Assembly (NCBI GenBank): GCA_937124965.1
Contig: CAKZLB010000017.1
Location: 1 to 64,000, forward strand
Length of the DNA: 64,000 bases
DNA from: an uncultured Bacteroidota bacterium
GTDB lineage: Bacteria > Bacteroidota > Bacteroidia > NS11-12g > UBA9320
Direction of reading: 5' to 3'
The first letter of the stretch is position 1; each line of letters opens with the position of its first letter. The notes under the pieces are model-generated. The model saw only the letters and a program-made list of their open reading frames with translations, ran no database searches and was not told the DNA's origin. Shown here piece after piece: positions 1-64,000 of this stretch. The position numbers were made by a program, and so were the translations under genes.

Positions 1-1415
1 CATTATGGTATCTCGCAATTGGAGTAGCTACCATGGCCCTAACTCACATGACCTTTAGTATTGAAGTCATGGCTTGGGTTTCAAGTGTTCCATTTTTAAT
101 TTATCTAAGCCTCACAAAAGGCTGGAAATCGCGACTAACTTTTTTTCTCGCATTGGTTTTAGCTTGGTCATGCGTCGTGGCAAAAATCATTACAGACCCA
201 ATTCCCTTGGTGCTGGTCTTTCTCTACTCGATTCCAATTAGTTTATTTCACCTGCCCGGATACCTGATCTGGAATAAGTTTAGAAATCAAAAATACGCGA
301 TATTTCTATTTCCTGTCATCTTGATCATTATGGAATGGATTCAGTACACCTTTACACCTCTTGCCAGTTGGGGAGTAGCAGCGTATACCATACACGATAA
401 TGTATCTCTTATTCAAACTGTATCCTTGTTTGGAATGGCTGGATTAAGCTTTCTGATTTATTGGGTTAATGCCTCTATTGCTAATATCATTATCAAAAGA
501 AAAACCTCTATTTCAACATTTCAGTTACCGTTAATTATGCTCTTTTTATTAATTACTGTTGGTTCCATCCGTTACGACATGAGCAAAGCCAATGGTGTTG
601 ACACTATCACTGTTGCCGCAGTTGGAACAGACTCGAAAGCAAGTGGTTTACCATTGCCAACTAAGGTAAAAACTGAACAGACTAAAACTGCATTGTTTAA
701 ACGAACCAGAACTGCAGCGGAAGGTGGTGCTAAAATAATTTCATGGAACGAAGCGGCCATATTTATTATGCCTGAAGATGAGAAGGAATGGATAAACTCC
801 ATCAAGGAACTAGCTGCTGAACTGAATATCACTTTGGTCGCTTCTTATGTGACACCCATTTCACAAACTCCCTTGAAGTATGAGAACAAGTACCAGTTTA
901 TAGATACTTCAGGAAACATTACGCATACATACCTCAAGCATCAACCCGTTCCAGGAGAGCCAGCTGTGCAGGGAAAGTCGCGCTTAAAAGTTGCTGATAT
1001 ACAAGGAACAAAAGTCGCAGCAGCAATTTGCTATGATTATGATTTTCCTTACTTGGCAAAAGGGTATGGAAAATTAGGGGCAGATATGGTTATTCTTCCG
1101 TCAAGCGATTGGAGAGGTATCGACCCTATTCATACAGAAATGGCAGCCTTTAGAGCTGTTGAGCAAGGTCACTCGGTTCTTCGTTCAACGCGTTTTGGAC
1201 TGTCTGCGGCAATTACACCATATGGTGAAATGGTTTCACAAATGAGCAGTTTTGACAATAATGATAAAATCATGTATTCTCAACTACCTACCAAAGGTGT
1301 TACTACATTATTCTCAGTTATTCAAGATAGCTTCGTCTACCTGTGTATTGGACTCCTACTGTTGTTCATGGCCATTGCGGCTCGGTCAAAAATAAATCAA
1401 ACCCTAAAACAATAG
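1..1415 (+). CDS. lnt: Apolipoprotein N-acyltransferase (Lnt), 5'-truncated by the window edge
   Basis: Lnt is an inner-membrane enzyme that transfers an acyl chain from phospholipid to the N-terminal cysteine of diacylated lipoproteins. Numbered from the ATG at 33, the first ~180 residues form several hydrophobic helices, followed by a nitrilase-fold domain and a final C-terminal transmembrane helix (about 433-452). The expected Glu-Lys-Cys triad is visible: Glu240 in SWNEAA, Lys302 in YLKHQPVPGEP and Cys333 in AAICYDYDFP. The frame stays open upstream of the ATG at 33 to the window edge (codons from base 3 give a hydrophobic LWYLAIGVAT), so the ATG at 33 is probably internal and the protein lacks its beginning here. 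Family identity is firm; the true start lies outside the window. The substrates would include the many lipoproteins predicted nearby. Confidence 0.9.
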   Translation, partial: LWYLAIGVATMALTHMTFSIEVMAWVSSVPFLIYLSLTKGWKSRLTFFLALVLAWSCVVAKIITDPIPLVLVFLYSIPISLFHLPGYLIWNKFRNQKYAIFLFPVILIIMEWIQYTFTPLASWGVAAYTIHDNVSLIQTVSLFGMAGLSFLIYWVNASIANIIIKRKTSISTFQLPLIMLFLLITVGSIRYDMSKANGVDTITVAAVGTDSKASGLPLPTKVKTEQTKTALFKRTRTAAEGGAKIISWNEAAIFIMPEDEKEWINSIKELAAELNITLVASYVTPISQTPLKYENKYQFIDTSGNITHTYLKHQPVPGEPAVQGKSRLKVADIQGTKVAAAICYDYDFPYLAKGYGKLGADMVILPSSDWRGIDPIHTEMAAFRAVEQGHSVLRSTRFGLSAAITPYGEMVSQMSSFDNNDKIMYSQLPTKGVTTLFSVIQDSFVYLCIGLLLLFMAIAARSKINQTLKQ

Positions 1416-1472
1416 CTGATTGATTTAACCAATTCTGTAGAAAAATCGAACTTAGGTTACAACAAAACCTAA

Positions 1473-1703
1473 ACGGCATTCCCGTTTGCGGGACGGGCAG
1501 GAAAACGCAGTCTAGCCAAACGGTTAGCAGTGGGGTATGACTGGAAAGATTTCAAAATTGATGAAGGCTTTTATGTGGTGTATCCAGAAATGAATTGGAT
1601 TATTCAAACCTCTTTAGGCTTTTATTACAAGTTCCATTTTGTAGATTTCTATAACGATTCGAGAGAACGTGGATACCCACGTGTGGAGTTTAAGTTGTTG
1701 TAA
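1473..1703 (+). pseudogene. C-terminal remnant of an unidentified gene
   Basis: The frame ending at the TAA 1701-1703 is open back to a stop at 1470-1472. It has no usable start codon near its 5' end, yet it reads as convincing protein: a Lys/Arg-rich beginning, then an aromatic-rich segment (VGYDWKDFKIDEGFYVVYP) and an ending PRVEFKLL. The alternating aromatic and polar residues and the hydrophobic ending resemble the last strands of an outer-membrane or sheet-rich protein. The parent family was not recognised. It begins inside a short G+C-rich palindromic patch, which suggests deletion of the upstream part. It could also be a chance open frame, but its composition argues against that. Confidence 0.45.
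1474..1500. repeat. Short G+C-rich palindromic patch, possible dispersed repeat
   Basis: Within A/T-rich DNA these 27 bases are strikingly G+C-rich and self-complementary. CCCG-TTTG-CGGG occupies 1481-1492, with an alternative pairing CCCGT/ACGGG at 1481-1485 and 1493-1497. No second copy was noticed in this window, so calling it a dispersed repeat is inference. It sits exactly where the decayed gene fragment begins. Confidence 0.3.
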
Positions 1704-1750
1704 GGTATAGCTAGATGCAAGGCATGTGTTGCATCTACCTATAAAATATT

Positions 1751-2104
1751 TTACCAACTGGTACGAAACTCACCCCAACTAGTACCTGTAGCAAGTTTGG
1801 TTTCCATTTTGTCCGCTGTATTTCCTTTGTTGATTACCCAAATAAAGTCTTTGTTTTGAAGTTTTTCGTGAATTTTAATGGTGTCTGAACCATTAACCCA
1901 TTCCCAAGTTCCAACTACATCGGCATAACGTCCATCTGAATTGAAATAATGAGCAATTGTGTTTGATTCATTATACCACCATTTATCATACAACAATTCC
2001 TTATTCAACGTTGTTGAGCTCGGTTCTGGTGTGTCGTCACCAGTAGATCCGCAACCAGCAAGAATAAATGAGGCAAAACTGAATAGTAAAAGTACTTTTT
2101 TCAT
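1751..2104 (-). CDS. Small lipoprotein, lipocalin-like or unknown fold
   Basis: This is a 117-residue protein with a clear lipoprotein signal: MKK start, hydrophobic core and lipobox LAGC with the acylated Cys at 18. An acidic/Ser/Thr linker (GDDTPEPSSTT) follows and would lead to surface or periplasmic display. The mature part is rich in Trp and Tyr with alternating hydrophobic residues (KWWYNES, GTWEWVNGSDTIKI, FIWVINKG). This resembles the short lipocalin-like domains common in Bacteroidota, where a tryptophan-containing strand pair reports the state of a model compound or ligand. No catalytic motif is seen. It is divergent from the 12-haem cytochrome gene. Confidence 0.7.
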   Translation of the reverse strand: MKKVLLLFSFASFILAGCGSTGDDTPEPSSTTLNKELLYDKWWYNESNTIAHYFNSDGRYADVVGTWEWVNGSDTIKIHEKLQNKDFIWVINKGNTADKMETKLATGTSWGEFRTSW

Positions 2105-2292
2105 TTTATTGATTTAATTAATAGACGCAAGAATACGTTTTGTAAAAAAAAAACACAACTAAACCAAACATTATTTTAATGTAGGGGTAAATACGTGGAT
2201 TTGTTCCAATTTAAAATGACACACGTTCTCACTTCCTAAATACATTTATTCATTCCTTTCTTATGTCACCCTTCTTGTGTAACCTTGAAGGA

Positions 2293-4842
2293 ATGACGAT
2301 TCTGAACAAGAAAATTTCTCTAAAACAATTCACCGTGTTTCTATTTTTTGTTACAGCATCGACATTGGCTGTAGTAAGTAATGTAAATTGTAATTCGTCA
2401 GAAACGGCAACTGTAAAGCCGCCATCAGACGATGCAGTCTGTCCGAAAAGTTATGAGTCGGATCTTGAGGAGGTTCAGTATAATCCTGATAACAACAGCT
2501 GTTTGACTTGCCATAAAGGGATAGAACATATCCGAAGTCATAAGTCGGAAATGATGCATGAGATTTTTGAAAAAGCAGAACTTGCAGGTTACAAAGACAA
2601 CAGTTGTATTGTTTGCCATGGGGGTAACCCAGATGCAACTGAAAGTAACAAAGCACATACTGGAACAGCACCTTATTTTACGAACCATGATGGTCCGAAG
2701 GCATTTTACCCGGATCCAGGTAGTCCATACATCAATGAGAACACCTGTGGTATGTGTCACCAAGAACAAGTCAGCACTCAGTTTACAAGTCTTATGTTTA
2801 CGGAAGCTGGTAAAATTCAAGGAACAGCTTGGGGGTTTGGTGGTCAACAGGGTTATAACCACAATGTAGCCAATCAGGAAGTGGATGAGTTAGAAGTCCA
2901 TGATCGATTAGGTACTGATATTTATAAGCAGTATATGGTTGAGCTAAAAAAGGCAGAACCACAAGTTTTTCCTGGTCACATGTCAGCTTTGCCAGAGGCT
3001 CCAACCACAGAACAAGTCCAAGCGAATCCAAAATTATCGGTTTATACCTATTTGCGGCAAGACTGCCAACGGTGTCATACGGGAGTTAAAGGTCATAACG
3101 CCAAAGGAGATTACCGTGGATTAGGTTGTAGCAGCTGCCATTCACCCTATTCAAACAATGGGTTTTATGAAGGGAATGATCCAACGATCGACAAAACGGA
3201 GGCTGGCCATATGTTAGTACATAGTTTTCAGGCGAGCAGAGATGCCAAGGTGAAAGTTCACGACCAAGAGTATAGTGGAGTGCCAACTAAAACCTGTACA
3301 GCATGTCATAATCGTGGACGACGAATCGGAGTTAGCTATGAAGGATTGATGGAGTCTGGATATCACTCGCCATACATGGGAACCGGTGGAGATCAGGAGA
3401 AAATTCACAAGAAAAACTACATTCATTTACAGAGCGATGTGCACTTAAAGAAAGGCATGTTTTGTCAAGATTGCCATACATCTGGCGATATGCATAGTTT
3501 GGGAGACTTGTCTGGAGCAATTCAAGGTGCAGTGGAAATTGAGTGTCAAGATTGTCATGGAACACCTGATAAATATCCATGGGAGTTGCCAATAGGGTAT
3601 GGGGATGAAATAGCTGGAAGTGCTCCTCAAACTGGAGAGGAACGAGGTGTTGTTCAAACCTTACCGACGTATTTGACCTATGGTTCGGTCAATGACAAAG
3701 TCGATGGCTATTTATTAAGTGCTCGCGGAAACCCAATGCCACACGTGGTGAAAAATGGCGATGAGATGATTCTATTTTCAGCAAGTGGGAAAGACATTAA
3801 ATTTAAACCGCTGAAAAAACTAACGGATGACGATGAACTGAGTTTGGAAGGAAAGGTAGCGATGGTTCAAACAGGCCTTCACATGGAAAAAATGGAATGT
3901 TATGCGTGTCACGCCACCTGGGCACCACAGTGTTATGGCTGCCATATAAAAATTGATTACTCAACTGGAAAGCAGAAACTTGATTGGGTGGCTGCTGCGA
4001 AGGATCAAAATAAAAATGGACAAACTGGAGAGGTAATAAGCAAAAACGAAAAAGATAAAATCAATCAGTATTTAATTAATGGTGAAATCAAGGAGGAGAG
4101 AAGTTACCTCCGTTGGGAGGATCCACCATTGGTCGTAAATGGAGATCATCGTATCTCTCCTGCGATTCCTGGATGCCAAACAACAGTTACCGTTAAAGGT
4201 CCAGATGGCAAAATGTTGTTAAAAAATCACATTTTTAAAATAAAACATGCGGAAGGAGCAGGAGAGGAAGGAATAAATGCGATTGACATGAGTCCTGTAC
4301 AGCCTCATACGATTCAGAAAAAAGCAAGAAGTTGTGAAAGCTGCCACACCAAACCAAAATCAATGGGGTATGGAATTCAAAATGGCGAATTGTACTTCAG
4401 ACCGGATTCTAACATCGTAATGGATTTAACGGATGCAGAAGGTCGCGTTTTGGCAAAGCAAGTTGATACTCAGTTTAATGCGATTGAAAACTTGGAGCAT
4501 GATTGGTCGGCTATAATTGATGAAGATGGGAATCAATTGCAAACTGTGGGACATCATTTTTCTGGTTCGCGTCCGTTAAATAAGGAAGAGCTAATGCGAC
4601 TAGATCGACGTGGAGTTTGTATGAGTTGCCATAAGTCTATTCCTGACCAAAGTGTTGCCATAGACCTGTTGAGTCATGTTGCGAAATATTCAAATACTAC
4701 CATTGACAACGAGAAGCATGATCAAATTGTCAATAAGTCTATTCGACTAGCTGCATGGGTGCAAGTGTTGCTTGGGGTGTTGGGAGTTTTTGTTGTGTTT
4801 TGGGTGATACGGAAATTAGTTAAACATAAAAGGCTTAAATAA
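2293..4842 (+). CDS. Dodecahaem c-type cytochrome, membrane anchored
   Basis: Twelve CXXCH haem-binding motifs are visible. Numbered from the alternative start at 2263, they begin at residues 80, 115, 162, 268, 289, 345, 401, 429, 546, 557, 691 and 786. The N-terminus carries a hydrophobic export/anchor segment (about 22-39), and a single C-terminal transmembrane helix (about 829-848) is followed by a basic tail, so the haem domain should lie in the periplasm. Many extra His residues could serve as distal ligands. A stretch of about 110 residues with no haem (434-545) and another at 562-690 suggest inserted non-haem domains. The ATG at 2293 is preferred because it begins a normal signal sequence directly after a purine-rich GAAGGA; an in-frame ATG at 2263 is the alternative. 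The function is probably periplasmic electron transfer; the substrate cannot be read from sequence. The stop overlaps the next gene's start (TAATG). Confidence 0.88.
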   Translation: MTILNKKISLKQFTVFLFFVTASTLAVVSNVNCNSSETATVKPPSDDAVCPKSYESDLEEVQYNPDNNSCLTCHKGIEHIRSHKSEMMHEIFEKAELAGYKDNSCIVCHGGNPDATESNKAHTGTAPYFTNHDGPKAFYPDPGSPYINENTCGMCHQEQVSTQFTSLMFTEAGKIQGTAWGFGGQQGYNHNVANQEVDELEVHDRLGTDIYKQYMVELKKAEPQVFPGHMSALPEAPTTEQVQANPKLSVYTYLRQDCQRCHTGVKGHNAKGDYRGLGCSSCHSPYSNNGFYEGNDPTIDKTEAGHMLVHSFQASRDAKVKVHDQEYSGVPTKTCTACHNRGRRIGVSYEGLMESGYHSPYMGTGGDQEKIHKKNYIHLQSDVHLKKGMFCQDCHTSGDMHSLGDLSGAIQGAVEIECQDCHGTPDKYPWELPIGYGDEIAGSAPQTGEERGVVQTLPTYLTYGSVNDKVDGYLLSARGNPMPHVVKNGDEMILFSASGKDIKFKPLKKLTDDDELSLEGKVAMVQTGLHMEKMECYACHATWAPQCYGCHIKIDYSTGKQKLDWVAAAKDQNKNGQTGEVISKNEKDKINQYLINGEIKEERSYLRWEDPPLVVNGDHRISPAIPGCQTTVTVKGPDGKMLLKNHIFKIKHAEGAGEEGINAIDMSPVQPHTIQKKARSCESCHTKPKSMGYGIQNGELYFRPDSNIVMDLTDAEGRVLAKQVDTQFNAIENLEHDWSAIIDEDGNQLQTVGHHFSGSRPLNKEELMRLDRRGVCMSCHKSIPDQSVAIDLLSHVAKYSNTTIDNEKHDQIVNKSIRLAAWVQVLLGVLGVFVVFWVIRKLVKHKRLK

Positions 4843-5540
4843 TGACTAAGTCAATTAATAAACTCTGTGGCATTGCTACGATTTTAAGTCTCATCTGTAT
4901 TACTTCATCCTCAAGTGCTAAAGTGAAGTTTAGAATTGAATCACCTTCAGAGGAGTTAATTTCTCAAGATAATGAATCAGACCGCTACGATCGACTTGAA
5001 GTATTTGTTAACGGCGTATTTTGTTCGAAAAAAGACATATGGTATAAAGTTGAGCCACGTAAAACGGGTCTGGATGTAATTGTTGTTAAGAATGAAGATT
5101 CAATTGGTGATTGTGATACCATTTATGCTAAACTTAGAGATAAATTGGAATATCGGTTTGTGTTTAATGTTTGTAGTTTTTACGAAATTGTTCCTGGAAA
5201 GGGAAAAGTAGGTTCACACGGGTATATTCGAATAATTTCAGAAGATCGAGATTCAATAAATTGGTACTTCACCACAAGTATGACCATGGTTTATGATTCT
5301 CTAATACGCACGCAGGATACCACCAAGTATTTTGAAGTGTTCTTTAGTGCCTATTGTCCGTATACGCCAACTGGTTTCTATTTCTGCAATTCTGATGTCG
5401 ATAATCAACCTGTATTTTACCCGGGGGACTTGTGTTATGGTAAAGTAATTTGGTTCAGTGGAACCGAACACTATTCTTTAATTTACAACTATCGAAACCG
5501 TGAGATGCGCCTAGTTTTTGAAGGATATTCGATAGAATAA
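4842..5540 (+). CDS. Exported protein of unknown function, coupled to the 12-haem cytochrome
   Basis: This 232-residue protein has a signal peptide (hydrophobic segment ending near SSSSA, residues 8-25). The mature domain has six or more cysteines spread along its length and is rich in aromatic residues and strand-like alternation. No family was recognised. Its ATG overlaps the cytochrome stop codon by one base (TAATG), a classic arrangement for translational coupling, so it probably works with the cytochrome in the periplasm or envelope. It contains no CXXCH motif, so it is not itself a c-type cytochrome. The function is unknown. Confidence 0.75.
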   Translation: MTKSINKLCGIATILSLICITSSSSAKVKFRIESPSEELISQDNESDRYDRLEVFVNGVFCSKKDIWYKVEPRKTGLDVIVVKNEDSIGDCDTIYAKLRDKLEYRFVFNVCSFYEIVPGKGKVGSHGYIRIISEDRDSINWYFTTSMTMVYDSLIRTQDTTKYFEVFFSAYCPYTPTGFYFCNSDVDNQPVFYPGDLCYGKVIWFSGTEHYSLIYNYRNREMRLVFEGYSIE

Positions 5541-5557
5541 AGCAAGTAAACGCGTGA

Positions 5558-6130
5558 TCATTTCAATCCAAAAATCAACCAAGCAATGACAGGCAGCAAC
5601 GCACCTGCCAGCATGAACCAGACTCCTCGCTTCCGAAATCCTTTTTTCCCTTTTAAAACAAAAAGACCCGTAATGCTGATTACGATTAAGAAAAAAGCGA
5701 AAATGTCGGATACCCATTTCCAACCAGCCAAACTATTTCGATGCAAGACGTTTGCTTCATAAAAAATTGGACGTCTTTTTACCTGCTCATAGGTCCCACT
5801 CAACGATTTTTTATGAATATGTAATGTTGCGTTTTTATAATACACTTTAACTTGGTCAGGTGTAGGTTTATCATAGACTCGATAATTGGACTCACCAACA
5901 ATCGTGGATAGTGAATTTATGTGACTTGGCGAAGGGTTCTCAAACGGGAAACTGGAAGGAATTTCTACATCAGTTTTCGTAATGATAAAATCAGGATTCC
6001 AGTCGTCAACGTGGTTTAGTGCAAAACCAGAGAGACAATAAATAATGATTAACGTCGAAAAGAAGTAACCAACATCACGATGGGTAACGATGTTGAACTT
6101 TCGAAGCTTTTTCTTAAGACTTGGTTTCAC
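5558..6130 (-). CDS. PepSY-associated transmembrane protein (possible haem-b ferric reductase type)
   Basis: This is a 190-residue inner-membrane protein. It has a transmembrane helix at about 20-37, a periplasmic PepSY-like region (about 40-128), and two C-terminal helices at about 136-160 and 169-187. Histidines lie at the membrane edges: His17 in the THRDVGYFF motif, His40 after the first helix and His130 just before the second. The PepSY-TM family includes ferric-siderophore reductases in other bacteria, where such histidines can hold haem b. That role is family knowledge and is not proven here. The gene starts four bases after the stop of the chelatase-like lipoprotein, so the two form an operon, and it converges with the 12-haem cytochrome pair. 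Confidence 0.75.
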   Translation of the reverse strand: MKPSLKKKLRKFNIVTHRDVGYFFSTLIIIYCLSGFALNHVDDWNPDFIITKTDVEIPSSFPFENPSPSHINSLSTIVGESNYRVYDKPTPDQVKVYYKNATLHIHKKSLSGTYEQVKRRPIFYEANVLHRNSLAGWKWVSDIFAFFLIVISITGLFVLKGKKGFRKRGVWFMLAGALLPVIAWLIFGLK

Positions 6131-6134
6131 CGAA

Positions 6135-7091
6135 TCACATTATTCTGTTTGAGGTAATATGGTCGGCATGGGTTGCGACAATAGAGATCACCCAATCTTC
6201 AACATTTTTATCTGGAAGAATAGCGTCGGGTCTGTATATAACTTTATTCGAATGGTCGCTAATGGCATTGATGCCATCGCCTATAATTTTCACTTGAAAC
6301 ATTTCGTCGTGTGCAACTAAAACAGGCATAACTACGGCAGATGGTTTTTCCTGTAAAACTTCATTTATAGCTATTGTGGTTGAGTCTGGATTGTAATGCG
6401 CTATATGACCACACCAATTGTAACTGTAAGTGGTTAATTCTGTGTTGGCTATAACGTGTTGACCAACAGAATCCATTAATGCCGACCATTCGTCGTTATA
6501 TCCAGCGTCGCCATAGGCTATTAATGCTAAGCCTTCATCCTTTGAGTTTTTCGATATTGCTTGATAACGTCTCAGAATATTCTGTTCTAATATAGTTGTA
6601 AAATCGAGCAACGGTGTAATATGTGTTTTAGCTTTTGCTACATATCGTTCAATCTTTTCAATTTTTAATGTTTCAAGACTTTGTGGATCTTCTTTGGTCC
6701 CAATGATGGTAGGAATGTCATCGAAAGAGTGAGAGCTAACCGTTAAAAATATTGGAACAATAATGACGTCAGTGTAACCTGCCGAGTCGAATTGCTTCAT
6801 TCTTGTCGCAATTGAAGGTTCTGTATACTCCATAAAGGCTGTTTTGACGTCCGAGATACGTTTGTCTTTTAAAATGGTTCCTCGCACTGTACTATCTAAA
6901 TCAGTTAGCGCTTTTCTCCATGTTGGCGAGTGTGAACCATGATTTACTAACAAAACTGCAATTTTTTGAGAGTCTTTAGTTTGTTGCTCAGTCGCTTGTT
7001 TTTTCTCCGAACAAGAAAACAAAGTGCAACAAGTTAGAATGGCAATGAATAATCGTTGGGTTAAATAGTTAACGTTTAATAAGTGTGGCAT
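6135..7091 (-). CDS. CbiX/SirB-like chelatase-fold lipoprotein
   Basis: This 318-residue protein resembles the class II chelatases (CbiX, SirB, CbiK), which insert Co, Fe or Ni into tetrapyrroles. The N-terminal half has the two metal-ligand motifs: His51 in VNHGSHSP and His121 in SSHSFDDIP. The second half looks like a degenerate repeat in which HG is replaced by YGD at about 193, with a later His261 in VAHDEMF. Unusually for a chelatase, it begins with a lipoprotein signal (hydrophobic segment 13-26, LFSC with Cys27), so it should be membrane-tethered outside the cytoplasm. It forms an operon with the PepSY-TM gene. It may bind or load metal or haem rather than act in cobalamin synthesis. 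Fold identity is good; function is inferred. Confidence 0.8.
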   Translation of the reverse strand: MPHLLNVNYLTQRLFIAILTCCTLFSCSEKKQATEQQTKDSQKIAVLLVNHGSHSPTWRKALTDLDSTVRGTILKDKRISDVKTAFMEYTEPSIATRMKQFDSAGYTDVIIVPIFLTVSSHSFDDIPTIIGTKEDPQSLETLKIEKIERYVAKAKTHITPLLDFTTILEQNILRRYQAISKNSKDEGLALIAYGDAGYNDEWSALMDSVGQHVIANTELTTYSYNWCGHIAHYNPDSTTIAINEVLQEKPSAVVMPVLVAHDEMFQVKIIGDGINAISDHSNKVIYRPDAILPDKNVEDWVISIVATHADHITSNRIM

Positions 7092-7163
7092 TTTTTAGTT
7101 TTTTGATGCCGCGAAAATATAAAAATATTTAACTATCTGTAATTAGTCTAAATAAAAATAGAG

Positions 7164-9101
7164 TTAATTTCTCAACCGACTTAGGTCAGCGGTGCATCGC
7201 GTTCGTGCTCTTTTAGCAAAACGATATAAAGCGCGATTATCAGCAAGGTGCTTCTTTCGTTTATTTCGGGAAATTGTAATCGGAACCCATAATCTGCGCT
7301 CGAAAGCCACGGCAGTACGTGGGGCTTGCACCGAACCATTCGTTCGATTAAGCAGTTTGCAGAATTCTAGCATTGCCACTGCAGAATCTAAGTAACTAGA
7401 TTCTGTCTTTTTCGCCCTTCGTATGTTTTTTCTAAAGTCATCATCCAGGGAATAGTAAACAGTTCTATTACCAGTGATCTTTTTAATTTTATATAATACA
7501 CTTCGCTGTCGCTTCAAATAGCGAAATTGTTGCTTCCCTTGTCTATATAAGGAATCTATTAAATCATCAACCTCGTCATAGCGTTGTTTCAGTTTTAATA
7601 ATGAATCTTTCTTTTGAGGTGTGGTTAGGCTTCTTTTAACTTCCCGAATGCTGTAATCATAATCATCTTGCGAGAAAAAGAACCGATAACTTATAAGCGA
7701 TGAAAAATGACCTAGAATGGAATCGGTATATTGATTTTGGTCAGTTGTGGCTTGCTGTAACAAGTCTCCGCTGTTTATGATCTCCTGATAAAGGTTGGCC
7801 ATATCTCCAGAATGAGCAGTAATGCTGTCTTCGTATAATCTAAAAACGTCAACTAGAGAGTCTAGTTTTTCATTGTTGCTTTTCTTTGACCACTTAGGTG
7901 GTTTAGTCACATGATCTTTGAACAAGGAATTGTATTTCTGTTTAATTCGGTCTTTTCTGTAATTGGCCCGTCGTATCTTGTGTTTTAGCTTGCCATTGCG
8001 GCTTTTACTGCGAGCTTTAACGTGTTTTAAATAGTTTGCATAAAGTGTGTTATATCTTCGCTGCTGCGATAGTTTGTCACGATATTTTTTATACAAATCA
8101 CGATACTCTTCCCAAATTAAACTATCGTTTTTGTGATTATAGAATAGCACACTATCTGCAATCTGTATCATGTTTTTTAAAAACACACTATCCTTTCGAT
8201 ACAGTTTTGGGTCGTCTTGAAGCTTTTCGACTTCTCGTCGCATATCAACCATATGGTATCGAACATTACCAAACTGATTTTTAGGATTTAATGTAGCAGC
8301 GTGCTTGCCATCTTCTTTGATTTTTGCGGTTTCAGACAATGCCGAATACCATCCCAAATACGTATTAACCTTGGTTGAGTTTGTAAACAGAACCGTATCC
8401 TTGTATAAGTATGCTGCGCTATCAAGATCAAACGAGCGGTTAGACACCGAGGTAATAAAACCTTGAGCGTTATAATTCTCTGGAAGGTGTTGAACAGAAA
8501 AGAGTCTGTCGTTGGTTAGGAAAAATTTTGTTGTGGGTTTACTAACTGAATGTGGTTTATAGATTACAGGTCGAATTATTCCAAACGATATACGTGACAG
8601 AAATTGACGAAAATTGGATGTTTTGTAAAATTGAACATAGCTAGCATCCCACGTGGCATCGACGTTTAACCAGTCTCCGTTAACCCATACTTTGTTCCAA
8701 GAATGGTCGGGCAAATACGAGGTGTCACCTATGTCAACAAAGGTGTTCTTCGTATAACCATGAATGACGACAGAGTTTACCCCAGCTGCGCCGCACATCG
8801 AATGGAAAAGATTCGCATAACCAGTACACAACGTTTTACGATTTTTTAAAACTGAAGAAACATCTTGTTTGTCTGTATCCCACTTTACAAATCGTTTAAT
8901 ATCATATTCGATGTTACGCGTTATCCAAAAATGAATATGGTCTACTTTTTGACTATCCGTCTCGGCTCCATCAATTATTTTTTGGGTTAGCTTGCCAACG
9001 TCTTTTCGAATCCATCGATACCGTTTATCTACATTGGTTTTTTGCGCAAATACAATGGTTGTACAGCAAACAAAAATGAACCATGTAATAAGGCGAAGCA
9101 T
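7164..9101 (-). CDS. Exported transglutaminase-like cysteine protein with long basic tail
   Basis: The 645-residue precursor has a signal peptide ending at FAQ (about residue 20). Residues 50-150 carry a transglutaminase-like core: Cys92 in TLCTGYANLFHS, His133 in PDHSWNKVW and Asp148 in WLNVDATWD, the classic Cys-His-Asp order of the papain-like transglutaminase superfamily. Such proteins act as peptidases or cross-linkers in the envelope. The remaining ~450 residues are highly charged, rich in Lys, Arg, Tyr and Ser, with probable helical stretches, and match no family known to me; they may bind cell wall or polyanions. The gene stands alone, 73 bases upstream of the chelatase-like gene and in the same direction. 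Confident for the domain; biological role unknown. Confidence 0.8.
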   Translation of the reverse strand: MLRLITWFIFVCCTTIVFAQKTNVDKRYRWIRKDVGKLTQKIIDGAETDSQKVDHIHFWITRNIEYDIKRFVKWDTDKQDVSSVLKNRKTLCTGYANLFHSMCGAAGVNSVVIHGYTKNTFVDIGDTSYLPDHSWNKVWVNGDWLNVDATWDASYVQFYKTSNFRQFLSRISFGIIRPVIYKPHSVSKPTTKFFLTNDRLFSVQHLPENYNAQGFITSVSNRSFDLDSAAYLYKDTVLFTNSTKVNTYLGWYSALSETAKIKEDGKHAATLNPKNQFGNVRYHMVDMRREVEKLQDDPKLYRKDSVFLKNMIQIADSVLFYNHKNDSLIWEEYRDLYKKYRDKLSQQRRYNTLYANYLKHVKARSKSRNGKLKHKIRRANYRKDRIKQKYNSLFKDHVTKPPKWSKKSNNEKLDSLVDVFRLYEDSITAHSGDMANLYQEIINSGDLLQQATTDQNQYTDSILGHFSSLISYRFFFSQDDYDYSIREVKRSLTTPQKKDSLLKLKQRYDEVDDLIDSLYRQGKQQFRYLKRQRSVLYKIKKITGNRTVYYSLDDDFRKNIRRAKKTESSYLDSAVAMLEFCKLLNRTNGSVQAPRTAVAFERRLWVPITISRNKRKKHLADNRALYRFAKRARTRCTADLSRLRN

Positions 9102-9147
9102 AGTAAATTAATGACGAGTCTGGATATTGGTTGGTTGGGTTTAAAAT

Positions 9148-9435
9148 TTAAAAATAAACGTATTTAATTAATAAAAAGATAAGCACTAAGCCAATTAGTC
9201 CACTCGCCACGCTAATGCTTAACAATACATTGTTACGGCGTTTTGATTTTCTTAAATCGATGAAAATTTGACTTCTGATGTTTTTTAGTTCTTCTGGTGT
9301 TGGATTTTTGAAGTTTAAAACGGTTTTAGTCTCGAGATTTTGAACTTTCTCCCTTGTACCAGAATATCTATTTCGATAGAGTAGGATTTTTTTATTCTCT
9401 GAAATAGTCCTTAAATAGTTTGAGAAGCCCATCAT
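9148..9435 (-). CDS. Small single-pass membrane protein, unknown
   Basis: This is a 95-residue protein with a basic, polar N-terminal part of about 70 residues and one C-terminal transmembrane helix (about 72-93, ending in KYVYF). The segment NPTPEELKNIRSQIF followed by a Lys/Arg cluster just before the helix resembles small inner-membrane proteins with a cytosolic helical head. There is no signal peptide and no enzyme motif. The terminator at 9467-9488 separates it from the MuiA-like gene upstream, and it lies 46 bases before the transglutaminase-like gene in the same direction. I do not recognise a named family. Confidence 0.6.
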   Translation of the reverse strand: MMGFSNYLRTISENKKILLYRNRYSGTREKVQNLETKTVLNFKNPTPEELKNIRSQIFIDLRKSKRRNNVLLSISVASGLIGLVLIFLLIKYVYF

Positions 9436-9466
9436 AATTTCTAACGTTGGATTATTACCAAAGTTA

Positions 9467-9488
9467 CAAAAAACCCCGCCGAAGCGGG
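9467..9488 (-). terminator. Rho-independent terminator after the MuiA-like gene
   Basis: Read on the minus strand, the stem CCCGC/GCGGG (9484-9488 with 9475-9479) encloses a TTCG tetraloop, the especially stable UUCG type in RNA. It is followed by G and six T residues (9473-9468). It lies just beyond the stop of the gene ending at 9499. This is the clearest terminator in the first 20 kb. Confidence 0.85.
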
Positions 9489-9498
9489 ATAAATGCAG

Positions 9499-11184
9499 TT
9501 ATAATCCAGTTATCTCTTCTTCTTTAGGATACTTTACTGTGTACGTAAATATGATTGTCCTTTTCTTGTATGGATCTAGTTTTAAATCCCATGTTATTAA
9601 CCCTGTACGCTCGTTCAACTTGCCACCATCGGGTTTAACCAATTCTATTTCTATGGCGGTGTTTGTGGTTTTCGGAACCTGGTCTTCCAAAGTAAGACTT
9701 ATTGGATTTGCGCTATTGTTTCGCAACTCAATCTCATAGGTAGCAGTGTATACCTTATTAGAACCAACTATTTGTTTTTTTGTCTCGGCTTTAAGCTTCG
9801 TTCGGTTTACGGCTAAGGATCTGTAACGACCCATCGAAACTTCTAATGTGTCGCTTACAATAGATGGGTCAATAACCGTTCGGCCGATAAACGTATTGCC
9901 AAAATAGATATTCGCATTACCGACCAACAAGTCGAGGTTTTCCCACTCTGTGATTCGTGCTACCACAAATGCATCCTTGTCTAGTTTAGGTACTAAGTAA
10001 TGCTGAAACTCCGCTTTTAAGTTGTGTTTTTGAACGGTTACAAAGTGTGTTTTTGAGTTTGATTTAATGTTGTATGGCAATGAAATGTCAAATTCAATAG
10101 ATGAAAAATTTTGCATCTTTTGACTGAAATCATAGGCCATGCCTGCGGTGGGTGCGTTGTCAAGAGCATAATCAGCGCTCTCGGCAACTTCTGCATCTTC
10201 ATTCATCTCCACTTTGCGTTCTTTGAAATAACCACGATTAGCACTCGTAGCCTTTAATGCTTTGGTGTATTTGATGTAGTCAATGTACCAGACCGGCAGA
10301 TTAGGTTTGGTATTACTTTGATTAGGATTTGCATTTGAAATTTTTAAATGAACATTGCTCCAATCTTCCCCAGTGTTTTGATATACAGCGGCTTTGTAAA
10401 TTAGTTCAATATCGTCGCCAGCATCTTTTGCAGTAATGTCGTACCATGGCGACCAGCCTGCTTGATTCACTTTATACGTTATTTCTAGTTTTCCAGATGT
10501 GTTGTTTTGTGAGGTAACCGATACCAACACCTGATGTTTTGGTTGGTTCGGTGGAGGAGTAGGACGATTGCTACTTGCCAACCTAAGTGCATAAATTCGT
10601 TTGTTCATGGCGTTCTGAATCTTAACCATCTTAGCCTCTTCCAAACTTATTGCTAGATAACGATCAGCTAATGATGCGAGTTTTACCTCAATGAAGTTCA
10701 TGGTTCCTTTTAACAGATCTAACGAGTCTGGCTTTGCCTTACCTTGCATTAACGGATGATTGAGCAATAGGTTTCTTTCGGTTTCGATAGCCTGCTTTTT
10801 CGTTCTTACATTAGTCAAATATAGATTATGTTGATTCAAAGAGTCTTGAATCTTGCTGATTTGGGCTTGTATTTTATCAAGCTCCTTTGTGTCTTGCTGA
10901 ATGGGTTCGGGATAAACATAGCGATATTGTACATCTAAAATAGAAAAAGACCCTTTTCCAGATACTTTAATACTTTGCTGATTTATGTAAGGCGAAACTC
11001 CTTCAAAAATGATATACGATGAACCTTTTGGAATTGTTGTGCTTCCCGTTCGAGTTATTTGAGCACCTTGAGTAAACACAGTAACATCACTAATCTTGGA
11101 CTTTATTACTTTTTCCGTTTCATCCGCTACAGAAAGGGATACGCTCAGAATGATTAGGGCAATAATACAAGCGAAATATTTCAT
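9499..11184 (-). CDS. MuiA-family protein (DUF4140/DUF4139), exported
   Basis: The 561-residue precursor has a signal peptide (about residues 1-20). The N-terminal DUF4140-type segment starts with the characteristic ISDVTVFTQGAQITRTG pattern and includes FEGVSPYINQQSIKV. A helical, coiled-coil-like section follows (about 95-200). The C-terminal DUF4139 part includes AGWSPWYDITA, YQNTGEDWSNVHLKIS and a final Lys-rich strand ending in FTYTVKYPKEEE. Proteins of this family are called mucoidy inhibitor A-like, but their biochemical function is not established. Length is normal for the family. It is followed by a strong terminator and preceded by a hairpin, so it is probably its own transcription unit. 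Confidence 0.85.
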   Translation of the reverse strand: MKYFACIIALIILSVSLSVADETEKVIKSKISDVTVFTQGAQITRTGSTTIPKGSSYIIFEGVSPYINQQSIKVSGKGSFSILDVQYRYVYPEPIQQDTKELDKIQAQISKIQDSLNQHNLYLTNVRTKKQAIETERNLLLNHPLMQGKAKPDSLDLLKGTMNFIEVKLASLADRYLAISLEEAKMVKIQNAMNKRIYALRLASSNRPTPPPNQPKHQVLVSVTSQNNTSGKLEITYKVNQAGWSPWYDITAKDAGDDIELIYKAAVYQNTGEDWSNVHLKISNANPNQSNTKPNLPVWYIDYIKYTKALKATSANRGYFKERKVEMNEDAEVAESADYALDNAPTAGMAYDFSQKMQNFSSIEFDISLPYNIKSNSKTHFVTVQKHNLKAEFQHYLVPKLDKDAFVVARITEWENLDLLVGNANIYFGNTFIGRTVIDPSIVSDTLEVSMGRYRSLAVNRTKLKAETKKQIVGSNKVYTATYEIELRNNSANPISLTLEDQVPKTTNTAIEIELVKPDGGKLNERTGLITWDLKLDPYKKRTIIFTYTVKYPKEEEITGL

Positions 11185-11201
11185 ATTCTTTATTCTTTAA
11201 A

Positions 11202-11222
11202 CCTTCTATACCATGTAGAAGG
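11202..11222 (-). terminator. Hairpin between two minus-strand genes, possible weak terminator
   Basis: CCTTCTA (11202-11208) and TAGAAGG (11216-11222) form a perfect seven-base-pair stem with a seven-base loop, 41 bases past the stop of the 140-residue protein gene. On the minus strand it is followed only by TTT and A-rich sequence. It may therefore be a weak terminator or an mRNA-end stabiliser. Confidence 0.4.
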
Positions 11223-11262
11223 AAGAAGTAAACAGAAAATGAAACTTTATTTGAAGAAAATA

Positions 11263-11685
11263 CTAAACCTTTTCGCGGCGCATTAGTATTAAATGAGAAT
11301 CAATGGGTTGTCCTTTTTTCTTTTTTGGATCTGTGAGGCCGAGAACTACCTTATAAGTGCCAGAACTGGCAACATCAAAACCTAAGTCGATAGATAGTTT
11401 ATTGTCTTCCAAAATCATTTTTCGAACTAACTGATCTTGCATGTCGTAAATCATGATAACAGCATGCAAGCTGTCTTGATTATGGGTAATGTTGAAAATG
11501 TAATCATAATTCTTTTCTGCTGGGAACTCATAAAATATAAAATTACCAGACTCAAAAGAAATGTCGTGTGTTAATATCATCTTCCATTTTACGGAAGGAT
11601 TTATCTGCACATTCTGTGAAAAACCAAACTGAAAACAGCTTATTAAACTAAGGCATATCGTCAGTCTTTTTAAAAACGCTACCAT
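11263..11685 (-). CDS. Small exported protein, unknown
   Basis: This 140-residue precursor has a signal peptide ending at GFSQ (about residue 23). The mature ~117 residues look like a single beta-sandwich: alternating hydrophobic strands (YDYIFNITHNQDSLHAVIMIYD, GTYKVVLGLTD) and a basic end. The pattern resembles the small periplasmic pre-peptidase-like or CARDB-like sheets, but this is not a firm assignment. No catalytic residues are evident. A possible 52-residue protein starts upstream and ends four bases before this start, so the two could be co-transcribed. Confidence 0.65.
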   Translation of the reverse strand: MVAFLKRLTICLSLISCFQFGFSQNVQINPSVKWKMILTHDISFESGNFIFYEFPAEKNYDYIFNITHNQDSLHAVIMIYDMQDQLVRKMILEDNKLSIDLGFDVASSGTYKVVLGLTDPKKKKGQPIDSHLILMRREKV

Positions 11686-11689
11686 TCAA

Positions 11690-11848
11690 CTATAACTTTA
11701 TCGATCTTATTTTTTTAAGATTTCGAAGTTCGTTGAATTTTTTCATTTGACTCACAAAGGAATGGCAGATAGTAAAATAGTCGTAACGAGTTTGACTAAT
11801 ACGTGATGTTTCTTCCTTTGTAGAAATATCGTCTATCTTTTTTTCCAT
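11690..11848 (-). CDS. Possible small protein of 52 residues
   Basis: An open frame starts at ATG 11846-11848 and stops with TAG at 11690-11692. It encodes 52 residues starting MEKKIDDISTKEE and ending in a Lys/Arg/Leu-rich helix-like tail (NLKKIRSIKL). Its stop is only four bases before the start of the next gene in the same direction, which is typical of an operon in this genome. It has no membrane segment or signal peptide; the composition is that of a small cytosolic helical protein. It could be a chance frame in leader RNA. Confidence 0.4.
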   Translation of the reverse strand: MEKKIDDISTKEETSRISQTRYDYFTICHSFVSQMKKFNELRNLKKIRSIKL

Positions 11849-11964
11849 AACGTAAACTTACAAAACATTCCGCAGTGTTGTATGTCATTTTTTCGATTGT
11901 TCGATTAGCTAGAGGATATCAATTTACTTCGTTGTAAATTCCTCTTGAAACGTATTTTTGTAGA

Positions 11965-12204
11965 ATGAAAATAGCTGGATTCGCATTAACATTGGTTTTA
12001 TCGTTTGGTTTATTTGCTTGCAATTCTTCGAGCCAAGCAGATAAAGCTCGAACAGAGCACGAGCATTTAAATAGAAGTGTTCATAGCACTGGTCCTGAAT
12101 ACACTTCGAACTACATTTGCCCAATGCATTGTAAGGGAAGTGGTTCCGATACAACTGGTATCTGTCCAGTGTGTAAAATGGATTATGTTAAAAATGGAGA
12201 GTAA
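11965..12204 (+). CDS. Heavy-metal-binding-domain mini-lipoprotein
   Basis: This 79-residue lipoprotein has a signal peptide with lipobox LFAC (Cys19), a short polar linker rich in His and Glu, then the compact metal-binding motif YICPMH...GICPVCKMDYV (about 51-75). This matches the small 'heavy metal binding domain' found in copper-handling proteins such as the N-termini of P-type ATPases and CusB-like efflux proteins in Bacteroidota, where Cys, Met and His residues bind Cu or a similar soft metal. Here the domain stands alone and should be tethered in the periplasm or outer membrane. It converges with the next gene with a three-base gap. Possible roles are copper storage or delivery. Confidence 0.82.
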   Translation: MKIAGFALTLVLSFGLFACNSSSQADKARTEHEHLNRSVHSTGPEYTSNYICPMHCKGSGSDTTGICPVCKMDYVKNGE

Positions 12205-12207
12205 TTC

Positions 12208-12807
12208 TTAAAAGGTGTGTTTCATAATCACACCTACTGTTTCAACGGGTATTGATTTTCCATCGATTCGATAGTTGGAAATAAGTCCTGAAAGTCCCAG
12301 GCTAACACTTTTCTTTTTCATAAAACTTCCAGAAATAATATGCGAAATGTCAACGGTCATTTCGGTTCTCCCATCATATGGAGAGAAAGTGGTCGCACGA
12401 CCTTTTATTACGCATTGCAAAGAACCAGAGTTCGTTGTAAATAGTACACTACTGGCTAATTCTGGTTGCACTCTTTTGTTAGGTTGAGTTAGAATTCCGA
12501 AGGAAAAGGTAAACCTTAACGGCCGGCCATAAGGTGTAGTGCATCCTACAAACTGAAAGTCAAATGTGCTAAATGACTTCTTTTCACTAAACTGCTCTAG
12601 AAGCAAAGCGTTATAGCGAGCAGTCATTTCAAAACTTCCGACATTAATCAAAGCTTCTGGAATGTATTGTTGGAATTTGGTTGCCGCGAACGACTGTCGA
12701 TAGTTTGCTTGAAATCGAAAAATAGAGTTCTCAGAATCGTCCGATTGTGCAAGGCAATGTTGAAAAAGAAATGAAAAGAAAATTGAGATTAGTAAAGTTC
12801 GTTTCAT
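12208..12807 (-). CDS. Exported protein, third divergent member of a tandem family
   Basis: The 199-residue precursor has a signal peptide ending near LAQ (residue 21). The mature protein is rich in beta-strand pattern and ends in VGVIMKHTF, with the terminal Phe typical of outer-membrane barrels. A central motif FQFVGCTTPYGRPLRFTFSFGI aligns by eye with ILGFQTNPKGIAVFNLSVGI and FAGFQTNPNSRLVFNLSTGV of the two genes upstream, so it looks like a diverged paralogue lacking their N-terminal linker. It lies eight bases after the middle paralogue in the same direction, which implies one operon. Function unknown; membrane location is inferred. Confidence 0.65.
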   Translation of the reverse strand: MKRTLLISIFFSFLFQHCLAQSDDSENSIFRFQANYRQSFAATKFQQYIPEALINVGSFEMTARYNALLLEQFSEKKSFSTFDFQFVGCTTPYGRPLRFTFSFGILTQPNKRVQPELASSVLFTTNSGSLQCVIKGRATTFSPYDGRTEMTVDISHIISGSFMKKKSVSLGLSGLISNYRIDGKSIPVETVGVIMKHTF

Positions 12808-12815
12808 AATCTTTT

Positions 12816-13604
12816 CTAAAAGTTAGCAGAAATTCCAAAGCCAAATCCCGAGAAATGAACCTCTTCATAATACGTTGTACTTGTCGCAAAAAACTCAGCG
12901 TCTAAATGGAAATCTTTATTTTTAAAAATAGCATAATTGGCTCCATAATTTCCTTCAGTACGAACACTAATACCGTCATTTACCGCTAATCGACCTTCCC
13001 ATCGGACTGAAGCACGATTGCCAAGATTTAGACGAAACCCACTTACAAACTCGCCGTACACCATGCCAGAATACGATTCGTTCATTATTCCAACACTTAA
13101 GTTAAAAACGGCAATTCCTTTAGGGTTGGTTTGGAAACCTAAAATTTGAACATCAACCGTTTGGTAAGAATCATCAGTTGATGGACGCTCTTCGTAAAGA
13201 TTTAAAACACGAAAAGCGCCGTAATAATGGCCAATTTTAAACTGTAGCTCTGGTACCGAAATGCGCACCTTGTTGGAATTGGTTGTGCTACGATACCCTA
13301 AAGAGAGGCCCGAGAATTTATAGTTAGAGTCGGCACGTTTATTTGCCCAATAGTTATCTGGTCGGTTGAAATTTGGTGAATAGGAATTGGTTGAATAATC
13401 ATCATATGAATCGTCATATGTGTCGTCATAGGAGTAATCATAACTGTTGTAGTCATCATCCGAATCATATGAATAATCATCTGAACTTGATGATGAGTTA
13501 TGGTCGTCGGACGCGCTTTTTATTTGATCGATTATTTGACTATTTGCATTGAGTGTGATACAAGTCAGCAGCAGTGTTACCGTTTTTTGGAGGTTATTAG
13601 TCAT
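12816..13604 (-). CDS. Exported sheet-rich protein with Asp/Ser/Tyr-rich linker (paralogue 2)
   Basis: This 262-residue precursor has a signal peptide (about residues 1-22) followed by IDQIKSASDDH. A low-complexity stretch of roughly 40 residues follows (about 32-72), made almost only of Asp, Ser and Tyr with short repeats such as YDSDD, YDDTYDD and SYDDYS. The remaining ~180 residues are strand-rich, with GHYYGAFRVLNLYEE, ILGFQTNPKG and an ending SGFGFGISANF, consistent with an outer-membrane barrel closing on Phe. The acidic linker might bind calcium or act as a spacer. It is closely related to the gene just upstream (four-base gap). No known family recognised. Confidence 0.68.
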   Translation of the reverse strand: MTNNLQKTVTLLLTCITLNANSQIIDQIKSASDDHNSSSSSDDYSYDSDDDYNSYDYSYDDTYDDSYDDYSTNSYSPNFNRPDNYWANKRADSNYKFSGLSLGYRSTTNSNKVRISVPELQFKIGHYYGAFRVLNLYEERPSTDDSYQTVDVQILGFQTNPKGIAVFNLSVGIMNESYSGMVYGEFVSGFRLNLGNRASVRWEGRLAVNDGISVRTEGNYGANYAIFKNKDFHLDAEFFATSTTYYEEVHFSGFGFGISANF

Positions 13605-13608
13605 TGTT

Positions 13609-14358
13609 TTAAAATCTAAGTCCTAATCCAAAACCAAAGCCACTAACGGTTACTTCTTGATAATAACGAGAGCGGGTATAAAATGCATCTGCAGTAAGTT
13701 TTGAATTTCGCCATTCAGTAATGGTAGTTCGGCCTCCTACAGTTACTTCATTTCTCACAAATCGATTTTGATCAATAGCCGTGCGCCCTTCAGAATATAG
13801 TTTTGCTTTGTCGTTTAACTTTACTTGCAAACCTGCAACGCTCTCAGAGTATATGTTTCCGACCTTTACTTCTGTCATAACTCCAGTGCTTAAGTTAAAA
13901 ACGAGTCGAGAATTTGGATTGGTTTGAAAACCAGCAAATTGCACGTCAAGTGTTTGATATGTTTGGTTTTCATTTATGCCTTCATCGTATAAAGTATTTA
14001 GTCTGAATGAACCGTACCAATACCCTAATTTGTAGTCTAGTTGTGGTATACCAATCACAACACCGTTGTCTGCAACTGTTTGGCGATACGATAAAGCTAG
14101 GCTGGAGTATTTATACGTTGAATCAAATCGTCGATGTGAAAACGAGTGACTTAATACGTCCATTGAAAGGAAAAGTACATCTAGACCTGTTTCGAATGCA
14201 AAGTCTGAAGATGCTGAGCTAGTTGTTTTAGTGTTGTTAGATGCAGAACTTTCTGCGGTATGATTATCTGAGGCTGATTCAATTTGATCAACGATTTGTG
14301 CGCGGGTGTATGTAAACATAATTGTAAACAAGGTTAAATAGAGGTAACGTATAATCAT
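13609..14358 (-). CDS. Exported sheet-rich protein (paralogue 1)
   Basis: This 249-residue precursor has a signal peptide of about 20 residues followed by IVDQIESASDNH, nearly the same as the downstream neighbour's IIDQIKSASDDH. Its linker is Ser/Thr/Asn-rich rather than Asp/Tyr-rich. Shared landmarks are YKYSSLALSYRQ, LGYWYGSFRLNTLYDE, FAGFQTNPNSRLVFNL and the C-terminal VSGFGFGLGLRF. The two are tandem duplicates that have kept the barrel-like domain while the linker changed freely. It heads the three-gene operon. No function is known to me; outer-membrane location is inferred from strand pattern and terminal Phe. Confidence 0.68.
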   Translation of the reverse strand: MIIRYLYLTLFTIMFTYTRAQIVDQIESASDNHTAESSASNNTKTTSSASSDFAFETGLDVLFLSMDVLSHSFSHRRFDSTYKYSSLALSYRQTVADNGVVIGIPQLDYKLGYWYGSFRLNTLYDEGINENQTYQTLDVQFAGFQTNPNSRLVFNLSTGVMTEVKVGNIYSESVAGLQVKLNDKAKLYSEGRTAIDQNRFVRNEVTVGGRTTITEWRNSKLTADAFYTRSRYYQEVTVSGFGFGLGLRF

Positions 14359-14523
14359 AGGGTAAATAATTATGGTTACCGAATACTACACAATTGTTAT
14401 TCCGATACAGAAAAACGGGTGCGCGTCAGTAGAGAGGTAATAAAGTTGTTTGAAAAATTGGTCTGTAGTGTAGGACTAATCGAACACAGGTTGTACACTG
14501 AGGCCGATTATTATTTATACCTA

Positions 14524-15303
14524 CTAATCTCTTTTGGTAAATGATTCACCAATTGTTTTTGTTAACAAATCATACAATTGAGCTAATTCTGAGTTGTCTA
14601 CAAGCAGCTCCTTGTGTTTGGAAATAGTATCAACGTCTCCTCGTTTAGCAGGACCAGTTTGAGCATCCTTTGGTTTTGTTCGTTGAACCTTTCGAGCAGT
14701 TTCAAGAATAATTGGTTTTAATACGTCAAAATCCAATTCGTTTGATTCCAAATAATCATAAGCTTCACTATACAGTCGATTGACGAAATTGTTCACGAAT
14801 ACCGCTGATAAGTGATACTTCAATCGAGTAGTAGAATCACAAAATGAAACCTTGTTACTTATAGAATCTGCTAATTCATTTAGAATAGATAATGATCGAT
14901 TATTAGAGGCTTCGAGCATAAACGGAACTTGAAGCATGTCCGTTTTTTGTCCTTTGGTAAAGCTTTGCAATGGATAAAATACGCCAAAATTTGTGGATGC
15001 ATTTTTAAGAATATCCATAGGTTGTGAACCACATGTATGCACGATAAACGTTTTTGAATTAACAAGAGATTCCGCAACTATGCTTAATTGATCATCAGAC
15101 ACACAGCATATGCAAACATCCAGTCGATTGTCGACATACGATAAGTCTGTTGAATAAAAACTACCAAACTTTTCGGCAAGCTCTTTAGCGTTCGATTCGG
15201 TCTTACTAATAATTTGAACAATGTCGTGTCCGGCGGAATCTAGGGCATGAGAAAGGTGCCAAGCAACATTCCCTGATCCTACAAATCCGACACGATATTT
15301 CAT
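14524..15303 (-). CDS. Rossmann-fold / DUF2520 dehydrogenase-like protein
   Basis: This 259-residue cytosolic protein has an N-terminal NADP-binding Rossmann fold with the motif GFVGSGNVAWHLSHAL (residues 6-21) and the FYPLQSFTKGQ motif (about 110-120) typical of the DUF2520 family of 6-phosphogluconate-dehydrogenase-like proteins. The C-terminal helical DUF2520 domain runs from about 125 to the end (VFVNNFVNRLY, TGPAKRGDVDTISKH). The substrate is unknown in the family. Its ATG overlaps the ccmF stop by four bases (ATGA), so it is translated as the last gene of the ccm operon. That link to cytochrome maturation may be only transcriptional. Confidence 0.85.
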   Translation of the reverse strand: MKYRVGFVGSGNVAWHLSHALDSAGHDIVQIISKTESNAKELAEKFGSFYSTDLSYVDNRLDVCICCVSDDQLSIVAESLVNSKTFIVHTCGSQPMDILKNASTNFGVFYPLQSFTKGQKTDMLQVPFMLEASNNRSLSILNELADSISNKVSFCDSTTRLKYHLSAVFVNNFVNRLYSEAYDYLESNELDFDVLKPIILETARKVQRTKPKDAQTGPAKRGDVDTISKHKELLVDNSELAQLYDLLTKTIGESFTKRD

Positions 15304-17918
15304 TTTTTAGATTCTTTTAGTCTTCTGCGTACAGAAATGAAGAATCCGATAATCATGATTATTGTTCCTGTCCAAAGTAGATTAATATACGGGAACGCGA
15401 TCGCCTTCATTACGATATATCGCTCGGGCTGAATGTCAATTTCAATTTGATGTTTGTATTCTCCATCAACCAATTGGGGAGTATAGTTGAATCGGAGCTT
15501 AGCCTTTTCTGCAATTGAAAAAATGTTATAATAGCTTGTGCCATCTTTTATTCCAAACACAGGTCGAGCTATTACCGAACTATCGCCAGATATGACTTTT
15601 AAACGTGCAATACGTAAATCATGGCCAGCTAATTCTGCGCTTATAGTGTCTCCAAGTGTCCTGTCAACACCCTCTAAAACGACGATTGCTCTATTTACAG
15701 CTATCGTGTCTCCGATGTTCATATCGTGTTTGCCATCAGCTTCCCACTCACCTTCACCAGATTTAGGAACCAACGAAACATGCGTGTAAATATCTTTGGT
15801 TAGGTAATGACGTGTATCCGGATTTGGCATCAAACCTTGTTCTTCTGAATACTGAGCATTAGGATATAATGAAAACTCTTCTGAGGATCCAGTATCTCTA
15901 TAGTTTACTTCATAAAAGGTATTAGGCCCAATGGTCGTGTCACCTTTAAATGTAACAAGATAGTTTGCCATTTGATAAGGCTTGTCTTTATAAAGCAGAA
16001 TGTTTTCACGAGTTGCGCGTTCATCAAATTTGTCGCCATACGAATACAACCGATTTTCTGAGATGACTTGTTTCTTTGCAGAACTAACAAGTACACCTAT
16101 CATCATTAAACCAAAACCAACGTGTGCTAATGAAGCTCCAGATAGTTTCCATTTAAACCTCAGAGCTTTAAATATGAACCAGCAGTTTCCAACGATTGCA
16201 AATGCGCTGGCAAATAAGAAAAAAATGTATAACCAACCATCAGAAAATGAGAAGTCAAGGATTGGCATCAAGATCGCTGTCAAAACAACTGTTGCTGAAA
16301 GAACAATCAGAAGGTTTCTTGATATGTGTTTCTTACTGGTCTTTTTATACGAGAAGAATTGTGCAATACCTGTTAAAAGTGCTATGACTATAGCGATTGG
16401 CAATTGCCACGTATTGTAATGTTTGATTATTTCTATCGGTTGCGCCACATTACCTGTTGCCATGTTCTTGAACACCTCGGCATTTGTAAGATTGTAAAGA
16501 GGGGTAAATAGAAAACCTAATGCTGAGGTTATTTTATTAAACACAGGAATACTCGTTGTGCTAAATACTTGAATCGCTGAAAGCAAGAGGATAAGTGATC
16601 CCACAAACATCCAAAATTCTCGGCTGTACATGCTTTCCTCTTTTTGATTTAGAGGAAGGTGTGCATTGAAGTTTTGTATAAAACCTACCGCAGAAGCTAT
16701 TAAGAATAATAAGTTTAACCAAACGATGAATTTACCTGCTACTATGTTTATGATTAAGATCAAAACCATAGTTCCGAAATAAATCCAACGCGCTTTATTG
16801 TACTTGAATGAAACGAGAACGGGCAAGAAGACAAACATTAATAAGAATACTAACAGTTGTCGTGATAACCCCAAGTCGGTAAATGAGTGTACGGAGGTAT
16901 CTCCAAGAACACCACTTCGTGTTAAGAAAGTCGCATATAAAACAAGAATGAACGTGCCTAATATCAACAGATAGGTTAATATCAACGATGAACCTGTGAT
17001 CCGATTAATTAACATTACATGGACGCCTGCAATCAATACTAACCACGGAATAAGTGAGGCGTTTTCTACAGGATCCCATGCCCAGTATCCACCAAAACTT
17101 AAACTTTCGTATGCCCATACACCACCCATGATGATGCCTGTTCCCAATACCATTACAGAAACTAGTGCCCATGGTAAAGCTGGTTTCATCCACTCTTTAT
17201 ATTGACGTGTCCATAACCCAGAAACCGCATAAGCAAATGGGAGAATAGTTGTTGCAAATCCGAAAAATAGGGTGGGAGGATGTATCACCATCCAATAGTT
17301 TTGAAGCAAAGGGTTTAAACCAGTTCCATCTGTAATAACCTGCATGTAATCTGCTTTTGCAATTCCACGCATTGTTAGAACTGGAATTTCCAAGACAGAC
17401 GGATCAACCATCCTCATTAGAATAAATGGACTGCTACCAAATTTATATTCACCTAAAAATGGAATCTCTATGCCCAAGAGCATTGAACTTAAAACTGCTT
17501 GAGAAAGAAGAATAACAGCAAGCACAGGGCTTTGCCATTGTGAGGGTTTTAGTAAAACGACCATTCCAAGTACAGCTTCCCAAAACAACCATAAAAGGAA
17601 ACTACCTTCCTGTCCTTCCCAGAAACAACTAATCATGTAGTGTGTAGGAAGCTCCAATGAAGAGTGTTGCCAAGCGTATTGGTATTCAAAGTAATGGTTG
17701 TAAATGATGTAAAAAAGCGATGCAACAATGCCAAGGACACTGACAAAATGAATGATAAATGCACCTTTAGCAAATAACTTGTCACTGGCGTCTTGAGTTT
17801 TTACGTGTCTCGCAAAAGCAAAAGCACCAAAGAGTGCACTTATAAAACTTAGAACAACAAAAAAATGTCCGAAGTTGCCTGGAAGTAAGTGTTCTCCATT
17901 AAACGTAATCGTTTCCAT
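15300..17918 (-). CDS. ccmF: Cytochrome c haem lyase subunit CcmF
   Basis: This 872-residue polytopic membrane protein receives haem from CcmE and helps attach it to CXXCH motifs of apocytochromes c. The haem-handling WWD-type motif is clear: GGYWAWDPVENASLIPWL (about 275-292). Many transmembrane helices fill residues 1-500 and about 510-610. A large extracytoplasmic region of ~200 residues then precedes the last helix (about 842-862) and a basic tail RRRLKESKK. The protein is longer than the ~650-residue enterobacterial enzyme, mostly because of that late periplasmic domain. It lies in an overlapping ccm operon, nine bases after ccmE. Its likely clients include the 12-haem cytochrome at 2.3-4.8 kb. 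Confidence 0.93.
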   Translation of the reverse strand: METITFNGEHLLPGNFGHFFVVLSFISALFGAFAFARHVKTQDASDKLFAKGAFIIHFVSVLGIVASLFYIIYNHYFEYQYAWQHSSLELPTHYMISCFWEGQEGSFLLWLFWEAVLGMVVLLKPSQWQSPVLAVILLSQAVLSSMLLGIEIPFLGEYKFGSSPFILMRMVDPSVLEIPVLTMRGIAKADYMQVITDGTGLNPLLQNYWMVIHPPTLFFGFATTILPFAYAVSGLWTRQYKEWMKPALPWALVSVMVLGTGIIMGGVWAYESLSFGGYWAWDPVENASLIPWLVLIAGVHVMLINRITGSSLILTYLLILGTFILVLYATFLTRSGVLGDTSVHSFTDLGLSRQLLVFLLMFVFLPVLVSFKYNKARWIYFGTMVLILIINIVAGKFIVWLNLLFLIASAVGFIQNFNAHLPLNQKEESMYSREFWMFVGSLILLLSAIQVFSTTSIPVFNKITSALGFLFTPLYNLTNAEVFKNMATGNVAQPIEIIKHYNTWQLPIAIVIALLTGIAQFFSYKKTSKKHISRNLLIVLSATVVLTAILMPILDFSFSDGWLYIFFLFASAFAIVGNCWFIFKALRFKWKLSGASLAHVGFGLMMIGVLVSSAKKQVISENRLYSYGDKFDERATRENILLYKDKPYQMANYLVTFKGDTTIGPNTFYEVNYRDTGSSEEFSLYPNAQYSEEQGLMPNPDTRHYLTKDIYTHVSLVPKSGEGEWEADGKHDMNIGDTIAVNRAIVVLEGVDRTLGDTISAELAGHDLRIARLKVISGDSSVIARPVFGIKDGTSYYNIFSIAEKAKLRFNYTPQLVDGEYKHQIEIDIQPERYIVMKAIAFPYINLLWTGTIIMIIGFFISVRRRLKESKK

Positions 17919-17927
17919 ATAGGAATG

Positions 17928-18314
17928 TTAGATGTCTTGAATTTCGTTTTCGTATTTACTTGGGCATTTGGTCTGAAAGTCAGTTGCCACAAATTCATCT
18001 TCACCTTGGGCGAAGCCAATCAGTTTTATTTCTTCAGCGCGTTCAAAATCAAAAGGCTTTTCCTTTAAACAAATCACACGACGAATTTCGCCATTGTCAT
18101 CTTGGCCATAAAAAACAAACTTCTCAGGGTCTACTTTTTCGTCATATTCTATTGCACGATCTTTTACCAACGAAGTGCGTACATGAAAACTTTTCTCAGG
18201 ATTTTTAGCTGCTTCACTAAATGGTACCGTTGTACTTGCGTCTCCATAGGTAGCAATAATTGCTGAAATGCCTATGGCGATGATTACAAGAATTACTATG
18301 TGCTTACTTTTCAC
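17928..18314 (-). CDS. ccmE: Haem chaperone CcmE, CxxxY type
   Basis: This 128-residue protein has an N-terminal transmembrane anchor (about 5-22) and a small OB-fold periplasmic domain. CcmE carries haem covalently from CcmC to CcmF. In the enterobacterial protein the haem binds a His in an HxxxY motif. Here the corresponding motif is Cys117-Pro-Ser-Lys-Tyr121, i.e. CxxxY, as described for the archaeal and some sulfate-reducer CcmE variants. The motif position near the C-terminus and the preceding GEDEFVATDF support the assignment. It overlaps ccmD by 11 bases. The assignment is firm; the haem-bond chemistry is inferred from the motif. Confidence 0.9.
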   Translation of the reverse strand: MKSKHIVILVIIAIGISAIIATYGDASTTVPFSEAAKNPEKSFHVRTSLVKDRAIEYDEKVDPEKFVFYGQDDNGEIRRVICLKEKPFDFERAEEIKLIGFAQGEDEFVATDFQTKCPSKYENEIQDI

Positions 18315-18522
18315 GATGATCTTTTTCTAAATTGGAAACTTTTCTATCTAACCTAAACAGGTAAACAAATAAAATGATAAAAAGGATGACTAAAACCGCA
18401 ACGACAACATTGTATTTGCCAGATCTGAAAAACAAATCACGGCTTTCTGTTGCCTCAGCATTGCACATCAGCGTCGTTAAAAACAAACTAACTGTGAGTA
18501 CTATTTTTTTTATGAATTCCAT
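18304..18522 (-). CDS. ccmD: CcmD-like small membrane protein
   Basis: This 72-residue protein has a signal-like N-terminal hydrophobic segment (about 5-22) and a second helix (about 38-58), followed by a basic coiled tail DRKVSNLEKDHREK. The position between ccmC and ccmE, with overlaps on both sides (13 bases and 11 bases), and the small size match CcmD, which helps release holo-CcmE from the CcmABC complex. Bacteroidota CcmD-like proteins often have this longer N-terminus. Sequence similarity alone would not identify it; the call rests mainly on context. Confidence 0.75.
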   Translation of the reverse strand: MEFIKKIVLTVSLFLTTLMCNAEATESRDLFFRSGKYNVVVAVLVILFIILFVYLFRLDRKVSNLEKDHREK

Positions 18523-19589
18523 TCTTCTTCTTTTTCAAGTCTATCAATTCTTGTGGTAAGCTGTCCTACCCAAACGCCAATCACTATCCAACCCAATACA
18601 GCTGGGTAAAAAACTGTTCGCAGATGATTGTTTAAATCGTAATTGCTAAATCCAACACTGTCGCCAGCGCCAGGGTGAAGGGAAAAATCTGCCAGTCTTG
18701 GTAAAACGATTATAAGTACAATAAATATTGGATATGCGAAGATGTTGTAAACAGCCGATACCCGAGCAACCATATCCTCGTCGTCAATAGAGCTTCGTAA
18801 GATTTGATAAGCGATGTACATTAAAACACCAACGGCAGCTCCGTTTAGCTTGGCATCATTAGTCCAAGGTGTTCCCCACGTATAATTTGCCCAAAACATT
18901 CCTGTGGCTATTCCCATTAACCCAAATAACAAACCAGCTTTTGCAAACCCATTTGCCCAAATATCGTACAATGCTTTTTTTGTGTTTAAGTGGCGAATTG
19001 AGAAAACAAATGAGATGAATAACAATGTCATCATTACAAACCACATTGGAACGTGGAAGTTTAGATTTCGTATAGTTTCGTATAATATGTATCTGTATGG
19101 GAAACTAAAATACGTTTGGTCTAATTTGTACGGTAAATTTTTGGTAGATGTGAGGACATCTTGAGAAGCTAAACTATCAGGATCTACGGTAACCCGCAAC
19201 ATTTGGGAGCCCAAGAATAACCCATGATGGTCGTCTTCTAGTACTATAGTGGCTGATCTTGTAAAAGTCGTATCAGTCTTTAAATCAAAACCGTCAAATG
19301 CAATTTTTACATGATTGTCGTCTAAAATGGTAGTTCGACCGAGTACAAGTATTGTGTCTAATTTTAGCCAAGCACCAACACCATTGCCTTTTGCACTATT
19401 AACCAGAAAATGATCGAAATGAGTATTGTACCCTTCAACAGTGATTTCAAAGTCGGAATTTGCATGAACTAAATCCGGTGTAACCTGTACAATTCCAGGA
19501 CCAACTTTCGCGCTTGTACCTCTATATACACTGTATAAAACTAGGAGAACTCCAAGGACTTTCCACCAATATGATTTGAACTTGTTCAT
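18510..19589 (-). CDS. ccmC: Haem exporter/handling protein CcmC (CcsA-like) with periplasmic extension
   Basis: This 359-residue protein begins with a membrane anchor (about 8-24) and then has an unusual ~140-residue periplasmic beta-rich domain (about 25-165). The CcmC core of six or so helices follows. Haem-ligand histidines are His179 (NFHVPMWF) and His305 (SLHPGAGD), and the tryptophan-rich motif is the Bacteroidota variant WGTPWTNDAKLNG (238-250). The C-terminal part ends with a charged tail RLEKEEEW. CcmC loads haem onto CcmE. The usual length is about 220-250 residues, so the N-terminal domain is extra. No ccmA or ccmB gene is present beside it. Confidence 0.88.
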   Translation of the reverse strand: MNKFKSYWWKVLGVLLVLYSVYRGTSAKVGPGIVQVTPDLVHANSDFEITVEGYNTHFDHFLVNSAKGNGVGAWLKLDTILVLGRTTILDDNHVKIAFDGFDLKTDTTFTRSATIVLEDDHHGLFLGSQMLRVTVDPDSLASQDVLTSTKNLPYKLDQTYFSFPYRYILYETIRNLNFHVPMWFVMMTLLFISFVFSIRHLNTKKALYDIWANGFAKAGLLFGLMGIATGMFWANYTWGTPWTNDAKLNGAAVGVLMYIAYQILRSSIDDEDMVARVSAVYNIFAYPIFIVLIIVLPRLADFSLHPGAGDSVGFSNYDLNNHLRTVFYPAVLGWIVIGVWVGQLTTRIDRLEKEEEWNS

Positions 19590-19701
19590 TCGGTGGACAA
19601 AGATAGTGTAATAAGGAAATTTGGCAGCCTTAACGTTAAATTAAAACTGAATTAAATTGCATAAATTTTGTCAGGAATGTCTGATGAAGATTTACAGCAG
19701 A

Positions 19702-20271
19702 TTATTCTACTTCTTGGGCGTCAAAACTCATGTTTCGAACTCCGTTGTTGTATTCAGAAACGAACGCATCTTCGATACCTATCGTTTTGATTTCTTCATT
19801 AAAGCTTTTTGCTTGATCTAGGCTTTTGAAATAACCGATTACATACCGTTTCCCTCCATCTTGATTTTCTGCACGGATTGTTCGAATTCGGCTGTTGAAC
19901 TCGTCTAGTTGTAGCAATTCAAAATAACCAATTTGTACAGCATAAACAGTACCTGAAGGGATCTCTGTAGAACCTTTGGCTAACAAGTTTTTATATCGTT
20001 TGTTTAAAGCATCTAGTGAGTCTCTAGTCTCCCTCAAGGCAATATTTTGTTGATCTAATTGCTGTGTGAGTTCGATAATTGTCTGATCGCGTTCATCCAT
20101 TTCCTCTTTGGCTTTTGTTTTCATTTTTTTGTAGGAAACAGGATTCTTTTTGTATGCTTTTATCTCTTTTTTTAACTTCTTTTTTTCTGCCTTAGATAAT
20201 TTTTGAGAAAAGGCGGTAGAACATGTGAATACACTGAGTATTAGAACTGTTATGATTTTTAGTACTTTCAT
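19702..20271 (-). CDS. Exported coiled-coil protein with SPOR-like domain
   Basis: The 189-residue precursor has a signal peptide ending at AFSQ (about residue 23). A highly basic segment follows (KAEKKKLKKEIKAYKK), then a coiled coil (about 55-95, DQTIIELTQQLDQQNIALR), then a C-terminal ~75-residue SPOR-like domain. The domain contains VYAVQIGYFELLQLDEF and RYVIGYFKSLDQAKSFNEEI. SPOR domains bind septal peptidoglycan stripped of stem peptides, which suggests an envelope or division-related location. It is a stand-alone gene between the ccm operon and fumC. Confidence 0.75.
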   Translation of the reverse strand: MKVLKIITVLILSVFTCSTAFSQKLSKAEKKKLKKEIKAYKKNPVSYKKMKTKAKEEMDERDQTIIELTQQLDQQNIALRETRDSLDALNKRYKNLLAKGSTEIPSGTVYAVQIGYFELLQLDEFNSRIRTIRAENQDGGKRYVIGYFKSLDQAKSFNEEIKTIGIEDAFVSEYNNGVRNMSFDAQEVE

Positions 20272-20524
20272 TCGAATTTAAGCTTTGACGCAATTATACG
20301 TTTTAGAGGTCTGATTATTTATAGACTTTACTAAAAGGTTATGACCAATATTGATAAAATTCCACAATTGTAAACACTTGTAAGTCAAACTAATGTAAGT
20401 CAAACGTATCTTATGATATATAGTATGTTAACTTCTGTGTTTGTATAAATGCGCAGTTTTCAACAAGTCATATCTTGTATCACGAACTTCCATAAATTTG
20501 CCAAAGAATCATACAGATAATACA
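20272..20524. promoter_or_regulatory. Intergenic region upstream of fumC with an 11-base direct repeat
   Basis: This 253-base A/T-rich spacer separates two divergent genes. It holds a perfect direct repeat GTAAGTCAAAC at 20380-20390 and 20395-20405, with a 15-base period, 120-145 bases upstream of the fumC start. No other coding frame is convincing; the in-frame extension of fumC to 20441 is not conserved-looking. The repeat could be a binding site for a regulator of fumC, but no family can be named. Confidence 0.35.
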
Positions 20525-21925
20525 ATGGAGTACAGAATTGAAAGAGATAGTATCGGGGAAGTAAATGTTCCTGCGGATAAGTATTGGGGTGCACAAACTC
20601 AGCGGTCGTTAGAAAATTTTAAAATTGGAGACCAAAAAATGCCAATTGAAATAATACGAGCGTTTGGCGTTTTAAAAAAATGTGCAGCACAAACCAATGC
20701 AGAGCTGGGAGTTTTGTCGACCGACAAAGCGGATTTGATCACAGCAGTTTGTGATGAAATAATCGCTGGACGTTTGGATGATCAATTTCCGTTAGTAATT
20801 TGGCAAACAGGTTCAGGTACGCAATCTAATATGAATGTAAATGAGGTTATTGCAAACCGAGCTCATGTTCTTACAGGCGGGAAGTTGACAGACACTGAGA
20901 AAGTGCTTCACCCAAACGATGACGTGAATAAATCTCAAAGCAGTAACGATACTTTTCCTACCGCAATGACCATTGCTGTGTATCAACAAATGGTAGATTT
21001 TGCGATTCCAGGTATTCAAGTTTTAAAGGATACATTCAAGAAAAAAGCCCGTGACTTTAAAGACGTGGTTAAAATAGGTAGAACCCATTTTATGGATGCT
21101 ACACCTCTAACGTTGGGTCAGGAGTTTTCAGCATATCACCGCCAATTAGTGTTGAGTATAGAGGCTATTGAAAAAGGTATGCAAACGGCATCTGAACTAG
21201 CACTTGGAGGAACAGCTGTAGGAACAGGATTAAATACACCGAAAGGCTATGCTGAGCTTGTTGCAAAAAAGATAGCGGAGGAAACAGAACTACCTTTAGT
21301 TACTGCTGTAAATAAATTTGAAGCGTTAGCTGCCCATGATGCAATGGTTGAACTGCATGGTTCATTAAAAAGAGCTGCAGTTAGTCTTATGAAAATCGGT
21401 AACGATATCAGAATGTTAAGCAGTGGACCACGAAGTGGCATAGGTGAAATTTCTATTCCAGCAAATGAGCCTGGTTCTAGTATTATGCCAGGAAAAGTTA
21501 ACCCAACACAATGCGAGGCGCTGACTATGGTCTGCGCTCAAGTAATGGGGAATGATGTTGCTGTAACAATAGGAGGGAGCAATGGCCATTTCGAACTTAA
21601 CGTGTTTAAGCCGTTAATTGCAGCGAACTTGTTGCAATCCGCGCGAATACTGGGACAAGCATGTTTGAGTTTTAATGATAATTGTGCAGAAGGAATTGAG
21701 CCTAATTATGCAGAAATAAAAAACAAACTAGACAATTCACTAATGTTAGTTACTGCATTAAATACACATATTGGATACGACAATGCCGCGAAAATTGCCA
21801 AAAAAGCACACAAAGAAGGAACCACTTTAAAAGCAGCTGCGGTTGCTTTAGAATTGCTTACCGAAGCTCAATTTGACGAATGGGTAAAACCTGAAGACAT
21901 GATTGGTGAGGTTGAGGTTTATTAA
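20525..21925 (+). CDS. fumC: Fumarate hydratase class II
   Basis: FumC converts fumarate and water to malate in the citric acid cycle. It is iron-independent and forms a cytosolic tetramer. From the ATG at 20525 the protein has 466 residues, the usual family length, and begins [22 protein letters not shown] as other class II fumarases do; an upstream in-frame ATG at 20441 would add an unconserved 28-residue tail and was rejected. Family motifs are present: [54 protein letters not shown] and the catalytic-loop signature [13 protein letters not shown]. It is a single gene followed by a strong terminator. Confidence 0.97.
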
Positions 21926-21950
21926 TTTGTGAACAACATATTTTTTTAAA

Positions 21951-21984
21951 AAAGGCGTCTCTTAAATAAGGGACGCCTTTTTAG
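21951..21984 (+). terminator. Rho-independent terminator after fumC
   Basis: AAAGGCGTC (21951-21959) pairs with GACGCCTTT (21972-21980), extended inward by a T-G wobble and CTTA/TAAG. The result is an almost perfect 14-pair stem with a two-base apex, followed by further T residues. It lies about 25 bases after the fumC stop. Confidence 0.9.
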
Positions 21985-22082
21985 TTTCGTGACAAGTTTT
22001 GTTATTGAAAAAACTGCAAGGGTTAGTCACCATATACTTTATTAAGAGGTTTTCTTAAATTTACCAACCTCAAAAATATACC

Positions 22083-24137
22083 ATGAAAATTCAAGACATT
22101 GAATTGTCTCAGTCGTTTAAATCTGAGACAAAAAAAGCCGTAACTGCTATCATTTTTTTTATGATTTGTTACGTTGTGATGCTTTTAATAGCGGTAGCCT
22201 TAACATTGGCTTGTGTCGCAGGTGGGGTTGCTCTGGTTGCAGCGGTTCCAAGAATTATTACATTTATTATTGGTGCAGGAATAGCGAGTGTAGGAGTCTT
22301 TGTCTTTCTATTTTTAACCAAGTTTTTGTTTAAATCACACAAGGTCGATCGCTCGCATTTGGTTGAAATAACACGTAATCAAGAGCCAAAGTTGTTTGCA
22401 ATGATTGATGATATTGTAGAACAAGTTCAAACCAAAGCACCAAAAAAGGTCTACTTTTCGAATGAAGTGAACGCTTCCGTATTTTATGATTCAAGTTTCT
22501 TAAGCATGTTTTTCCCAGTTGAGAAAAACTTAATGATTGGTGTGGGTTTAATCAATACGATCACAGCTTCTGAGTTAAAAGCCATTTTGTCGCATGAGTT
22601 TGGGCACTTTTCGCAGCGTACAATGAAAGTTGGTAGTTACGTGTACCACGTTAATCAGGTAATATTTAATATGTTATTTGATAATGAGTCGTATGAGAAT
22701 ATGATTGTACGATGGGCACAGTTTGGTGGAATATTCGCGTTTTTTGTTGGGTTAGCAATTAAAATAGTTCAAGGTATTCAATTCATTCTTCGAAAGTTAT
22801 ATGAAGTCGTGAACAAAAGTTACATGGCACTTTCACGAGAAATGGAATTTCACGCGGATGAAATTGCATCATGTGTAACTGGGTACGAACCACTTAAAGA
22901 ATCACTTCTGCGAATGCAGTTGGCAGATTTTTCGTTCACCGCCGTTCTAAACCATTACGAACCAAAGGTAAAAGAGGGAGTCGTGAGTCAGAATTTTTAT
23001 AAAGAACACCAATTTGTTATGAATTTTTTGGCTGAAGATGAAGACATTCCAATACATAACAGTTTGCCATCAGTCACTGTTCAAGACCTAAATAAGTTCA
23101 ACAAGTCGAAGTTGGTGATTAAAGATCAATGGGCATCACATCCAAGCGTCGAAGAGAGAATCGAACGATTAGAAAAAACAGGAAATCATGCTAAAAGCCT
23201 TGATACCGTAATGGCGGAGAGTGTTTTGACAAACCCAGAAAAAACGCAAGAGGGGCTAACGAATCGGTTGCTAGAAGCAGTTGATAAATTAGAAAAGAAA
23301 TCGGTGAATGGATATTCTGATTTCGTATCGGAGTTTAAAGACAACTTTAGTAAGAATTCCTTTAATAAAATATACAATGGTTATTACGATCATAAGAATC
23401 CAGAGAAAATCGTGCTTGCTGATACCCGATTGACTGACTCTCATGTGGATACTGATTCGTTGTATTCAAAAGACACGTTGGAAGATGTATATGAATCTAT
23501 CGGCTTAGAAAATGATATCGCTGCACTAAATCAAATTAAAGAGAAGGCTAGCCAGATAAAAACGTTCGATTATGACGGACGGAAGTTTAAAAAGAAAGAT
23601 TGCAAAATACTAATACCTCAACTTGAAAAAGAGCTAGCGGAAATCAAGAAGAAAATACAGCTGAATGATCAAAGGATTTATCAATATTTTAGCTCGTTAG
23701 AAAGCAAACAAAATGCTGAAGGTCAATTAAGTCAATTGTATAAAAGTTTACAAGAATTTGAAGGTGACTTTAACGAAGGAATTACAATTTACGAGAGGTT
23801 AACCATGGATTTGGAGTTTGTAGGGTACTCGCTTCCAATGGATGTTATTGATGAGAATTTTAGAAAAATTCGCCCAACCGAAAAAGCGCTAAAAGAGAAA
23901 ATTGAATTGTTTTTAAACGATGAAACGATAAAAGGTGACTTGACCTCCGAAACGCGTAAGAACTTTGAAAAGTACCTCAGTAAAGATTGGCACTATGCTG
24001 GGACAACGCAATATTTTGAAGGTCATTTGGAAATGTTATATGCTGCAATAAATGACTTTGTATTCTTAAATGGGAAGGCTTTTTTTAATCGGAAGAAAAA
24101 GCTTCTGTCGTATCAAGTAACGTTAGTTTCAATGTAA
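22083..24137 (+). CDS. M48-family membrane zinc metalloprotease
   Basis: This 684-residue protein has two strongly hydrophobic N-terminal segments (about 22-48 and 52-82) and a third near 215-232. The zinc-binding HEFGH motif is at 171-175, and a downstream REMEFHADEIA segment (about 249-259) supplies the third ligand Glu and the conserved Asp of the M48 (HtpX/Ste24-like) family. The C-terminal half (about 300-684) is charged and largely helical, with TPR-like or coiled segments, and is far longer than in HtpX. M48 proteases of this layout take part in membrane-protein quality control. There is no operon partner. Confidence 0.85.
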   Translation: MKIQDIELSQSFKSETKKAVTAIIFFMICYVVMLLIAVALTLACVAGGVALVAAVPRIITFIIGAGIASVGVFVFLFLTKFLFKSHKVDRSHLVEITRNQEPKLFAMIDDIVEQVQTKAPKKVYFSNEVNASVFYDSSFLSMFFPVEKNLMIGVGLINTITASELKAILSHEFGHFSQRTMKVGSYVYHVNQVIFNMLFDNESYENMIVRWAQFGGIFAFFVGLAIKIVQGIQFILRKLYEVVNKSYMALSREMEFHADEIASCVTGYEPLKESLLRMQLADFSFTAVLNHYEPKVKEGVVSQNFYKEHQFVMNFLAEDEDIPIHNSLPSVTVQDLNKFNKSKLVIKDQWASHPSVEERIERLEKTGNHAKSLDTVMAESVLTNPEKTQEGLTNRLLEAVDKLEKKSVNGYSDFVSEFKDNFSKNSFNKIYNGYYDHKNPEKIVLADTRLTDSHVDTDSLYSKDTLEDVYESIGLENDIAALNQIKEKASQIKTFDYDGRKFKKKDCKILIPQLEKELAEIKKKIQLNDQRIYQYFSSLESKQNAEGQLSQLYKSLQEFEGDFNEGITIYERLTMDLEFVGYSLPMDVIDENFRKIRPTEKALKEKIELFLNDETIKGDLTSETRKNFEKYLSKDWHYAGTTQYFEGHLEMLYAAINDFVFLNGKAFFNRKKKLLSYQVTLVSM

Positions 24138-24150
24138 ACTGAGGGTCACA

Positions 24151-24165
24151 ATCACATCGTGTGAT
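24151..24165. other. Perfect short palindrome ATCACA-TCG-TGTGAT
   Basis: Six-base arms around three bases, 14 bases past the M48 protease stop and 90 bases before the next start. The orientation is the reverse of a CRP site, and no T-run follows, so it is neither a clear operator nor a clear terminator. It may form a small hairpin at the mRNA end. Confidence 0.3.
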
Positions 24166-24254
24166 GGCAACCTATTGGTAAAATGTGTGTCTATCAAGTG
24201 TAATAGCGTTGTAAGACGGCTGCGCTTGTAAAAATAAATCGATACATTGAAACT

Positions 24255-27200
24255 ATGATTAGACCTTTACCACAAACTGTTGCTGCTTTCATTTTTTTAT
24301 CTCTCATTTTGTCTTTTTCAAGCATAAAATCGTATGCTGCTGATATCGCTGGAAACGAGATTACTTATAAACAGGTTGATAGTTTAAAATACGAGGTCGA
24401 CTTTATTATGTATCGTGATTGTAGTGGCAATAAGTTGACAGCGTCTTTCGCAACACCAAAAGTGAAATGTAATGCGAGTTCGTTAACACGTGATTTGACT
24501 TGGAAAATTGTTTCAATTACAGAAATTAAAACAGTCTGCGATTCTTTAGGACTGCAATGTCAACCAGTAAATTCAACAGGTGCTGGAAATGGTTTCGAAA
24601 AAATCGTTTTTCGTTCTACTGTCGATTTTAAAACGTCGACTTTTGATTCTTTTGTTAAAACCGGTTGCACCAAAATTCGGTTTGAATTGGAGAATTGTTA
24701 TAGAAACAATTCAATTAAGTCATTTAGCACGTTTAGTTGCTTCTATAATTTTGCCGAGTTGAGTTTAGATATTGAGGATGGTAATACTTCTCCTACTTTT
24801 ACAAGTCCTCCACTTTTTAAAGGATGTTGTAATCAGCCAATGCGAATGACTGTAGGTGCGGTTGATTATGCAGAGGGTGATAGTCTTAGTTTCCGCTTGT
24901 CTGAGGCGTTAGTCGGTCCTTCAACTTCGGTAACGTACTCTGGAAATTATTCTTACACTCAACCATTTGATGCTTATTTTCCTGGAAGTTTAAAACCTCC
25001 TTATAATAACCCAAATGCTAATCCGCCAATTGGTGTATTTATTGACGAAAGTACTGGCGAGCTTGTTTTTACTCCAACTAGTTGTTCTGAGCATACTGCA
25101 ATAGTGATTGAGGTTCTTGAATGGAGAAAGAATTCAAAAACTGGAAAATACGAACAAATAGGAATTACTCGTAGAGATGTTGAGTTTGTAACAGTTCAGT
25201 GCTCTGTGAACATCGTGCCAACTATTGTTGCGCCTACGAAAATCGAAATGTGCGAAGGAGTGGAAAAATGTATAGATATTACAGTTACAGATATAGTTAA
25301 AGTGCCGCCACCTCCTTTACCAACTCCAAGCCAAGATAGTGTGTTTTTGTTTTGGAATAAGGGAATTCCTGGTGCTACGTTCAAGGTTAGTCAGGATTCC
25401 AATCTTCAATCTGCGAAGTTTTGTTGGACTCCAGATACCGGTGCAACAAGAGGTTATCCGTACACATTTGTTGTTTCTGCTTATGACAACAATTGCATTC
25501 AACTTGGAAAGTCTCAACGAACTTTTGAAATAAAAGTCAAACCAAAGTTGCCAGCTTTTTCTATTAGTATAGACTCCATTAGTTGTAATGGCTACACGGT
25601 AAATAACTCATTAAAAGGGTCTTACAGTAATTATACTTCCCGACTATCTATTCGACCATTGGGAGGGTCGAATGGTGAAGCAAGGTTTGCATCAACCAAT
25701 TCTACTGTTGGGAATTCTGCAAACGACACCATTTATTTTACAAGAAATGGGCAGTACGAATTGACGTACGAAATGGAGTGTGAAAAACCCATACTTGATA
25801 CAATTACAGTCACAGGACTAGCTGAATTGCAAATGCCAGAAGATTTTAATTTGTGCTCAGACGCGGGTCGTTTTGGACTAACGCTTTTGGAACCCAAGGG
25901 AGCTCGTGGCGGTACATGGACGTACCCAGCAAGACCGACATTGATAAATTCGTTGTCAGAGTTTGAAGTAGATAGTCTTGTAGTTTTAGGTCCAATGCAA
26001 TTTGTCTTGCATTATGAGTTTGTGAATACAAACTCTTCGTGCAAAGTTTTAGACTCTATCAAGGTGAGTGTGAATCCGTTACCCATTGTGACATTAAACG
26101 ACAAAGATGCTTGTCAGGCGATGGGTATACTTGATGCAATAGATGATAAAATTTTAATTCGACCGGGTGGTGGCACCTTGGCACTCGGATTCCAAAAATG
26201 GAGTTGCGTGGATTGCGGTGGATTCAAGGAATCAGATATAATCAAAGACATTAATGCTGGGAAACCCGGTTCCCCACAACGATTTCAATTTCATATCGAT
26301 ACAAGCACTATTAACTTAAAGGGAAAAACGCTCGACGAAATACGTCTTGAGTTAGAATTTAGAAATGTTTTTGGATGTGTTAATAGAGATACTACTACCA
26401 TTCGATTGCGACTATCTCCTGTGATTAACACGGTAAGATTAGCCGAGGTAAATAGTAGCTTTGAACCTTACGCATTCTGTGAATTTAATGATAGGATTCT
26501 GTTGGAAGGTAATTATGATTCCTTTGGTGTTTGGAGTAGCGATGATACCACTGCAATTAGTGGTGATACATTATTTCCACATAGAGCGATCAACAAGAAC
26601 AAACCATTCAATATTTATTACAACACAAGCTTAAATGGTTGTGCAGGAGCGGATACTGTTGCGATTGTTGTCCACCCTAAACATACTTTAGAAATCAATA
26701 AGGATACAGCGTTCACTTGGTACGCAGATACAATGCGTTTAAACATCAATGCCTCGTATACAAATTCCCAGGAAGTTTTGTGGCTTGCATTAACGGGTGG
26801 AGAAATTAAAGATCCCAACGCTGATAGTACAGAATTTCTTTTTACCACCTTTAAGGATTCTTTATCACGATTGCTAGTTTATGCCACCACGATAGAAAAT
26901 GCTGGAAATGTTTGCCCAGCGGTTGAAAGTACAATGCAAGTATTTGTGCATCCATCACCATGTGTGGATATTACTATGAATTATAATTTGACTAGCCAGG
27001 AACTCAAACTAGAGCCTAGCAGTCCTGGAATGAGGAGTTATTTTTGGGAAGTGAATGGTGAGACATCAATGGATAAAACTCCAACATTTGATTTAACGAC
27101 TCGAAAAGATAGCTTGATTGTTGTTAAACTTACCGCAGTCAATCAGCTAGGAGATTCTTGTGTTAATAAAACGATATTGAATGCCAATAATGGTTCAGTC

Positions 27201-27440
27201 GACGACTTGGTAAAACGTATAACTCTTTACCCTAATCCAGTAACCTCTTTTTTAACAGTAAAGACAGATTTTGGTCTCGAAAATGCCGTGTATTCTATTT
27301 ACTCAAATCTTGGGTCATTGGTGAAAACAAATAAGATTCTAAGTAATCAAGTTGATTGTACGGATTTAGTTCCTGGTCTTTACAGCCTGGTGATACAAAT
27401 CGACAATCAAGTGTATCGAGGGCAGTTTATCAAGTACTAA
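24255..27440 (+). CDS. Giant secreted protein with T9SS type A sorting domain (paralogue A)
   Basis: This 1061-residue precursor has a signal peptide (about 1-28, ending SYAA) followed by the conserved opening ADIAGNEITYKQVDSLKYEV, seen in many large secreted Bacteroidota proteins. The middle is a chain of beta-sandwich, immunoglobulin/PKD-like modules with paired cysteines and a Pro-rich spacer (VPPPPLPTPSQ, about 350). The last ~70 residues form a type A sorting domain, starting ITLYPNPVTSFLTVKT and ending LVIQIDNQVYRGQFIKY. It would therefore cross the outer membrane by the type IX system and be attached to the surface or released. It is probably an adhesin or matrix protein; no enzymatic domain was seen. 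It is a tandem duplicate of the next gene. Confidence 0.85.
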   Translation: MIRPLPQTVAAFIFLSLILSFSSIKSYAADIAGNEITYKQVDSLKYEVDFIMYRDCSGNKLTASFATPKVKCNASSLTRDLTWKIVSITEIKTVCDSLGLQCQPVNSTGAGNGFEKIVFRSTVDFKTSTFDSFVKTGCTKIRFELENCYRNNSIKSFSTFSCFYNFAELSLDIEDGNTSPTFTSPPLFKGCCNQPMRMTVGAVDYAEGDSLSFRLSEALVGPSTSVTYSGNYSYTQPFDAYFPGSLKPPYNNPNANPPIGVFIDESTGELVFTPTSCSEHTAIVIEVLEWRKNSKTGKYEQIGITRRDVEFVTVQCSVNIVPTIVAPTKIEMCEGVEKCIDITVTDIVKVPPPPLPTPSQDSVFLFWNKGIPGATFKVSQDSNLQSAKFCWTPDTGATRGYPYTFVVSAYDNNCIQLGKSQRTFEIKVKPKLPAFSISIDSISCNGYTVNNSLKGSYSNYTSRLSIRPLGGSNGEARFASTNSTVGNSANDTIYFTRNGQYELTYEMECEKPILDTITVTGLAELQMPEDFNLCSDAGRFGLTLLEPKGARGGTWTYPARPTLINSLSEFEVDSLVVLGPMQFVLHYEFVNTNSSCKVLDSIKVSVNPLPIVTLNDKDACQAMGILDAIDDKILIRPGGGTLALGFQKWSCVDCGGFKESDIIKDINAGKPGSPQRFQFHIDTSTINLKGKTLDEIRLELEFRNVFGCVNRDTTTIRLRLSPVINTVRLAEVNSSFEPYAFCEFNDRILLEGNYDSFGVWSSDDTTAISGDTLFPHRAINKNKPFNIYYNTSLNGCAGADTVAIVVHPKHTLEINKDTAFTWYADTMRLNINASYTNSQEVLWLALTGGEIKDPNADSTEFLFTTFKDSLSRLLVYATTIENAGNVCPAVESTMQVFVHPSPCVDITMNYNLTSQELKLEPSSPGMRSYFWEVNGETSMDKTPTFDLTTRKDSLIVVKLTAVNQLGDSCVNKTILNANNGSVDDLVKRITLYPNPVTSFLTVKTDFGLENAVYSIYSNLGSLVKTNKILSNQVDCTDLVPGLYSLVIQIDNQVYRGQFIKY

Positions 27441-27507
27441 GAACCTATTCGAATGATGCAACGCATTAACGTGTTGGAGTGTCATAAGAGTGTAACCTGT
27501 TAAAACT

Positions 27508-30500
27508 ATGCAAAAACTAATACACTACCTGCGATTGGCTTTCGTAATTATTTCTTTTGGTTTAATAAATACCTACTCATTCTCTGCTCACCAAGGAGCT
27601 GCTTCAACAGAGATTACCTATCGTTGGATAGATACCTTAACCTATGAAGTGCAGTATGTGTATTATCGGAGTTGTACAGGACAATCGTTTACCGTACCAG
27701 TAAATGGAGCAAATGTCGTTTGCAATGCATCTGGAAAATCTGAACGATTAACGCTAACGTTGAAATCTATTTCTGAAGTTAAAATTTTTTGTGATTCGAT
27801 GGGCAGTCAGTGTAAAGGAGCTAATCAGAACAGAAGCGGAGATGGTACGGAAAGACTTGTTTATTTAGATACCGTAGATTTCCGAAAATCACCATTCAGT
27901 GGCTTAATATCTGCCGGATGTACTGAATTGCGATTTGATACTGAAATGTGTTGTAGAAATGCAAATATCACAACTGGAGCATCAGGTAAAACAAATTACA
28001 ATTGGGCTATTTTGTCCTTAAAGAACAACATTAAGAATTCATCGCCTCAATTTACATTTGACCCATTTTTTGTGTTAGGAGTAAATCAAACGGCACATAA
28101 ATCGGTTGGAGCGATTGATACGATTGATGGAGACTCTCTTTCCTTTAAAATAGTTGAGCCTTACAGCGAGTGGAACAAAGCAATTTCAGTTTCATCTCCA
28201 CCTTTAACCGTATATTATCCAACTGGACTAAAATATCCTTACTCAAATCCTAATGCAAGTCCACCAATCGGCTTTTACTTTAATGAAAAAATTGGGGAAT
28301 TGATATGTGCTCCAACGAAAGCATACGAACATACAGTCTTGGTTTTTGAAGTTGCTGAATGGAGGAAAGATTCAAGTGGGAAATATCAAAAAATAGGAAC
28401 TATACGGCGCGATGTTGATTGTTTCGTATCGCCAATTAATATCAATAATTCACCTGTTATCTTTGGTGATTACACTACACGTGTGTGCGAAGGAGACTCT
28501 GTTTGTGTTTCGGTACGTTCGTCCGACAAAGTAAAATCATCTTCGTATAATTCTGATACAGTTTCATTACAATGGAATCGTGGAATTCCCGCAGGACATT
28601 TTACTATAGATAATAAAAGTGCGTTGAACCAGTCTGCAAAGTTTTGTTGGCAAACCCAAAAAGGCGATGCTCGAAGCTTACCATACCACTTTACTGTTGA
28701 GGCAAATGATGACAATTGTCCCTTGCCCAGTAAAACAGAGCGTGTATTTCAAGTAATCGTTAGTCCAAAGTCAACTGCATCTATTGAATTAGATACACTC
28801 TCATGCGGCAAGTATGTTGTAAATGCTGTTATCGATTCCAGCACGGCAGAGTTTCCACTTAAATACTCGTGGGAAGTAAATCCGCTTGGAGGGATTTCAA
28901 GTAATTCGAGAAAACCTCCTTTGTTTAATTCTTCATCAACGTATATCAGCAACAAACAAACAGACACAATTCAGTTTCAACGTGGGGGAACTTACATCGT
29001 AAAGCAAACGTTAACCAATACGTTTCAGTGTCCGGTTATTTCTTATGATACCATTGATGTTCCTGATGTTTTAGAAGTTCTGGTTGCTTCTCAAACGGAT
29101 ACTTTTTTGTGTAAAGGAAACTCAATAGAACTATCTGCGAGGGTTATGCATGGCAGTAATAAAGTAACCTACAGTTGGTCGAATGATTCAATTGATGCTA
29201 AATCAACTTTCAGCCTTTCTAATTCTGTTAATCTAAGGTCTATTAGCATTGTGGTCATAGATACAAATGGCTGCATTGCAAAAGATGAAATATCATTGAT
29301 ACAACGTTCACGACCAATAATTGATGACATTTCTGATATAGAAATCTGTTTTGGCGATTCTGTCGATATTACTCCTAAAGGTCAACTTGCTTTGTGGGAT
29401 GATCCTCGAACAAAGGACACGACCAAATTTTCGCAAGGATCAGTTTTAATCTATGACTTATATACAAAAGGTGTTTTTACATTAAGCGATTCGGTTTTTC
29501 AGTTGAAAAATTATACTGATTATCAAATTGTAGCAACAGATAGTTTAGGGTGTTCAGATACAACTGCATTTAAGGTTCAATACCCTAAAGGAAAAGGATT
29601 AAACGATATTGAAGTGTGTGTTTCGGAATCTGACATTGATTTAAGGACCATTGAAACTTCTGATAATCAGGGTGGTATTTGGTACTGTCCATCGATGAAA
29701 GGGGCGGTAAAGGATGACTACTTGTTAATACTGGATTCATTTGAAGTCACAACTTTTAGCAAAACGCTTCCAATCTATTATAACTATAAAGGGAAAGCAC
29801 TTGGTTGTACAATTTTGGACAGCCTAGATGCAATTGTGCACCCGTTACCAAATTTTAAATTAGTTGATAGCCGATTTTGCCAGAATATGGACACAATAGA
29901 TGTCATAGAAGATAGTTTGTTGATTGCTGGAAACATCACAGAATTTGAAAAAGGAATTCAAAAATGGTCATGTTTAAACTGTGGTTTCGCAAATCCAAAC
30001 GATGTTGTAATTGACACCATAGGGGATAAATTGCCACAAAAGATTCTATTAGATGTTCGAAACTCTATTTTGAAACATGGTTCGAAGGACTCGTCGAATC
30101 TTAGTTTTAGGGTTTTTGTAACTAGTGTTCATGGGTGCTCAAAACTGGATACAGCAAACATTACAGTTATGGAAGTACCTTCAATCAATTTTGATCCGTT
30201 TTATGATTTATGTTGGAACGAGGGAATTGTTGACTTAAAAGTGTTGTCGAGGGTAGCCCCTTCTAATGGCGCATGGAAAGCAATTGACGCTGCAGGGTAT
30301 GCTAAAGCTTCTGGTTTAAATGCTGCCATAACCAGCGACACGCTTAATGGAGATACTCTTTTTACGTTAGGGACACCCAGACCTGCAGAAGGCTCTAGTT
30401 TTACTTACGTGATGAGATATTTTCAAACGACCTCAGGTTGTTCGTCGTATAGAGACACTTTTCTAACCATTCGTGGTCTACCTGAACCAATAATTGATAA

Positions 30501-31512
30501 ATCTATATTTTATACAGGAAAAGATACAACGGAGCCATTTAGTATCTGTTCTTCAAGTTCAGATTTACAACTAAACGCAAACTATTCAGGAGGTGTTTGG
30601 TCAGCCAATGAACCACAAGTGATAATTGGTAGTGTCTTTAAACCTTCAAATATTCAAACGACAAATAACACAGTCACGTTGTTCTATGAGTATACAGACA
30701 TTTACGGTTGTCAAGGCAAGGATTCTGCGAAGCTTGTAACAGTTGATCCGGATGGAATAAAGGTAAGTCCTAAAGACACGTCGTTTACGTGGTATTCAAC
30801 GGCAATGAAGCTTGATATTAGCGCGAACGCGGGATCTGGAAGAGGTGTGATTTGGAAGGCTCTTGATCAAGGAAGTTTTGGTGACTCCACCAAATTAACT
30901 ACTCAGTATAATTTCTCAACGAATAAAGATGATGTAACAATTCTAAGGGTTGAAGCTAATGCCGATGGATCAAGTAATGTCTGCCCGCCTGCAAAGGACA
31001 CAATTACTGTTAATGTTTATCAGTCACCTTGTGTGAACTTTAACATGAAGTTGGATTTAGGTACGAAAATTTTAACCTTAATACCATTTAATTCAACGCT
31101 GTCGGACTATACATGGACAGTCGCCGATTCTATAATTAAAGGGAGTAGCCCCAAAGTAGATGTCTCTAGTTTTGGAGATTCAACCATTTGGATACATCTT
31201 GAAACCGTGAACGCGTTAGAAAACAAATGCAGAATGACGAATCGAATAAACTTGAAAACTGGGAGCTTAAAAAGCTACAATAAATCACCGTTAGTGATTT
31301 ACCCAAATCCAGTAAAATCATACCTTAGAATAGAATCTGAGCATGATTTTAACAATTCGGAGGTGACAGTATATTCTTCCACTGGGTCAAGTGTTTCAAT
31401 GAACGTTGAATCGGATAATGTTTTGAATTTCAAGTATTTAGCACCTGGGCTTTATTTTGTGTTGATAAAAAAAGAAGGCGTTTATTTTAGCGGGAAGTTT
31501 TTGAAGGAATAG
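27508..31512 (+). CDS. Giant secreted protein with T9SS type A sorting domain (paralogue B)
   Basis: This 1334-residue paralogue has the same opening logic (signal peptide, then GAASTEITYRWIDTLTYEVQ) and the same mid-protein phrases. Examples are YYPTGLKYPYSNPNASPPIG matching YFPGSLKPPYNNPNANPPIG of the upstream gene, and TVLVFEVAEWRKDSSGKY matching IVIEVLEWRKNSKTGKY. It carries an additional ~270 residues of sheet modules in the centre. The sorting domain starts LVIYPNPVKSYLRIES and ends KEGVYFSGKFLKE. A 67-base gap separates the two genes, which are probably co-transcribed. It is surface-exposed by T9SS; adhesive function is inferred. Confidence 0.85.
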   Translation: MQKLIHYLRLAFVIISFGLINTYSFSAHQGAASTEITYRWIDTLTYEVQYVYYRSCTGQSFTVPVNGANVVCNASGKSERLTLTLKSISEVKIFCDSMGSQCKGANQNRSGDGTERLVYLDTVDFRKSPFSGLISAGCTELRFDTEMCCRNANITTGASGKTNYNWAILSLKNNIKNSSPQFTFDPFFVLGVNQTAHKSVGAIDTIDGDSLSFKIVEPYSEWNKAISVSSPPLTVYYPTGLKYPYSNPNASPPIGFYFNEKIGELICAPTKAYEHTVLVFEVAEWRKDSSGKYQKIGTIRRDVDCFVSPININNSPVIFGDYTTRVCEGDSVCVSVRSSDKVKSSSYNSDTVSLQWNRGIPAGHFTIDNKSALNQSAKFCWQTQKGDARSLPYHFTVEANDDNCPLPSKTERVFQVIVSPKSTASIELDTLSCGKYVVNAVIDSSTAEFPLKYSWEVNPLGGISSNSRKPPLFNSSSTYISNKQTDTIQFQRGGTYIVKQTLTNTFQCPVISYDTIDVPDVLEVLVASQTDTFLCKGNSIELSARVMHGSNKVTYSWSNDSIDAKSTFSLSNSVNLRSISIVVIDTNGCIAKDEISLIQRSRPIIDDISDIEICFGDSVDITPKGQLALWDDPRTKDTTKFSQGSVLIYDLYTKGVFTLSDSVFQLKNYTDYQIVATDSLGCSDTTAFKVQYPKGKGLNDIEVCVSESDIDLRTIETSDNQGGIWYCPSMKGAVKDDYLLILDSFEVTTFSKTLPIYYNYKGKALGCTILDSLDAIVHPLPNFKLVDSRFCQNMDTIDVIEDSLLIAGNITEFEKGIQKWSCLNCGFANPNDVVIDTIGDKLPQKILLDVRNSILKHGSKDSSNLSFRVFVTSVHGCSKLDTANITVMEVPSINFDPFYDLCWNEGIVDLKVLSRVAPSNGAWKAIDAAGYAKASGLNAAITSDTLNGDTLFTLGTPRPAEGSSFTYVMRYFQTTSGCSSYRDTFLTIRGLPEPIIDKSIFYTGKDTTEPFSICSSSSDLQLNANYSGGVWSANEPQVIIGSVFKPSNIQTTNNTVTLFYEYTDIYGCQGKDSAKLVTVDPDGIKVSPKDTSFTWYSTAMKLDISANAGSGRGVIWKALDQGSFGDSTKLTTQYNFSTNKDDVTILRVEANADGSSNVCPPAKDTITVNVYQSPCVNFNMKLDLGTKILTLIPFNSTLSDYTWTVADSIIKGSSPKVDVSSFGDSTIWIHLETVNALENKCRMTNRINLKTGSLKSYNKSPLVIYPNPVKSYLRIESEHDFNNSEVTVYSSTGSSVSMNVESDNVLNFKYLAPGLYFVLIKKEGVYFSGKFLKE

Positions 31513-31529
31513 GCTTAATCTTATTCCTT
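31504..31529. terminator. Inverted repeat across two convergent stop codons
   Basis: AAGGAATA (31504-31511) and TATTCCTT (31522-31529) form an eight-base-pair stem with a ten-base loop. It spans the ends of both the plus-strand giant gene and the minus-strand lipoprotein gene. No T-run follows on either side, so if it terminates at all it does so weakly; it could also stabilise both mRNA ends. Confidence 0.35.
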
Positions 31530-32456
31530 AATTTGAAAAACTCCAGAATCTGTTACAACAAATAAGTTACCGTCTGGGTCTTCTTCAGCTAATCTAATTG
31601 AGCCAGTTGGAAAAAGCTCCGATAACTGAGAGTTGTAAATAAGTTGATTTTCACTAACCTGATAAATTCCTCTATCAGTAATTGTATATATACCGTTTTT
31701 TCGAATTAATAAGTGTCTGAAATCGGTATTTATTGGACCTTCCAAGTATTTCCATTGTTTGTGGTCATATCGAACAAGGCCTTTGCTGGTCATTGTCCAA
31801 AGATTATCGTTGTCGTCAAATTCCATGGATAGACACTCTCCAGTAATAGCGGAATCTCCCTCTGTAAAAGAACGATCTAATTTCAACGTTAAAGTTGAAT
31901 TATATTTGTTAAATATACCAATGTGCCCTGCTTCTGTACCTATGACTAATTCGTCGTTTAGTGCAGCTAGGCAATTAGTTTTGTTAGCACCAGTGACCCA
32001 GCTAGGGAGATTGTGAGGTTTATTTAGTATATCAATAAATGGTTCATTTGTAAAGTAGGCAGGTTGTCTTTTAAAATTAAAAAATCTTAAGAATTTCGCA
32101 GAAAGTAAGGTTGCCAACGTCTCGTTGTTAAAATATCGTATTCCATTAATGCTATCGCCAAAAACTACTTGGCCGCTTATGGTTCGGTCAATGGCAAAGA
32201 TTGCCTCAGCGTCGATTTGTGAGTTTAGTGAATTGAAAAACTTAAAAGACTTGAAGTTGCGATCATATATTCCAAGTTCTCCTGTTGATTTAAGGAAATA
32301 AAGCTCATTTGAAGAAACATGCATGTCGAAAACAAAACTATTTTCAACTATTAACTCAGCTTTTGGTAATTCTGGCTTCGAAATTTCTGGATCCTTCTTG
32401 CAACCTTGTAAAACTGTAAGTAATCCTATGTAAAGACAAAAAATGAGTTTTTTCAT
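31521..32456 (-). CDS. Lipoprotein with beta-propeller-like repeats
   Basis: This 311-residue precursor has a lipoprotein signal with lipobox LQGC (Cys19), then an acidic linker KKDPEISKPELPKAE. The rest has repeated blade-like units, e.g. YDRNFKSFKFF, FDDNDNLWTMTSKGLVRYDHKQW and RLAEEDPDGNLFVVTDSGVFQI. These resemble the two-component-regulator propeller repeats ('D.G.LW..T..GL.....'). No kinase or DNA-binding part is attached, so it is probably a periplasmic or surface binding protein. It converges with the giant T9SS gene; a shared job is possible but unproven. Confidence 0.7.
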   Translation of the reverse strand: MKKLIFCLYIGLLTVLQGCKKDPEISKPELPKAELIVENSFVFDMHVSSNELYFLKSTGELGIYDRNFKSFKFFNSLNSQIDAEAIFAIDRTISGQVVFGDSINGIRYFNNETLATLLSAKFLRFFNFKRQPAYFTNEPFIDILNKPHNLPSWVTGANKTNCLAALNDELVIGTEAGHIGIFNKYNSTLTLKLDRSFTEGDSAITGECLSMEFDDNDNLWTMTSKGLVRYDHKQWKYLEGPINTDFRHLLIRKNGIYTITDRGIYQVSENQLIYNSQLSELFPTGSIRLAEEDPDGNLFVVTDSGVFQIKE

Positions 32457-32502
32457 AAATTATAGGTTTTCGAAAGATCAAAACGTGTCTAAAATAACAC
32501 CT

Positions 32503-33768
32503 CTACGTCTTCTGCTTCTCTTTCTTCGCCGAAGGAAACAACAGGTTGTTCAGGATTAAGCGATAGCCAGGTGAGTTGGGGTGTAACGACAAATCTGTTG
32601 GTGGTTCGTCAACCATATGACGGTAATCCTCAGGATCATGGCCACCGTAAAATGTCCATGTTCCTTTACCCATTGAGCCATGTAAATAACGGACTTCATT
32701 TAGTGATTTGTTTTCTCCCATGATAATGGTGTTACTTTTTACAACTTCCTTCTTAAAAGCTGTAGTTTGCCCCATAAAGCCTTTAATAACCTTCTCGTGG
32801 TTTTGAGTCAAGATAGAAGGAACAACATCCCACTTTGCCGAAAATTCATTGAGTACAAACACGTCATTTGATTCGTTAACGCCTCTTGTGACTGGATTTA
32901 CGTCGATATTTGAGTATTCGTAAACGTATGGATTGGTTTCTAGACGAATGCCTTTAAATGCGAATGTTTTGTCAAAATCTAATTTAGACTGTGCTTGAGG
33001 GTCTGGTCCGTCACCGTCATACATTTCACTGCAAATGTCTACACCGTCAGAAGCTAATGCTATGTCGTAACTATCGGTGGCCGAGCACATCGCGAACAAA
33101 AAACCTCCACCCAATGTGAAATCACGAATTTTCTTAGCAACTGCAAGTTTTAATTCAGACACCTTTTCAAAACCATGTTTTGCAGCCATGTCTTCTGCTT
33201 CTTTTACCTGAGCCTTATACCAAGGGGCATTTCTGTAATGCGCATAGAATTTCCCATATTGTCCAGTGAAATCCTCATGGTGTAAGTGCAGCCAATCATA
33301 TAAGGGTAAATCACCATTAAGTACTTCGTCGTCAAAAACCTTTGTGTACGGAATTTCGGCATATTCCAAAACCATAGTTACGGCGTCGTCCCAAGGTTGT
33401 GAAGATGTTGGTGTGTAAACGGCAATTTTAGGAGCGGTTAGCAGTTTTACTACACTAGCATTAACCACAGGATTTTCAATTTCATCTCGAATTAATTGTG
33501 CTTTCGAGTTAGATATTTTTTGAAACCCAACACCTCGAAGAAGACACAACTTTTCAAATTCTTCGTAATAGGCAGTCATGAATGCACCGCCTTTATAATT
33601 TAATAACCACTCTACTTCTTTGTCAAACTCCAACACAGAGTACGCAATTCCATACGCTTTTAAGTGGTCTTTTTGGGTGTCATCCATAGGGATTAGGATG
33701 TAATCTGCCTTGCCTATTACAGACATTACAACCAAAGAAATGAAAAAAATATATTTTTTTAAAATCAT
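32503..33768 (-). CDS. Conserved exported protein often labelled 'asparagine synthetase B'
   Basis: This 421-residue protein has a signal peptide (about 1-21, ending KADY). It shows no Cys2 amidotransferase or ATP-pyrophosphatase motif, so the database name carried by similar Bacteroidota proteins is not supported by sequence. Visible landmarks are KIAVYTPTSSQPWDDAV, a His-rich DWLHLHHEDFTGQYG, GGGFLFAMCSATDSYDIALAS (a glutamine-amidotransferase-like nucleophile elbow with Cys) and FYGGHDPEDYRH near the end. It may belong to the class-I-amidotransferase-like fold group. The gene overlaps crcB by four bases (ATGA). Exported and conserved; true function unknown. Confidence 0.7.
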   Translation of the reverse strand: MILKKYIFFISLVVMSVIGKADYILIPMDDTQKDHLKAYGIAYSVLEFDKEVEWLLNYKGGAFMTAYYEEFEKLCLLRGVGFQKISNSKAQLIRDEIENPVVNASVVKLLTAPKIAVYTPTSSQPWDDAVTMVLEYAEIPYTKVFDDEVLNGDLPLYDWLHLHHEDFTGQYGKFYAHYRNAPWYKAQVKEAEDMAAKHGFEKVSELKLAVAKKIRDFTLGGGFLFAMCSATDSYDIALASDGVDICSEMYDGDGPDPQAQSKLDFDKTFAFKGIRLETNPYVYEYSNIDVNPVTRGVNESNDVFVLNEFSAKWDVVPSILTQNHEKVIKGFMGQTTAFKKEVVKSNTIIMGENKSLNEVRYLHGSMGKGTWTFYGGHDPEDYRHMVDEPPTDLSLHPNSPGYRLILNNLLFPSAKKEKQKT

Positions 33769-34157
33769 AAATATGCTTGAATTAAAGTGCCAGACTTTAC
33801 TCCTAGAAAAACGAGAAGAAGTCCTACAATATTGCTTAATAAAACGTAGCCAGCCAACATAGAATATGCCTCTTGTTGAAATAGTTTTAATCCATCAAGG
33901 CCGAAACTCGAAAACGTCGTAAAACCACCGAGAACTCCAACCACCCAGAAAAGTGATATTTGTGGACTTTTTGAGGAATATTGCCACAGTAGTCCAATCA
34001 CAAAACAGCCAATTAAATTTACAGTTAGCGTTGACCACGGAAACTTAGTCAGAGTACTAGTTTGACTGAAAAGTAGGCTTACGCCGTATCTCAACATGGC
34101 TCCTAAACCGCCACCAAGGCCAACATATAGAAATCCAGCACTAGTCATAATATTCAT
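33765..34157 (-). CDS. crcB: Fluoride ion channel CrcB (Fluc)
   Basis: This 130-residue inner-membrane protein has four hydrophobic helices. Family signatures are visible: GGGLGAMLRYG near the start, NLIGCFVIG in helix 2 and the GGFTTFSSFGLD motif in helix 3 that lines the sodium and fluoride site. The protein works as an antiparallel dimer that lets fluoride leave the cell. The start at 34157 overlaps the upstream gene by 17 bases; an ATG three codons later (34148) is equally possible. No fluoride riboswitch is seen, because the upstream region is coding. It is part of a tightly packed minus-strand cluster. Confidence 0.92.
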   Translation of the reverse strand: MNIMTSAGFLYVGLGGGLGAMLRYGVSLLFSQTSTLTKFPWSTLTVNLIGCFVIGLLWQYSSKSPQISLFWVVGVLGGFTTFSSFGLDGLKLFQQEAYSMLAGYVLLSNIVGLLLVFLGVKSGTLIQAYL

Positions 34158-34980
34158 ACTTGTACCAAACCTCTCGTTCTAGGCTACCAAATTTATTGAA
34201 ATAAAATGTCTTTATTGGGAGTCCTGATTTGTCGTAATAAAATTCAGCAGCAATGTCTGATAACTCACTTTCAGTTCGGATTATTTGGTCCTTTTCGTTG
34301 TATTCAAATTTTGTGATATCGTCATTGTCGTAACTCAAGAAATAAATGAATTGAGCGCGTACTAAACGGCCTTTTTCATCATACTTATTTGTTAACATGC
34401 TTACTGCTTTATTTGAATCCGTGTTAATCGTATTCGATTTTAAAAGTTTATCGTCATCATACACGAAAGTCGTTTTTAAATACGAAGTATCTCCGTTATT
34501 AATCTCAGCTGAATACATAGAATCAGCAAACATTCCGTCACCAAAATATTTGTTTTTAACCCGCAGGATTGAGAAAGGCTCTGAGAATATATTTTCTTCT
34601 TCTAAAATTCTACCGTAATCATCAAGCTTCATTGTTAAGTGGCTCATCAATTGATCGTTTTTCATGGTTTTTAAACCAGTCATTTGATTTTTATCATTGT
34701 ACGTGTAGTCTAATTCAGTCACAACATCCCAACCTTGACAATTATAGTTTACGACTACATTCGTAGGGCTTCCATGTCGATTTATTTTTTTGGTTGTAAA
34801 AAGACAAGTGTCATTACTTTTTGTAAATGCTACGACATGCACCCACATATTCACTTCCTTTACCTTGTTTTGGCGATATAAAGTCGTATCGTGAACCTGC
34901 CCAAAACTGCTGCTTGTAGTAGTTAAAAAACAAAATATAGTAAGTAGTAGAGGAGATGTAAATTTAGTGATTTCTCGCAT
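34141..34980 (-). CDS. Exported protein with RHS/MORN-like Tyr-Asp repeats
   Basis: The start at 34980 is chosen because it begins a normal signal peptide (MREITKFTSPLLLTIF, ending SSFGQ); the frame extends 21 codons further into tsaD, which is unlikely to be used. That gives 279 residues. The mature part contains repeated short units of the YD..GR/YNDKNQ type: YTYNDKNQMTGLKT, KLDDYGRILEEE, NKYDEKGRLVRAQF, FEYNEKDQIIRTES and YDKSGLPIKTFYF. These resemble single RHS/YD repeats and form a beta-rich, possibly carbohydrate-binding structure. The family was not identified further. The beginning overlaps the end of tsaD by 17 bases. Confidence 0.7.
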   Translation of the reverse strand: MREITKFTSPLLLTIFCFLTTTSSSFGQVHDTTLYRQNKVKEVNMWVHVVAFTKSNDTCLFTTKKINRHGSPTNVVVNYNCQGWDVVTELDYTYNDKNQMTGLKTMKNDQLMSHLTMKLDDYGRILEEENIFSEPFSILRVKNKYFGDGMFADSMYSAEINNGDTSYLKTTFVYDDDKLLKSNTINTDSNKAVSMLTNKYDEKGRLVRAQFIYFLSYDNDDITKFEYNEKDQIIRTESELSDIAAEFYYDKSGLPIKTFYFNKFGSLEREVWYKYEYYD

Positions 34981-35986
34981 ATGGTACGGTTTCTTGTGTT
35001 GCAAAGTCATTATTAATAAATTGAAAATGAGCAGCTTGTGCAATCATTGCAGCATTGTCGGTGCAATATTCCAACGCTGGAAGATGTAACGTCCATCGTT
35101 GTTTTTTTGCTTCATCAGTTACTGCGGCACGTAAACCACTGTTTGCTGAGACTCCACCTGAAATTGCAATTTCTTTAATCCCAGTTTCTTTCACAGCTTT
35201 TTTAAGTTTTCTCATTAAGTAAGACACAATAGTCTCTTGAATTGATGCACAGATATCGTTCAAATTTTGTTCCACGAATGACGGGTCAATTTCGCTTTTA
35301 TCTCGAATGAAATAGAGAACCGCAGTTTTTAATCCTGAAAAGCTAAAGTCTAATTTGTCGACGCGCGAATCTGGAAATTTAAACGCTTGTGGGTTCCCAG
35401 ATTGAGCTAATTTGTCTAAAACAGGACCGCCAGGATACGGCAGTCCCAGCATCTTAGCTGTTTTGTCAAATGCTTCTCCAGCGGCATCATCTCTGGTTGA
35501 CCCTAAAATCTCAAAAGTTTGTGCATCATTAACTTTCACAATTTGAGTATGACCACCACTTACAAGCAAGCATAAGTAAGGAAAATCGCACGAGTCATTA
35601 TCAATAAAATGAGCCAAAACATGAGCGTTTAGATGATTAACTCCAATTAGAGGGACATTAAATCCGAGCGCCAAAGATTTTGCGAAGCTTGCCCCAACCA
35701 TCAGCGAACCTAATAGTCCAGGACCTTGGGTGAAAGCTACAGCAGAGATGTCAGATTTTGCTTTACCTGATTTTTTTATAGCTGCATCCACTACTGGAAT
35801 AATGTGTTGTTGATGTGCTCGCGAGGCAAGTTCTGGAACCACTCCACCATATTGTTCATGAACGGCTTGTGTCGCCACAACATTGGAACACATCTTGCCA
35901 TTAGATATAATAGCTGCTCCAGTATCATCGCAAGAAGATTCAATAGCTAGTATCGTTATGTCTTTTTTTTGATGCAGTGAATCCAA
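34964..35986 (-). CDS. tsaD: tRNA N6-adenosine threonylcarbamoyltransferase TsaD
   Basis: TsaD, with TsaB and TsaE, transfers threonylcarbamoyl to A37 of tRNAs that read ANN codons; it is essential in most bacteria. The 340-residue protein starts ILAIESSCDDTGAAI. It has the metal-binding His pair in RAHQQHIIP, GPGLLGSLMVGASFAKSLAL, VNHLNAHVLAHF and the C-terminal AISGGVSANSGLR and CTDNAAMIA motifs. No ATG lies near the beginning. The TTG at 35986 gives a normal family start, so an alternative start codon is predicted. It is divergent from tamB with almost no intergenic DNA. Confidence 0.95.
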   Translation of the reverse strand: MDSLHQKKDITILAIESSCDDTGAAIISNGKMCSNVVATQAVHEQYGGVVPELASRAHQQHIIPVVDAAIKKSGKAKSDISAVAFTQGPGLLGSLMVGASFAKSLALGFNVPLIGVNHLNAHVLAHFIDNDSCDFPYLCLLVSGGHTQIVKVNDAQTFEILGSTRDDAAGEAFDKTAKMLGLPYPGGPVLDKLAQSGNPQAFKFPDSRVDKLDFSFSGLKTAVLYFIRDKSEIDPSFVEQNLNDICASIQETIVSYLMRKLKKAVKETGIKEIAISGGVSANSGLRAAVTDEAKKQRWTLHLPALEYCTDNAAMIAQAAHFQFINNDFATQETVPYARNH

Positions 35987-35992
35987 TTGTTA

Positions 35993-38900
35993 ATGAGTTT
36001 TGGTAGGAGTTTGACTAATTTCGAAAACTTGAAAAACCTTTTTTCAAAAATAGCAAAATTCGGGCTTAGGATGGTCATCATCCTGACGTTACTATTGATT
36101 GTTACGTCGGTTGCAGTGAGTATTCCAGCAGTTCAGTCAGCCATTGTTTCTAGACTCACAAAAAAAGCAAGTGAAGCATTAAATACATCCGTAAGCATTC
36201 AGTCTGTTAACATAAGCTGGTTGGGCAATATTAAACTTAATAATGTACTGGTAAGAGATCAGCAAAACGATACGCTATTTTACATAAACAAAGTTGAAAC
36301 TAAACTGATTGAACTCAACCGATCTGATAATAAAGCAACTCTAGGGCGATTGGAATTAGATGATCCGTTGGTCTACTTTAAGCAACGCGAAGGAGATGAT
36401 GTAATGAACTACCAATTTTTATCTGATTTAGCTAATAATCAGGAAGGTGGGGGAGGAATTTGGACATTTCTTGCTAAAAAAGTAACAATTGCAAATGGTC
36501 AGTTTCATTATCATCTTGAGGGTAATTCTCCACCAACTGACAGAACATTTGATGAGAATGATTTCGCTTTTTTAAACATAAACGGAGACTTTAAGGACTT
36601 TTATTTAATTGGAGATTCGCTGGACTTTAAGATAAAGAAACTATCGACCACAGAAAAGAATGGTTTTGAGGTGGAGCGTCTGGTTTGCAAGGCTAAAATT
36701 CATTACCAAGGCATGGAATATTCCGATATGGTATTGAAAACTAAACGTTCTATTCTGCAAGATTATCTTGCGTTTGATTACAGTAGCTATAGGGACTTTG
36801 CTTCGTTTATCGACAGCGTATATGTAACAACAATGCTTGATGAAGCTATAATAAATGTTGAAGATATTGAGTATTTCTCGAATAATCTTAGCCAATTCAA
36901 ACACAATGTTGTAAGCTTAACAGGAGAGGCTAAAGGGTACGTTAGTAATTTTAAGGTTAAGGATTTTAATATAACTATTGGAAATGAAACTCAACTCTTA
37001 GGTGATGTTGATTTAAAAGGGTTGCCCGAATGGCGTTCTACTTTCATTAAGCTAAAACTTGACAGATTCACCACATCGGTAAACGACTTTTATAAAATAT
37101 CCAAAGTCGAACTTCCTGAAAAAGTACAGCGCTTCAATACAGTTGTGTTCAAGGGACATTTAACTGGTTTTTATTCTGATTTTGCTGCTGATGGAGAATT
37201 GAACTCTGACTTAGGAGAATTAGACTCGCGCATTAATTTTAAACTTTTGGCAGAAGATGCAGCTACGTATTCCGGTAATTTGAAAGCGGTTAATTTCGAT
37301 GTAGGTACGTTTTTAGGCCAGAAAAATTTAGGTAAAACTTCATTTGATTTTGATTTGTCCGAAGGGTACGGTCTGATATTTGAAAACTTAAAAACACGAT
37401 TCACAAGTGTTATTGATTACGTCGAGTACAATGGGGTTAAAATCACTTCCATAAAAGCTGATGGTTTGTATACAGATCAGAAGTTTGACGGAAACGCATA
37501 TTTGAAAGATGAAAATTTAGATTTTACGTTTAAGGGTAAACTAGATTACAGTCATAGTCTTCCGCGATATGATTTTGGAGCAGATATCCGCAATATTGAT
37601 TTATTGGCGTTGCGCATGGATTCTGTGGAAACAAACATCGCCGCTCATATGGATATAAAAATGATTGGTGATGACTTTGACAATATTAAGGGGTATGCGA
37701 ATCTTGAAAATGTTAGAATAACTAGAAGCAAAAAAGACATTATCCTAAAAAAATTAGAGTTAGTAAGTGAGTATTCTGATAGCAGTAGAATGATTCATGT
37801 AGAGTCGGACTATGTTAACGGTGAGATTAGAGGCGACTTTAGTCTAAAAAACTTAAAACAGGTTTATGAAGACTTTCTGCATACCATATTGCCTGATTAT
37901 TATGAACCCGTTGAATTGGGCCATCCGATTAAAGCACATGCAGATTTTTCTATTAAAGAAAACGATCTAATCGAATATTGGACCAAAATTCCAATGCAGT
38001 TGGGTGATGGTCGAGTTCGAATTGATTATGATTCGAAAGAGGAAAGTTTGCTCGCTCGTGCATTATTTGATAAAGTACGATACGAGGAGTATATCATGTA
38101 CAATGAAGATATTATTGCCAGAAAACGTCCTCATCAACTTTTAACGGTTAGTTCAGATATTCAAACGCTGGTAAATAGACAATCAGACACAATAACAAAA
38201 TCCTTAATTTTTGATGTGAGTATTTTACCAAATTATGTAGAATTCTTGTTTGATTTTGCTGATACAACAGACGTTTTAGCGTTTAGGTCGTTTGGGAATT
38301 TGACGTTTGTGAATGACACAATTCACATTCAAACCGAGCAATCAACATTGTATTTGGATAAAGTTCCATGGAAACTCAATGATAAAAACCACGCCGTTTA
38401 TAATGACGAGCGACTGTTTATTGAGAATTTGGAGCTTAGCCACAAGGATCAAAAATTAACGATAAACGGTTATTTGGATGACGACGTTAATCATCAAGTC
38501 ACCGTGAACACTGTAAACTTAGATCTTAGCAATTTCAACCCACTGCTTTCGGCTTTTGATTTATCAATGGGTGGAGTTTCAGATGGTTCAATAGTAGTTT
38601 ATCAGGTGCTTAAACGCCCGATTATTCAGGGTAATTTGAAAATAAAAAATTTAGCAGTGAATGATGATACTGTAGGCGATTTTAAAATAAAAACTAAATC
38701 GGCTCCCAACAATCCATTAAAGATGGATATCAAAGCAACTGTGATAAAAGGGCCGCTCAAAAAGTTTATTGCCGAAGGGATTTTTGACGTATCCAGAACG
38801 AATGGTCGCATAGATATGAAAGTGAAGGCGGATAGTGCAGACTTAAATCCATTGCAACCTATTTTTAATGGTATTGCTTCTAATTTAAGTGGTACAGTTA

Positions 38901-40423
38901 GTGGTGATTTAAATCTTTCTGGAACTTTGACAAAACCAGCATTTAAGGGAACCTTGAAAGCCAATAATGTTAGTTTTATTGTTGATTATTTGAATACACG
39001 ATATCACATCAATGATAAAATTGGTCTTTCAAACGAATCAATAGACTTCCGTGGGCTAAAGGTGACAGATGACCTTAATTCTTCAGGGTATGTAACAGGA
39101 CAAATTAAGCATGATTTCTTCAGTAAAATGGAGCTCAATGTTAAGGTGGAAAAGGTTAATAAACTGATGGTTCTGAACACAACAAAAGAACAGAACGACG
39201 TTTTTTATGGTACTGGTTTCGCTTCTGGGAATGCACTATTTAAAGGACCCATTGATGATTTGAAAATTGATATTAAAGCCAAAACCGAACGTGGGACAAA
39301 GCTGACCATTCCAATTTATGATGAGGGTGATAATGCTATGGTGGATTATATTTCTTTTAAGAAAACCGCCGCTGACTCTGTTAAAACGCCATTTATAAGT
39401 CGAAGCAATGACGATAAAATTAGCATGGTTCTGGAATTTGATTTGACGGATGATGCAGAGTTTATTTTGTTATTTGATGAAGTCCTTGACGATAAAATAA
39501 CAGGTAGGGGAAGAGGAAATGTTAAAATGGAGTATGCTTCAGGAGAAGACTTATTTATGTATGGAGTCTTTACCGTCACAGAAGGAATTTACCCTTTTAG
39601 CTCACCAACGTTGGTCAGTGAAAAATTTGATATCAAGCCTGGAGGCCAAATAATTTGGAACGGTGACCCCTACAACGCAACAATTGACTTAAAAGCGGCA
39701 GTTGCGCGTAATAGAGCAAATCCACTCGATTTAATGATAGGCTTAGTTGATGGAAATGAAGAGAGTTACAATACACAAATTAAAATGAATGTAATTCTTA
39801 GTCTTAAAGGAGAACTGTTTAGTCCTGAAATTACTTTTGGTTGGGAGTTTCCTGATTTAAATTCTAATACATTAACAGAGTTTAACTCTTTAATTCGAAA
39901 AATAGAGGCCGATCAAGATGAGCTTAATCGACAGGTATTTTCTTTAATAACCTTTGGATCATTCACACCCGTTTCTAGCTTCGGAGTTGCGAGCTCTGGC
40001 TCAAATAATTATATAGATATTGTGAGCTCCAGTGTTGGTACTTTTTTGTCTAACCAAGTAAATAATTGGATTTCAGAATACGATAAGAATCTTGAGTTAG
40101 GGGTAGACTATAAAACACGAACGGGAATAACGGATCAAGAGAGGGCAGAATTGATTTTGTCGGCACGAAGAAAAATTATGAATGAACGCATAGAATTAGC
40201 AGTTGTGTATAACGCAAACTCTAGTGCGGCTAAAGATCCATACAACGTTGATTTGGTTTATAAATTGAAAAAGGATGGTTCATTAAAACTGAAAGCATAT
40301 CACAAACGTGCAAGTGATCCTACCCTTGGAGAAGTGTCCAATGTTACAACAACAGGGGTTGGTTTTTACTTTAGGAAGCAATTTGACAGAATACGGTTGC
40401 GGAAAAAGCTTAAGGTGGAATAA
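35993..40423 (+). CDS. tamB: TamB-like translocation/assembly protein (DUF490)
   Basis: This 1476-residue protein has a single N-terminal signal anchor (about 25-45) and then an AsmA-like start (SEALNTSVSIQSVNISWLGNIKLNNVLVRD). Over a thousand residues of repetitive beta-strand follow, and a DUF490-type C-terminal domain (about 1100-1440) contains YGVFTVTEGIYPFSSPTLVSEKF and GGQIIWNGDPYNATIDLKA. TamB-like proteins span the periplasm and carry lipids or assist outer-membrane assembly. The ATG at 35993 is taken; a TTG two codons earlier is in frame. It is divergent from tsaD, and its promoter must lie inside the tsaD coding sequence or be very compact. Confidence 0.88.
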   Translation: MSFGRSLTNFENLKNLFSKIAKFGLRMVIILTLLLIVTSVAVSIPAVQSAIVSRLTKKASEALNTSVSIQSVNISWLGNIKLNNVLVRDQQNDTLFYINKVETKLIELNRSDNKATLGRLELDDPLVYFKQREGDDVMNYQFLSDLANNQEGGGGIWTFLAKKVTIANGQFHYHLEGNSPPTDRTFDENDFAFLNINGDFKDFYLIGDSLDFKIKKLSTTEKNGFEVERLVCKAKIHYQGMEYSDMVLKTKRSILQDYLAFDYSSYRDFASFIDSVYVTTMLDEAIINVEDIEYFSNNLSQFKHNVVSLTGEAKGYVSNFKVKDFNITIGNETQLLGDVDLKGLPEWRSTFIKLKLDRFTTSVNDFYKISKVELPEKVQRFNTVVFKGHLTGFYSDFAADGELNSDLGELDSRINFKLLAEDAATYSGNLKAVNFDVGTFLGQKNLGKTSFDFDLSEGYGLIFENLKTRFTSVIDYVEYNGVKITSIKADGLYTDQKFDGNAYLKDENLDFTFKGKLDYSHSLPRYDFGADIRNIDLLALRMDSVETNIAAHMDIKMIGDDFDNIKGYANLENVRITRSKKDIILKKLELVSEYSDSSRMIHVESDYVNGEIRGDFSLKNLKQVYEDFLHTILPDYYEPVELGHPIKAHADFSIKENDLIEYWTKIPMQLGDGRVRIDYDSKEESLLARALFDKVRYEEYIMYNEDIIARKRPHQLLTVSSDIQTLVNRQSDTITKSLIFDVSILPNYVEFLFDFADTTDVLAFRSFGNLTFVNDTIHIQTEQSTLYLDKVPWKLNDKNHAVYNDERLFIENLELSHKDQKLTINGYLDDDVNHQVTVNTVNLDLSNFNPLLSAFDLSMGGVSDGSIVVYQVLKRPIIQGNLKIKNLAVNDDTVGDFKIKTKSAPNNPLKMDIKATVIKGPLKKFIAEGIFDVSRTNGRIDMKVKADSADLNPLQPIFNGIASNLSGTVSGDLNLSGTLTKPAFKGTLKANNVSFIVDYLNTRYHINDKIGLSNESIDFRGLKVTDDLNSSGYVTGQIKHDFFSKMELNVKVEKVNKLMVLNTTKEQNDVFYGTGFASGNALFKGPIDDLKIDIKAKTERGTKLTIPIYDEGDNAMVDYISFKKTAADSVKTPFISRSNDDKISMVLEFDLTDDAEFILLFDEVLDDKITGRGRGNVKMEYASGEDLFMYGVFTVTEGIYPFSSPTLVSEKFDIKPGGQIIWNGDPYNATIDLKAAVARNRANPLDLMIGLVDGNEESYNTQIKMNVILSLKGELFSPEITFGWEFPDLNSNTLTEFNSLIRKIEADQDELNRQVFSLITFGSFTPVSSFGVASSGSNNYIDIVSSSVGTFLSNQVNNWISEYDKNLELGVDYKTRTGITDQERAELILSARRKIMNERIELAVVYNANSSAAKDPYNVDLVYKLKKDGSLKLKAYHKRASDPTLGEVSNVTTTGVGFYFRKQFDRIRLRKKLKVE

Positions 40424-40431
40424 TATTAAGT

Positions 40432-40809
40432 CTATTTAAAGACACCAATTCCTGTTAGAGCCCAGCCGACGATAAATGATAAACCGCCAATTGGTGTAAT
40501 CATCCCAAAGGACGTATTCCCTGTCCCAATAAGTGCGAAAAGCGATCCAGAAAAGACAACTATCCCAACTAAAAAACAAATTCCGGCAACTTTGAAAAGT
40601 CGGGCGTTTTTATGGGAAAGCAGTAACCCAATGAGTAAAATGGCAAACGTATGATACCACAAGTAGTTCATTGCGGTTTTAAAAGTTTCTATGCGACCAG
40701 TAGCTTCTAAAAAGTCTTGAAGACCATGAGCGCCAAATGCGCCAAATGCAACGCTCAGCGCACCTAAAATTGAACCAATAATTATAAATGTTTTGGATGA
40801 ATTAGACAC
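40432..40809 (-). CDS. DUF423-family small membrane protein
   Basis: This four-helix protein of 125 residues (from the GTG at 40809) has the DUF423 signature GALSVAFGAFGAHGLQDFL at the start, followed by YLWYHTFAILLIGLLL and GGLSFIVGWALTGIGVF. The family function is unknown. An in-frame start at 40851 would add 14 residues and overlap the upstream gene by 50 bases. The GTG at 40809 overlaps it by eight bases and begins where family members usually do. It is the last gene of the pyk-DUF2480-DUF423 run. Confidence 0.85.
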   Translation of the reverse strand: MSNSSKTFIIIGSILGALSVAFGAFGAHGLQDFLEATGRIETFKTAMNYLWYHTFAILLIGLLLSHKNARLFKVAGICFLVGIVVFSGSLFALIGTGNTSFGMITPIGGLSFIVGWALTGIGVFK

Positions 40810-41311
40810 GCTTTTTTTTGTAAATTGGAACAGTGCTGCAGGGCTCACCAAACATAATACTTTTTACAACAGGAGAAAGTAATTCGGTAATAGCGACGTA
40901 GGCTCCAATGGGAACATCGTAATTGCTGCACCCTTTTATAACAACCATTTTGTCTTGATAATCTTCTACCTTCAGATTCGCTAACTGACCTAACATAATT
41001 GACTGTTGCATTTCTTGTTGTGAACCAAAGAATACATTTTTTGCTATTCCAGATAACTTATTGGCAACTAACATGTAGGCCCATGTTGGTACGATTGCGT
41101 CGGCGGTACAAAACAAAGCCACGTTTCTGTTTTGATAAATTGTCCAATCACACTCTTTGATAAATGCGCGAAAGTCCTTTTCTCTTAAGATCAAACCTTG
41201 AAACAAGTGCTCTTTCATGTCGAAATCTACAAACTCCGTTTTGTCATAATACTCCTCCAAATTGAGGGTGATTAAGGGGCTGTTGGCGACTTTGTTTACG
41301 ATTTCTTCCAT
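40802..41311 (-). CDS. DUF2480-family protein
   Basis: This 169-residue cytosolic protein starts MEEIVNKVANSPLITLNLEEYYD and contains the family landmarks LFQGLILREKDFRAFIKECDW, PTWAYMLVANKL and VVIKGCSNYDVPIGAYVAITE. DUF2480 proteins are common in Bacteroidota and have no assigned activity. The start is two bases after the pyk stop, so pyk and this gene are translated from one mRNA, as seen in relatives. Confidence 0.85.
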   Translation of the reverse strand: MEEIVNKVANSPLITLNLEEYYDKTEFVDFDMKEHLFQGLILREKDFRAFIKECDWTIYQNRNVALFCTADAIVPTWAYMLVANKLSGIAKNVFFGSQQEMQQSIMLGQLANLKVEDYQDKMVVIKGCSNYDVPIGAYVAITELLSPVVKSIMFGEPCSTVPIYKKKRV

Positions 41312-41313
41312 TG

Positions 41314-42765
41314 TTAATCTACTCTGCTAATTTTAAGTGCGTTTGTTCTTGATTTAGACATAATTGGCATACTTGCAGTGTGCACAACTAAATCTCCAAC
41401 CTTAACCATGTCATGGCTTTTGAGAATATCCAAAACGTCTTTCACAGTTTGATCCGTACTTTCCATTTTGTCGTAATAAAATACTCGAACATTCCAGACA
41501 AGGTTTAAGAGCCTAAAAATATATTTATTGCTGGTGAAAATAAACACATCGCACTTTGGTCTGTAACTCGCAATTTTAAATGCTGTGTAGCCAGATTGTG
41601 TTAGAGAAATAATTGCTTTCGCTGAAATTTGTTCACTTATTTGAACCGCCGAATAACAGATTTGGTCAGAAAGGAATGTCGGCGATGATTTAGAGGGCTT
41701 CTTTCCTTTAAAATAAATATCCCAACCATCTTCTGTCGATTTAACGATTCGTTGTACAGCTTGTACTGCTTCTATAGGGTACTTCCCCACTGAGCTTTCA
41801 GCACTAAGCATTACAGCGTCCGCACCATCCATTACTGCATTGGCAACGTCACTTGCTTCAGCTCGAGTTGGGCGTGGACTAGATATCATACTTTCCATCA
41901 TTTGGGTAGCAATGATTACTGGCTTAGAAAAGTTCAAACAACGGTCAACAATTTTCTTTTGAAGCATTGGAACTTGTTCAAGCGGCATTTCAACACCTAA
42001 ATCTCCTCGTGCTACCATTATGGCATCCGACTGTTTTACGATAGATTTTATATGAGTAATGGCTTGAGGCTTTTCGATTTTTGCAATTACGCGGCCAGTA
42101 CCATTAAGCTTAGCAATTCTTTGTTTCAAATCGCTGACGTCTTCACCACTGCGAACAAATGACAGTCCAATCCAGTCAAAGTTGTTAGCCACGGCAAATT
42201 CAAGATCGATAATATCTTTTTCTGTTAAACTTGGTAAACTAATGTCGGTGTTTGGAAGGTTGAAGCCTTTGTTAGAGGAAAGCTTTCCTCCGTATTTTAC
42301 AACAGTTTTGAACGATTTTTTGTCGATTTTTTCAGTTACAGTGATATGAATATTTCCGTCATCTATCAGCACAGAGTCACCAATATGAATATCGGTAGGT
42401 AGCTCAGGGTAGTTTACATAGATTTTGGAGGCATTTCCAATGCATTCTTCAGTTGTTACGATTAATTCAGAATTGTCTTCAAGGACGGTTCCTTCGGCAA
42501 CCTTGCCAATTCGAAGCTTTGGTCCTTGTAGGTCTCCAAGAATAGAGATGCTTCGTTGAAGTTCTTTGTTTAGTTCCTTTACATTATTAGCAACTTCAAG
42601 ATGTTGCTCATGGGTGCCATGCGAAAAATTGATTCTAACAACATCTAGACCTGCTGCAATCATTTTACGAAGCATATCCTTGCTGCTCGATACTGGTCCG
42701 ATGGTACCAATAATTTTGGTTTTGTTGTAAGATATATCTTTATATGATATTTTTTGTGTTTCCAT
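41314..42765 (-). CDS. pyk: Pyruvate kinase
   Basis: Pyruvate kinase makes pyruvate and ATP from phosphoenolpyruvate and ADP, the last step of glycolysis. The 483-residue protein has the N-terminal TKIIGTIGPVSSS, the substrate and Mg region DVVRINFSHGTHEQH, GDLQGPKLRIG, the signature around IAKIEKPQAI, the catalytic MVARGDLGVEMP and VIIATQMMESM, and MDGADAVMLSAESSVGKYP. A C-terminal allosteric domain is present (IISLTQSGYTAFKIASYRPKCDVF). All key residues look intact. Gene order with the IPExxxVDY protein upstream is typical of flavobacteria. Confidence 0.97.
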   Translation of the reverse strand: METQKISYKDISYNKTKIIGTIGPVSSSKDMLRKMIAAGLDVVRINFSHGTHEQHLEVANNVKELNKELQRSISILGDLQGPKLRIGKVAEGTVLEDNSELIVTTEECIGNASKIYVNYPELPTDIHIGDSVLIDDGNIHITVTEKIDKKSFKTVVKYGGKLSSNKGFNLPNTDISLPSLTEKDIIDLEFAVANNFDWIGLSFVRSGEDVSDLKQRIAKLNGTGRVIAKIEKPQAITHIKSIVKQSDAIMVARGDLGVEMPLEQVPMLQKKIVDRCLNFSKPVIIATQMMESMISSPRPTRAEASDVANAVMDGADAVMLSAESSVGKYPIEAVQAVQRIVKSTEDGWDIYFKGKKPSKSSPTFLSDQICYSAVQISEQISAKAIISLTQSGYTAFKIASYRPKCDVFIFTSNKYIFRLLNLVWNVRVFYYDKMESTDQTVKDVLDILKSHDMVKVGDLVVHTASMPIMSKSRTNALKISRVD

Positions 42766-42779
42766 TTTTCTTTAATCGT

Positions 42780-43217
42780 TTACTCGAGTTGAAGTAAGTA
42801 CTCTGTTTCCTGTGAAATCATCGAACCCTTAACTTCAAAACAAAAGTCAACAAATCTAGTTTTAGAAAGTTTATTAAGTGTTAACTGAAATATTAAACTT
42901 GGATTAGTTTCCACCAAAAAAACGTCAATTGTGCGTAACTCTGGTGCAAGTTGCAATTGAGTGCCTTTGTTTCGAACAACGGAATAGGTGGTTTCGGTGT
43001 CTTCGTCGAAAAACTTAAAGTAGGGCCAGTAGTCTGTTATGTCATTGACAGTCTGCTCAATATCAGCTTTTCGGCAAAGTGGAATGTCAAGTTCTTCCGA
43101 TAAATTCCAGACAAATTGAGTGATTGATTTGGTGCAAATCAACCCAAATATTTGACAGGGGAATCGTTCTTCGTTTTTAAGTATGTGACGTTTCAAACTA
43201 TGTTTTCTATTTGTCAA
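42780..43217 (-). CDS. IPExxxVDY-family protein
   Basis: About 145 residues from a TTG at 43217. The open frame continues upstream to 43319, but that would run into acpP and would give an implausible hydrophobic leader. The match to the flavobacterial IPExxxVDY family rests on the central APELRTIDVFLVETNPS (variant of IPExxxVDYFL), the RHILKNEERFPCQIFGLIC-like N-terminal half, and the position between pyk and acpP-fabF-rnc. The function is unknown. The start codon is uncertain. Confidence 0.7.
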   Translation of the reverse strand: MTNRKHSLKRHILKNEERFPCQIFGLICTKSITQFVWNLSEELDIPLCRKADIEQTVNDITDYWPYFKFFDEDTETTYSVVRNKGTQLQLAPELRTIDVFLVETNPSLIFQLTLNKLSKTRFVDFCFEVKGSMISQETEYLLQLE

Positions 43218-43300
43218 AATTAAGACGGTTAATATTTTACTTGTGTTTTTTGATGAAAAAAATGTTCTTTGCACCCTTAACGACTTAAAAAGTAAAAACA

Positions 43301-43537
43301 ATGTCAGAAATTGCGTCAAAAGTAACAGATATCATCGTAGACAAGCTCGGTGTAGAAAAATCAGAAGTTACATTAGAAGCTAGTTTTACAAACGACTTAG
43401 GAGCTGATTCATTAGACACGGTAGAGTTAATTATGGAATTCGAAAAGGAATTCAATATTGCTATACCAGATGAGCAGGCAGAGAAAATTGGAACAGTTGG
43501 ACAAGCTGTTACGTACATCGAAGAACACACAAAGTAA
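43301..43537 (+). CDS. acpP: Acyl carrier protein
   Basis: This 78-residue acidic protein carries the phosphopantetheine attachment serine in [15 protein letters not shown] (Ser39 or close). It holds growing acyl chains during fatty acid synthesis. Its length and the helix pattern are normal. It is nine bases upstream of fabF and in one operon with it and rnc; the upstream 84 bases shared with the divergent minus-strand gene must hold the promoter. Confidence 0.97.
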
Positions 43538-43546
43538 TTAAGTTAC

Positions 43547-44803
43547 ATGCAATTCAAAAGAGTTGTAGTAACTGGTATCGGGGCACTAACACCTATCGGT
43601 AATTCCAAAGAAGAGTATTGGAAGAATCTTGAATTGGGTGTTAGTGGAGCCGATTTTATTACACGTTTCGATCCGGATAAGTTTAAAACTCGCTTTGCTT
43701 GTGAGGTAAAGAACTTTAATGTAGAAGACCACATTGACCGACGAGAACATCGTCGAATGGATCCTTATACGCATTACGCAATGGTTGTTGCGGAAGAAGC
43801 GATGCAGGATGCAAAGTTGATTGGGGAAGATATCATTAACCCTGATCGAAGTGGTGTTATTTGGGGCTCAGGCATTGGCGGTCTTCACACGTTGCTCACC
43901 GAAACGCGAGCATTCATAGAAGGTGATGGCACTCCTCGTATAAGTCCCTTTTTTATCCCAATGATGATTTCAGATATAGCCAGTGGTTATATCTCTATGA
44001 AATATAATTTCCGCGGGCCTAATTTTACAACAGTTAGTGCATGTGCATCTTCCAATAATGCTATTATGGATGCTTTTACCTATTTAAGAATGGGGAAGGC
44101 AGATGTTATGATTACTGGAGGTTCTGAAGCATGTGTTAATGAGTTGGCAATGGGAGGATTCAACTCCATGAAAGCTCTTAGTGGAAGAAATGATGATCCG
44201 AAAACTGCTAGTCGACCTTTTGATAAAGATCGAGATGGTTTTGTTTTAGGTGAAGGTGCTGCATGTTTGGTACTTGAAACACTTGAGCATGCTCAAGCAA
44301 GAGGAGCACATATCTATTGCGAAATTGCTGGAGGAGGCCTTTCGGCAGATGCACATCATATTACTGCTCCGCATCCAGAAGGATTAGGTGCAAGCAATGC
44401 TATGCGATATGCTTTGTCTGACGCTGATTTACAGGTTGAAGATATCGATTATGTTAACGTTCATGGAACGTCTACACCGCTGGGAGATTTAGCTGAAACA
44501 AAGGCAATTCAATCTGTTTTTGGGGAACATGCTTACAACTTAAATATCAGCTCTACAAAATCTATGACTGGCCACTTATTAGGAGCTGCTGGTGCTGTAG
44601 AGGCTGTGGCATGTATTCTTGCAATTGCTGAGGGAATTGTTCCTCCAACCATTAATCACTTTACTGATGATGAGGTGTTTGATTCTAAACTGAACTTTAC
44701 GTTCAACAAGGCTCAAAAACGTGAGGTAAAAGCAGCATTGAGTAATACATTTGGTTTTGGTGGGCATAATGTTTCACTGATTATGAAGAAGTTTCTGGCT
44801 TAA
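43547..44803 (+). CDS. fabF: 3-oxoacyl-[ACP] synthase II
   Basis: FabF condenses malonyl-ACP with acyl-ACP in fatty acid elongation. The 418-residue protein has the thiolase-fold Cys-His-His set: Cys166 in TVSACASSNNAI, His in NVHGTSTPLGD (about 306) and His in KSMTGHLLGAAGAVE (about 343). It also has the C-terminal NTFGFGGHNVSLI loop. Length and motifs are normal. It is co-transcribed with acpP (nine-base gap) and rnc (six-base gap), the common flavobacterial arrangement. Confidence 0.97.
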   Translation: MQFKRVVVTGIGALTPIGNSKEEYWKNLELGVSGADFITRFDPDKFKTRFACEVKNFNVEDHIDRREHRRMDPYTHYAMVVAEEAMQDAKLIGEDIINPDRSGVIWGSGIGGLHTLLTETRAFIEGDGTPRISPFFIPMMISDIASGYISMKYNFRGPNFTTVSACASSNNAIMDAFTYLRMGKADVMITGGSEACVNELAMGGFNSMKALSGRNDDPKTASRPFDKDRDGFVLGEGAACLVLETLEHAQARGAHIYCEIAGGGLSADAHHITAPHPEGLGASNAMRYALSDADLQVEDIDYVNVHGTSTPLGDLAETKAIQSVFGEHAYNLNISSTKSMTGHLLGAAGAVEAVACILAIAEGIVPPTINHFTDDEVFDSKLNFTFNKAQKREVKAALSNTFGFGGHNVSLIMKKFLA

Positions 44804-44809
44804 TACTGA

Positions 44810-45541
44810 ATGCCTTTGAAGCTTTTTAATAGTGATAAGAAAGAAATCAGAAAACGCATCAAGCAACTAATTGGGTTTAGACCAAGAAATCTAGAACTTT
44901 ATAAAAAAGCGTTTAGACATTTGTCTGCATCAGAACGGATTCAATTTACAAGTCAGAAAAACAGTAATGAACGCTTAGAATATTTGGGTGACGCCGTGCT
45001 AGATATGGTTATCGCTGAAATTGTTTTCAAAAAATTCCCATTTAAAGGAGAAGGTTTTTTGACTGAAGTGCGAAGTAAAATCGTAAGCAGAAAACAATTG
45101 AGCCATATGGCTATGAAAATTGGTATTCCTTCCTTCATCGAGGTAGAGGAAGTTTTGCAAAAGAATCACCATGTAATGAGTTCTTTAGCGGGAAATGCAC
45201 TAGAGGCACTCGTTGGAGCAATTTACCTAGATCGTGGTTATGGCAAAACAAAGGAATTTGTTTTTAACAAATTGCTAAAACCCCATATTGATCTTGACGA
45301 AATTCAAAATCAGCACATTAACTATAAAAGTATAGTGAACCAATGGGCTCAGAAGCACAAAAAAGAACTTGTCTTTAATATTATTACAGAAAAGAACTCA
45401 TCGAAAAATGGTAAGTTCAAAATCGGATTAGTAATAGACGGAGAAGAATTGTGTACCGCCGAAAATTATTCAAAAAAGAATGCTGAAAAAATCTGTTGTG
45501 CTAAGGCTGCTAAAATTCTAGAATTGCTTCCAGAATCTTAA
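44810..45541 (+). CDS. rnc: Ribonuclease III
   Basis: This 243-residue endonuclease cleaves double-stranded RNA, including rRNA precursors. The N-terminal catalytic domain has the RNase III signature NERLEYLGDAVLDMVIAE (about 56-73) and LAGNALEALVGAIYLDRG with the catalytic acidic residues. The C-terminal ~70 residues form the dsRNA-binding domain (YKSIVNQWAQKH, KKNAEKICCAKAAKILE). Its TAA overlaps the stop of the convergent TerB-like gene in a TTAA. Confidence 0.96.
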   Translation: MPLKLFNSDKKEIRKRIKQLIGFRPRNLELYKKAFRHLSASERIQFTSQKNSNERLEYLGDAVLDMVIAEIVFKKFPFKGEGFLTEVRSKIVSRKQLSHMAMKIGIPSFIEVEEVLQKNHHVMSSLAGNALEALVGAIYLDRGYGKTKEFVFNKLLKPHIDLDEIQNQHINYKSIVNQWAQKHKKELVFNIITEKNSSKNGKFKIGLVIDGEELCTAENYSKKNAEKICCAKAAKILELLPES

Positions 45542-45891
45542 ATGTCCCAAGCTTCAAAAAGTTTGGTAATTAACTTGTTTTCAGCATCATCAACGTGATC
45601 GTCTGCGCGAACAAGTTTCATAGCAAAGCGTAAAAATTCTGTACGTTCTTTATCGGTACTTTCTTGATAAAAGTCTTGAGCTAACTCAAGAACCTTGTCT
45701 TCATATTGAGTAGCTTCTAATCTGCTTAATTCTTCAGCCGCTGATTCTAAGTTACCACCTAACGGGAAATTTTTATTTATATAATCGACTATTACAGAAC
45801 CTTCTCTCGCATCAAAATTTCCGTCGGATTCCGCTAAAATTGAGAGGATTAAATAACCAGTTATGTCTTTGTTAAAATGTGCTTTAGGCAT
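45538..45891 (-). CDS. TerB-like helical protein
   Basis: About 117 residues from the ATG at 45891. The frame runs to 46032, but the extra part overlaps the divergent gene's start and is unlike the rest. The sequence is all-helical, with ITGYLILSILAESDGNFDAREGSVIVDYI and FLRFAMKLVRADDHVDDAENKLI. These are two acidic helix-turn-helix units of the TerB type, in which DG and DH residues form a metal-binding site. TerB-like proteins sense metals or stress at the membrane. The family match is by pattern and moderate. Confidence 0.65.
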   Translation of the reverse strand: MPKAHFNKDITGYLILSILAESDGNFDAREGSVIVDYINKNFPLGGNLESAAEELSRLEATQYEDKVLELAQDFYQESTDKERTEFLRFAMKLVRADDHVDDAENKLITKLFEAWDI

Positions 45892-45986
45892 TGGTTGAAT
45901 ATTACGTACAAGTTTATCTATTTTTGATTCAAATCGAAAAACATTTAAGTATGTTTTTTCGTAAGTATTGTAAAGATAATAATCAT

Positions 45987-46619
45987 ATGAAAAACACGCA
46001 AAAGGTACGTTTCGTTTTAGTGATTTTAACACTGGTCAGTTTTACAGAGTTTAGTGCTGCCCAGTTTTTTAAGGCTAGTCTTTTAGGTGGGGTTAATTTC
46101 GCTCAGGTTGATGGTGACCATATTGGAGGATACAATAAAGTAGGGTTGAATGCGGGTATTGGTATTTACCATGATTTGAATCCTGAAAGCTCTGTTGGTT
46201 TTGAAATTGCTTTTGCTCAAAAAGGAAGTAAACTAGTAAACGACCCTGATGCAGTTTCACCGTCAATTTATATCATAAAGTCTAGTTATGTTGAGTTTCC
46301 ACTCATTTATCAGCGACGATTGGCAAGCGTCGATGCATTACAATTGCATACTGGCTTAAGTATAGGCGTTAACATTTCAGGAACCATCGATGATGGTCCA
46401 AGAGTGTCTCAAGCAAATTTTCAAACACTTGAAATGGGTTTTTTATTAGGAGGAAGTTATGACTTGAGTGATAATTTATCGTTTCGAGTTAGACATGGAT
46501 ATTCATTGAATAAAATTTCTACACCAATTCCAAACGCAGCTCAAACAAAGGGGCTTTTTAATAGACCAGGATTATTTAATCGTTGGTTTAATGTTGGGTT
46601 TGCCTATACTTTAGGGTAG
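45987..46619 (+). CDS. Outer-membrane beta-barrel protein (PorT-like family)
   Basis: The ATG at 45987 is selected because it starts a signal peptide (MKNTQKVRFVLVILTLV, ending SAAQF); the frame open from 45891 is upstream noise. The mature part of this 210-residue protein is strand-rich, with the typical small barrel pattern: GGVNFAQVDGDH, GLNAGIGIYHDLN, SSYVEFPLIYQRRL (the 'YxEiPLl' strand of PorT-like barrels), GFLLGGSYDL and the terminal FNVGFAYTLG. Such proteins are common outer-membrane components in T9SS-bearing bacteria. A direct T9SS role is not shown. Confidence 0.75.
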   Translation: MKNTQKVRFVLVILTLVSFTEFSAAQFFKASLLGGVNFAQVDGDHIGGYNKVGLNAGIGIYHDLNPESSVGFEIAFAQKGSKLVNDPDAVSPSIYIIKSSYVEFPLIYQRRLASVDALQLHTGLSIGVNISGTIDDGPRVSQANFQTLEMGFLLGGSYDLSDNLSFRVRHGYSLNKISTPIPNAAQTKGLFNRPGLFNRWFNVGFAYTLG

Positions 46620-46621
46620 AA

Positions 46622-47509
46622 TTACCATGTAATCGGTTCGTCTTTTTTCTTTGGTTCAACCTTTTTGATGTCTTTCTTAGGTGTTACTTTTCGCTTAGGA
46701 GTAGTTGACCGAGTTGGAGTTGAAGTTCTTGTTCGTGTCGTTCGTGTAGAAGAGTTGTATGTATTCGTCCTAGGTTTTGGTTTGGTGTAGTCTGTACGGT
46801 TTGTCGTATTGGACTCAATTCTAAATAATTTCCAGTTTAAGGCAATTCCGTAAACAAATAAATCGCTGTGTTTCCAGGTTTCAGACGCATATTCAATAGA
46901 ATTAGTCGTTTCAATAGTTTTGTCTAAGTCAAAATATGTTGTTTGGTTTCCACGTGTATAATCTGCTCTGACTTCGAGACCTAATGACTTGCCCATGCTA
47001 ATTCGAGTTCCAAAGCCAATCCCATGTCGATATGTTCTTGTTTTATACACTTGCTGATAATCGTCCTCAAATTCATCCGAATACTCTTTTAACCCGGTTC
47101 TAGTTGTTGAAGTAAATTTCCGATGACCAATTATTAAGTCGGTAAACACAGTAACCTTTGGGTTAACGGTGTACCCAAAACGGGTCATTAAGTGATTTCC
47201 AATGCTTGAATTTTTAAACACTGTTTCTCCTTCTGCGTTAATTGGGTCCGCTAAATCAATGTCGAATGACTTTTTGCCTGATGTTAATGCATCGCAATAG
47301 ATACCCATTCTGATTTCAAATGGACTAGTTTTGGGTAAGAAAGAGCTTGACATAACGTTAAAGAACATTCCAGCTCCAGGCTTGTAAACACTGCTGTCGA
47401 AACGATCAACAGGGCCAAGACCTACGGCACCAAAACCAAATTGCCATTGCGCAAAAGATGCTTGACTAAAAAATAGTAAACTACAAAGAAAGAGTAAGCG
47501 TGTTCTCAT
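46622..47509 (-). CDS. Exported barrel-like protein with basic Thr/Lys-rich tail
   Basis: This 295-residue precursor has a signal peptide ending SFAQ (about residue 20). Residues 22-235 look like an outer-membrane barrel (FGFGAVGLGPVDRF, GMFFNVMSSSF, HGIGFGTRISMG, YGIALNWKLFRIE). The last ~55 residues are a low-complexity tail of Thr, Arg, Lys, Pro and Ser (TRTTRTRTSTPTRSTTPKRK and on), ending in DEPITW. Such a tail could face the periplasm and bind peptidoglycan or acidic polymers. No known family. Confidence 0.65.
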   Translation of the reverse strand: MRTRLLFLCSLLFFSQASFAQWQFGFGAVGLGPVDRFDSSVYKPGAGMFFNVMSSSFLPKTSPFEIRMGIYCDALTSGKKSFDIDLADPINAEGETVFKNSSIGNHLMTRFGYTVNPKVTVFTDLIIGHRKFTSTTRTGLKEYSDEFEDDYQQVYKTRTYRHGIGFGTRISMGKSLGLEVRADYTRGNQTTYFDLDKTIETTNSIEYASETWKHSDLFVYGIALNWKLFRIESNTTNRTDYTKPKPRTNTYNSSTRTTRTRTSTPTRSTTPKRKVTPKKDIKKVEPKKKDEPITW

Positions 47510-47582
47510 AATGGGTATGCATTAACAGTAACAATTCAAAGTTACTAGAATGATGCATAATTTATTCCAAACTAAAAAACTC

Positions 47583-48350
47583 TTACAAAAAGAAGTCAAA
47601 CGTGTCGCCACGCAATCCAATTCTTAGTGTCTCTAAAGGAATAACCTCGTTTGGAGCGATGTTACCTAAGCTGACATTACTTCCATAAAGCTTGATAAAC
47701 CAAAGCTGTTGAACTTTTTGAGGTGCTTCCCAAAGGATTTTTTCCTGCGGAATCTGAGTTAAAATTTCTTCAACCAATCCAGATCGAACTTCACCTGATT
47801 TTCTAAAAATACCAACCGTACCACTTTCACGAGCTTCTGCAATGACTTTCCACGCACCAGCATCTAGCTCTGCTTTCATCATCGCAATCCACTTATAAGG
47901 AGGAATAATTTTTTCTGCATCTTTTGAACCCACTTCTGATAACACAGTAAAGTTTTTAGATAAATCACTAATGTGTTTACACTTTTCATCCTGAGAAATG
48001 TCGATGCTTCCGTCGCTCACTTCGAGGTGAGAAATACCGTATTTGTCGAGATACTTTAAATATCCATCCAGTTCATTTCGAACTAAAAACGCTTCAAATA
48101 ATGTCCCTCCAAAATATACAGGAATTCCTGCCTCTTTGTATAAATCTATTTTCTCCTTCAGGCAAGGCGTAACGATAGACGTACCAAATCCAAGTTTAAT
48201 TATATCCACGTACTCCGACGTCATCGATAGAAAGTCTTCGGCTTCCCTTAAGCTCAAACCCTTATCCATGACCATGGTCATTCCTTTGTTTCGAGGCTTT
48301 ACAGTTCTTTCTGGTAGTTGTCCGAGTTGATAATTATACGTTTTGTTCAT
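47583..48350 (-). CDS. comA: Phosphosulfolactate synthase (ComA-like)
   Basis: This 255-residue TIM-barrel enzyme is expected to add sulfite to phosphoenolpyruvate to give (R)-2-phospho-3-sulfolactate. Motifs visible are GMTMVMDKGLSLREAEDFL, VDIIKLGFGTS, VYFGGTLFEAFL, HLEVSDGSIDIS and the segment AMMKAELDAGAWKVIAEARES that contains the conserved Lys/Glu catalytic area. In methanogens this is the first step to coenzyme M. In Bacteroidota a role in sulfolactate or sulfonolipid-related metabolism is a plausible inference. The gene follows the TPR gene with no gap. The gene symbol is used by homology. Confidence 0.88.
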   Translation of the reverse strand: MNKTYNYQLGQLPERTVKPRNKGMTMVMDKGLSLREAEDFLSMTSEYVDIIKLGFGTSIVTPCLKEKIDLYKEAGIPVYFGGTLFEAFLVRNELDGYLKYLDKYGISHLEVSDGSIDISQDEKCKHISDLSKNFTVLSEVGSKDAEKIIPPYKWIAMMKAELDAGAWKVIAEARESGTVGIFRKSGEVRSGLVEEILTQIPQEKILWEAPQKVQQLWFIKLYGSNVSLGNIAPNEVIPLETLRIGLRGDTFDFFL

Positions 48351-49757
48351 TTAATCACTTTCGTTTTTATATAAGTCAATAACGTCTCTAATTGCTTGAT
48401 TATCTTGCAAATGAGGAGCGTCTAAAAATAATAAGTCGTGCTCGCTGAAGTTCAATAACAACGCATCGGTTAATCGGTCATAACCTTCTTCGTTTCTTTC
48501 CAAAAGGAAGCAGTACGCTGCAGCTTTATACATCAGTTTGGCACTTTGTGTAATAATTTTTAAGCCTTCATACACTGTATTAATGGCTTGAGAAGCGTCT
48601 GAATATTGATGTTGCAAACTTGCCAAAAGTAGCCATACAGACTCACGATACGGCATTGATGTTTTCATTTCAATAAGTGTTTCATTGGCTTCTTCAATGA
48701 GGCCTATAGTAATTTGAGTTTTCACCATTTCCAGCATGATGTATTCATCATCTGGAAGTATGTTGTTTGCTTTTTTTAGGAATGTAAGTGCTTCTTGATG
48801 GTTTTCTTCCATCACATATGTTTGTCCTAGTCCATGCCAAGCATGACCAAACTTTGGATCACTTTTAAGCGCCAGTTTGTAGTACATTCTACTTTTTGAC
48901 ACACGATTCATAGCCTTGTAACAGTCACCTAAATTGACATACGCAAACGGATCCGGACCTTCCAATTTGATATATTCATCAAAGCACTGTGAGGCCTCAA
49001 GGTGTTTGTTCTGTTCAATCAAGCATTGACCTTTTTCAAAATGGGCTTCAGCATATTCGTCATCAATGGCTATAGCGAAGTCAATTGCATCAATAGCCTT
49101 ATCATAATCTTCTTGTGCAACATACAATTGTCCAAGAGTCAGCCAAACCACTTCATGAAATGGGTCTTCTTCGAGATATGCGCGAAAAATTCGTATTCCT
49201 TCGTCATATGCATCCATCAATTGAAGGCAAAAATGTGACTCAAGAATTAGCCGATCCTCTTCTAATTTCTTACTGAAGATTTGCTCTATCATGTTAATTG
49301 CAAGCGAAGGATTGCCAATATTAAAATAGACAAACATCTTAAGAACTAACACATCGCTAGTTTCCGCACCATTTTCTAAGGCAAGGTCAAACTGTTCCAG
49401 CGCTTCTAGCGGTCGATTCATTAATTCTAAGATACTCCCTTTTTGAGCCAAGTAATCCGGATTGTAAGGGTCTAAATCTAACGCAACATCAATGAGTTGT
49501 AAAGCTAAATCCGTGTTGTCTGTAATGGTATTGATAAACGCTTTTTTAGCATAAAAGCTCGCGTCAAAAGGATGCTGATCAATGCCCACCTGAGCAACTC
49601 GTAAAGCTGTTTTGTAATTTGGTTTTTCGATATAAAAATCGATGATGTGATTCAAGTCTTCAGGAGAGTAATAATCAAATTCACCTTCAGAAAAATTCTC
49701 TTCAAACCGCCTGATTAGGTCTTTTAACTCCCCGTCTGTAATCTCCTCTCCGTCCAT
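48351..49757 (-). CDS. TPR-repeat protein
   Basis: This 468-residue cytosolic protein consists of about ten tetratricopeptide repeats, e.g. DLALQLIDVALDLDPYNPDYL, ALEQFDLALENGAETSD, DYDKAIDAIDFAIAIDDEYAEAHF and SRMYYKLALKSDPKFGHAWHGLGQTY. It begins with a short acidic N-terminus (MDGEEITDGELK). There is no signal peptide and no other domain. TPR arrays are protein-protein docking scaffolds. The comA-like gene starts right after this stop (48351/48350), so the pair is translated together. A functional link to sulfolactate synthesis is not demonstrated. Confidence 0.85.
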   Translation of the reverse strand: MDGEEITDGELKDLIRRFEENFSEGEFDYYSPEDLNHIIDFYIEKPNYKTALRVAQVGIDQHPFDASFYAKKAFINTITDNTDLALQLIDVALDLDPYNPDYLAQKGSILELMNRPLEALEQFDLALENGAETSDVLVLKMFVYFNIGNPSLAINMIEQIFSKKLEEDRLILESHFCLQLMDAYDEGIRIFRAYLEEDPFHEVVWLTLGQLYVAQEDYDKAIDAIDFAIAIDDEYAEAHFEKGQCLIEQNKHLEASQCFDEYIKLEGPDPFAYVNLGDCYKAMNRVSKSRMYYKLALKSDPKFGHAWHGLGQTYVMEENHQEALTFLKKANNILPDDEYIMLEMVKTQITIGLIEEANETLIEMKTSMPYRESVWLLLASLQHQYSDASQAINTVYEGLKIITQSAKLMYKAAAYCFLLERNEEGYDRLTDALLLNFSEHDLLFLDAPHLQDNQAIRDVIDLYKNESD

Positions 49758-49851
49758 AATGGTCGTATTTGTACAAAGCTAGTCAAATGGTGTAAAAGAT
49801 GCATTAAGTCTCCGATGATTTATCCGTATTTTTCCCACAAATTTAGACAGG

Positions 49852-52800
49852 ATGAAAAACGCATTTTTTGGATTACTAACGATTTTGATTGGAAGTTCAA
49901 GCTACGCACAAGTTAAAATAAAGCAAGCAGCATGGCAACAAACCGTGAATTATTATTTAAACGTTTCACTAGACGATGAAAATCATACACTAAAAGGGGA
50001 TGGCCGTTATGAGTATACAAATAACTCACCGAACGAATTAACAGAAATCTATTTTCACTTGTGGCCGAACGCTTATAAGGACAACTACACAGCATTTGCC
50101 ATTCAACAGGTCGAAAATGGGTCGACGAAATTTTATTATGCGGCTGACTCACTTCGTGGATACATAAAAGATATTGATTTTAAAATTGATGGAGAACCAG
50201 TAACATGGAACTACCACAACGGTCAAATAGATATTGCGGTTATAGTACCAAAGAAACCTATTAAGCCTGGACAAACTATCGAAATTACCACACCGTTTTT
50301 GGTTAAAATTCCTGGTAGTTTCTCGCGTTTTGGACATGAAGGGCAGAGTTATCAGATGACTCAATGGTACCCAAAACCTGCGGTGTATGATGTAAATGGT
50401 TGGAATCCAATGCCGTATTTGGATCAGGGTGAGTTTTACTCTGAATTTGGAAAATTTGAAGTGAAGATTAATATCCCTAAAAACTACATTGTAGCTGCAA
50501 CTGGAGAATTGCAAGAGAAATCCGAACACGAATTTTTGTTAGAAAGAACGAATAACCCTGTGTCAAGTAAAAACAAAATTGAATCCTCTCCAGATCGTAA
50601 AACGATCACATATATTCAGGAAAACATTCATGACTTTGCATGGTTTGCCGATAAGAAATTTAATGTGAAACAAGATGAAGTAACCTTGTCGAATGGGCAA
50701 AAAGTGAACACATATGTTTTCGCTTCACAAAAGAATTTAGAATACACAAAACACATAAAAACAGCGTTGAATTACTATTCAGATCATTGTGGGTATTATC
50801 CATATAGCCATTGTACAGTCGTGAAAGGAGCATTGAAAGCGGGCGGAGGAATGGAATACCCTATGATTACCGTCGTTGCAAGCTTAGGTGAGGAAGTAAT
50901 AGTACATGAGGTTGGTCATAACTGGTTTTATGGAATTTTAGCCAATAATGAACGATGGTATCCGTGGATGGACGAATCAATCAATTCGTATTTCGAACAT
51001 GAGGCGATTCATGAAGGTGAAGATAAGAAAGAACCAACCCTCGAAAAGAACAAGTTGACTTTCACAAACATCAATGATAAACTGATGACTATCGGCTCTA
51101 GACAATTAGAAGCATCAGAATTTCATCAGGCTATTGGCGAACACAGTGCAGAGCTTACTGGAATTAACTATGGTTTAATTGTTTATGGTAAAGGGTCAAA
51201 CGCATTCAATTATTTAAAGGAATATTTAAGTCAGGATGTGCTGGATAAGTGTTTTAAAGCGCTTTTTGACGAATGGAAGTTTAAGCACCCATTACCGGGA
51301 GACATTCGATCGGTTTTTGAACGAGTATCTGGTCAAGACCTAGGTTGGTTTTTTGAAGGTTTGATTGGTTCTGAAGAACATATTGACGTTGCGGTTTCTA
51401 GCATTAGTGAAACATCGGTAACGATTGTTAATAAAGGGGGTGTCGCAGCTCCGTTTCAGGTTGGGTATTTTAATGAAGGGAAATTAGTAAAGGCTGAATG
51501 GCATAAAGGTTCCATGTCGCCAATTGAAATACAACACCCGAAAAACCTAAGTTTTGATGTTATTAAACTTGATCCAAGTGAATATATCCCAGAAGTTAAC
51601 CGTCAGAATAACACAATTCGAAAAAATGGATTGTTCAAAAAAGTTGAACCAATAAAAGCAAAATTATTCCCTGTTTTGCACGACCCAAACTTTACTTCCT
51701 TTAACATTTCTCCAATTATTGGATATAACATCCACAACAAAACAATGCTTGGGTTGTGGATTAATAATGCTGTTACACCTAAACCACACTTTAACTTTTC
51801 TGCTTCGCCGTTATATAGCTTCGAGACCGAAGATGTAAATGGATATTTTAACACGAATTACTCAATATATCGTAACAAACCACTGCATGATATCACTTTT
51901 GGTGTGAAAGGGTCGCGCTTTGGTTTTATGGATCAATTGACTCAAAAGGATTATTCGTATAATCGAGTGGTGCCGTTTGCAACATTTCAGTTTAGAGATG
52001 CCGACAAGCGAGTTCCAAAAAGTGCAAAGCTAACGTTACGAGCAGTTCTGTTGTCGTTTGATACTCGATTCGATCAAGAGTCAGAAATTAACTCTCTAGC
52101 GTTAGATTCTGGATTGGCGGCTGGACGACGAACAGTGATAGAAAACAGCGCAGATCGGTTTTTTGAAATTGGATTTTCTCGAAAGAATGCAAAAGCTATA
52201 AACCCTTCTGAATGGAATATTTTGTTACAGGCTGGGATGCCTCAGAATTCAATAGCTCGATATGATACAAGCAGTAACTCTGTTGTTCGAAATACAGTTG
52301 GTGATGATTTTATTAAGTTAAATGTGGAATTCAAGAAACATATAAATTACAACATCAAGAAGAAAGGTTTGGATATACGTGTGTTTGGTGGGGCGTTTTT
52401 AGATAGTTCTGAAAACTCTTTATATCACTATCGAATGGAGTCTGGAGCAGGGAAGTGGGATTACACCTTTGATGAAATTTTGATGGGTAGGGGGGCAACA
52501 TCAGGGTTGTTTAGTCGCCAAGTAATTGAAAATGACGTTTTCTTAAAAGAGCCTGGAACGTTTGCAAACATGGGGTCCTGGGCTCTAGGTGTAAACGTTA
52601 AAGCCGATCTGCCACTGAAACTGCCATTGGGTGTATATTTTGATGCGTTTACGTTTAAAGGTATTCAAGACTTACCGAACATTAAAGAAGGTGAGCAATT
52701 TTTATATAGTGGGGGAATTGAGGTTCGTGTAATCAGAAACTTTTTGGAAGTGTACATTCCTATGTTTAGGTCGATGGTGATCGCAGATGCGCAAGATTTA

Positions 52801-52905
52801 CAAGGTATGGGTGATTTAGGACAGCGGATTACCTTTAAACTTAACTTTAACGTGTTTCAAGGAACTTCGATGTCGGACTTCTTTCGAATGGCTAATGGTG
52901 GTTAA
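49852..52905 (+). CDS. M1-family zinc metallopeptidase with C-terminal barrel-like domain
   Basis: The 1017-residue precursor has a signal peptide (about 1-19). An M1 N-terminal beta-domain contains LKGDGRYEYTNNSPNEL. The catalytic thermolysin-like domain follows, with the substrate-binding GGGMEYP (GAMEN-like) and HEVGH at 352-356 plus the third zinc ligand Glu375 (WMDESINSYFE). Residues ~550-1017 are unlike classical aminopeptidase tails. They are rich in beta-strands with aromatic girdles (FNISPIIGYNIHNKTMLGLWI, YGV.F..FTFKG), ending in TFKLNFNVF..., and look like an outer-membrane barrel. It would be an outer-membrane-anchored protease. The peptidase assignment is firm; the barrel is inferred. 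Confidence 0.85.
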   Translation: MKNAFFGLLTILIGSSSYAQVKIKQAAWQQTVNYYLNVSLDDENHTLKGDGRYEYTNNSPNELTEIYFHLWPNAYKDNYTAFAIQQVENGSTKFYYAADSLRGYIKDIDFKIDGEPVTWNYHNGQIDIAVIVPKKPIKPGQTIEITTPFLVKIPGSFSRFGHEGQSYQMTQWYPKPAVYDVNGWNPMPYLDQGEFYSEFGKFEVKINIPKNYIVAATGELQEKSEHEFLLERTNNPVSSKNKIESSPDRKTITYIQENIHDFAWFADKKFNVKQDEVTLSNGQKVNTYVFASQKNLEYTKHIKTALNYYSDHCGYYPYSHCTVVKGALKAGGGMEYPMITVVASLGEEVIVHEVGHNWFYGILANNERWYPWMDESINSYFEHEAIHEGEDKKEPTLEKNKLTFTNINDKLMTIGSRQLEASEFHQAIGEHSAELTGINYGLIVYGKGSNAFNYLKEYLSQDVLDKCFKALFDEWKFKHPLPGDIRSVFERVSGQDLGWFFEGLIGSEEHIDVAVSSISETSVTIVNKGGVAAPFQVGYFNEGKLVKAEWHKGSMSPIEIQHPKNLSFDVIKLDPSEYIPEVNRQNNTIRKNGLFKKVEPIKAKLFPVLHDPNFTSFNISPIIGYNIHNKTMLGLWINNAVTPKPHFNFSASPLYSFETEDVNGYFNTNYSIYRNKPLHDITFGVKGSRFGFMDQLTQKDYSYNRVVPFATFQFRDADKRVPKSAKLTLRAVLLSFDTRFDQESEINSLALDSGLAAGRRTVIENSADRFFEIGFSRKNAKAINPSEWNILLQAGMPQNSIARYDTSSNSVVRNTVGDDFIKLNVEFKKHINYNIKKKGLDIRVFGGAFLDSSENSLYHYRMESGAGKWDYTFDEILMGRGATSGLFSRQVIENDVFLKEPGTFANMGSWALGVNVKADLPLKLPLGVYFDAFTFKGIQDLPNIKEGEQFLYSGGIEVRVIRNFLEVYIPMFRSMVIADAQDLQGMGDLGQRITFKLNFNVFQGTSMSDFFRMANGG

Positions 52906-52918
52906 TTGGAGTTTATTT

Positions 52919-53266
52919 ATGAAGCAATTATTTTTTTGTTTATTCCTTTTTTTAACGTTTGCTAGCGTGCATGCAAACGAAAGCTCAGATACATGTCAAT
53001 GGTACGTGCCGAAAACGGTTTCCATGAACAGTGAAACGTCAGATTACTTAGAGTTCAAGGTGTCTTGTAACTGTTTAACTTTATCGTTCGAAATTCACGT
53101 GTACAACCGGTGGGGAAATGCACTCTATTCATCTGATGACGTAAATGAAGCGTGGGATGTGTCTAAAGTAACTGATGGTTCATACTTTTGGGTAATAAAA
53201 GGAACCTATGAAACTGAGGAGCCATTTGAGTTTAATGGTAGTGTTGCAGTTATTACCGGGAATTAG
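52919..53266 (+). CDS. Free-standing T9SS type-B-like (gliding-motility C-terminal) domain protein
   Basis: The start at 52919 begins a signal peptide (MKQLFFCLFLFLTFASVHAN); the earlier frame start overlaps the protease gene. The 115-residue precursor has a mature region of about 95 residues. It resembles the CHU_C/type-B sorting domain: FEIHVYNRWGNALYSSDDVNEAWD, VTDGSYFWVIKG and final FNGSVAVITG are close to the family's IYNRWG..V...........W......DG.Y.Y.I.......G.V.LI pattern. The usual start motif with 'TPNGDG.ND' is absent. Unlike normal cargo, nothing precedes it, so the sorting domain is the whole protein. It lies 13 bases downstream of the M1 protease. Confidence 0.65.
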   Translation: MKQLFFCLFLFLTFASVHANESSDTCQWYVPKTVSMNSETSDYLEFKVSCNCLTLSFEIHVYNRWGNALYSSDDVNEAWDVSKVTDGSYFWVIKGTYETEEPFEFNGSVAVITGN

Positions 53267-53341
53267 GAGATTGTCAATTCGTACGTATTAACATGTTAAT
53301 CCGCTTTAGTAATTAAATATTGAGAAAAAGGAATGTGACAA

Positions 53342-54016
53342 ATGAATCGACTTCGTGGTTGGATTGGAGAGAAAAAAACGGCGCTTTACTTATGGTTGTC
53401 GCTAAATAGAAAGACATACAACGTTTTTCATAATATTATTCTTCCATCTACTAACGGGACGACTCAGATAGATCACTTAATTATCTCCGAGTATGGAATT
53501 TTTATTGTAGAAACAAAGAATAAGAAGGGGTGGATTTTTGGTAGCGAGAATCAAGCTAAATGGACTCAAACCTTATACAAACGAAAGTACGCCTTTCAGA
53601 ATCCGTTAAGACAAACATACCGGCAAAAAATAATCTTGTGTGAGTTCCTTAAAATTGAGAAATATAAAGTTCACACTGTCGTATTTTTTGTTGGAGATTG
53701 CAAATTCAAAACTAAATTACCTAATAATGTTCTCAAATCAAGGGTTGGAAGATACATAAAGGGATTTCGAAGGCAAATTCTACCAACTGAAACCGTTTCA
53801 AGAATAACTGAGAGTCTTAAAATTTACCGTTCTGAATCAAAATTTTCAAACAGAGATCATCGTCAATCGTTAAAAAAGCGTCATGGATCTATTACAACTT
53901 GTCCAAGGTGTGGCTCCAAACTAGTTGAACGAACCGCCAAAAAGGGACCAAACGCAGGGCTCAAATTTTTAGGTTGTGAAAACTACCCAAAATGTAAGAT
54001 GACAAAGAAATTGTAA
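53342..54016 (+). CDS. NERD nuclease-related domain plus topoisomerase-type zinc ribbon
   Basis: This 224-residue cytosolic protein has an N-terminal NERD domain (about 5-125). The endonuclease-like core is seen in GEKKTALYLWL, TTQIDHLIISEYGIFIVETKNKKGW (Asp-Glu-x-Lys arrangement) and AFQNPLRQTYR. A basic linker follows, then a C-terminal zinc ribbon of the topoisomerase I type, CPRCGSKLVER...GLKFLGCENYPKC (about 182-220), with four cysteines. NERD proteins are thought to process DNA or RNA; the zinc ribbon would bind nucleic acid. It is a single gene in an accessory-looking region. The biological role is unknown. Confidence 0.85.
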   Translation: MNRLRGWIGEKKTALYLWLSLNRKTYNVFHNIILPSTNGTTQIDHLIISEYGIFIVETKNKKGWIFGSENQAKWTQTLYKRKYAFQNPLRQTYRQKIILCEFLKIEKYKVHTVVFFVGDCKFKTKLPNNVLKSRVGRYIKGFRRQILPTETVSRITESLKIYRSESKFSNRDHRQSLKKRHGSITTCPRCGSKLVERTAKKGPNAGLKFLGCENYPKCKMTKKL

Positions 54017-54220
54017 CATTCACGTTAATACAGTTTCTAGCTTCGTTTAAATAGAAGCTTGGATATAAAGTAGAACTTACACAAAACAATCACCAACAAC
54101 CCGTTGATTCTGCATATTTTAGTGGCAATTAGAAGGAATTTGTAATTCTAACACAAATAGTATTAGAATAATTTGGTTGTTACGCTTTCAGTCTTATACT
54201 AGGAGCAAATGACATAACCT
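54017..54220. other. Non-coding A/T-rich gap with an ATTCTAA/TTAGAAT inverted repeat
   Basis: There is no credible gene in these 204 bases. They contain one seven-base inverted repeat, ATTCTAA at 54145-54151 and TTAGAAT at 54163-54169, with 11 bases between, 50-75 bases before the acetyltransferase start. The same heptamer in the opposite arrangement occurs upstream of the higBA pair. It may be a regulatory site for the acetyltransferase-racemase operon. Confidence 0.3.
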
Positions 54221-54661
54221 ATGCTAAAAACTAAAATTTTTGACGCGATAAACAAGCCGAGTGTTTTTGAAAAAAGGGAGATTGTGGACTTTTTATTTGA
54301 GAGTTTAGAACAATATGGAGATCCCAAAAAAGACATTCAGCGAGCTATAGATTATTCGGTAAAAGAATTTGGTTCTTTTGGTGGATTTACAATGATACTT
54401 GCAGATGATAGTAAAATAAAAGGTGCTGTTGTTATAAACAAAACCGGAATGGGTGGATACATTCCAGAGAATATTTTAGTGTATATAGCCACCCACGGAG
54501 CACATCGAGGAGAAGGCTTAGGAAAGAAGTTGATGAAGAAAGCAATCGAATATTCTAAAGGAGATATTGCGTTGCACGTAGAGCCTAATAATCCTGCGAT
54601 TAAGCTTTATGAGAAGTTTGGCTTTACAAATCCTTATTTAGAAATGAGACTTAAGAAATAA
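54221..54661 (+). CDS. GNAT-family N-acetyltransferase
   Basis: This 146-residue protein has the GNAT fold: the acetyl-CoA-binding segment NILVYIATHGAHRGEGLGKKLMKKAIEYS (motif A, R/Q-x-x-G-x-G/A at HRGEGLG, about 93-99) and the C-terminal HVEPNNPAIKLYEKFGF (motif B). The substrate cannot be read from sequence, but the gene ends one base before an amino-acid racemase start, so the pair probably acts on the same or linked amino acids. A His/Ala-rich segment and the YEKFGF ending are normal for small amino-acid acetyltransferases. Confidence 0.85.
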   Translation: MLKTKIFDAINKPSVFEKREIVDFLFESLEQYGDPKKDIQRAIDYSVKEFGSFGGFTMILADDSKIKGAVVINKTGMGGYIPENILVYIATHGAHRGEGLGKKLMKKAIEYSKGDIALHVEPNNPAIKLYEKFGFTNPYLEMRLKK

Positions 54662-54662
54662 A

Positions 54663-55760
54663 ATGGCGGAACTTGTAATTCAAACTAAAAAAATAAAAGA
54701 CAATATAAAGGCTTTAAGTGCATACTTTGATAGCCATAATATTCACTGGAGTCTAATTACAAAAGTGTTTTCTGGTGATATTGAGTTTTTAAAAAACATA
54801 CTAACCAAGGATGTATTAGAAAAGATAGATTCCGTTGGAGATTCGCGCTTAACAAGTTTGAAAAACTTAAAAGCAGTAGACCCGAGTATGCGCACAATAT
54901 ACATTAAGCCACCTGCACAAACGTATGCAGATGACGTTGTGAAATATGCAGATGTATCGTTAAATAGTTCGTTTACTACAATCAAAGCCCTAAATGAAGC
55001 GGCTGAAAAAGCAAAAATAACGCATCAAATAATCATAATGGTGGAGCTAGGTGAGTTGAGGGAAGGTGTTAAGCGAGATGAAATTATAGGTTTTTACGAG
55101 AAGGTCTTTAAATTAACCAATATCGAAGTGATTGGTATTGGGTCAAATTTAGGTTGTATGTATGGCGTAATTCCTACCTACGACAAGTTGCTTCAACTAT
55201 CGCTTTACAAGGAATTAATCTCTTTAAAATTTAATAAAGAATTGAAATATATTTCTGGAGGAACTTCGATAACACTACCACTGGTAGAGAACGGCACTAT
55301 TCCAAAGGATATAAATCATTTTAGAGTCGGCGAAGCGGCGTTTTTTGGCTTGAGTCCGTTCGACAATAAACCGTTCAAAGATCTGTCCGTTAACACTTTT
55401 GAGCTTACCGCTAATATTATCGAACTTGATGAAAAAGAACTCGTTCCAGACGGAATTATAAGCGATGGAAATATTGGTCATTCCGCTAATTTTGAAGGGT
55501 CAGATGTCTCAGAAACGTCGATTAAGGCAATTCTGGATTTTGGACTTCTAGATGTAAATCAGGAAGATCTTGAGTTTGAGGATAAAGATTTGAAATATGT
55601 AGGAATTACCTCTGATATGCTAGTTATTGACCTTGGGTCTAACAAAACAAAGGATCGCAAAAAGAAATATTCCATTGGAGATAAAATTCACTTTAAGCCA
55701 AATTATATGGCAGTTGCGAGGCTGTTAAACTCAAAGTTTATTGATAAGAAGTTTAAGTAG
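54663..55760 (+). CDS. PLP-dependent amino-acid racemase (alanine/ornithine racemase family)
   Basis: This 365-residue protein has the fold III-type alanine racemase N-terminal barrel, with the lysine expected to hold PLP in SLITKVFSGD (Lys34 or close), then YIKPPAQTYADDVV, MVELGELREGV, EVIGIGSNLGCM and YISGGTSITLPLVE. The C-terminal beta-domain includes a Gly-rich DGNIGHSANFEG and a final KPNYMAVARLLNS. It resembles the 'alanine/ornithine racemase family' more than canonical Alr, whose catalytic Tyr region is not seen. Substrate unknown. It is operonic with the acetyltransferase upstream. Confidence 0.8.
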   Translation: MAELVIQTKKIKDNIKALSAYFDSHNIHWSLITKVFSGDIEFLKNILTKDVLEKIDSVGDSRLTSLKNLKAVDPSMRTIYIKPPAQTYADDVVKYADVSLNSSFTTIKALNEAAEKAKITHQIIIMVELGELREGVKRDEIIGFYEKVFKLTNIEVIGIGSNLGCMYGVIPTYDKLLQLSLYKELISLKFNKELKYISGGTSITLPLVENGTIPKDINHFRVGEAAFFGLSPFDNKPFKDLSVNTFELTANIIELDEKELVPDGIISDGNIGHSANFEGSDVSETSIKAILDFGLLDVNQEDLEFEDKDLKYVGITSDMLVIDLGSNKTKDRKKKYSIGDKIHFKPNYMAVARLLNSKFIDKKFK

Positions 55761-55770
55761 TCGGTAACAG

Positions 55771-56424
55771 TTACTGCGTTGAATATTTATTCAGCAAACC
55801 AAAATCAAATGGTGTCCATGCGCAGCATTTTAGCCCAGCTTTTTTGAAACCACGGTTAACCCAAGAGTTGCACGTGTTAAAACAGGAATAGCTACCGTTT
55901 GCTTTATAGAAATCATCTCTGGTAGAATATCCTTGACCTTCCAGTAACATGCTTTTTCCATTTTGAGTCACCTTAAATGTTGCTAAAAGGTAATTGGTTA
56001 GTGCCTTTAATTCATTCGAAGTAACGTTTACAACTATCCAGTCACTTCTATTTTGACTGTAGCGCGTTATATGCATTAACGAAGAGCTTTCTAAAAATAA
56101 AGCTGTCGCCGTGTTTTTTGCGGTTAAATCACCCCATGTTGGTGTATTAATGTAGAAGTTTTCGTCTCCCCAGCCAAACGACACGTATTGTGTAGTTGCG
56201 TTGAAGTCGAGTAGTGATAATAGCGACGTATCAACATCTTCTATTGGTATTACAATATCTAAGTGTACCCCATTTGTACTTAGATAAACGGTTTTGTTTG
56301 CACTTGATACTTGGTCTATTCGGTCGATTGTAATGTTGCTTGAAATTAAGGATATAACGGCGTATATCACGGGTACTGACAAGAGATACACTGTAAACTT
56401 TACAATTTTTTTTAGCAGCTTCAT
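55771..56424 (-). CDS. DUF2459-family membrane-anchored protein
   Basis: This 217-residue protein has one N-terminal transmembrane anchor (about 8-28) and a periplasmic domain. The DUF2459 family landmarks are visible: VYLSTNGVHLDIVIP (usually 'i...GWHt.i..p'), YVSFGWGDENFYINTPTWGDL, MHITRYS and a C-terminal YSCFNTCNSWVNRGFKKAGLKCCAWTPFDFGL with conserved Asn and Cys. Some members lie in urease-region operons in other bacteria; no urease gene is seen here. Function unknown. It is one base past a small hypothetical gene in the same direction. Confidence 0.85.
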   Translation of the reverse strand: MKLLKKIVKFTVYLLSVPVIYAVISLISSNITIDRIDQVSSANKTVYLSTNGVHLDIVIPIEDVDTSLLSLLDFNATTQYVSFGWGDENFYINTPTWGDLTAKNTATALFLESSSLMHITRYSQNRSDWIVVNVTSNELKALTNYLLATFKVTQNGKSMLLEGQGYSTRDDFYKANGSYSCFNTCNSWVNRGFKKAGLKCCAWTPFDFGLLNKYSTQ

Positions 56425-56425
56425 G

Positions 56426-56818
56426 TCAGTCTGTTATCCAATTAAATATGGCGGACTCCTGCTTCAGAAACAGAAATAATCCAATACTCGTTAATGAAAT
56501 AAGTAGGCTACTAATGTCTGAGGTATTTAGCTTGATTTTGTTGAAAATGAGGTGAAGCGTAATTAAAAAAGATGCCGGAATTGTAAAAAAGCAAATGAAT
56601 GTAAAAAGCAGAGCAATAAGACTTAACCAACTTAAATTTAGAGAATATGGGTCTGGGTGTTTTCCGTATACTGGAAATTCACCGAAAACTAGAAATGCGC
56701 AGCCAATCATTACAATGAAGCATAGCATTGAAGTAGCCGGAATGAACCCTAAAATATAATTTACATCTCTAATAAAAACGTACATCATCTCTGTGGATTT
56801 ACCAGTAAATTTTCTCAT
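56426..56818 (-). CDS. Small multi-pass membrane protein, unknown
   Basis: This 130-residue protein has four likely transmembrane helices (about 14-36, 55-80, 82-96 and 100-118). It shows no recognisable motif and no signal peptide. It lies between two other minus-strand envelope genes, overlapping the upstream lipoprotein gene by 20 bases and ending one base before DUF2459, so it is in an operon. The role is unknown. Confidence 0.6.
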   Translation of the reverse strand: MRKFTGKSTEMMYVFIRDVNYILGFIPATSMLCFIVMIGCAFLVFGEFPVYGKHPDPYSLNLSWLSLIALLFTFICFFTIPASFLITLHLIFNKIKLNTSDISSLLISLTSIGLFLFLKQESAIFNWITD

Positions 56819-57362
56819 TTATTCGATATAACCAGTTTAATACTTTTGATGTGCTATGATGGGTGTTTCTTGTCCTCTCATAATTGGTATCACCACTTAT
56901 GTGAACGTTAGAATATGTTTCACCATTGACATTGTAGCAATCGAAACTAGTTATACCTCCATCAAAACGTGTGTGTTTTATTGTGTCAATTATGGAATTT
57001 TCGATTTCTACAATAAGACTCATGTAATAACTCAAAGTATCCTTTTCGATTGTGAAAAGAACAGAATCAAATTCTGTGGTATAAGCTATTAAATCTGATT
57101 TAACGGTGCTTTGTTTTCCAACTCGCACAGAGTCAATATTTCGTATGGTTCGAACAAGTCCTTCGTTATCAATTATCCAATGTCGGTAATCGTGTCCCCA
57201 CGCATGATTTAAGTGTTTTTTTTCAAAAACGGCATAACTGCTTAAGCCAGGTTGAGGCAGAATTATCTCCGGAGGAGTGACAATAATCTCATCCGTTTTG
57301 TGGGTGCATGCCAACAACGTTAACAGTAAAATACTAAGCGATAAATTGATTAAATTTTGCAT
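56799..57362 (-). CDS. Lipoprotein of unknown function
   Basis: This 187-residue precursor has a lipoprotein signal with lipobox LLAC (Cys19) and a Pro-rich linker (TPPEIILPQPGLSSY). The mature domain is a compact alpha/beta or beta-rich fold with paired aromatic residues (WGHDYRHWIIDNEGL, FDGGITSFDCYNVNGE). No family was recognised. The gene overlaps the downstream membrane-protein gene by 20 bases and heads the three-gene run ending with DUF2459, so a shared envelope role is likely. Confidence 0.65.
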   Translation of the reverse strand: MQNLINLSLSILLLTLLACTHKTDEIIVTPPEIILPQPGLSSYAVFEKKHLNHAWGHDYRHWIIDNEGLVRTIRNIDSVRVGKQSTVKSDLIAYTTEFDSVLFTIEKDTLSYYMSLIVEIENSIIDTIKHTRFDGGITSFDCYNVNGETYSNVHISGDTNYERTRNTHHSTSKVLNWLYRINEKIYW

Positions 57363-57517
57363 GTAGATGTTTTATTTTAATTTGGCGCAACAGGAATTCC
57401 GAAGGTAAGAATATTAATTAGGCAAAATGAAGGGAATACAAGAACCTCTGTAAGTACTATGTAATTTCTTCTGAAGTTTGTGCGGTAGCTATTGGCTGTA
57501 AATCCTGAAATTGCTTG

Positions 57518-58099
57518 TTATCTAATATGTTTTGGGAGACGTTTTTCACTTGTGTTTTCCGTAATCTCAACAATTCGTTTTTGTCGAGTTTCGGGCCGTT
57601 TAGCAGATATCACCCAATACAATAGTTGCTTCTTTATTGAGTCGCTAAGAGTGTTGAAATACTCAAAAGCAACAGGTGATTTTGTGAGTTCAAGTTTTAA
57701 ATCTTTTGGGATAATGAGCGCTTCAACACTATCTAATATGTTCCAGGAACCATTCTCTTTTGCGATAGCAATTGACTTTAATCCAGCTTCTTTAATCAGA
57801 CCTTTTTCAAGAAGCTCGTCAACTTTTTTCTTATTTATTTTCGACCAGATACTTTTGGGCTTTCGTTTACAAAAATATTGCATGTACGAGTCTTGGTCAA
57901 TTGAGCGTTTTGTGCTGTCGATCCAGCCATAGCACAACGCTTCATCAACAGCTTGGCTCCAACTTAGATTCGGGTTAGGAGTGGACTTTTTATAAATAAC
58001 TAACCAGATTGATGTTTTTGAAAGATGATTTATTTCAAGCCATTGTCTCCAATCTTCGGGATTGGTTGGGCAAAAAGTTTCTATTGGATTTTCTGTCAC
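57518..58099 (-). CDS. YdeI/OmpD-associated-type protein
   Basis: This 193-residue cytosolic protein matches the YdeI (bacteriocin-protection) family. It has the N-terminal WRQWLEINHLSKTSIWLVIYKK, the highly conserved ALCYGWIDSTKRSIDQDSYMQYF, KPKSIWSKINKKKVDELL, and the C-terminal SDSIKKQLLYWVISAKRPETRQKRI helix, which is the OmpD-associated YdeI-like ending. Length is normal. The family is linked in some species to resistance to antimicrobial peptides, but its biochemical action is unknown. It is a single gene. Confidence 0.88.
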   Translation of the reverse strand: MTENPIETFCPTNPEDWRQWLEINHLSKTSIWLVIYKKSTPNPNLSWSQAVDEALCYGWIDSTKRSIDQDSYMQYFCKRKPKSIWSKINKKKVDELLEKGLIKEAGLKSIAIAKENGSWNILDSVEALIIPKDLKLELTKSPVAFEYFNTLSDSIKKQLLYWVISAKRPETRQKRIVEITENTSEKRLPKHIR

Positions 58100-58155
58100 A
58101 ACAACTCAAATGTAAAGGTTTTGCTTATTAATTGTTGGAAACTGTATGTATTGAT

Positions 58156-58641
58156 TTAAAATAGGTTTGAGACTTTTTGCAAATCCATTGAGTCATCTAT
58201 TTCATAAAAGTATTTCAACTGCCAAGCTTGTGTTTTAATAGCCTGATTACTTGTAGGATGATCCCACTTCGGGTAAACACGAAAACCTCTTTTGCCATCT
58301 GTTCGTTTTGTTGAGATGATTTTATGTTGAATTAGTGCTGATTTTGGAATTACAAACTGACCCATTCTGTTGTCCTTTTTGACCGTAATGCTGTAGAAGT
58401 CAATTTCGTCAGATTCGCTAAAAGGCTCGGTTATTCCTTGGTCGTTTCTTTTCCAACAGGTCACAAATTGTCCGATTTTCTTTGGGGTAATTTTAGCTGT
58501 TCGACCAATAATTAGAAGATTATTTAGTTTGAACCTAAAGGCTTCATAATCATGACCTTCTGCCTCTAATTTGTAATCGGTGAGATTTAAATCACAGCGT
58601 TGATAAATCGTGTTATTTATGAAGGTAAGTGTGTTGTCCAT
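58156..58641 (-). CDS. MepB-family protein
   Basis: This is a 161-residue protein from the ATG at 58641; a codon six residues earlier (58659) is also in frame. It has the MepB landmarks GRTAKITPKKIGQFVTCWKR, GQFVIPKSALIQHKII and GKRGFRVYPKWDHP. In staphylococci MepB lies beside the multidrug-resistance genes mepA/mepR, but its own function is undefined. Here no transporter is nearby. It is divergent from the higBA pair and shares a 196-base intergenic region with several inverted repeats. Confidence 0.85.
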   Translation of the reverse strand: MDNTLTFINNTIYQRCDLNLTDYKLEAEGHDYEAFRFKLNNLLIIGRTAKITPKKIGQFVTCWKRNDQGITEPFSESDEIDFYSITVKKDNRMGQFVIPKSALIQHKIISTKRTDGKRGFRVYPKWDHPTSNQAIKTQAWQLKYFYEIDDSMDLQKVSNLF

Positions 58642-58715
58642 TATTGGTTTGTGATTCAAATATCGTCAAAAGGTACATATTCTTCATAGTCTACAGACTA
58701 AGAAAGTATTTAGAC

Positions 58716-58809
58716 TTAGAATGGACCAATTCTAACGTCAGAATGCTTTTGTCGTAAACATTCTGGTGTTTCGGTATTTTTAATTTTTTAATGTTCTTAT
58801 TTAGAGAAC
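58716..58809. promoter_or_regulatory. Array of three inverted repeats in the mepB/higBA intergenic region
   Basis: Three imperfectly related palindromes lie within 94 bases: TTAGAAT-N6-ATTCTAA (58716-58735), CAGAATG-N13-CATTCTG (58739-58765) and GTTCT-N7-AGAAC (58793-58809). They all use AGAAT/ATTCT-like half-sites. The last ends 28 bases before the higB start, a common place for the operator bound by a HigA antitoxin. Binding is inferred and no site is experimentally known. Confidence 0.4.
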
Positions 58810-58837
58810 TTTCATTGTCTTTGAAATGTGTTAATTA

Positions 58838-59135
58838 ATGAAGCGAATAATTTCGAAACGAACTTTAAGAGAATTTTGGAAAATACATGCTGACTCTGAG
58901 CAATTGTTGAAAACGTGGTATGAGACTGCAAAAGAAGCTAACTGGAATTCCCCCGCATGATATGAAAGCAACTTTTGCAAGTGCTAGGATTCTAAAAGAT
59001 CGAAGAATAGTGTTTAATATAAAAGGGAATTCGTACCGGCTAATGGTTAAGTTTGATTATGAAAGACAATGGGCATTTATTCGTTTTGTTGGAACTCACA
59101 GTCAGTACGACAGAATAAACGCTAATACGATTTAA
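58838..59135 (+). pseudogene. higB: HigB-type toxin gene with a frameshift
   Basis: From the ATG at 58838 the frame reads as a HigB RNase toxin (MKRIISKRTLREFWKIHADS..., then KTWYETAKEANWNSP) and hits TGA at 58958-58960 after 40 codons. The rest of the toxin continues in the frame one base later: PHDMKATFASARILKD, FNIKGNSYRLMVKFDYERQW and FIRFVGTHSQYDRI, ending at 59135. Removing one C from the CCCCC run at 58950-58954 restores a full ~98-residue toxin, the normal HigB length. So this is a one-base insertion or a sequencing error. The downstream antitoxin gene is intact. HigB-like toxins cut mRNA on the ribosome. Confidence 0.85.
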
Positions 59136-59146
59136 AAGATAAGAAA

Positions 59147-59518
59147 ATGAAAATAAAACCGATAAGAACCGAGCAAGATTACGAAAATGCATTAAGTCGG
59201 CTTGAAGTTATTTTTGATGCCCCTGTGGATACCACAGAAGGAGATGAGGCTGAAATTTTATCTTTGATCATTGAAAATTATGAAAACAAAAATTATCCAA
59301 TAGAAGCTCCAGATCCAATAGAAGCGATTAAGATTAGAATGGAAGAAATGAATTTGAAGCAAAAGGATTTGGTCGGTGTCATAGGTGGGAAAAGCAGAGT
59401 TTCTGAAGTATTAAACAGAAAGAAAAGATTAACAGTCGAAATGATCAGAACATTAGAACAAAAACTACAAATTTCTGCCACAGTTTTAGTTAGTGAATAT
59501 AAGTTGATGGGTGAATAG
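59147..59518 (+). CDS. higA: HigA-type antitoxin
   Basis: This is a 123-residue protein with an N-terminal toxin-facing part (MKIKPIRTEQDYENAL...) and a C-terminal helix-turn-helix DNA-binding domain (about 66-118): IKIRMEEMNLKQKDLVGVIGGKSRVSEVLNRKKRLTVEMIR, read in parts, is the Xre/HigA type. It lies 11 bases after the toxin, the toxin-first order typical of higBA. HigA neutralises HigB and represses the operon, and the palindromes upstream are candidate operators. Because the toxin frame is broken, the antitoxin may now be a solo regulator. Confidence 0.9.
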   Translation: MKIKPIRTEQDYENALSRLEVIFDAPVDTTEGDEAEILSLIIENYENKNYPIEAPDPIEAIKIRMEEMNLKQKDLVGVIGGKSRVSEVLNRKKRLTVEMIRTLEQKLQISATVLVSEYKLMGE

Positions 59519-59554
59519 TAAGTTTAGCAAAGCCCAATAGACAGTCATTTAAAC

Positions 59555-60070
59555 ATGAAAGCCGACAATCTAACTTTCCTTATAGTGATTTCCTGTGGAC
59601 TGATCATTGCTCTAGGAAGTTATTTAGCTACACAATTTACGACATTCGAAGATTCTGAAATTTGGATTTATCGAGGTCTATGGATTAGCGAACTTGCTGG
59701 TTTCTTTATGTTGATACTTAATGGAACTTTTATCAAAACACGTTTTTTTAAGATATTAAATGGAGCTGCTGCTCTAATTATTGTTGGTGCTCTTTTTAAG
59801 ATTATGCATTGGCAGTATGCCGATTTGTTATTGACAATGGGACTTATAGGTACAATCTTAATTTATTTTTTAAGTTTTCTTAAGAAGCCTTTAAAAAAAC
59901 GATTAGACTTTTTAAAACTTACCTGGGTGATAGTTGCTTTTGCCATAGCAATATTGAGGTTTGCCCATTTAATAGGAGAAGAGTATCAAGTACTATCGTC
60001 AACTCTTATTTGGTTGGCAATTATAGATTACCTGAAAATGCAAAAAGAAAAAGGTAGATTGTTTAGTTAA
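59555..60070 (+). CDS. GldL-like multi-pass membrane protein
   Basis: This 171-residue protein has about five transmembrane helices (near 8-28, 41-60, 66-84, 87-107, 120-140). It contains NGAAALIIVGALFKIMHWQYADLLLTMGLIG, read in parts, very like the 'GALFKIMHW.G...ML..GL' signature of the GldL gliding/T9SS motor protein. It lacks GldL's long cytosolic C-terminal region, so it is not a true GldL. Such short 'GldL-related' proteins are frequent in Bacteroidota with no assigned function. It ends directly against the convergent pyruvate dehydrogenase E2 gene with no gap. Confidence 0.7.
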   Translation: MKADNLTFLIVISCGLIIALGSYLATQFTTFEDSEIWIYRGLWISELAGFFMLILNGTFIKTRFFKILNGAAALIIVGALFKIMHWQYADLLLTMGLIGTILIYFLSFLKKPLKKRLDFLKLTWVIVAFAIAILRFAHLIGEEYQVLSSTLIWLAIIDYLKMQKEKGRLFS

Positions 60071-61300
60071 TTACACCAACAACTTAACTGGATTTTCCAT
60101 CAATTCTTTGAATGTTTGCAAGAATTGAGATCCAACAACACCGTCAACAACTCGATGATCGCAAGACAATGTTACCTTCATTACATTGCCTACTTTCATT
60201 TCACCGTTCTCAACCACTACTGTTTCTTTGGCCGCACCAACAGCCATAATACAAGCATCTGGTGGATTTACAATCGCAGTAAACTCTTCTATTCCAAACA
60301 TCCCAAGATTTGATATGGTAAACGTATTACCTTCCCAATCGCTTGGTTGTAGTTTTTTGCTTTTAGCTTTAACCGAATAATCTTTTACTTCTTGACTAAT
60401 TTGAGATAGAGATTTGCCGTTTGCAAACCTTACTACAGGAACTAATAAACCATCTTCTAGCGCCATAGCAACACCGATATGGATGTGTTGGTTTAGTCGT
60501 ATGGTGTCGCCAAGCCACGACGAATTAACCTTTGGGTGGCGTTGTAATGCACCTGCTGTTGCTTTAATAATAAGATCATTCATGGATATTTTTACATCCG
60601 AATATTGGTTCATTTCTTTTCGAGCTGCAATTGCGTTATCCATCCGAATTTCCATGGTTAAATAGAAATGTGGAGCAGTAAATTTACTTTCACTCAGTCT
60701 ACGAGCGATTGTTTTACGCATTTGTGAAACAGGTACAGTAGTAAATGATTCCTCACCAGTAAAGGAAGATGTTGTGGACGCTGATGGAGTATAGTTTTCG
60801 ATATCGCGTTTAACGATTCGCCCACCTTCTCCTGTGCCACTAATTTGTTGAATATCGAAGCCTTTTTCTTCCGCCATCTTTTTTGCTAACGGAGATGCAA
60901 GTATTCTACCGTCTGAGTTATTAGATGTTGCAGGAGTAGCAGTTGGTGCTACAGATTTAACTTCAGAAGTTGATTCGATTTCTTTGGTTGAAGCATCTTC
61001 AGAAGAAGTTTCTTCTTCCTTTTTTTCAGGAGTAGCAGTTAACAAGTCGGTGAAATCTTCACCTTTTTTTCCAACAATAGCAATCACGCTATCCACTGGA
61101 ATTGCTTCACCTTCTTTTGCATTTAGATGTAAGACAGTGCCTTTCTCATAATTATCTAAATCCATAGTGGCTTTGTCTGTTTCAACTTCAGCCAATATAT
61201 CTCCAGATTTTACTTCGTCGCCAACTTTTACTTGCCATGAAACAATAACACCTTCTTCCATGGTGTCACTCATTTTTGGTAACTTAATTGCTACAGCCAT
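60071..61300 (-). CDS. pdhC: Dihydrolipoamide acetyltransferase (E2) of pyruvate dehydrogenase
   Basis: E2 carries the acetyl group from E1 to coenzyme A. The 409-residue protein has one N-terminal lipoyl domain (1-76) with the lipoylated Lys43 in ETDKATMD. An Ala/Glu/Ser/Thr-rich linker follows, then the E3/E1-binding domain (about 130-168, RILASPLAKKMAEEKG) and the catalytic domain with CDHRVVDG near residue 382. Many relatives carry two lipoyl domains, so this is a short form. E1 and E3 genes are not beside it. All motifs look intact. It is convergent with the GldL-like gene and divergent from thyA. Confidence 0.92.
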   Translation of the reverse strand: MAVAIKLPKMSDTMEEGVIVSWQVKVGDEVKSGDILAEVETDKATMDLDNYEKGTVLHLNAKEGEAIPVDSVIAIVGKKGEDFTDLLTATPEKKEEETSSEDASTKEIESTSEVKSVAPTATPATSNNSDGRILASPLAKKMAEEKGFDIQQISGTGEGGRIVKRDIENYTPSASTTSSFTGEESFTTVPVSQMRKTIARRLSESKFTAPHFYLTMEIRMDNAIAARKEMNQYSDVKISMNDLIIKATAGALQRHPKVNSSWLGDTIRLNQHIHIGVAMALEDGLLVPVVRFANGKSLSQISQEVKDYSVKAKSKKLQPSDWEGNTFTISNLGMFGIEEFTAIVNPPDACIMAVGAAKETVVVENGEMKVGNVMKVTLSCDHRVVDGVVGSQFLQTFKELMENPVKLLV

Positions 61301-61351
61301 ATTCTATTTTACTTACAACGTGCAAAACTAACATATAAGGTTTAAATATTG

Positions 61352-61378
61352 TTGACAACAAGCGACTTAAGTTCGCTT
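61352..61378. promoter_or_regulatory. Palindromic site in the pdhC/thyA intergenic region
   Basis: AAGCGA (61360-61365) and TCGCTT (61373-61378) flank the central CTTAAGT, giving a near-perfect 19-base palindrome. It is 52-71 bases upstream of thyA and 60-78 bases upstream of pdhC, overlapping a TTGACA-like box (61352-61357). It could be an operator for either gene. No regulator can be named. Confidence 0.3.
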
Positions 61379-61430
61379 ATTTTGAAAGTCTAAACACATC
61401 AATTTTAATTCAATATTAAAATCAATAACA

Positions 61431-62225
61431 ATGACGCAGTACGAAGAGTTTTTAAAATATGTTTATAAGAACGGAACCGATAAAAATGACCGTACAGGAA
61501 CTGGAACAAGGAGTGTTTTTGGAGGGCAACTAAGGTTTGATTTGAGTGAAGGCTTCCCGATGATTACAACAAAAAAAGTGCACTTGAAGTCTATTATTTA
61601 TGAACTATTGTGGTTTTTGAAAGGTGATACGAACATTAAATACCTAACAGACAATGGCGTTCGCATTTGGAATGAATGGGCAGATGAAAACGGTGATTTA
61701 GGGCCAGTTTATGGAAAGCAATGGAGAAGTTGGCAAGCCGCCGATGGAACTGTAATTGATCAAATTGAAAACGTATTAGAACTAATAAAAAACAACCCGG
61801 ATAGTCGCAGAATAATTGTAAATGCTTGGAATGTTGGGGACTTACCTGAAATGGCATTAAGCCCTTGTCATTGCATGTTTCAATTTTATGTGGCCGACGG
61901 TAAATTAAGCTGTCAGTTGTACCAACGAAGTGCTGATTTGTTTCTTGGAGTTCCGTTTAACATTGCATCATACGCATTACTGACAATGATGATTGCACAA
62001 GTGACAGGCTTAGAAGTTGGAGAATATGTTCACACGTTTGGCGATGCTCATATTTACACAAATCATTTTGAGCAGGTTGAGTTACAACTTAGCCGTGATG
62101 CTAGACCATATCCAACAATGAAAATAAATCCTGATGTCAATAATTTATTTGATTTTGACTTTAGTGATTTTACGCTAGAAGGTTACGACCCTCACCCCGG
62201 AATCAAAGGGAAGGTTGCGGTATAA
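61431..62225 (+). CDS. thyA: Thymidylate synthase
   Basis: ThyA methylates dUMP to dTMP using methylenetetrahydrofolate. The protein has 264 residues, the same length as the E. coli enzyme. It begins [26 protein letters not shown], read in parts, and has the catalytic Cys at exactly residue 146 ([12 protein letters not shown]). It also has [21 protein letters not shown] and the folate-site [13 protein letters not shown]. No dihydrofolate reductase gene follows, unlike the common thyA-folA pair. All key residues are intact. Confidence 0.98.
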
Positions 62226-62273
62226 TTGAAAGTTTGTAGCCAATAAATCTCTATTATACACTCACAATAAGGG

Positions 62274-63602
62274 CTACTGTACATAACTTTTAGCAGCAGC
62301 AACTCGTGTCACATTATGAGACTTCATTGTAGAAACGGCAGAGCTGAAACGACCATTTACATATGAAAATCCTGTGCGCTCCGTATTTGCAGACTCGCTT
62401 AACAAAGACTCTTGGTTACTGTAGATGGTTGCCATTCTATTGGTTTCAAACGATGTTTCAATGAATGATTTAACATAAGACTTATATGTGCTTAAATAGC
62501 CTTCATCTGCAATAATGAAATTAATTAATGGCCAGTCAGTTCCAACCTCAGACATTGAAAATGATAAAGATCCACCCATTTTTCCATCTTGAAAAGCTTC
62601 GTTATTATCCCAAATAATCCATTTAATCAAACCATCAGCAGGATCGTGATATAAGTAATAATTGTGCGTCATTCGGCCGTAGGTGTCCCAGTTTTGAATT
62701 GTGTTGTTAACCGCTAAATAGCGCAAGAAACCGTCTACATCAAAAACGGACTCTAAGTCTTTTTTCCATTGTGCACGATCTGACGTACGCGTTGAAGCGT
62801 GAAGGTAGTCGTACATTTCTTGAATGTCACTTTTGTCAGTCGTTTCCTCATTTGTTTTCGCTTCAAAATCTTCCAAGTTAAAACCAGAAGTAGCAAATGA
62901 AGCTCCGTCATTTTCAGGCTTGTAACAATTTCCGGTTTTGCTGCCAAATCCGTCTTTTAAATAGGTATCAGGAATTACTTCCAACATCGTATATACTCCA
63001 AAATACTCTGGGCCGTTTCCTGCATCTATGTATACTTCGTAAAATGCACTGCTTACCGCTGGAACACCAAAATCACGAAATAAATCACAGGCTGACTTTT
63101 CTCTCATGAGAGAAGCATCATTGTAATTGCTACTCATTGATAATTCTTTGAAACCATAAAAACGTTGATTAGTGATTTCAGGGAATTGGTCTTCAAATTC
63201 ATCGAAATCAAAGCGCAGTGGCAATTTACCACTCCTTGCTCTTAGAGAAGAGTTGCCTTTATACCGGACTCCAACATTTTTCCAAACCAAGTCGTTGCAA
63301 TAAATGTCAGCAGGGAAATACTCAGGGTTTTCACTTGAGAATGTTCCACCTGGACCGCCTCCTCCACTTGTTTTAGTAGCCAAATCAGCTTGCATGTCTG
63401 ACCATTCGTCAGCGGTAAAAACGATATCTATTCTATTAACCTTAGAGTTGTCGAAAACAATGTCGTAATTTGGATCAAACCCGTTGCTATGTGTAGCTGT
63501 TCCACTTAGAACGTCACTTGGGACAAACACCTCTTTTTTGCACGAAGAAATTACAAAGGTTATTGTCAGAACGAGTGATATTTTCAGAAATCTATTGTTC
63601 AT
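62274..63602 (-). CDS. CotH-kinase-family lipoprotein
   Basis: This 442-residue precursor has a lipoprotein signal with lipobox ISSC (Cys21). The CotH domain, related to spore-coat protein kinases, begins near residue 56 (RIDIVFTADEWSDMQADL). It includes NVGVRYKGNSSLRAR and LPLRFDFDEFEDQFPEI, the conserved ELSMSSNYNDASLMREKSACDLFRDFGV, EYFGVYTMLEVIPDTYLK and the metal-site region IKWIIWDNNEAF. A Gly-rich loop (SGGGGPGG) is inserted near residue 80. Bacterial surface CotH proteins are thought to phosphorylate or otherwise modify envelope polymers; the activity here is inferred. It overlaps the DUF2490-like gene upstream by 11 bases. Confidence 0.85.
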   Translation of the reverse strand: MNNRFLKISLVLTITFVISSCKKEVFVPSDVLSGTATHSNGFDPNYDIVFDNSKVNRIDIVFTADEWSDMQADLATKTSGGGGPGGTFSSENPEYFPADIYCNDLVWKNVGVRYKGNSSLRARSGKLPLRFDFDEFEDQFPEITNQRFYGFKELSMSSNYNDASLMREKSACDLFRDFGVPAVSSAFYEVYIDAGNGPEYFGVYTMLEVIPDTYLKDGFGSKTGNCYKPENDGASFATSGFNLEDFEAKTNEETTDKSDIQEMYDYLHASTRTSDRAQWKKDLESVFDVDGFLRYLAVNNTIQNWDTYGRMTHNYYLYHDPADGLIKWIIWDNNEAFQDGKMGGSLSFSMSEVGTDWPLINFIIADEGYLSTYKSYVKSFIETSFETNRMATIYSNQESLLSESANTERTGFSYVNGRFSSAVSTMKSHNVTRVAAAKSYVQ

Positions 63603-64000
63603 TATTTTTTCTTTTAATAGTGTAACCGTATTTTAAACCAATGATGTTTGTTGTTTTAGGATACAAACCAATTAAGTCTTGCTCCATTCGATAAAAGGCA
63701 CCGAACTCACCGATATTTTTTGTGTTGTATGATGTGCCAATTGTAAATCGTAGTTTGTCGAACCCATCTGAAGGTTGCAGTCTATTAAATATTTCCGTAG
63801 AAAATTCAGGATCAAGTTTCCACTTTTTAATGTTGTAGTCGGCACCGAATTTAAAACGTACTGTATTATTTAGTAAATCTCCTTGATCTGACGAGATGCC
63901 AAGTTCATTTTTTGATTGATATCGAACACGATATTTAAACGAAAATTCATCCAATTTATGCTTGTAGCTTAGGTCGGTGTTCCAACGAAAATGATTTTCA
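63592..64000 (-). CDS. DUF2490-like exported barrel protein, cut off by the window edge
   Basis: The frame is open to the last base of the window; a TTG at 63954 is an internal codon and not a real start. The visible ~136 residues are the C-terminal part of a beta-barrel of the DUF2490 type, with aromatic strand patterns: FSFKYRVRYQSKNE, LLNNTVRFKFGADYNI, DFKLRFTIGTSYNT-like and IGLKYGYTIKRKNNEQ at the end. It is operonic with the CotH-family lipoprotein (11-base overlap). The start and signal peptide lie outside the window. Confidence 0.7.
   Translation of the reverse strand, partial: ENHFRWNTDLSYKHKLDEFSFKYRVRYQSKNELGISSDQGDLLNNTVRFKFGADYNIKKWKLDPEFSTEIFNRLQPSDGFDKLRFTIGTSYNTKNIGEFGAFYRMEQDLIGLYPKTTNIIGLKYGYTIKRKNNEQ

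Follow-up and report, generated by a model that had tools for sequence, protein, structure and literature searches.

A class II chelatase-fold lipoprotein and a PepSY-TM protein form a conserved, HmuY-linked gene pair in environmental Bacteroidota and may remove iron from haem in the envelope

A gene for a CbiX-fold lipoprotein and a gene for a PepSY-TM membrane protein were found side by side in the window, the stretch of 64,000 nucleotides of an uncultured Bacteroidota bacterium that was analyzed here. This cbiX-pepSY pair is conserved across many environmental Bacteroidota and frequently lies close to the gene of the haemophore HmuY. The best explanation, to which we lean with moderate confidence, is that the two proteins make up an envelope module that reductively removes iron from haem, in place of HmuS. 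The features of the region are collected in Table 1; the four genes described in an earlier note on this DNA were all present at the positions and on the strands given there, as was the four-base gap that separates the two genes of the pair.

Table 1. Features of the region around the cbiX-pepSY pair (positions in the window).
Feature	Position	Strand	Evidence
hmuY2 remnant, last 174 bp of a HmuY-family gene	1529..1702	+	partial PF14064 match; blastn; in-frame translation
Dodecahaem c-type cytochrome, anchored in the membrane by its C-terminus	2293..4842	+	12 CXXCH; ExtM-like; synteny in L084-L087
Exported 232-aa protein, strain-specific	4842..5540	+	no Pfam match; no relatives in 57 related genomes
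PepSY-TM membrane protein, 190 aa	5558..6130	-	PF16357, PF03929; 28-sequence alignment; AF2 model; synteny
cbiX-like lipoprotein, class II chelatase fold, 318 aa	6135..7091	-	Pfam CbiX; invariant residues; AF2 model; structure matches

The lipoprotein matched the Pfam family CbiX (9.1e-13, 48.9 bits against a cut-off of 22) and had CfbA as its best profile match (2e-13), staying below the NCBIfam equivalog cut-off of this sirohydrochlorin nickel/cobalt chelatase (61.4 bits against 120) and also below the Pfam gathering score of CbiK (PF06180; 17.4 bits against 26.2). The metal motifs pointed out earlier, His51 and His121, were found at those positions and, together with Glu88, were invariant in an alignment of 36 relatives, the three residues aligning with the catalytic residues of CfbA and SirB. 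The proposed lipobox was likewise borne out, its Cys27 being kept in at least 90% of the aligned relatives. The AF2 model (pLDDT 88.5) matched SirB, the closest fold, with a Z of 19.7 over 244 residues, as expected of the two-domain chelatase fold; an internal repeat between the two halves was not detectable by sequence profile, and the whole-length fold still matched SirB. As judged by profile, metal-site residues and predicted fold, the protein belongs to the class II chelatases (CbiX/SirB/CfbA). The sirohydrochlorin chelatases of this class are cytoplasmic and biosynthetic, whereas the lipoprotein is predicted to be exported and lipid-anchored and is encoded among haem-uptake genes.

The model also matched two envelope proteins. 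The first was the periplasmic CbiK(P) of Desulfovibrio vulgaris (2XVX/2XVZ), with a Z of 16.1 over 233 residues; this extracytoplasmic class II chelatase is a cobaltochelatase CbiK by its PDB title and shares only 13% identity with the lipoprotein. We know of no link between CbiK(P) and HmuY or PepSY proteins. The second was FetB/IhtB of Porphyromonas gingivalis (Z 15.2, 10% identity in the structural alignment), which was not matched by sequence when a profile of the lipoprotein family was searched against the PDB chains, the resemblance lying in the fold alone. This structure match reflects a shared fold and says nothing on shared function.

The product of the second gene of the pair matched PF16357 (1.8e-17, 64.5 bits against a cut-off of 27) and PF03929 (1.1e-6, 29.2 bits, barely above the cut-off of 28.8). 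Three TM helices and one PepSY-type domain, the latter on the periplasmic side, were predicted; the AF2 model had an overall pLDDT of 75, and His17, His40 and His130 were invariant in an alignment of 28 sequences. Ferric reduction in the periplasm has been ascribed to the PepSY_TM proteins FoxB, FpvG, FhuB and HiuB (PMC10866019, PMC13001220), and they share with the protein studied here the PepSY domain facing the periplasm, the histidine-bearing TM helices and an adjoining TonB receptor. They differ from it in having a second PepSY domain and a fourth TM helix (the FoxB/FpvG type); the protein studied here is small and is paired with a chelatase-fold lipoprotein.

The co-occurrence of the lipoprotein with PepSY-TM, one of the checks suggested in the earlier note, was evident elsewhere: in 39 of the 48 related loci cbiX is immediately followed by the PepSY-TM gene, and in four others the contig ends at cbiX. 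In 5/48 loci the PepSY-TM slot is taken by a NosR-like membrane redox protein with FMN_bind and Fer4_5 domains (FMN/4Fe-4S). A HmuY gene was located within 3.2 kb of cbiX in 26 of the 48 loci, mostly with a TonB-dependent receptor, whereas about 0.4% per locus would be expected by chance, and 29 of the 33 HmuY neighbours matched PF14064. In a locus of Thiotrichales (L043) the gene order was TBDT-HmuY-CbiX-NosR-like-CbiX. Carrier genomes were also enriched in HmuY (35 of 41, against 90 of the 296 genomes of a phylum sample; Fisher p about 1e-11). In that independent sample, three genomes (G062, G144 and G068) had HmuY at 0.1–2.8 kb from cbiX, although the genome-level association was weak within the sample alone (HmuY in 4 of 8 strong carriers, against 90/296), so that the signal comes from adjacency and from the larger set of carriers. 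Weak HmuY matches in L011, L015 and L037 were left out of all counts because the home-made profile that gave them includes a type IX secretion tail.

The linkage is not uniform. HmuY was not within 10 kb of the pair in several loci of Bacteroidota (L007, L013, L023, L028, L030 and L031) and was present elsewhere in those genomes; it was absent from sponge-symbiont gammaproteobacteria carrying the pair and from four phototroph-like genomes (f19) carrying the pair and TonB receptors. In the window's own genome an intact hmuY-TBDT-hmuY block is on contig C16, apart from the pair, and the TonB receptor is thus on another contig. Receptors near the pair, seen in about 28 of the 48 loci, had haem/haemoglobin or B12 types as their best NCBIfam models, with almost equal scores. 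These receptor scores and the phototroph-like genomes would suit a module for some other metal complex or tetrapyrrole (cobalamin, metallophores or products of chlorophyll breakdown), to which the HmuY linkage would be secondary, but the frequency of HmuY in the carriers and its proximity to cbiX make this quite improbable.

A further observation concerns the CobN-type chelatases, the family of HmuS. PF02514 was not found in the window's genome, and no CobN/HmuS-family protein was detected in 42 of 49 carriers, many of which are MAGs and possibly incomplete, so that this absence is no proof; where the CobN-type chelatase is lacking, HmuS is lacking as well. HmuS adjoining HmuY was seen in other genomes (G310, G347), and in no sampled genome were HmuS and the CbiX lipoprotein both beside HmuY. 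The loci studied here resemble the HmuYRSTUV system of Porphyromonas and Bacteroides in having HmuY and a TonB-dependent, HmuR-like receptor beside a chelatase-family protein expected in the envelope, within 3.2 kb in relatives, and on C16 and as the upstream remnant in the window's genome. They differ in that HmuS is a CobN-type (class I) protein of well over 1000 aa, and the lipoprotein is a far shorter class II protein with its own membrane redox partner.

In the proposed mechanism, HmuY would capture haem and the TonB-dependent receptor would carry it into the periplasm, where the lipoprotein would bind the metalloporphyrin at the His51/Glu88/His121 site. The PepSY-TM protein in the inner membrane, or the NosR-like protein in some lineages, would donate electrons, and Fe(III) would be reduced to Fe(II) and then released from haem in the periplasm. 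De-chelation of haem has been reported for HmuS (PMC12583661), for which the module would substitute in its carriers. What the data show is the two-gene unit with its alternative redox partner, the linkage to HmuY and the TonB receptor, the conserved site residues, the predicted fold and the lack of CobN-type proteins in most carriers; haem as the substrate, iron removal as the direction, the path of the electrons and the periplasmic orientation are inferred.

The reaction of the lipoprotein could run in the opposite direction, since insertion of Mn into protoporphyrin has been reported (cited in PMC13402209) for FetB/IhtB, which among lipoproteins of this fold has been studied best. Like the protein studied here, FetB/IhtB is a class II chelatase-fold envelope lipoprotein co-encoded with a TonB receptor, and it has been proposed as a remover of haem iron (PMC10913741). 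By analogy, the lipoprotein would insert or exchange another metal, such as Mn or Co, in protoporphyrin at the envelope, and the PepSY-TM protein would keep the metal or the porphyrin reduced. We regard this as unlikely: the tight linkage with HmuY and a redox protein fits the removal of haem iron better, and FetB has been described as a homologue of CbiK, whose cut-off the lipoprotein does not reach. The published Iht system comprises a receptor and an ABC transporter, without PepSY-TM or HmuY.

The plus-strand half of the region has a different distribution. The cytochrome (849 aa) has an N-terminal signal-like helix (10-28) and, in agreement with its earlier description as a membrane-anchored 12-haem protein, exactly 12 CXXCH motifs and one C-terminal TM helix (816-844). 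Its frame has a further start at 2263, and the signal sequence begins at 2293. The ExtM-like match (215.8 bits) is below the NCBIfam equivalog cut-off of 800. In the four other members of the genus the cytochrome gene follows AraC / hmuY1-TBDT-hmuY2, with a gap of about 46-48 bp after hmuY2 in G001, G002 and G004; at the level of the genus the cytochrome thus belongs to the hmu cluster. Upstream of it in the window, the hmuY2 remnant shares 91% identity (blastn, 158/174 to L056 11065-11238) with the 3' end of the complete gene on C16; its match to PF14064 is below the cut-off. A mobile element was considered at the breakpoint of the remnant and rejected, the GC-rich palindrome at 1481-1501 being single-copy in the window and absent from the loci of other genomes.

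Co-occurrence of the cytochrome with the pair, also suggested as a check, failed: its gene is near the pair in none of the other 48 loci. The cytochrome occurs without the pair in three genomes (G001, G002 and G004) and on a different contig in G003. It was rejected as a phylum-wide partner, the window's genome (G000) being the sole match among 296. The 232-aa protein has an N-terminal hydrophobic stretch, and its ATG overlaps the cytochrome stop by one base (TAATG), which leaves the translational coupling claimed in the earlier note plausible; being an orphan with no relative in 57 related genomes, it was rejected as a conserved component. The four genes thus converge in position only, and a whole module including the cytochrome was rejected on synteny, its adjacency to the pair being peculiar to this strain. 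That adjacency, and the independent connection of both halves to hmu genes, are what speaks for one joint system of all four proteins, which we consider very improbable. The general idea of an envelope system for iron or haem and electron transfer survives on independent gene context, outside the region first described and including the hmuY remnant: both halves point to haem uptake, since the cytochrome follows hmuY-TBDT-hmuY in the genus and the pair occurs in HmuY loci.

The high haem demand of a 12-haem cytochrome in the genus hmu cluster, and the structural neighbourhood of the Desulfovibrio periplasmic CbiK, would also suit a lipoprotein that has lost catalysis and carries haem in the periplasm, with the PepSY-TM protein reducing haem for transfer, for example in c-type cytochrome maturation or in crossing the inner membrane. 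This too seems unlikely, as the invariance of the three site residues argues for a working metal site and such a cytochrome lies near the pair in no other carrier locus.

Reductive iron removal by the pair, the reading preferred here, bears on an active question, that of how bacteria with no use of haem oxygenase obtain the iron of haem. The de-chelatase activity of HmuS was not reported until 2025, with its electron source unresolved (PMC12583661); here a far smaller chelatase has its likely redox partner encoded beside it. Two unrelated redox proteins in one slot, together with the co-encoded partner, make a reductive mechanism directly testable. Tentatively, the module may be a previously unrecognised second route of haem-iron extraction outside the cytoplasm, in which a class II chelatase lipoprotein would work in reverse with a membrane electron donor (PepSY-TM or NosR-like), replace HmuS and leave the porphyrin intact, in environmental Bacteroidota and, by horizontal transfer, in some gammaproteobacteria and Nitrospira-labelled bins. 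Genes in families named after cobalamin or sirohydrochlorin chelatases hereby gain a hypothesis for their function.

All four genes that the earlier note, working from the sequence alone, had grouped as one redox/metal island (2293-7091) were found in the first 7.1 kb of the window. The coordinates confirmed the four-base gap between the lipoprotein and PepSY-TM genes, and the motif count and terminal helix bore out the membrane-anchored 12-haem cytochrome.

Features of the window and of related loci
Feature	Position	Strand	Description
Apolipoprotein N-acyltransferase-like protein	33-1415		LNT_N and CN_hydrolase; very start of contig, whose edge may cut the N-terminal part
Breakpoint region	1416-1528		Upstream of hmuY fragment; GC-rich palindrome-like stretch (1481-1501) absent from rest of window
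hmuY2 fragment	1529-1702		Upstream of cytochrome; last 174 bp only; mark of hmu operon rearrangement in this strain
Cytochrome	2293-4842	+	Exactly 12 CXXCH motifs; signal-like N-terminus; C-terminal TM helix
Exported partner	4842-5540	+	One-base overlap with cytochrome stop codon; no Pfam match
PepSY-TM gene	5558-6130	-	Four bases after lipoprotein gene
CbiX-family lipoprotein gene	6135-7091	-	
Transglutaminase-like protein	7164-9101		Long basic C-terminal part; conserved and adjoining the cytochrome in G002 and G004 (same genus)
Small lipoprotein-like ORF	11965-12204		Has an HMBD (heavy-metal-binding) domain, PF19335; conserved close to the cytochrome in three further members of the genus
hmuY1-TBDT-hmuY2 block	contig C16 (L056), 6708-11239		Same genome as window
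CbiX, NosR-like, second CbiX	L043, 6857-9667		Consecutive; adjoin HmuY and TonB receptor; second CbiX fast-evolving
Tandem-chelatase-like proteins	L034, 6102-7850; L036, 2096-3790		Nitrospira-labelled bins; exported, 563-582 aa, apparently two tandem chelatase units, one weak CbiX match; near CbiX-PepSY pair; TonB receptor also in L034

A genome-collection scan with the lipoprotein as query retrieved 48 other loci. Most come from Bacteroidota MAGs and a few from gammaproteobacterial, Nitrospira-labelled or Dadabacteria-labelled bins. In 39 of the 48 the gene immediately downstream, in the same orientation, encoded a PepSY-TM protein, with spacings from overlapping frames to an 18-base gap, and in five (L040, L042, L043, L044 and L045) it encoded a NosR-like membrane protein (FMN_bind and 4Fe-4S domains); in the other four cbiX lay at a contig end. 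Therefore, wherever a locus has downstream DNA, it encodes a membrane redox protein of one or the other of two unrelated kinds. A NosR-like protein likewise directly follows cbiX in G009, from the window's own family. Few changes of partner label were needed on the lipoprotein tree, so the swap is old and not noise. Additionally, in four phototroph-like genomes (G206, G186, G325 and G230; loci L079, L080, L064 and L081) one PepSY-TM gene lies between two diverged CbiX lipoproteins, with TonB receptors nearby (the short G325 contig does not resolve them); HmuY is missing from these genomes, and their substrate may differ.

Besides the pair itself, clustering of the neighbours gave two dominant families, TonB-dependent receptors (TBDT; 28 loci) and an HmuY-type family, in which 29 of 33 proteins fit the model for the haemophore HmuY. 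HmuY was encoded within 3.2 kb of the lipoprotein gene in 26/48 loci (L033 and L043 being counted by their PF14064 match), against a chance expectation of about 0.4% per locus (given some two HmuY genes in a genome of 3.4 Mb), although the relatedness of the loci makes a formal p-value too small. The usual order was hmuY-cbiX-pepSY-TBDT-hmuY, and in L043, from Thiotrichales, a TBDT, HmuY, both CbiX proteins and the NosR-like protein share one locus. The cbiX/HmuY adjacency recurred in three genomes (G062, G144 and G068) of an independent 296-genome phylum sample, and HmuY was present anywhere in the genome in 35 of 41 carrier genomes vs 90 of the 296. A published map around one Rhodothermus marinus gene also has hmuY and cbiX in one cluster, uncommented (PMC6987092).

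In gut and oral Bacteroidota, HmuY is known to be partnered by the CobN-type de-chelatase HmuS (PMC12583661). A search for CobN-family proteins came up empty in 42 of 49 carrier genomes, the window's among them; six of the other seven hold three to five copies, as would be expected, from copy number, for chlorophyll-making phototrophs. In the phylum sample HmuS adjoins HmuY in G310 and G347, the pair adjoins it in other genomes, and no genome has both beside HmuY, a complementarity based on small numbers, with some genomes incomplete.

In the lipoprotein, His51 and His121, which the earlier note had recognized as retained metal motifs, and Glu88 did not vary across 36 sequences and coincide in alignment with the metal site of CfbA and SirB; a separate invariant set, Trp226-Cys227-Gly228-His229 and Tyr233, lies in the C-terminal half. 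Its AlphaFold2 model (pLDDT 88.5) matched SirB from end to end (Z 19.7), followed by periplasmic CbiK of Desulfovibrio vulgaris (Z 16.1), coproporphyrin and protoporphyrin ferrochelatases (Z about 15-16) and FetB of Porphyromonas gingivalis (Z 15.2). No conserved acidic export signal follows the lipobox cysteine, which suggests, from general knowledge of Bacteroidota lipoproteins, that the protein is on the periplasm-facing side of a membrane. The PepSY-TM protein was predicted, with moderate overall confidence (pLDDT 75), to have three TM helices and a single periplasmic PepSY-type sheet; His17, His40 and His130 are invariant.

The cytochrome was found in all five genus genomes searched and in two more distant relatives, but in no other genome of the 296-genome sample. 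In G001, G002 and G004 it follows AraC/hmuY1-TBDT-hmuY2 in the same orientation, the gaps being about 46-48 bp, and in G003 hmuY2 ends 1.2 kb upstream of it. In the window's genome the block is on another contig, whose intact hmuY2 is 91% identical to the fragment before the cytochrome; this is most simply read as a block that formerly adjoined the cytochrome and then moved, or was copied and lost. CbiX-PepSY is absent in G001, G002 and G004, and G003 has it on a different contig from the cytochrome. Since the cytochrome is linked to the hmu block and the pair to hmu genes elsewhere, each is tied to hmu independently and they meet only in this strain; the exported partner had no relative among 57 related genomes searched. 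Thus the proposed co-occurrence held for the lipoprotein with PepSY-TM but not with the cytochrome, and the four genes do not form one unit, while the haem/iron and electron-transfer theme proved right through gene context beyond the earlier note's view.

PepSY_TM inner-membrane proteins (FoxB, FpvG, FhuB and HiuB) are described as periplasmic reductases of ferric siderophores (PMC10866019, PMC13001220). For IhtB/FetB, likewise a lipoprotein and with the fold of the CbiX lipoprotein, haem iron removal has been proposed (PMC10913741); Mn insertion by FetB is also mentioned in a recent review (PMC13402209). What is shown, the linkage of the genes, the conserved residues, the predicted fold and the absence of HmuS, is best synthesized as reductive de-chelation of haem, for which we infer substrate, direction and electron path: HmuY and the receptor would deliver ferric haem to be bound by the lipoprotein, the PepSY-TM or NosR-like protein would reduce it, and the reduced haem would release Fe(II). 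No publication describing the pair as a unit was found in literature outside most subscription journals. The pair adds a further version to the known haem-acquisition chelatase systems: its proposed role is close to that of HmuS, and the fold of its lipoprotein to those of SirB and FetB.
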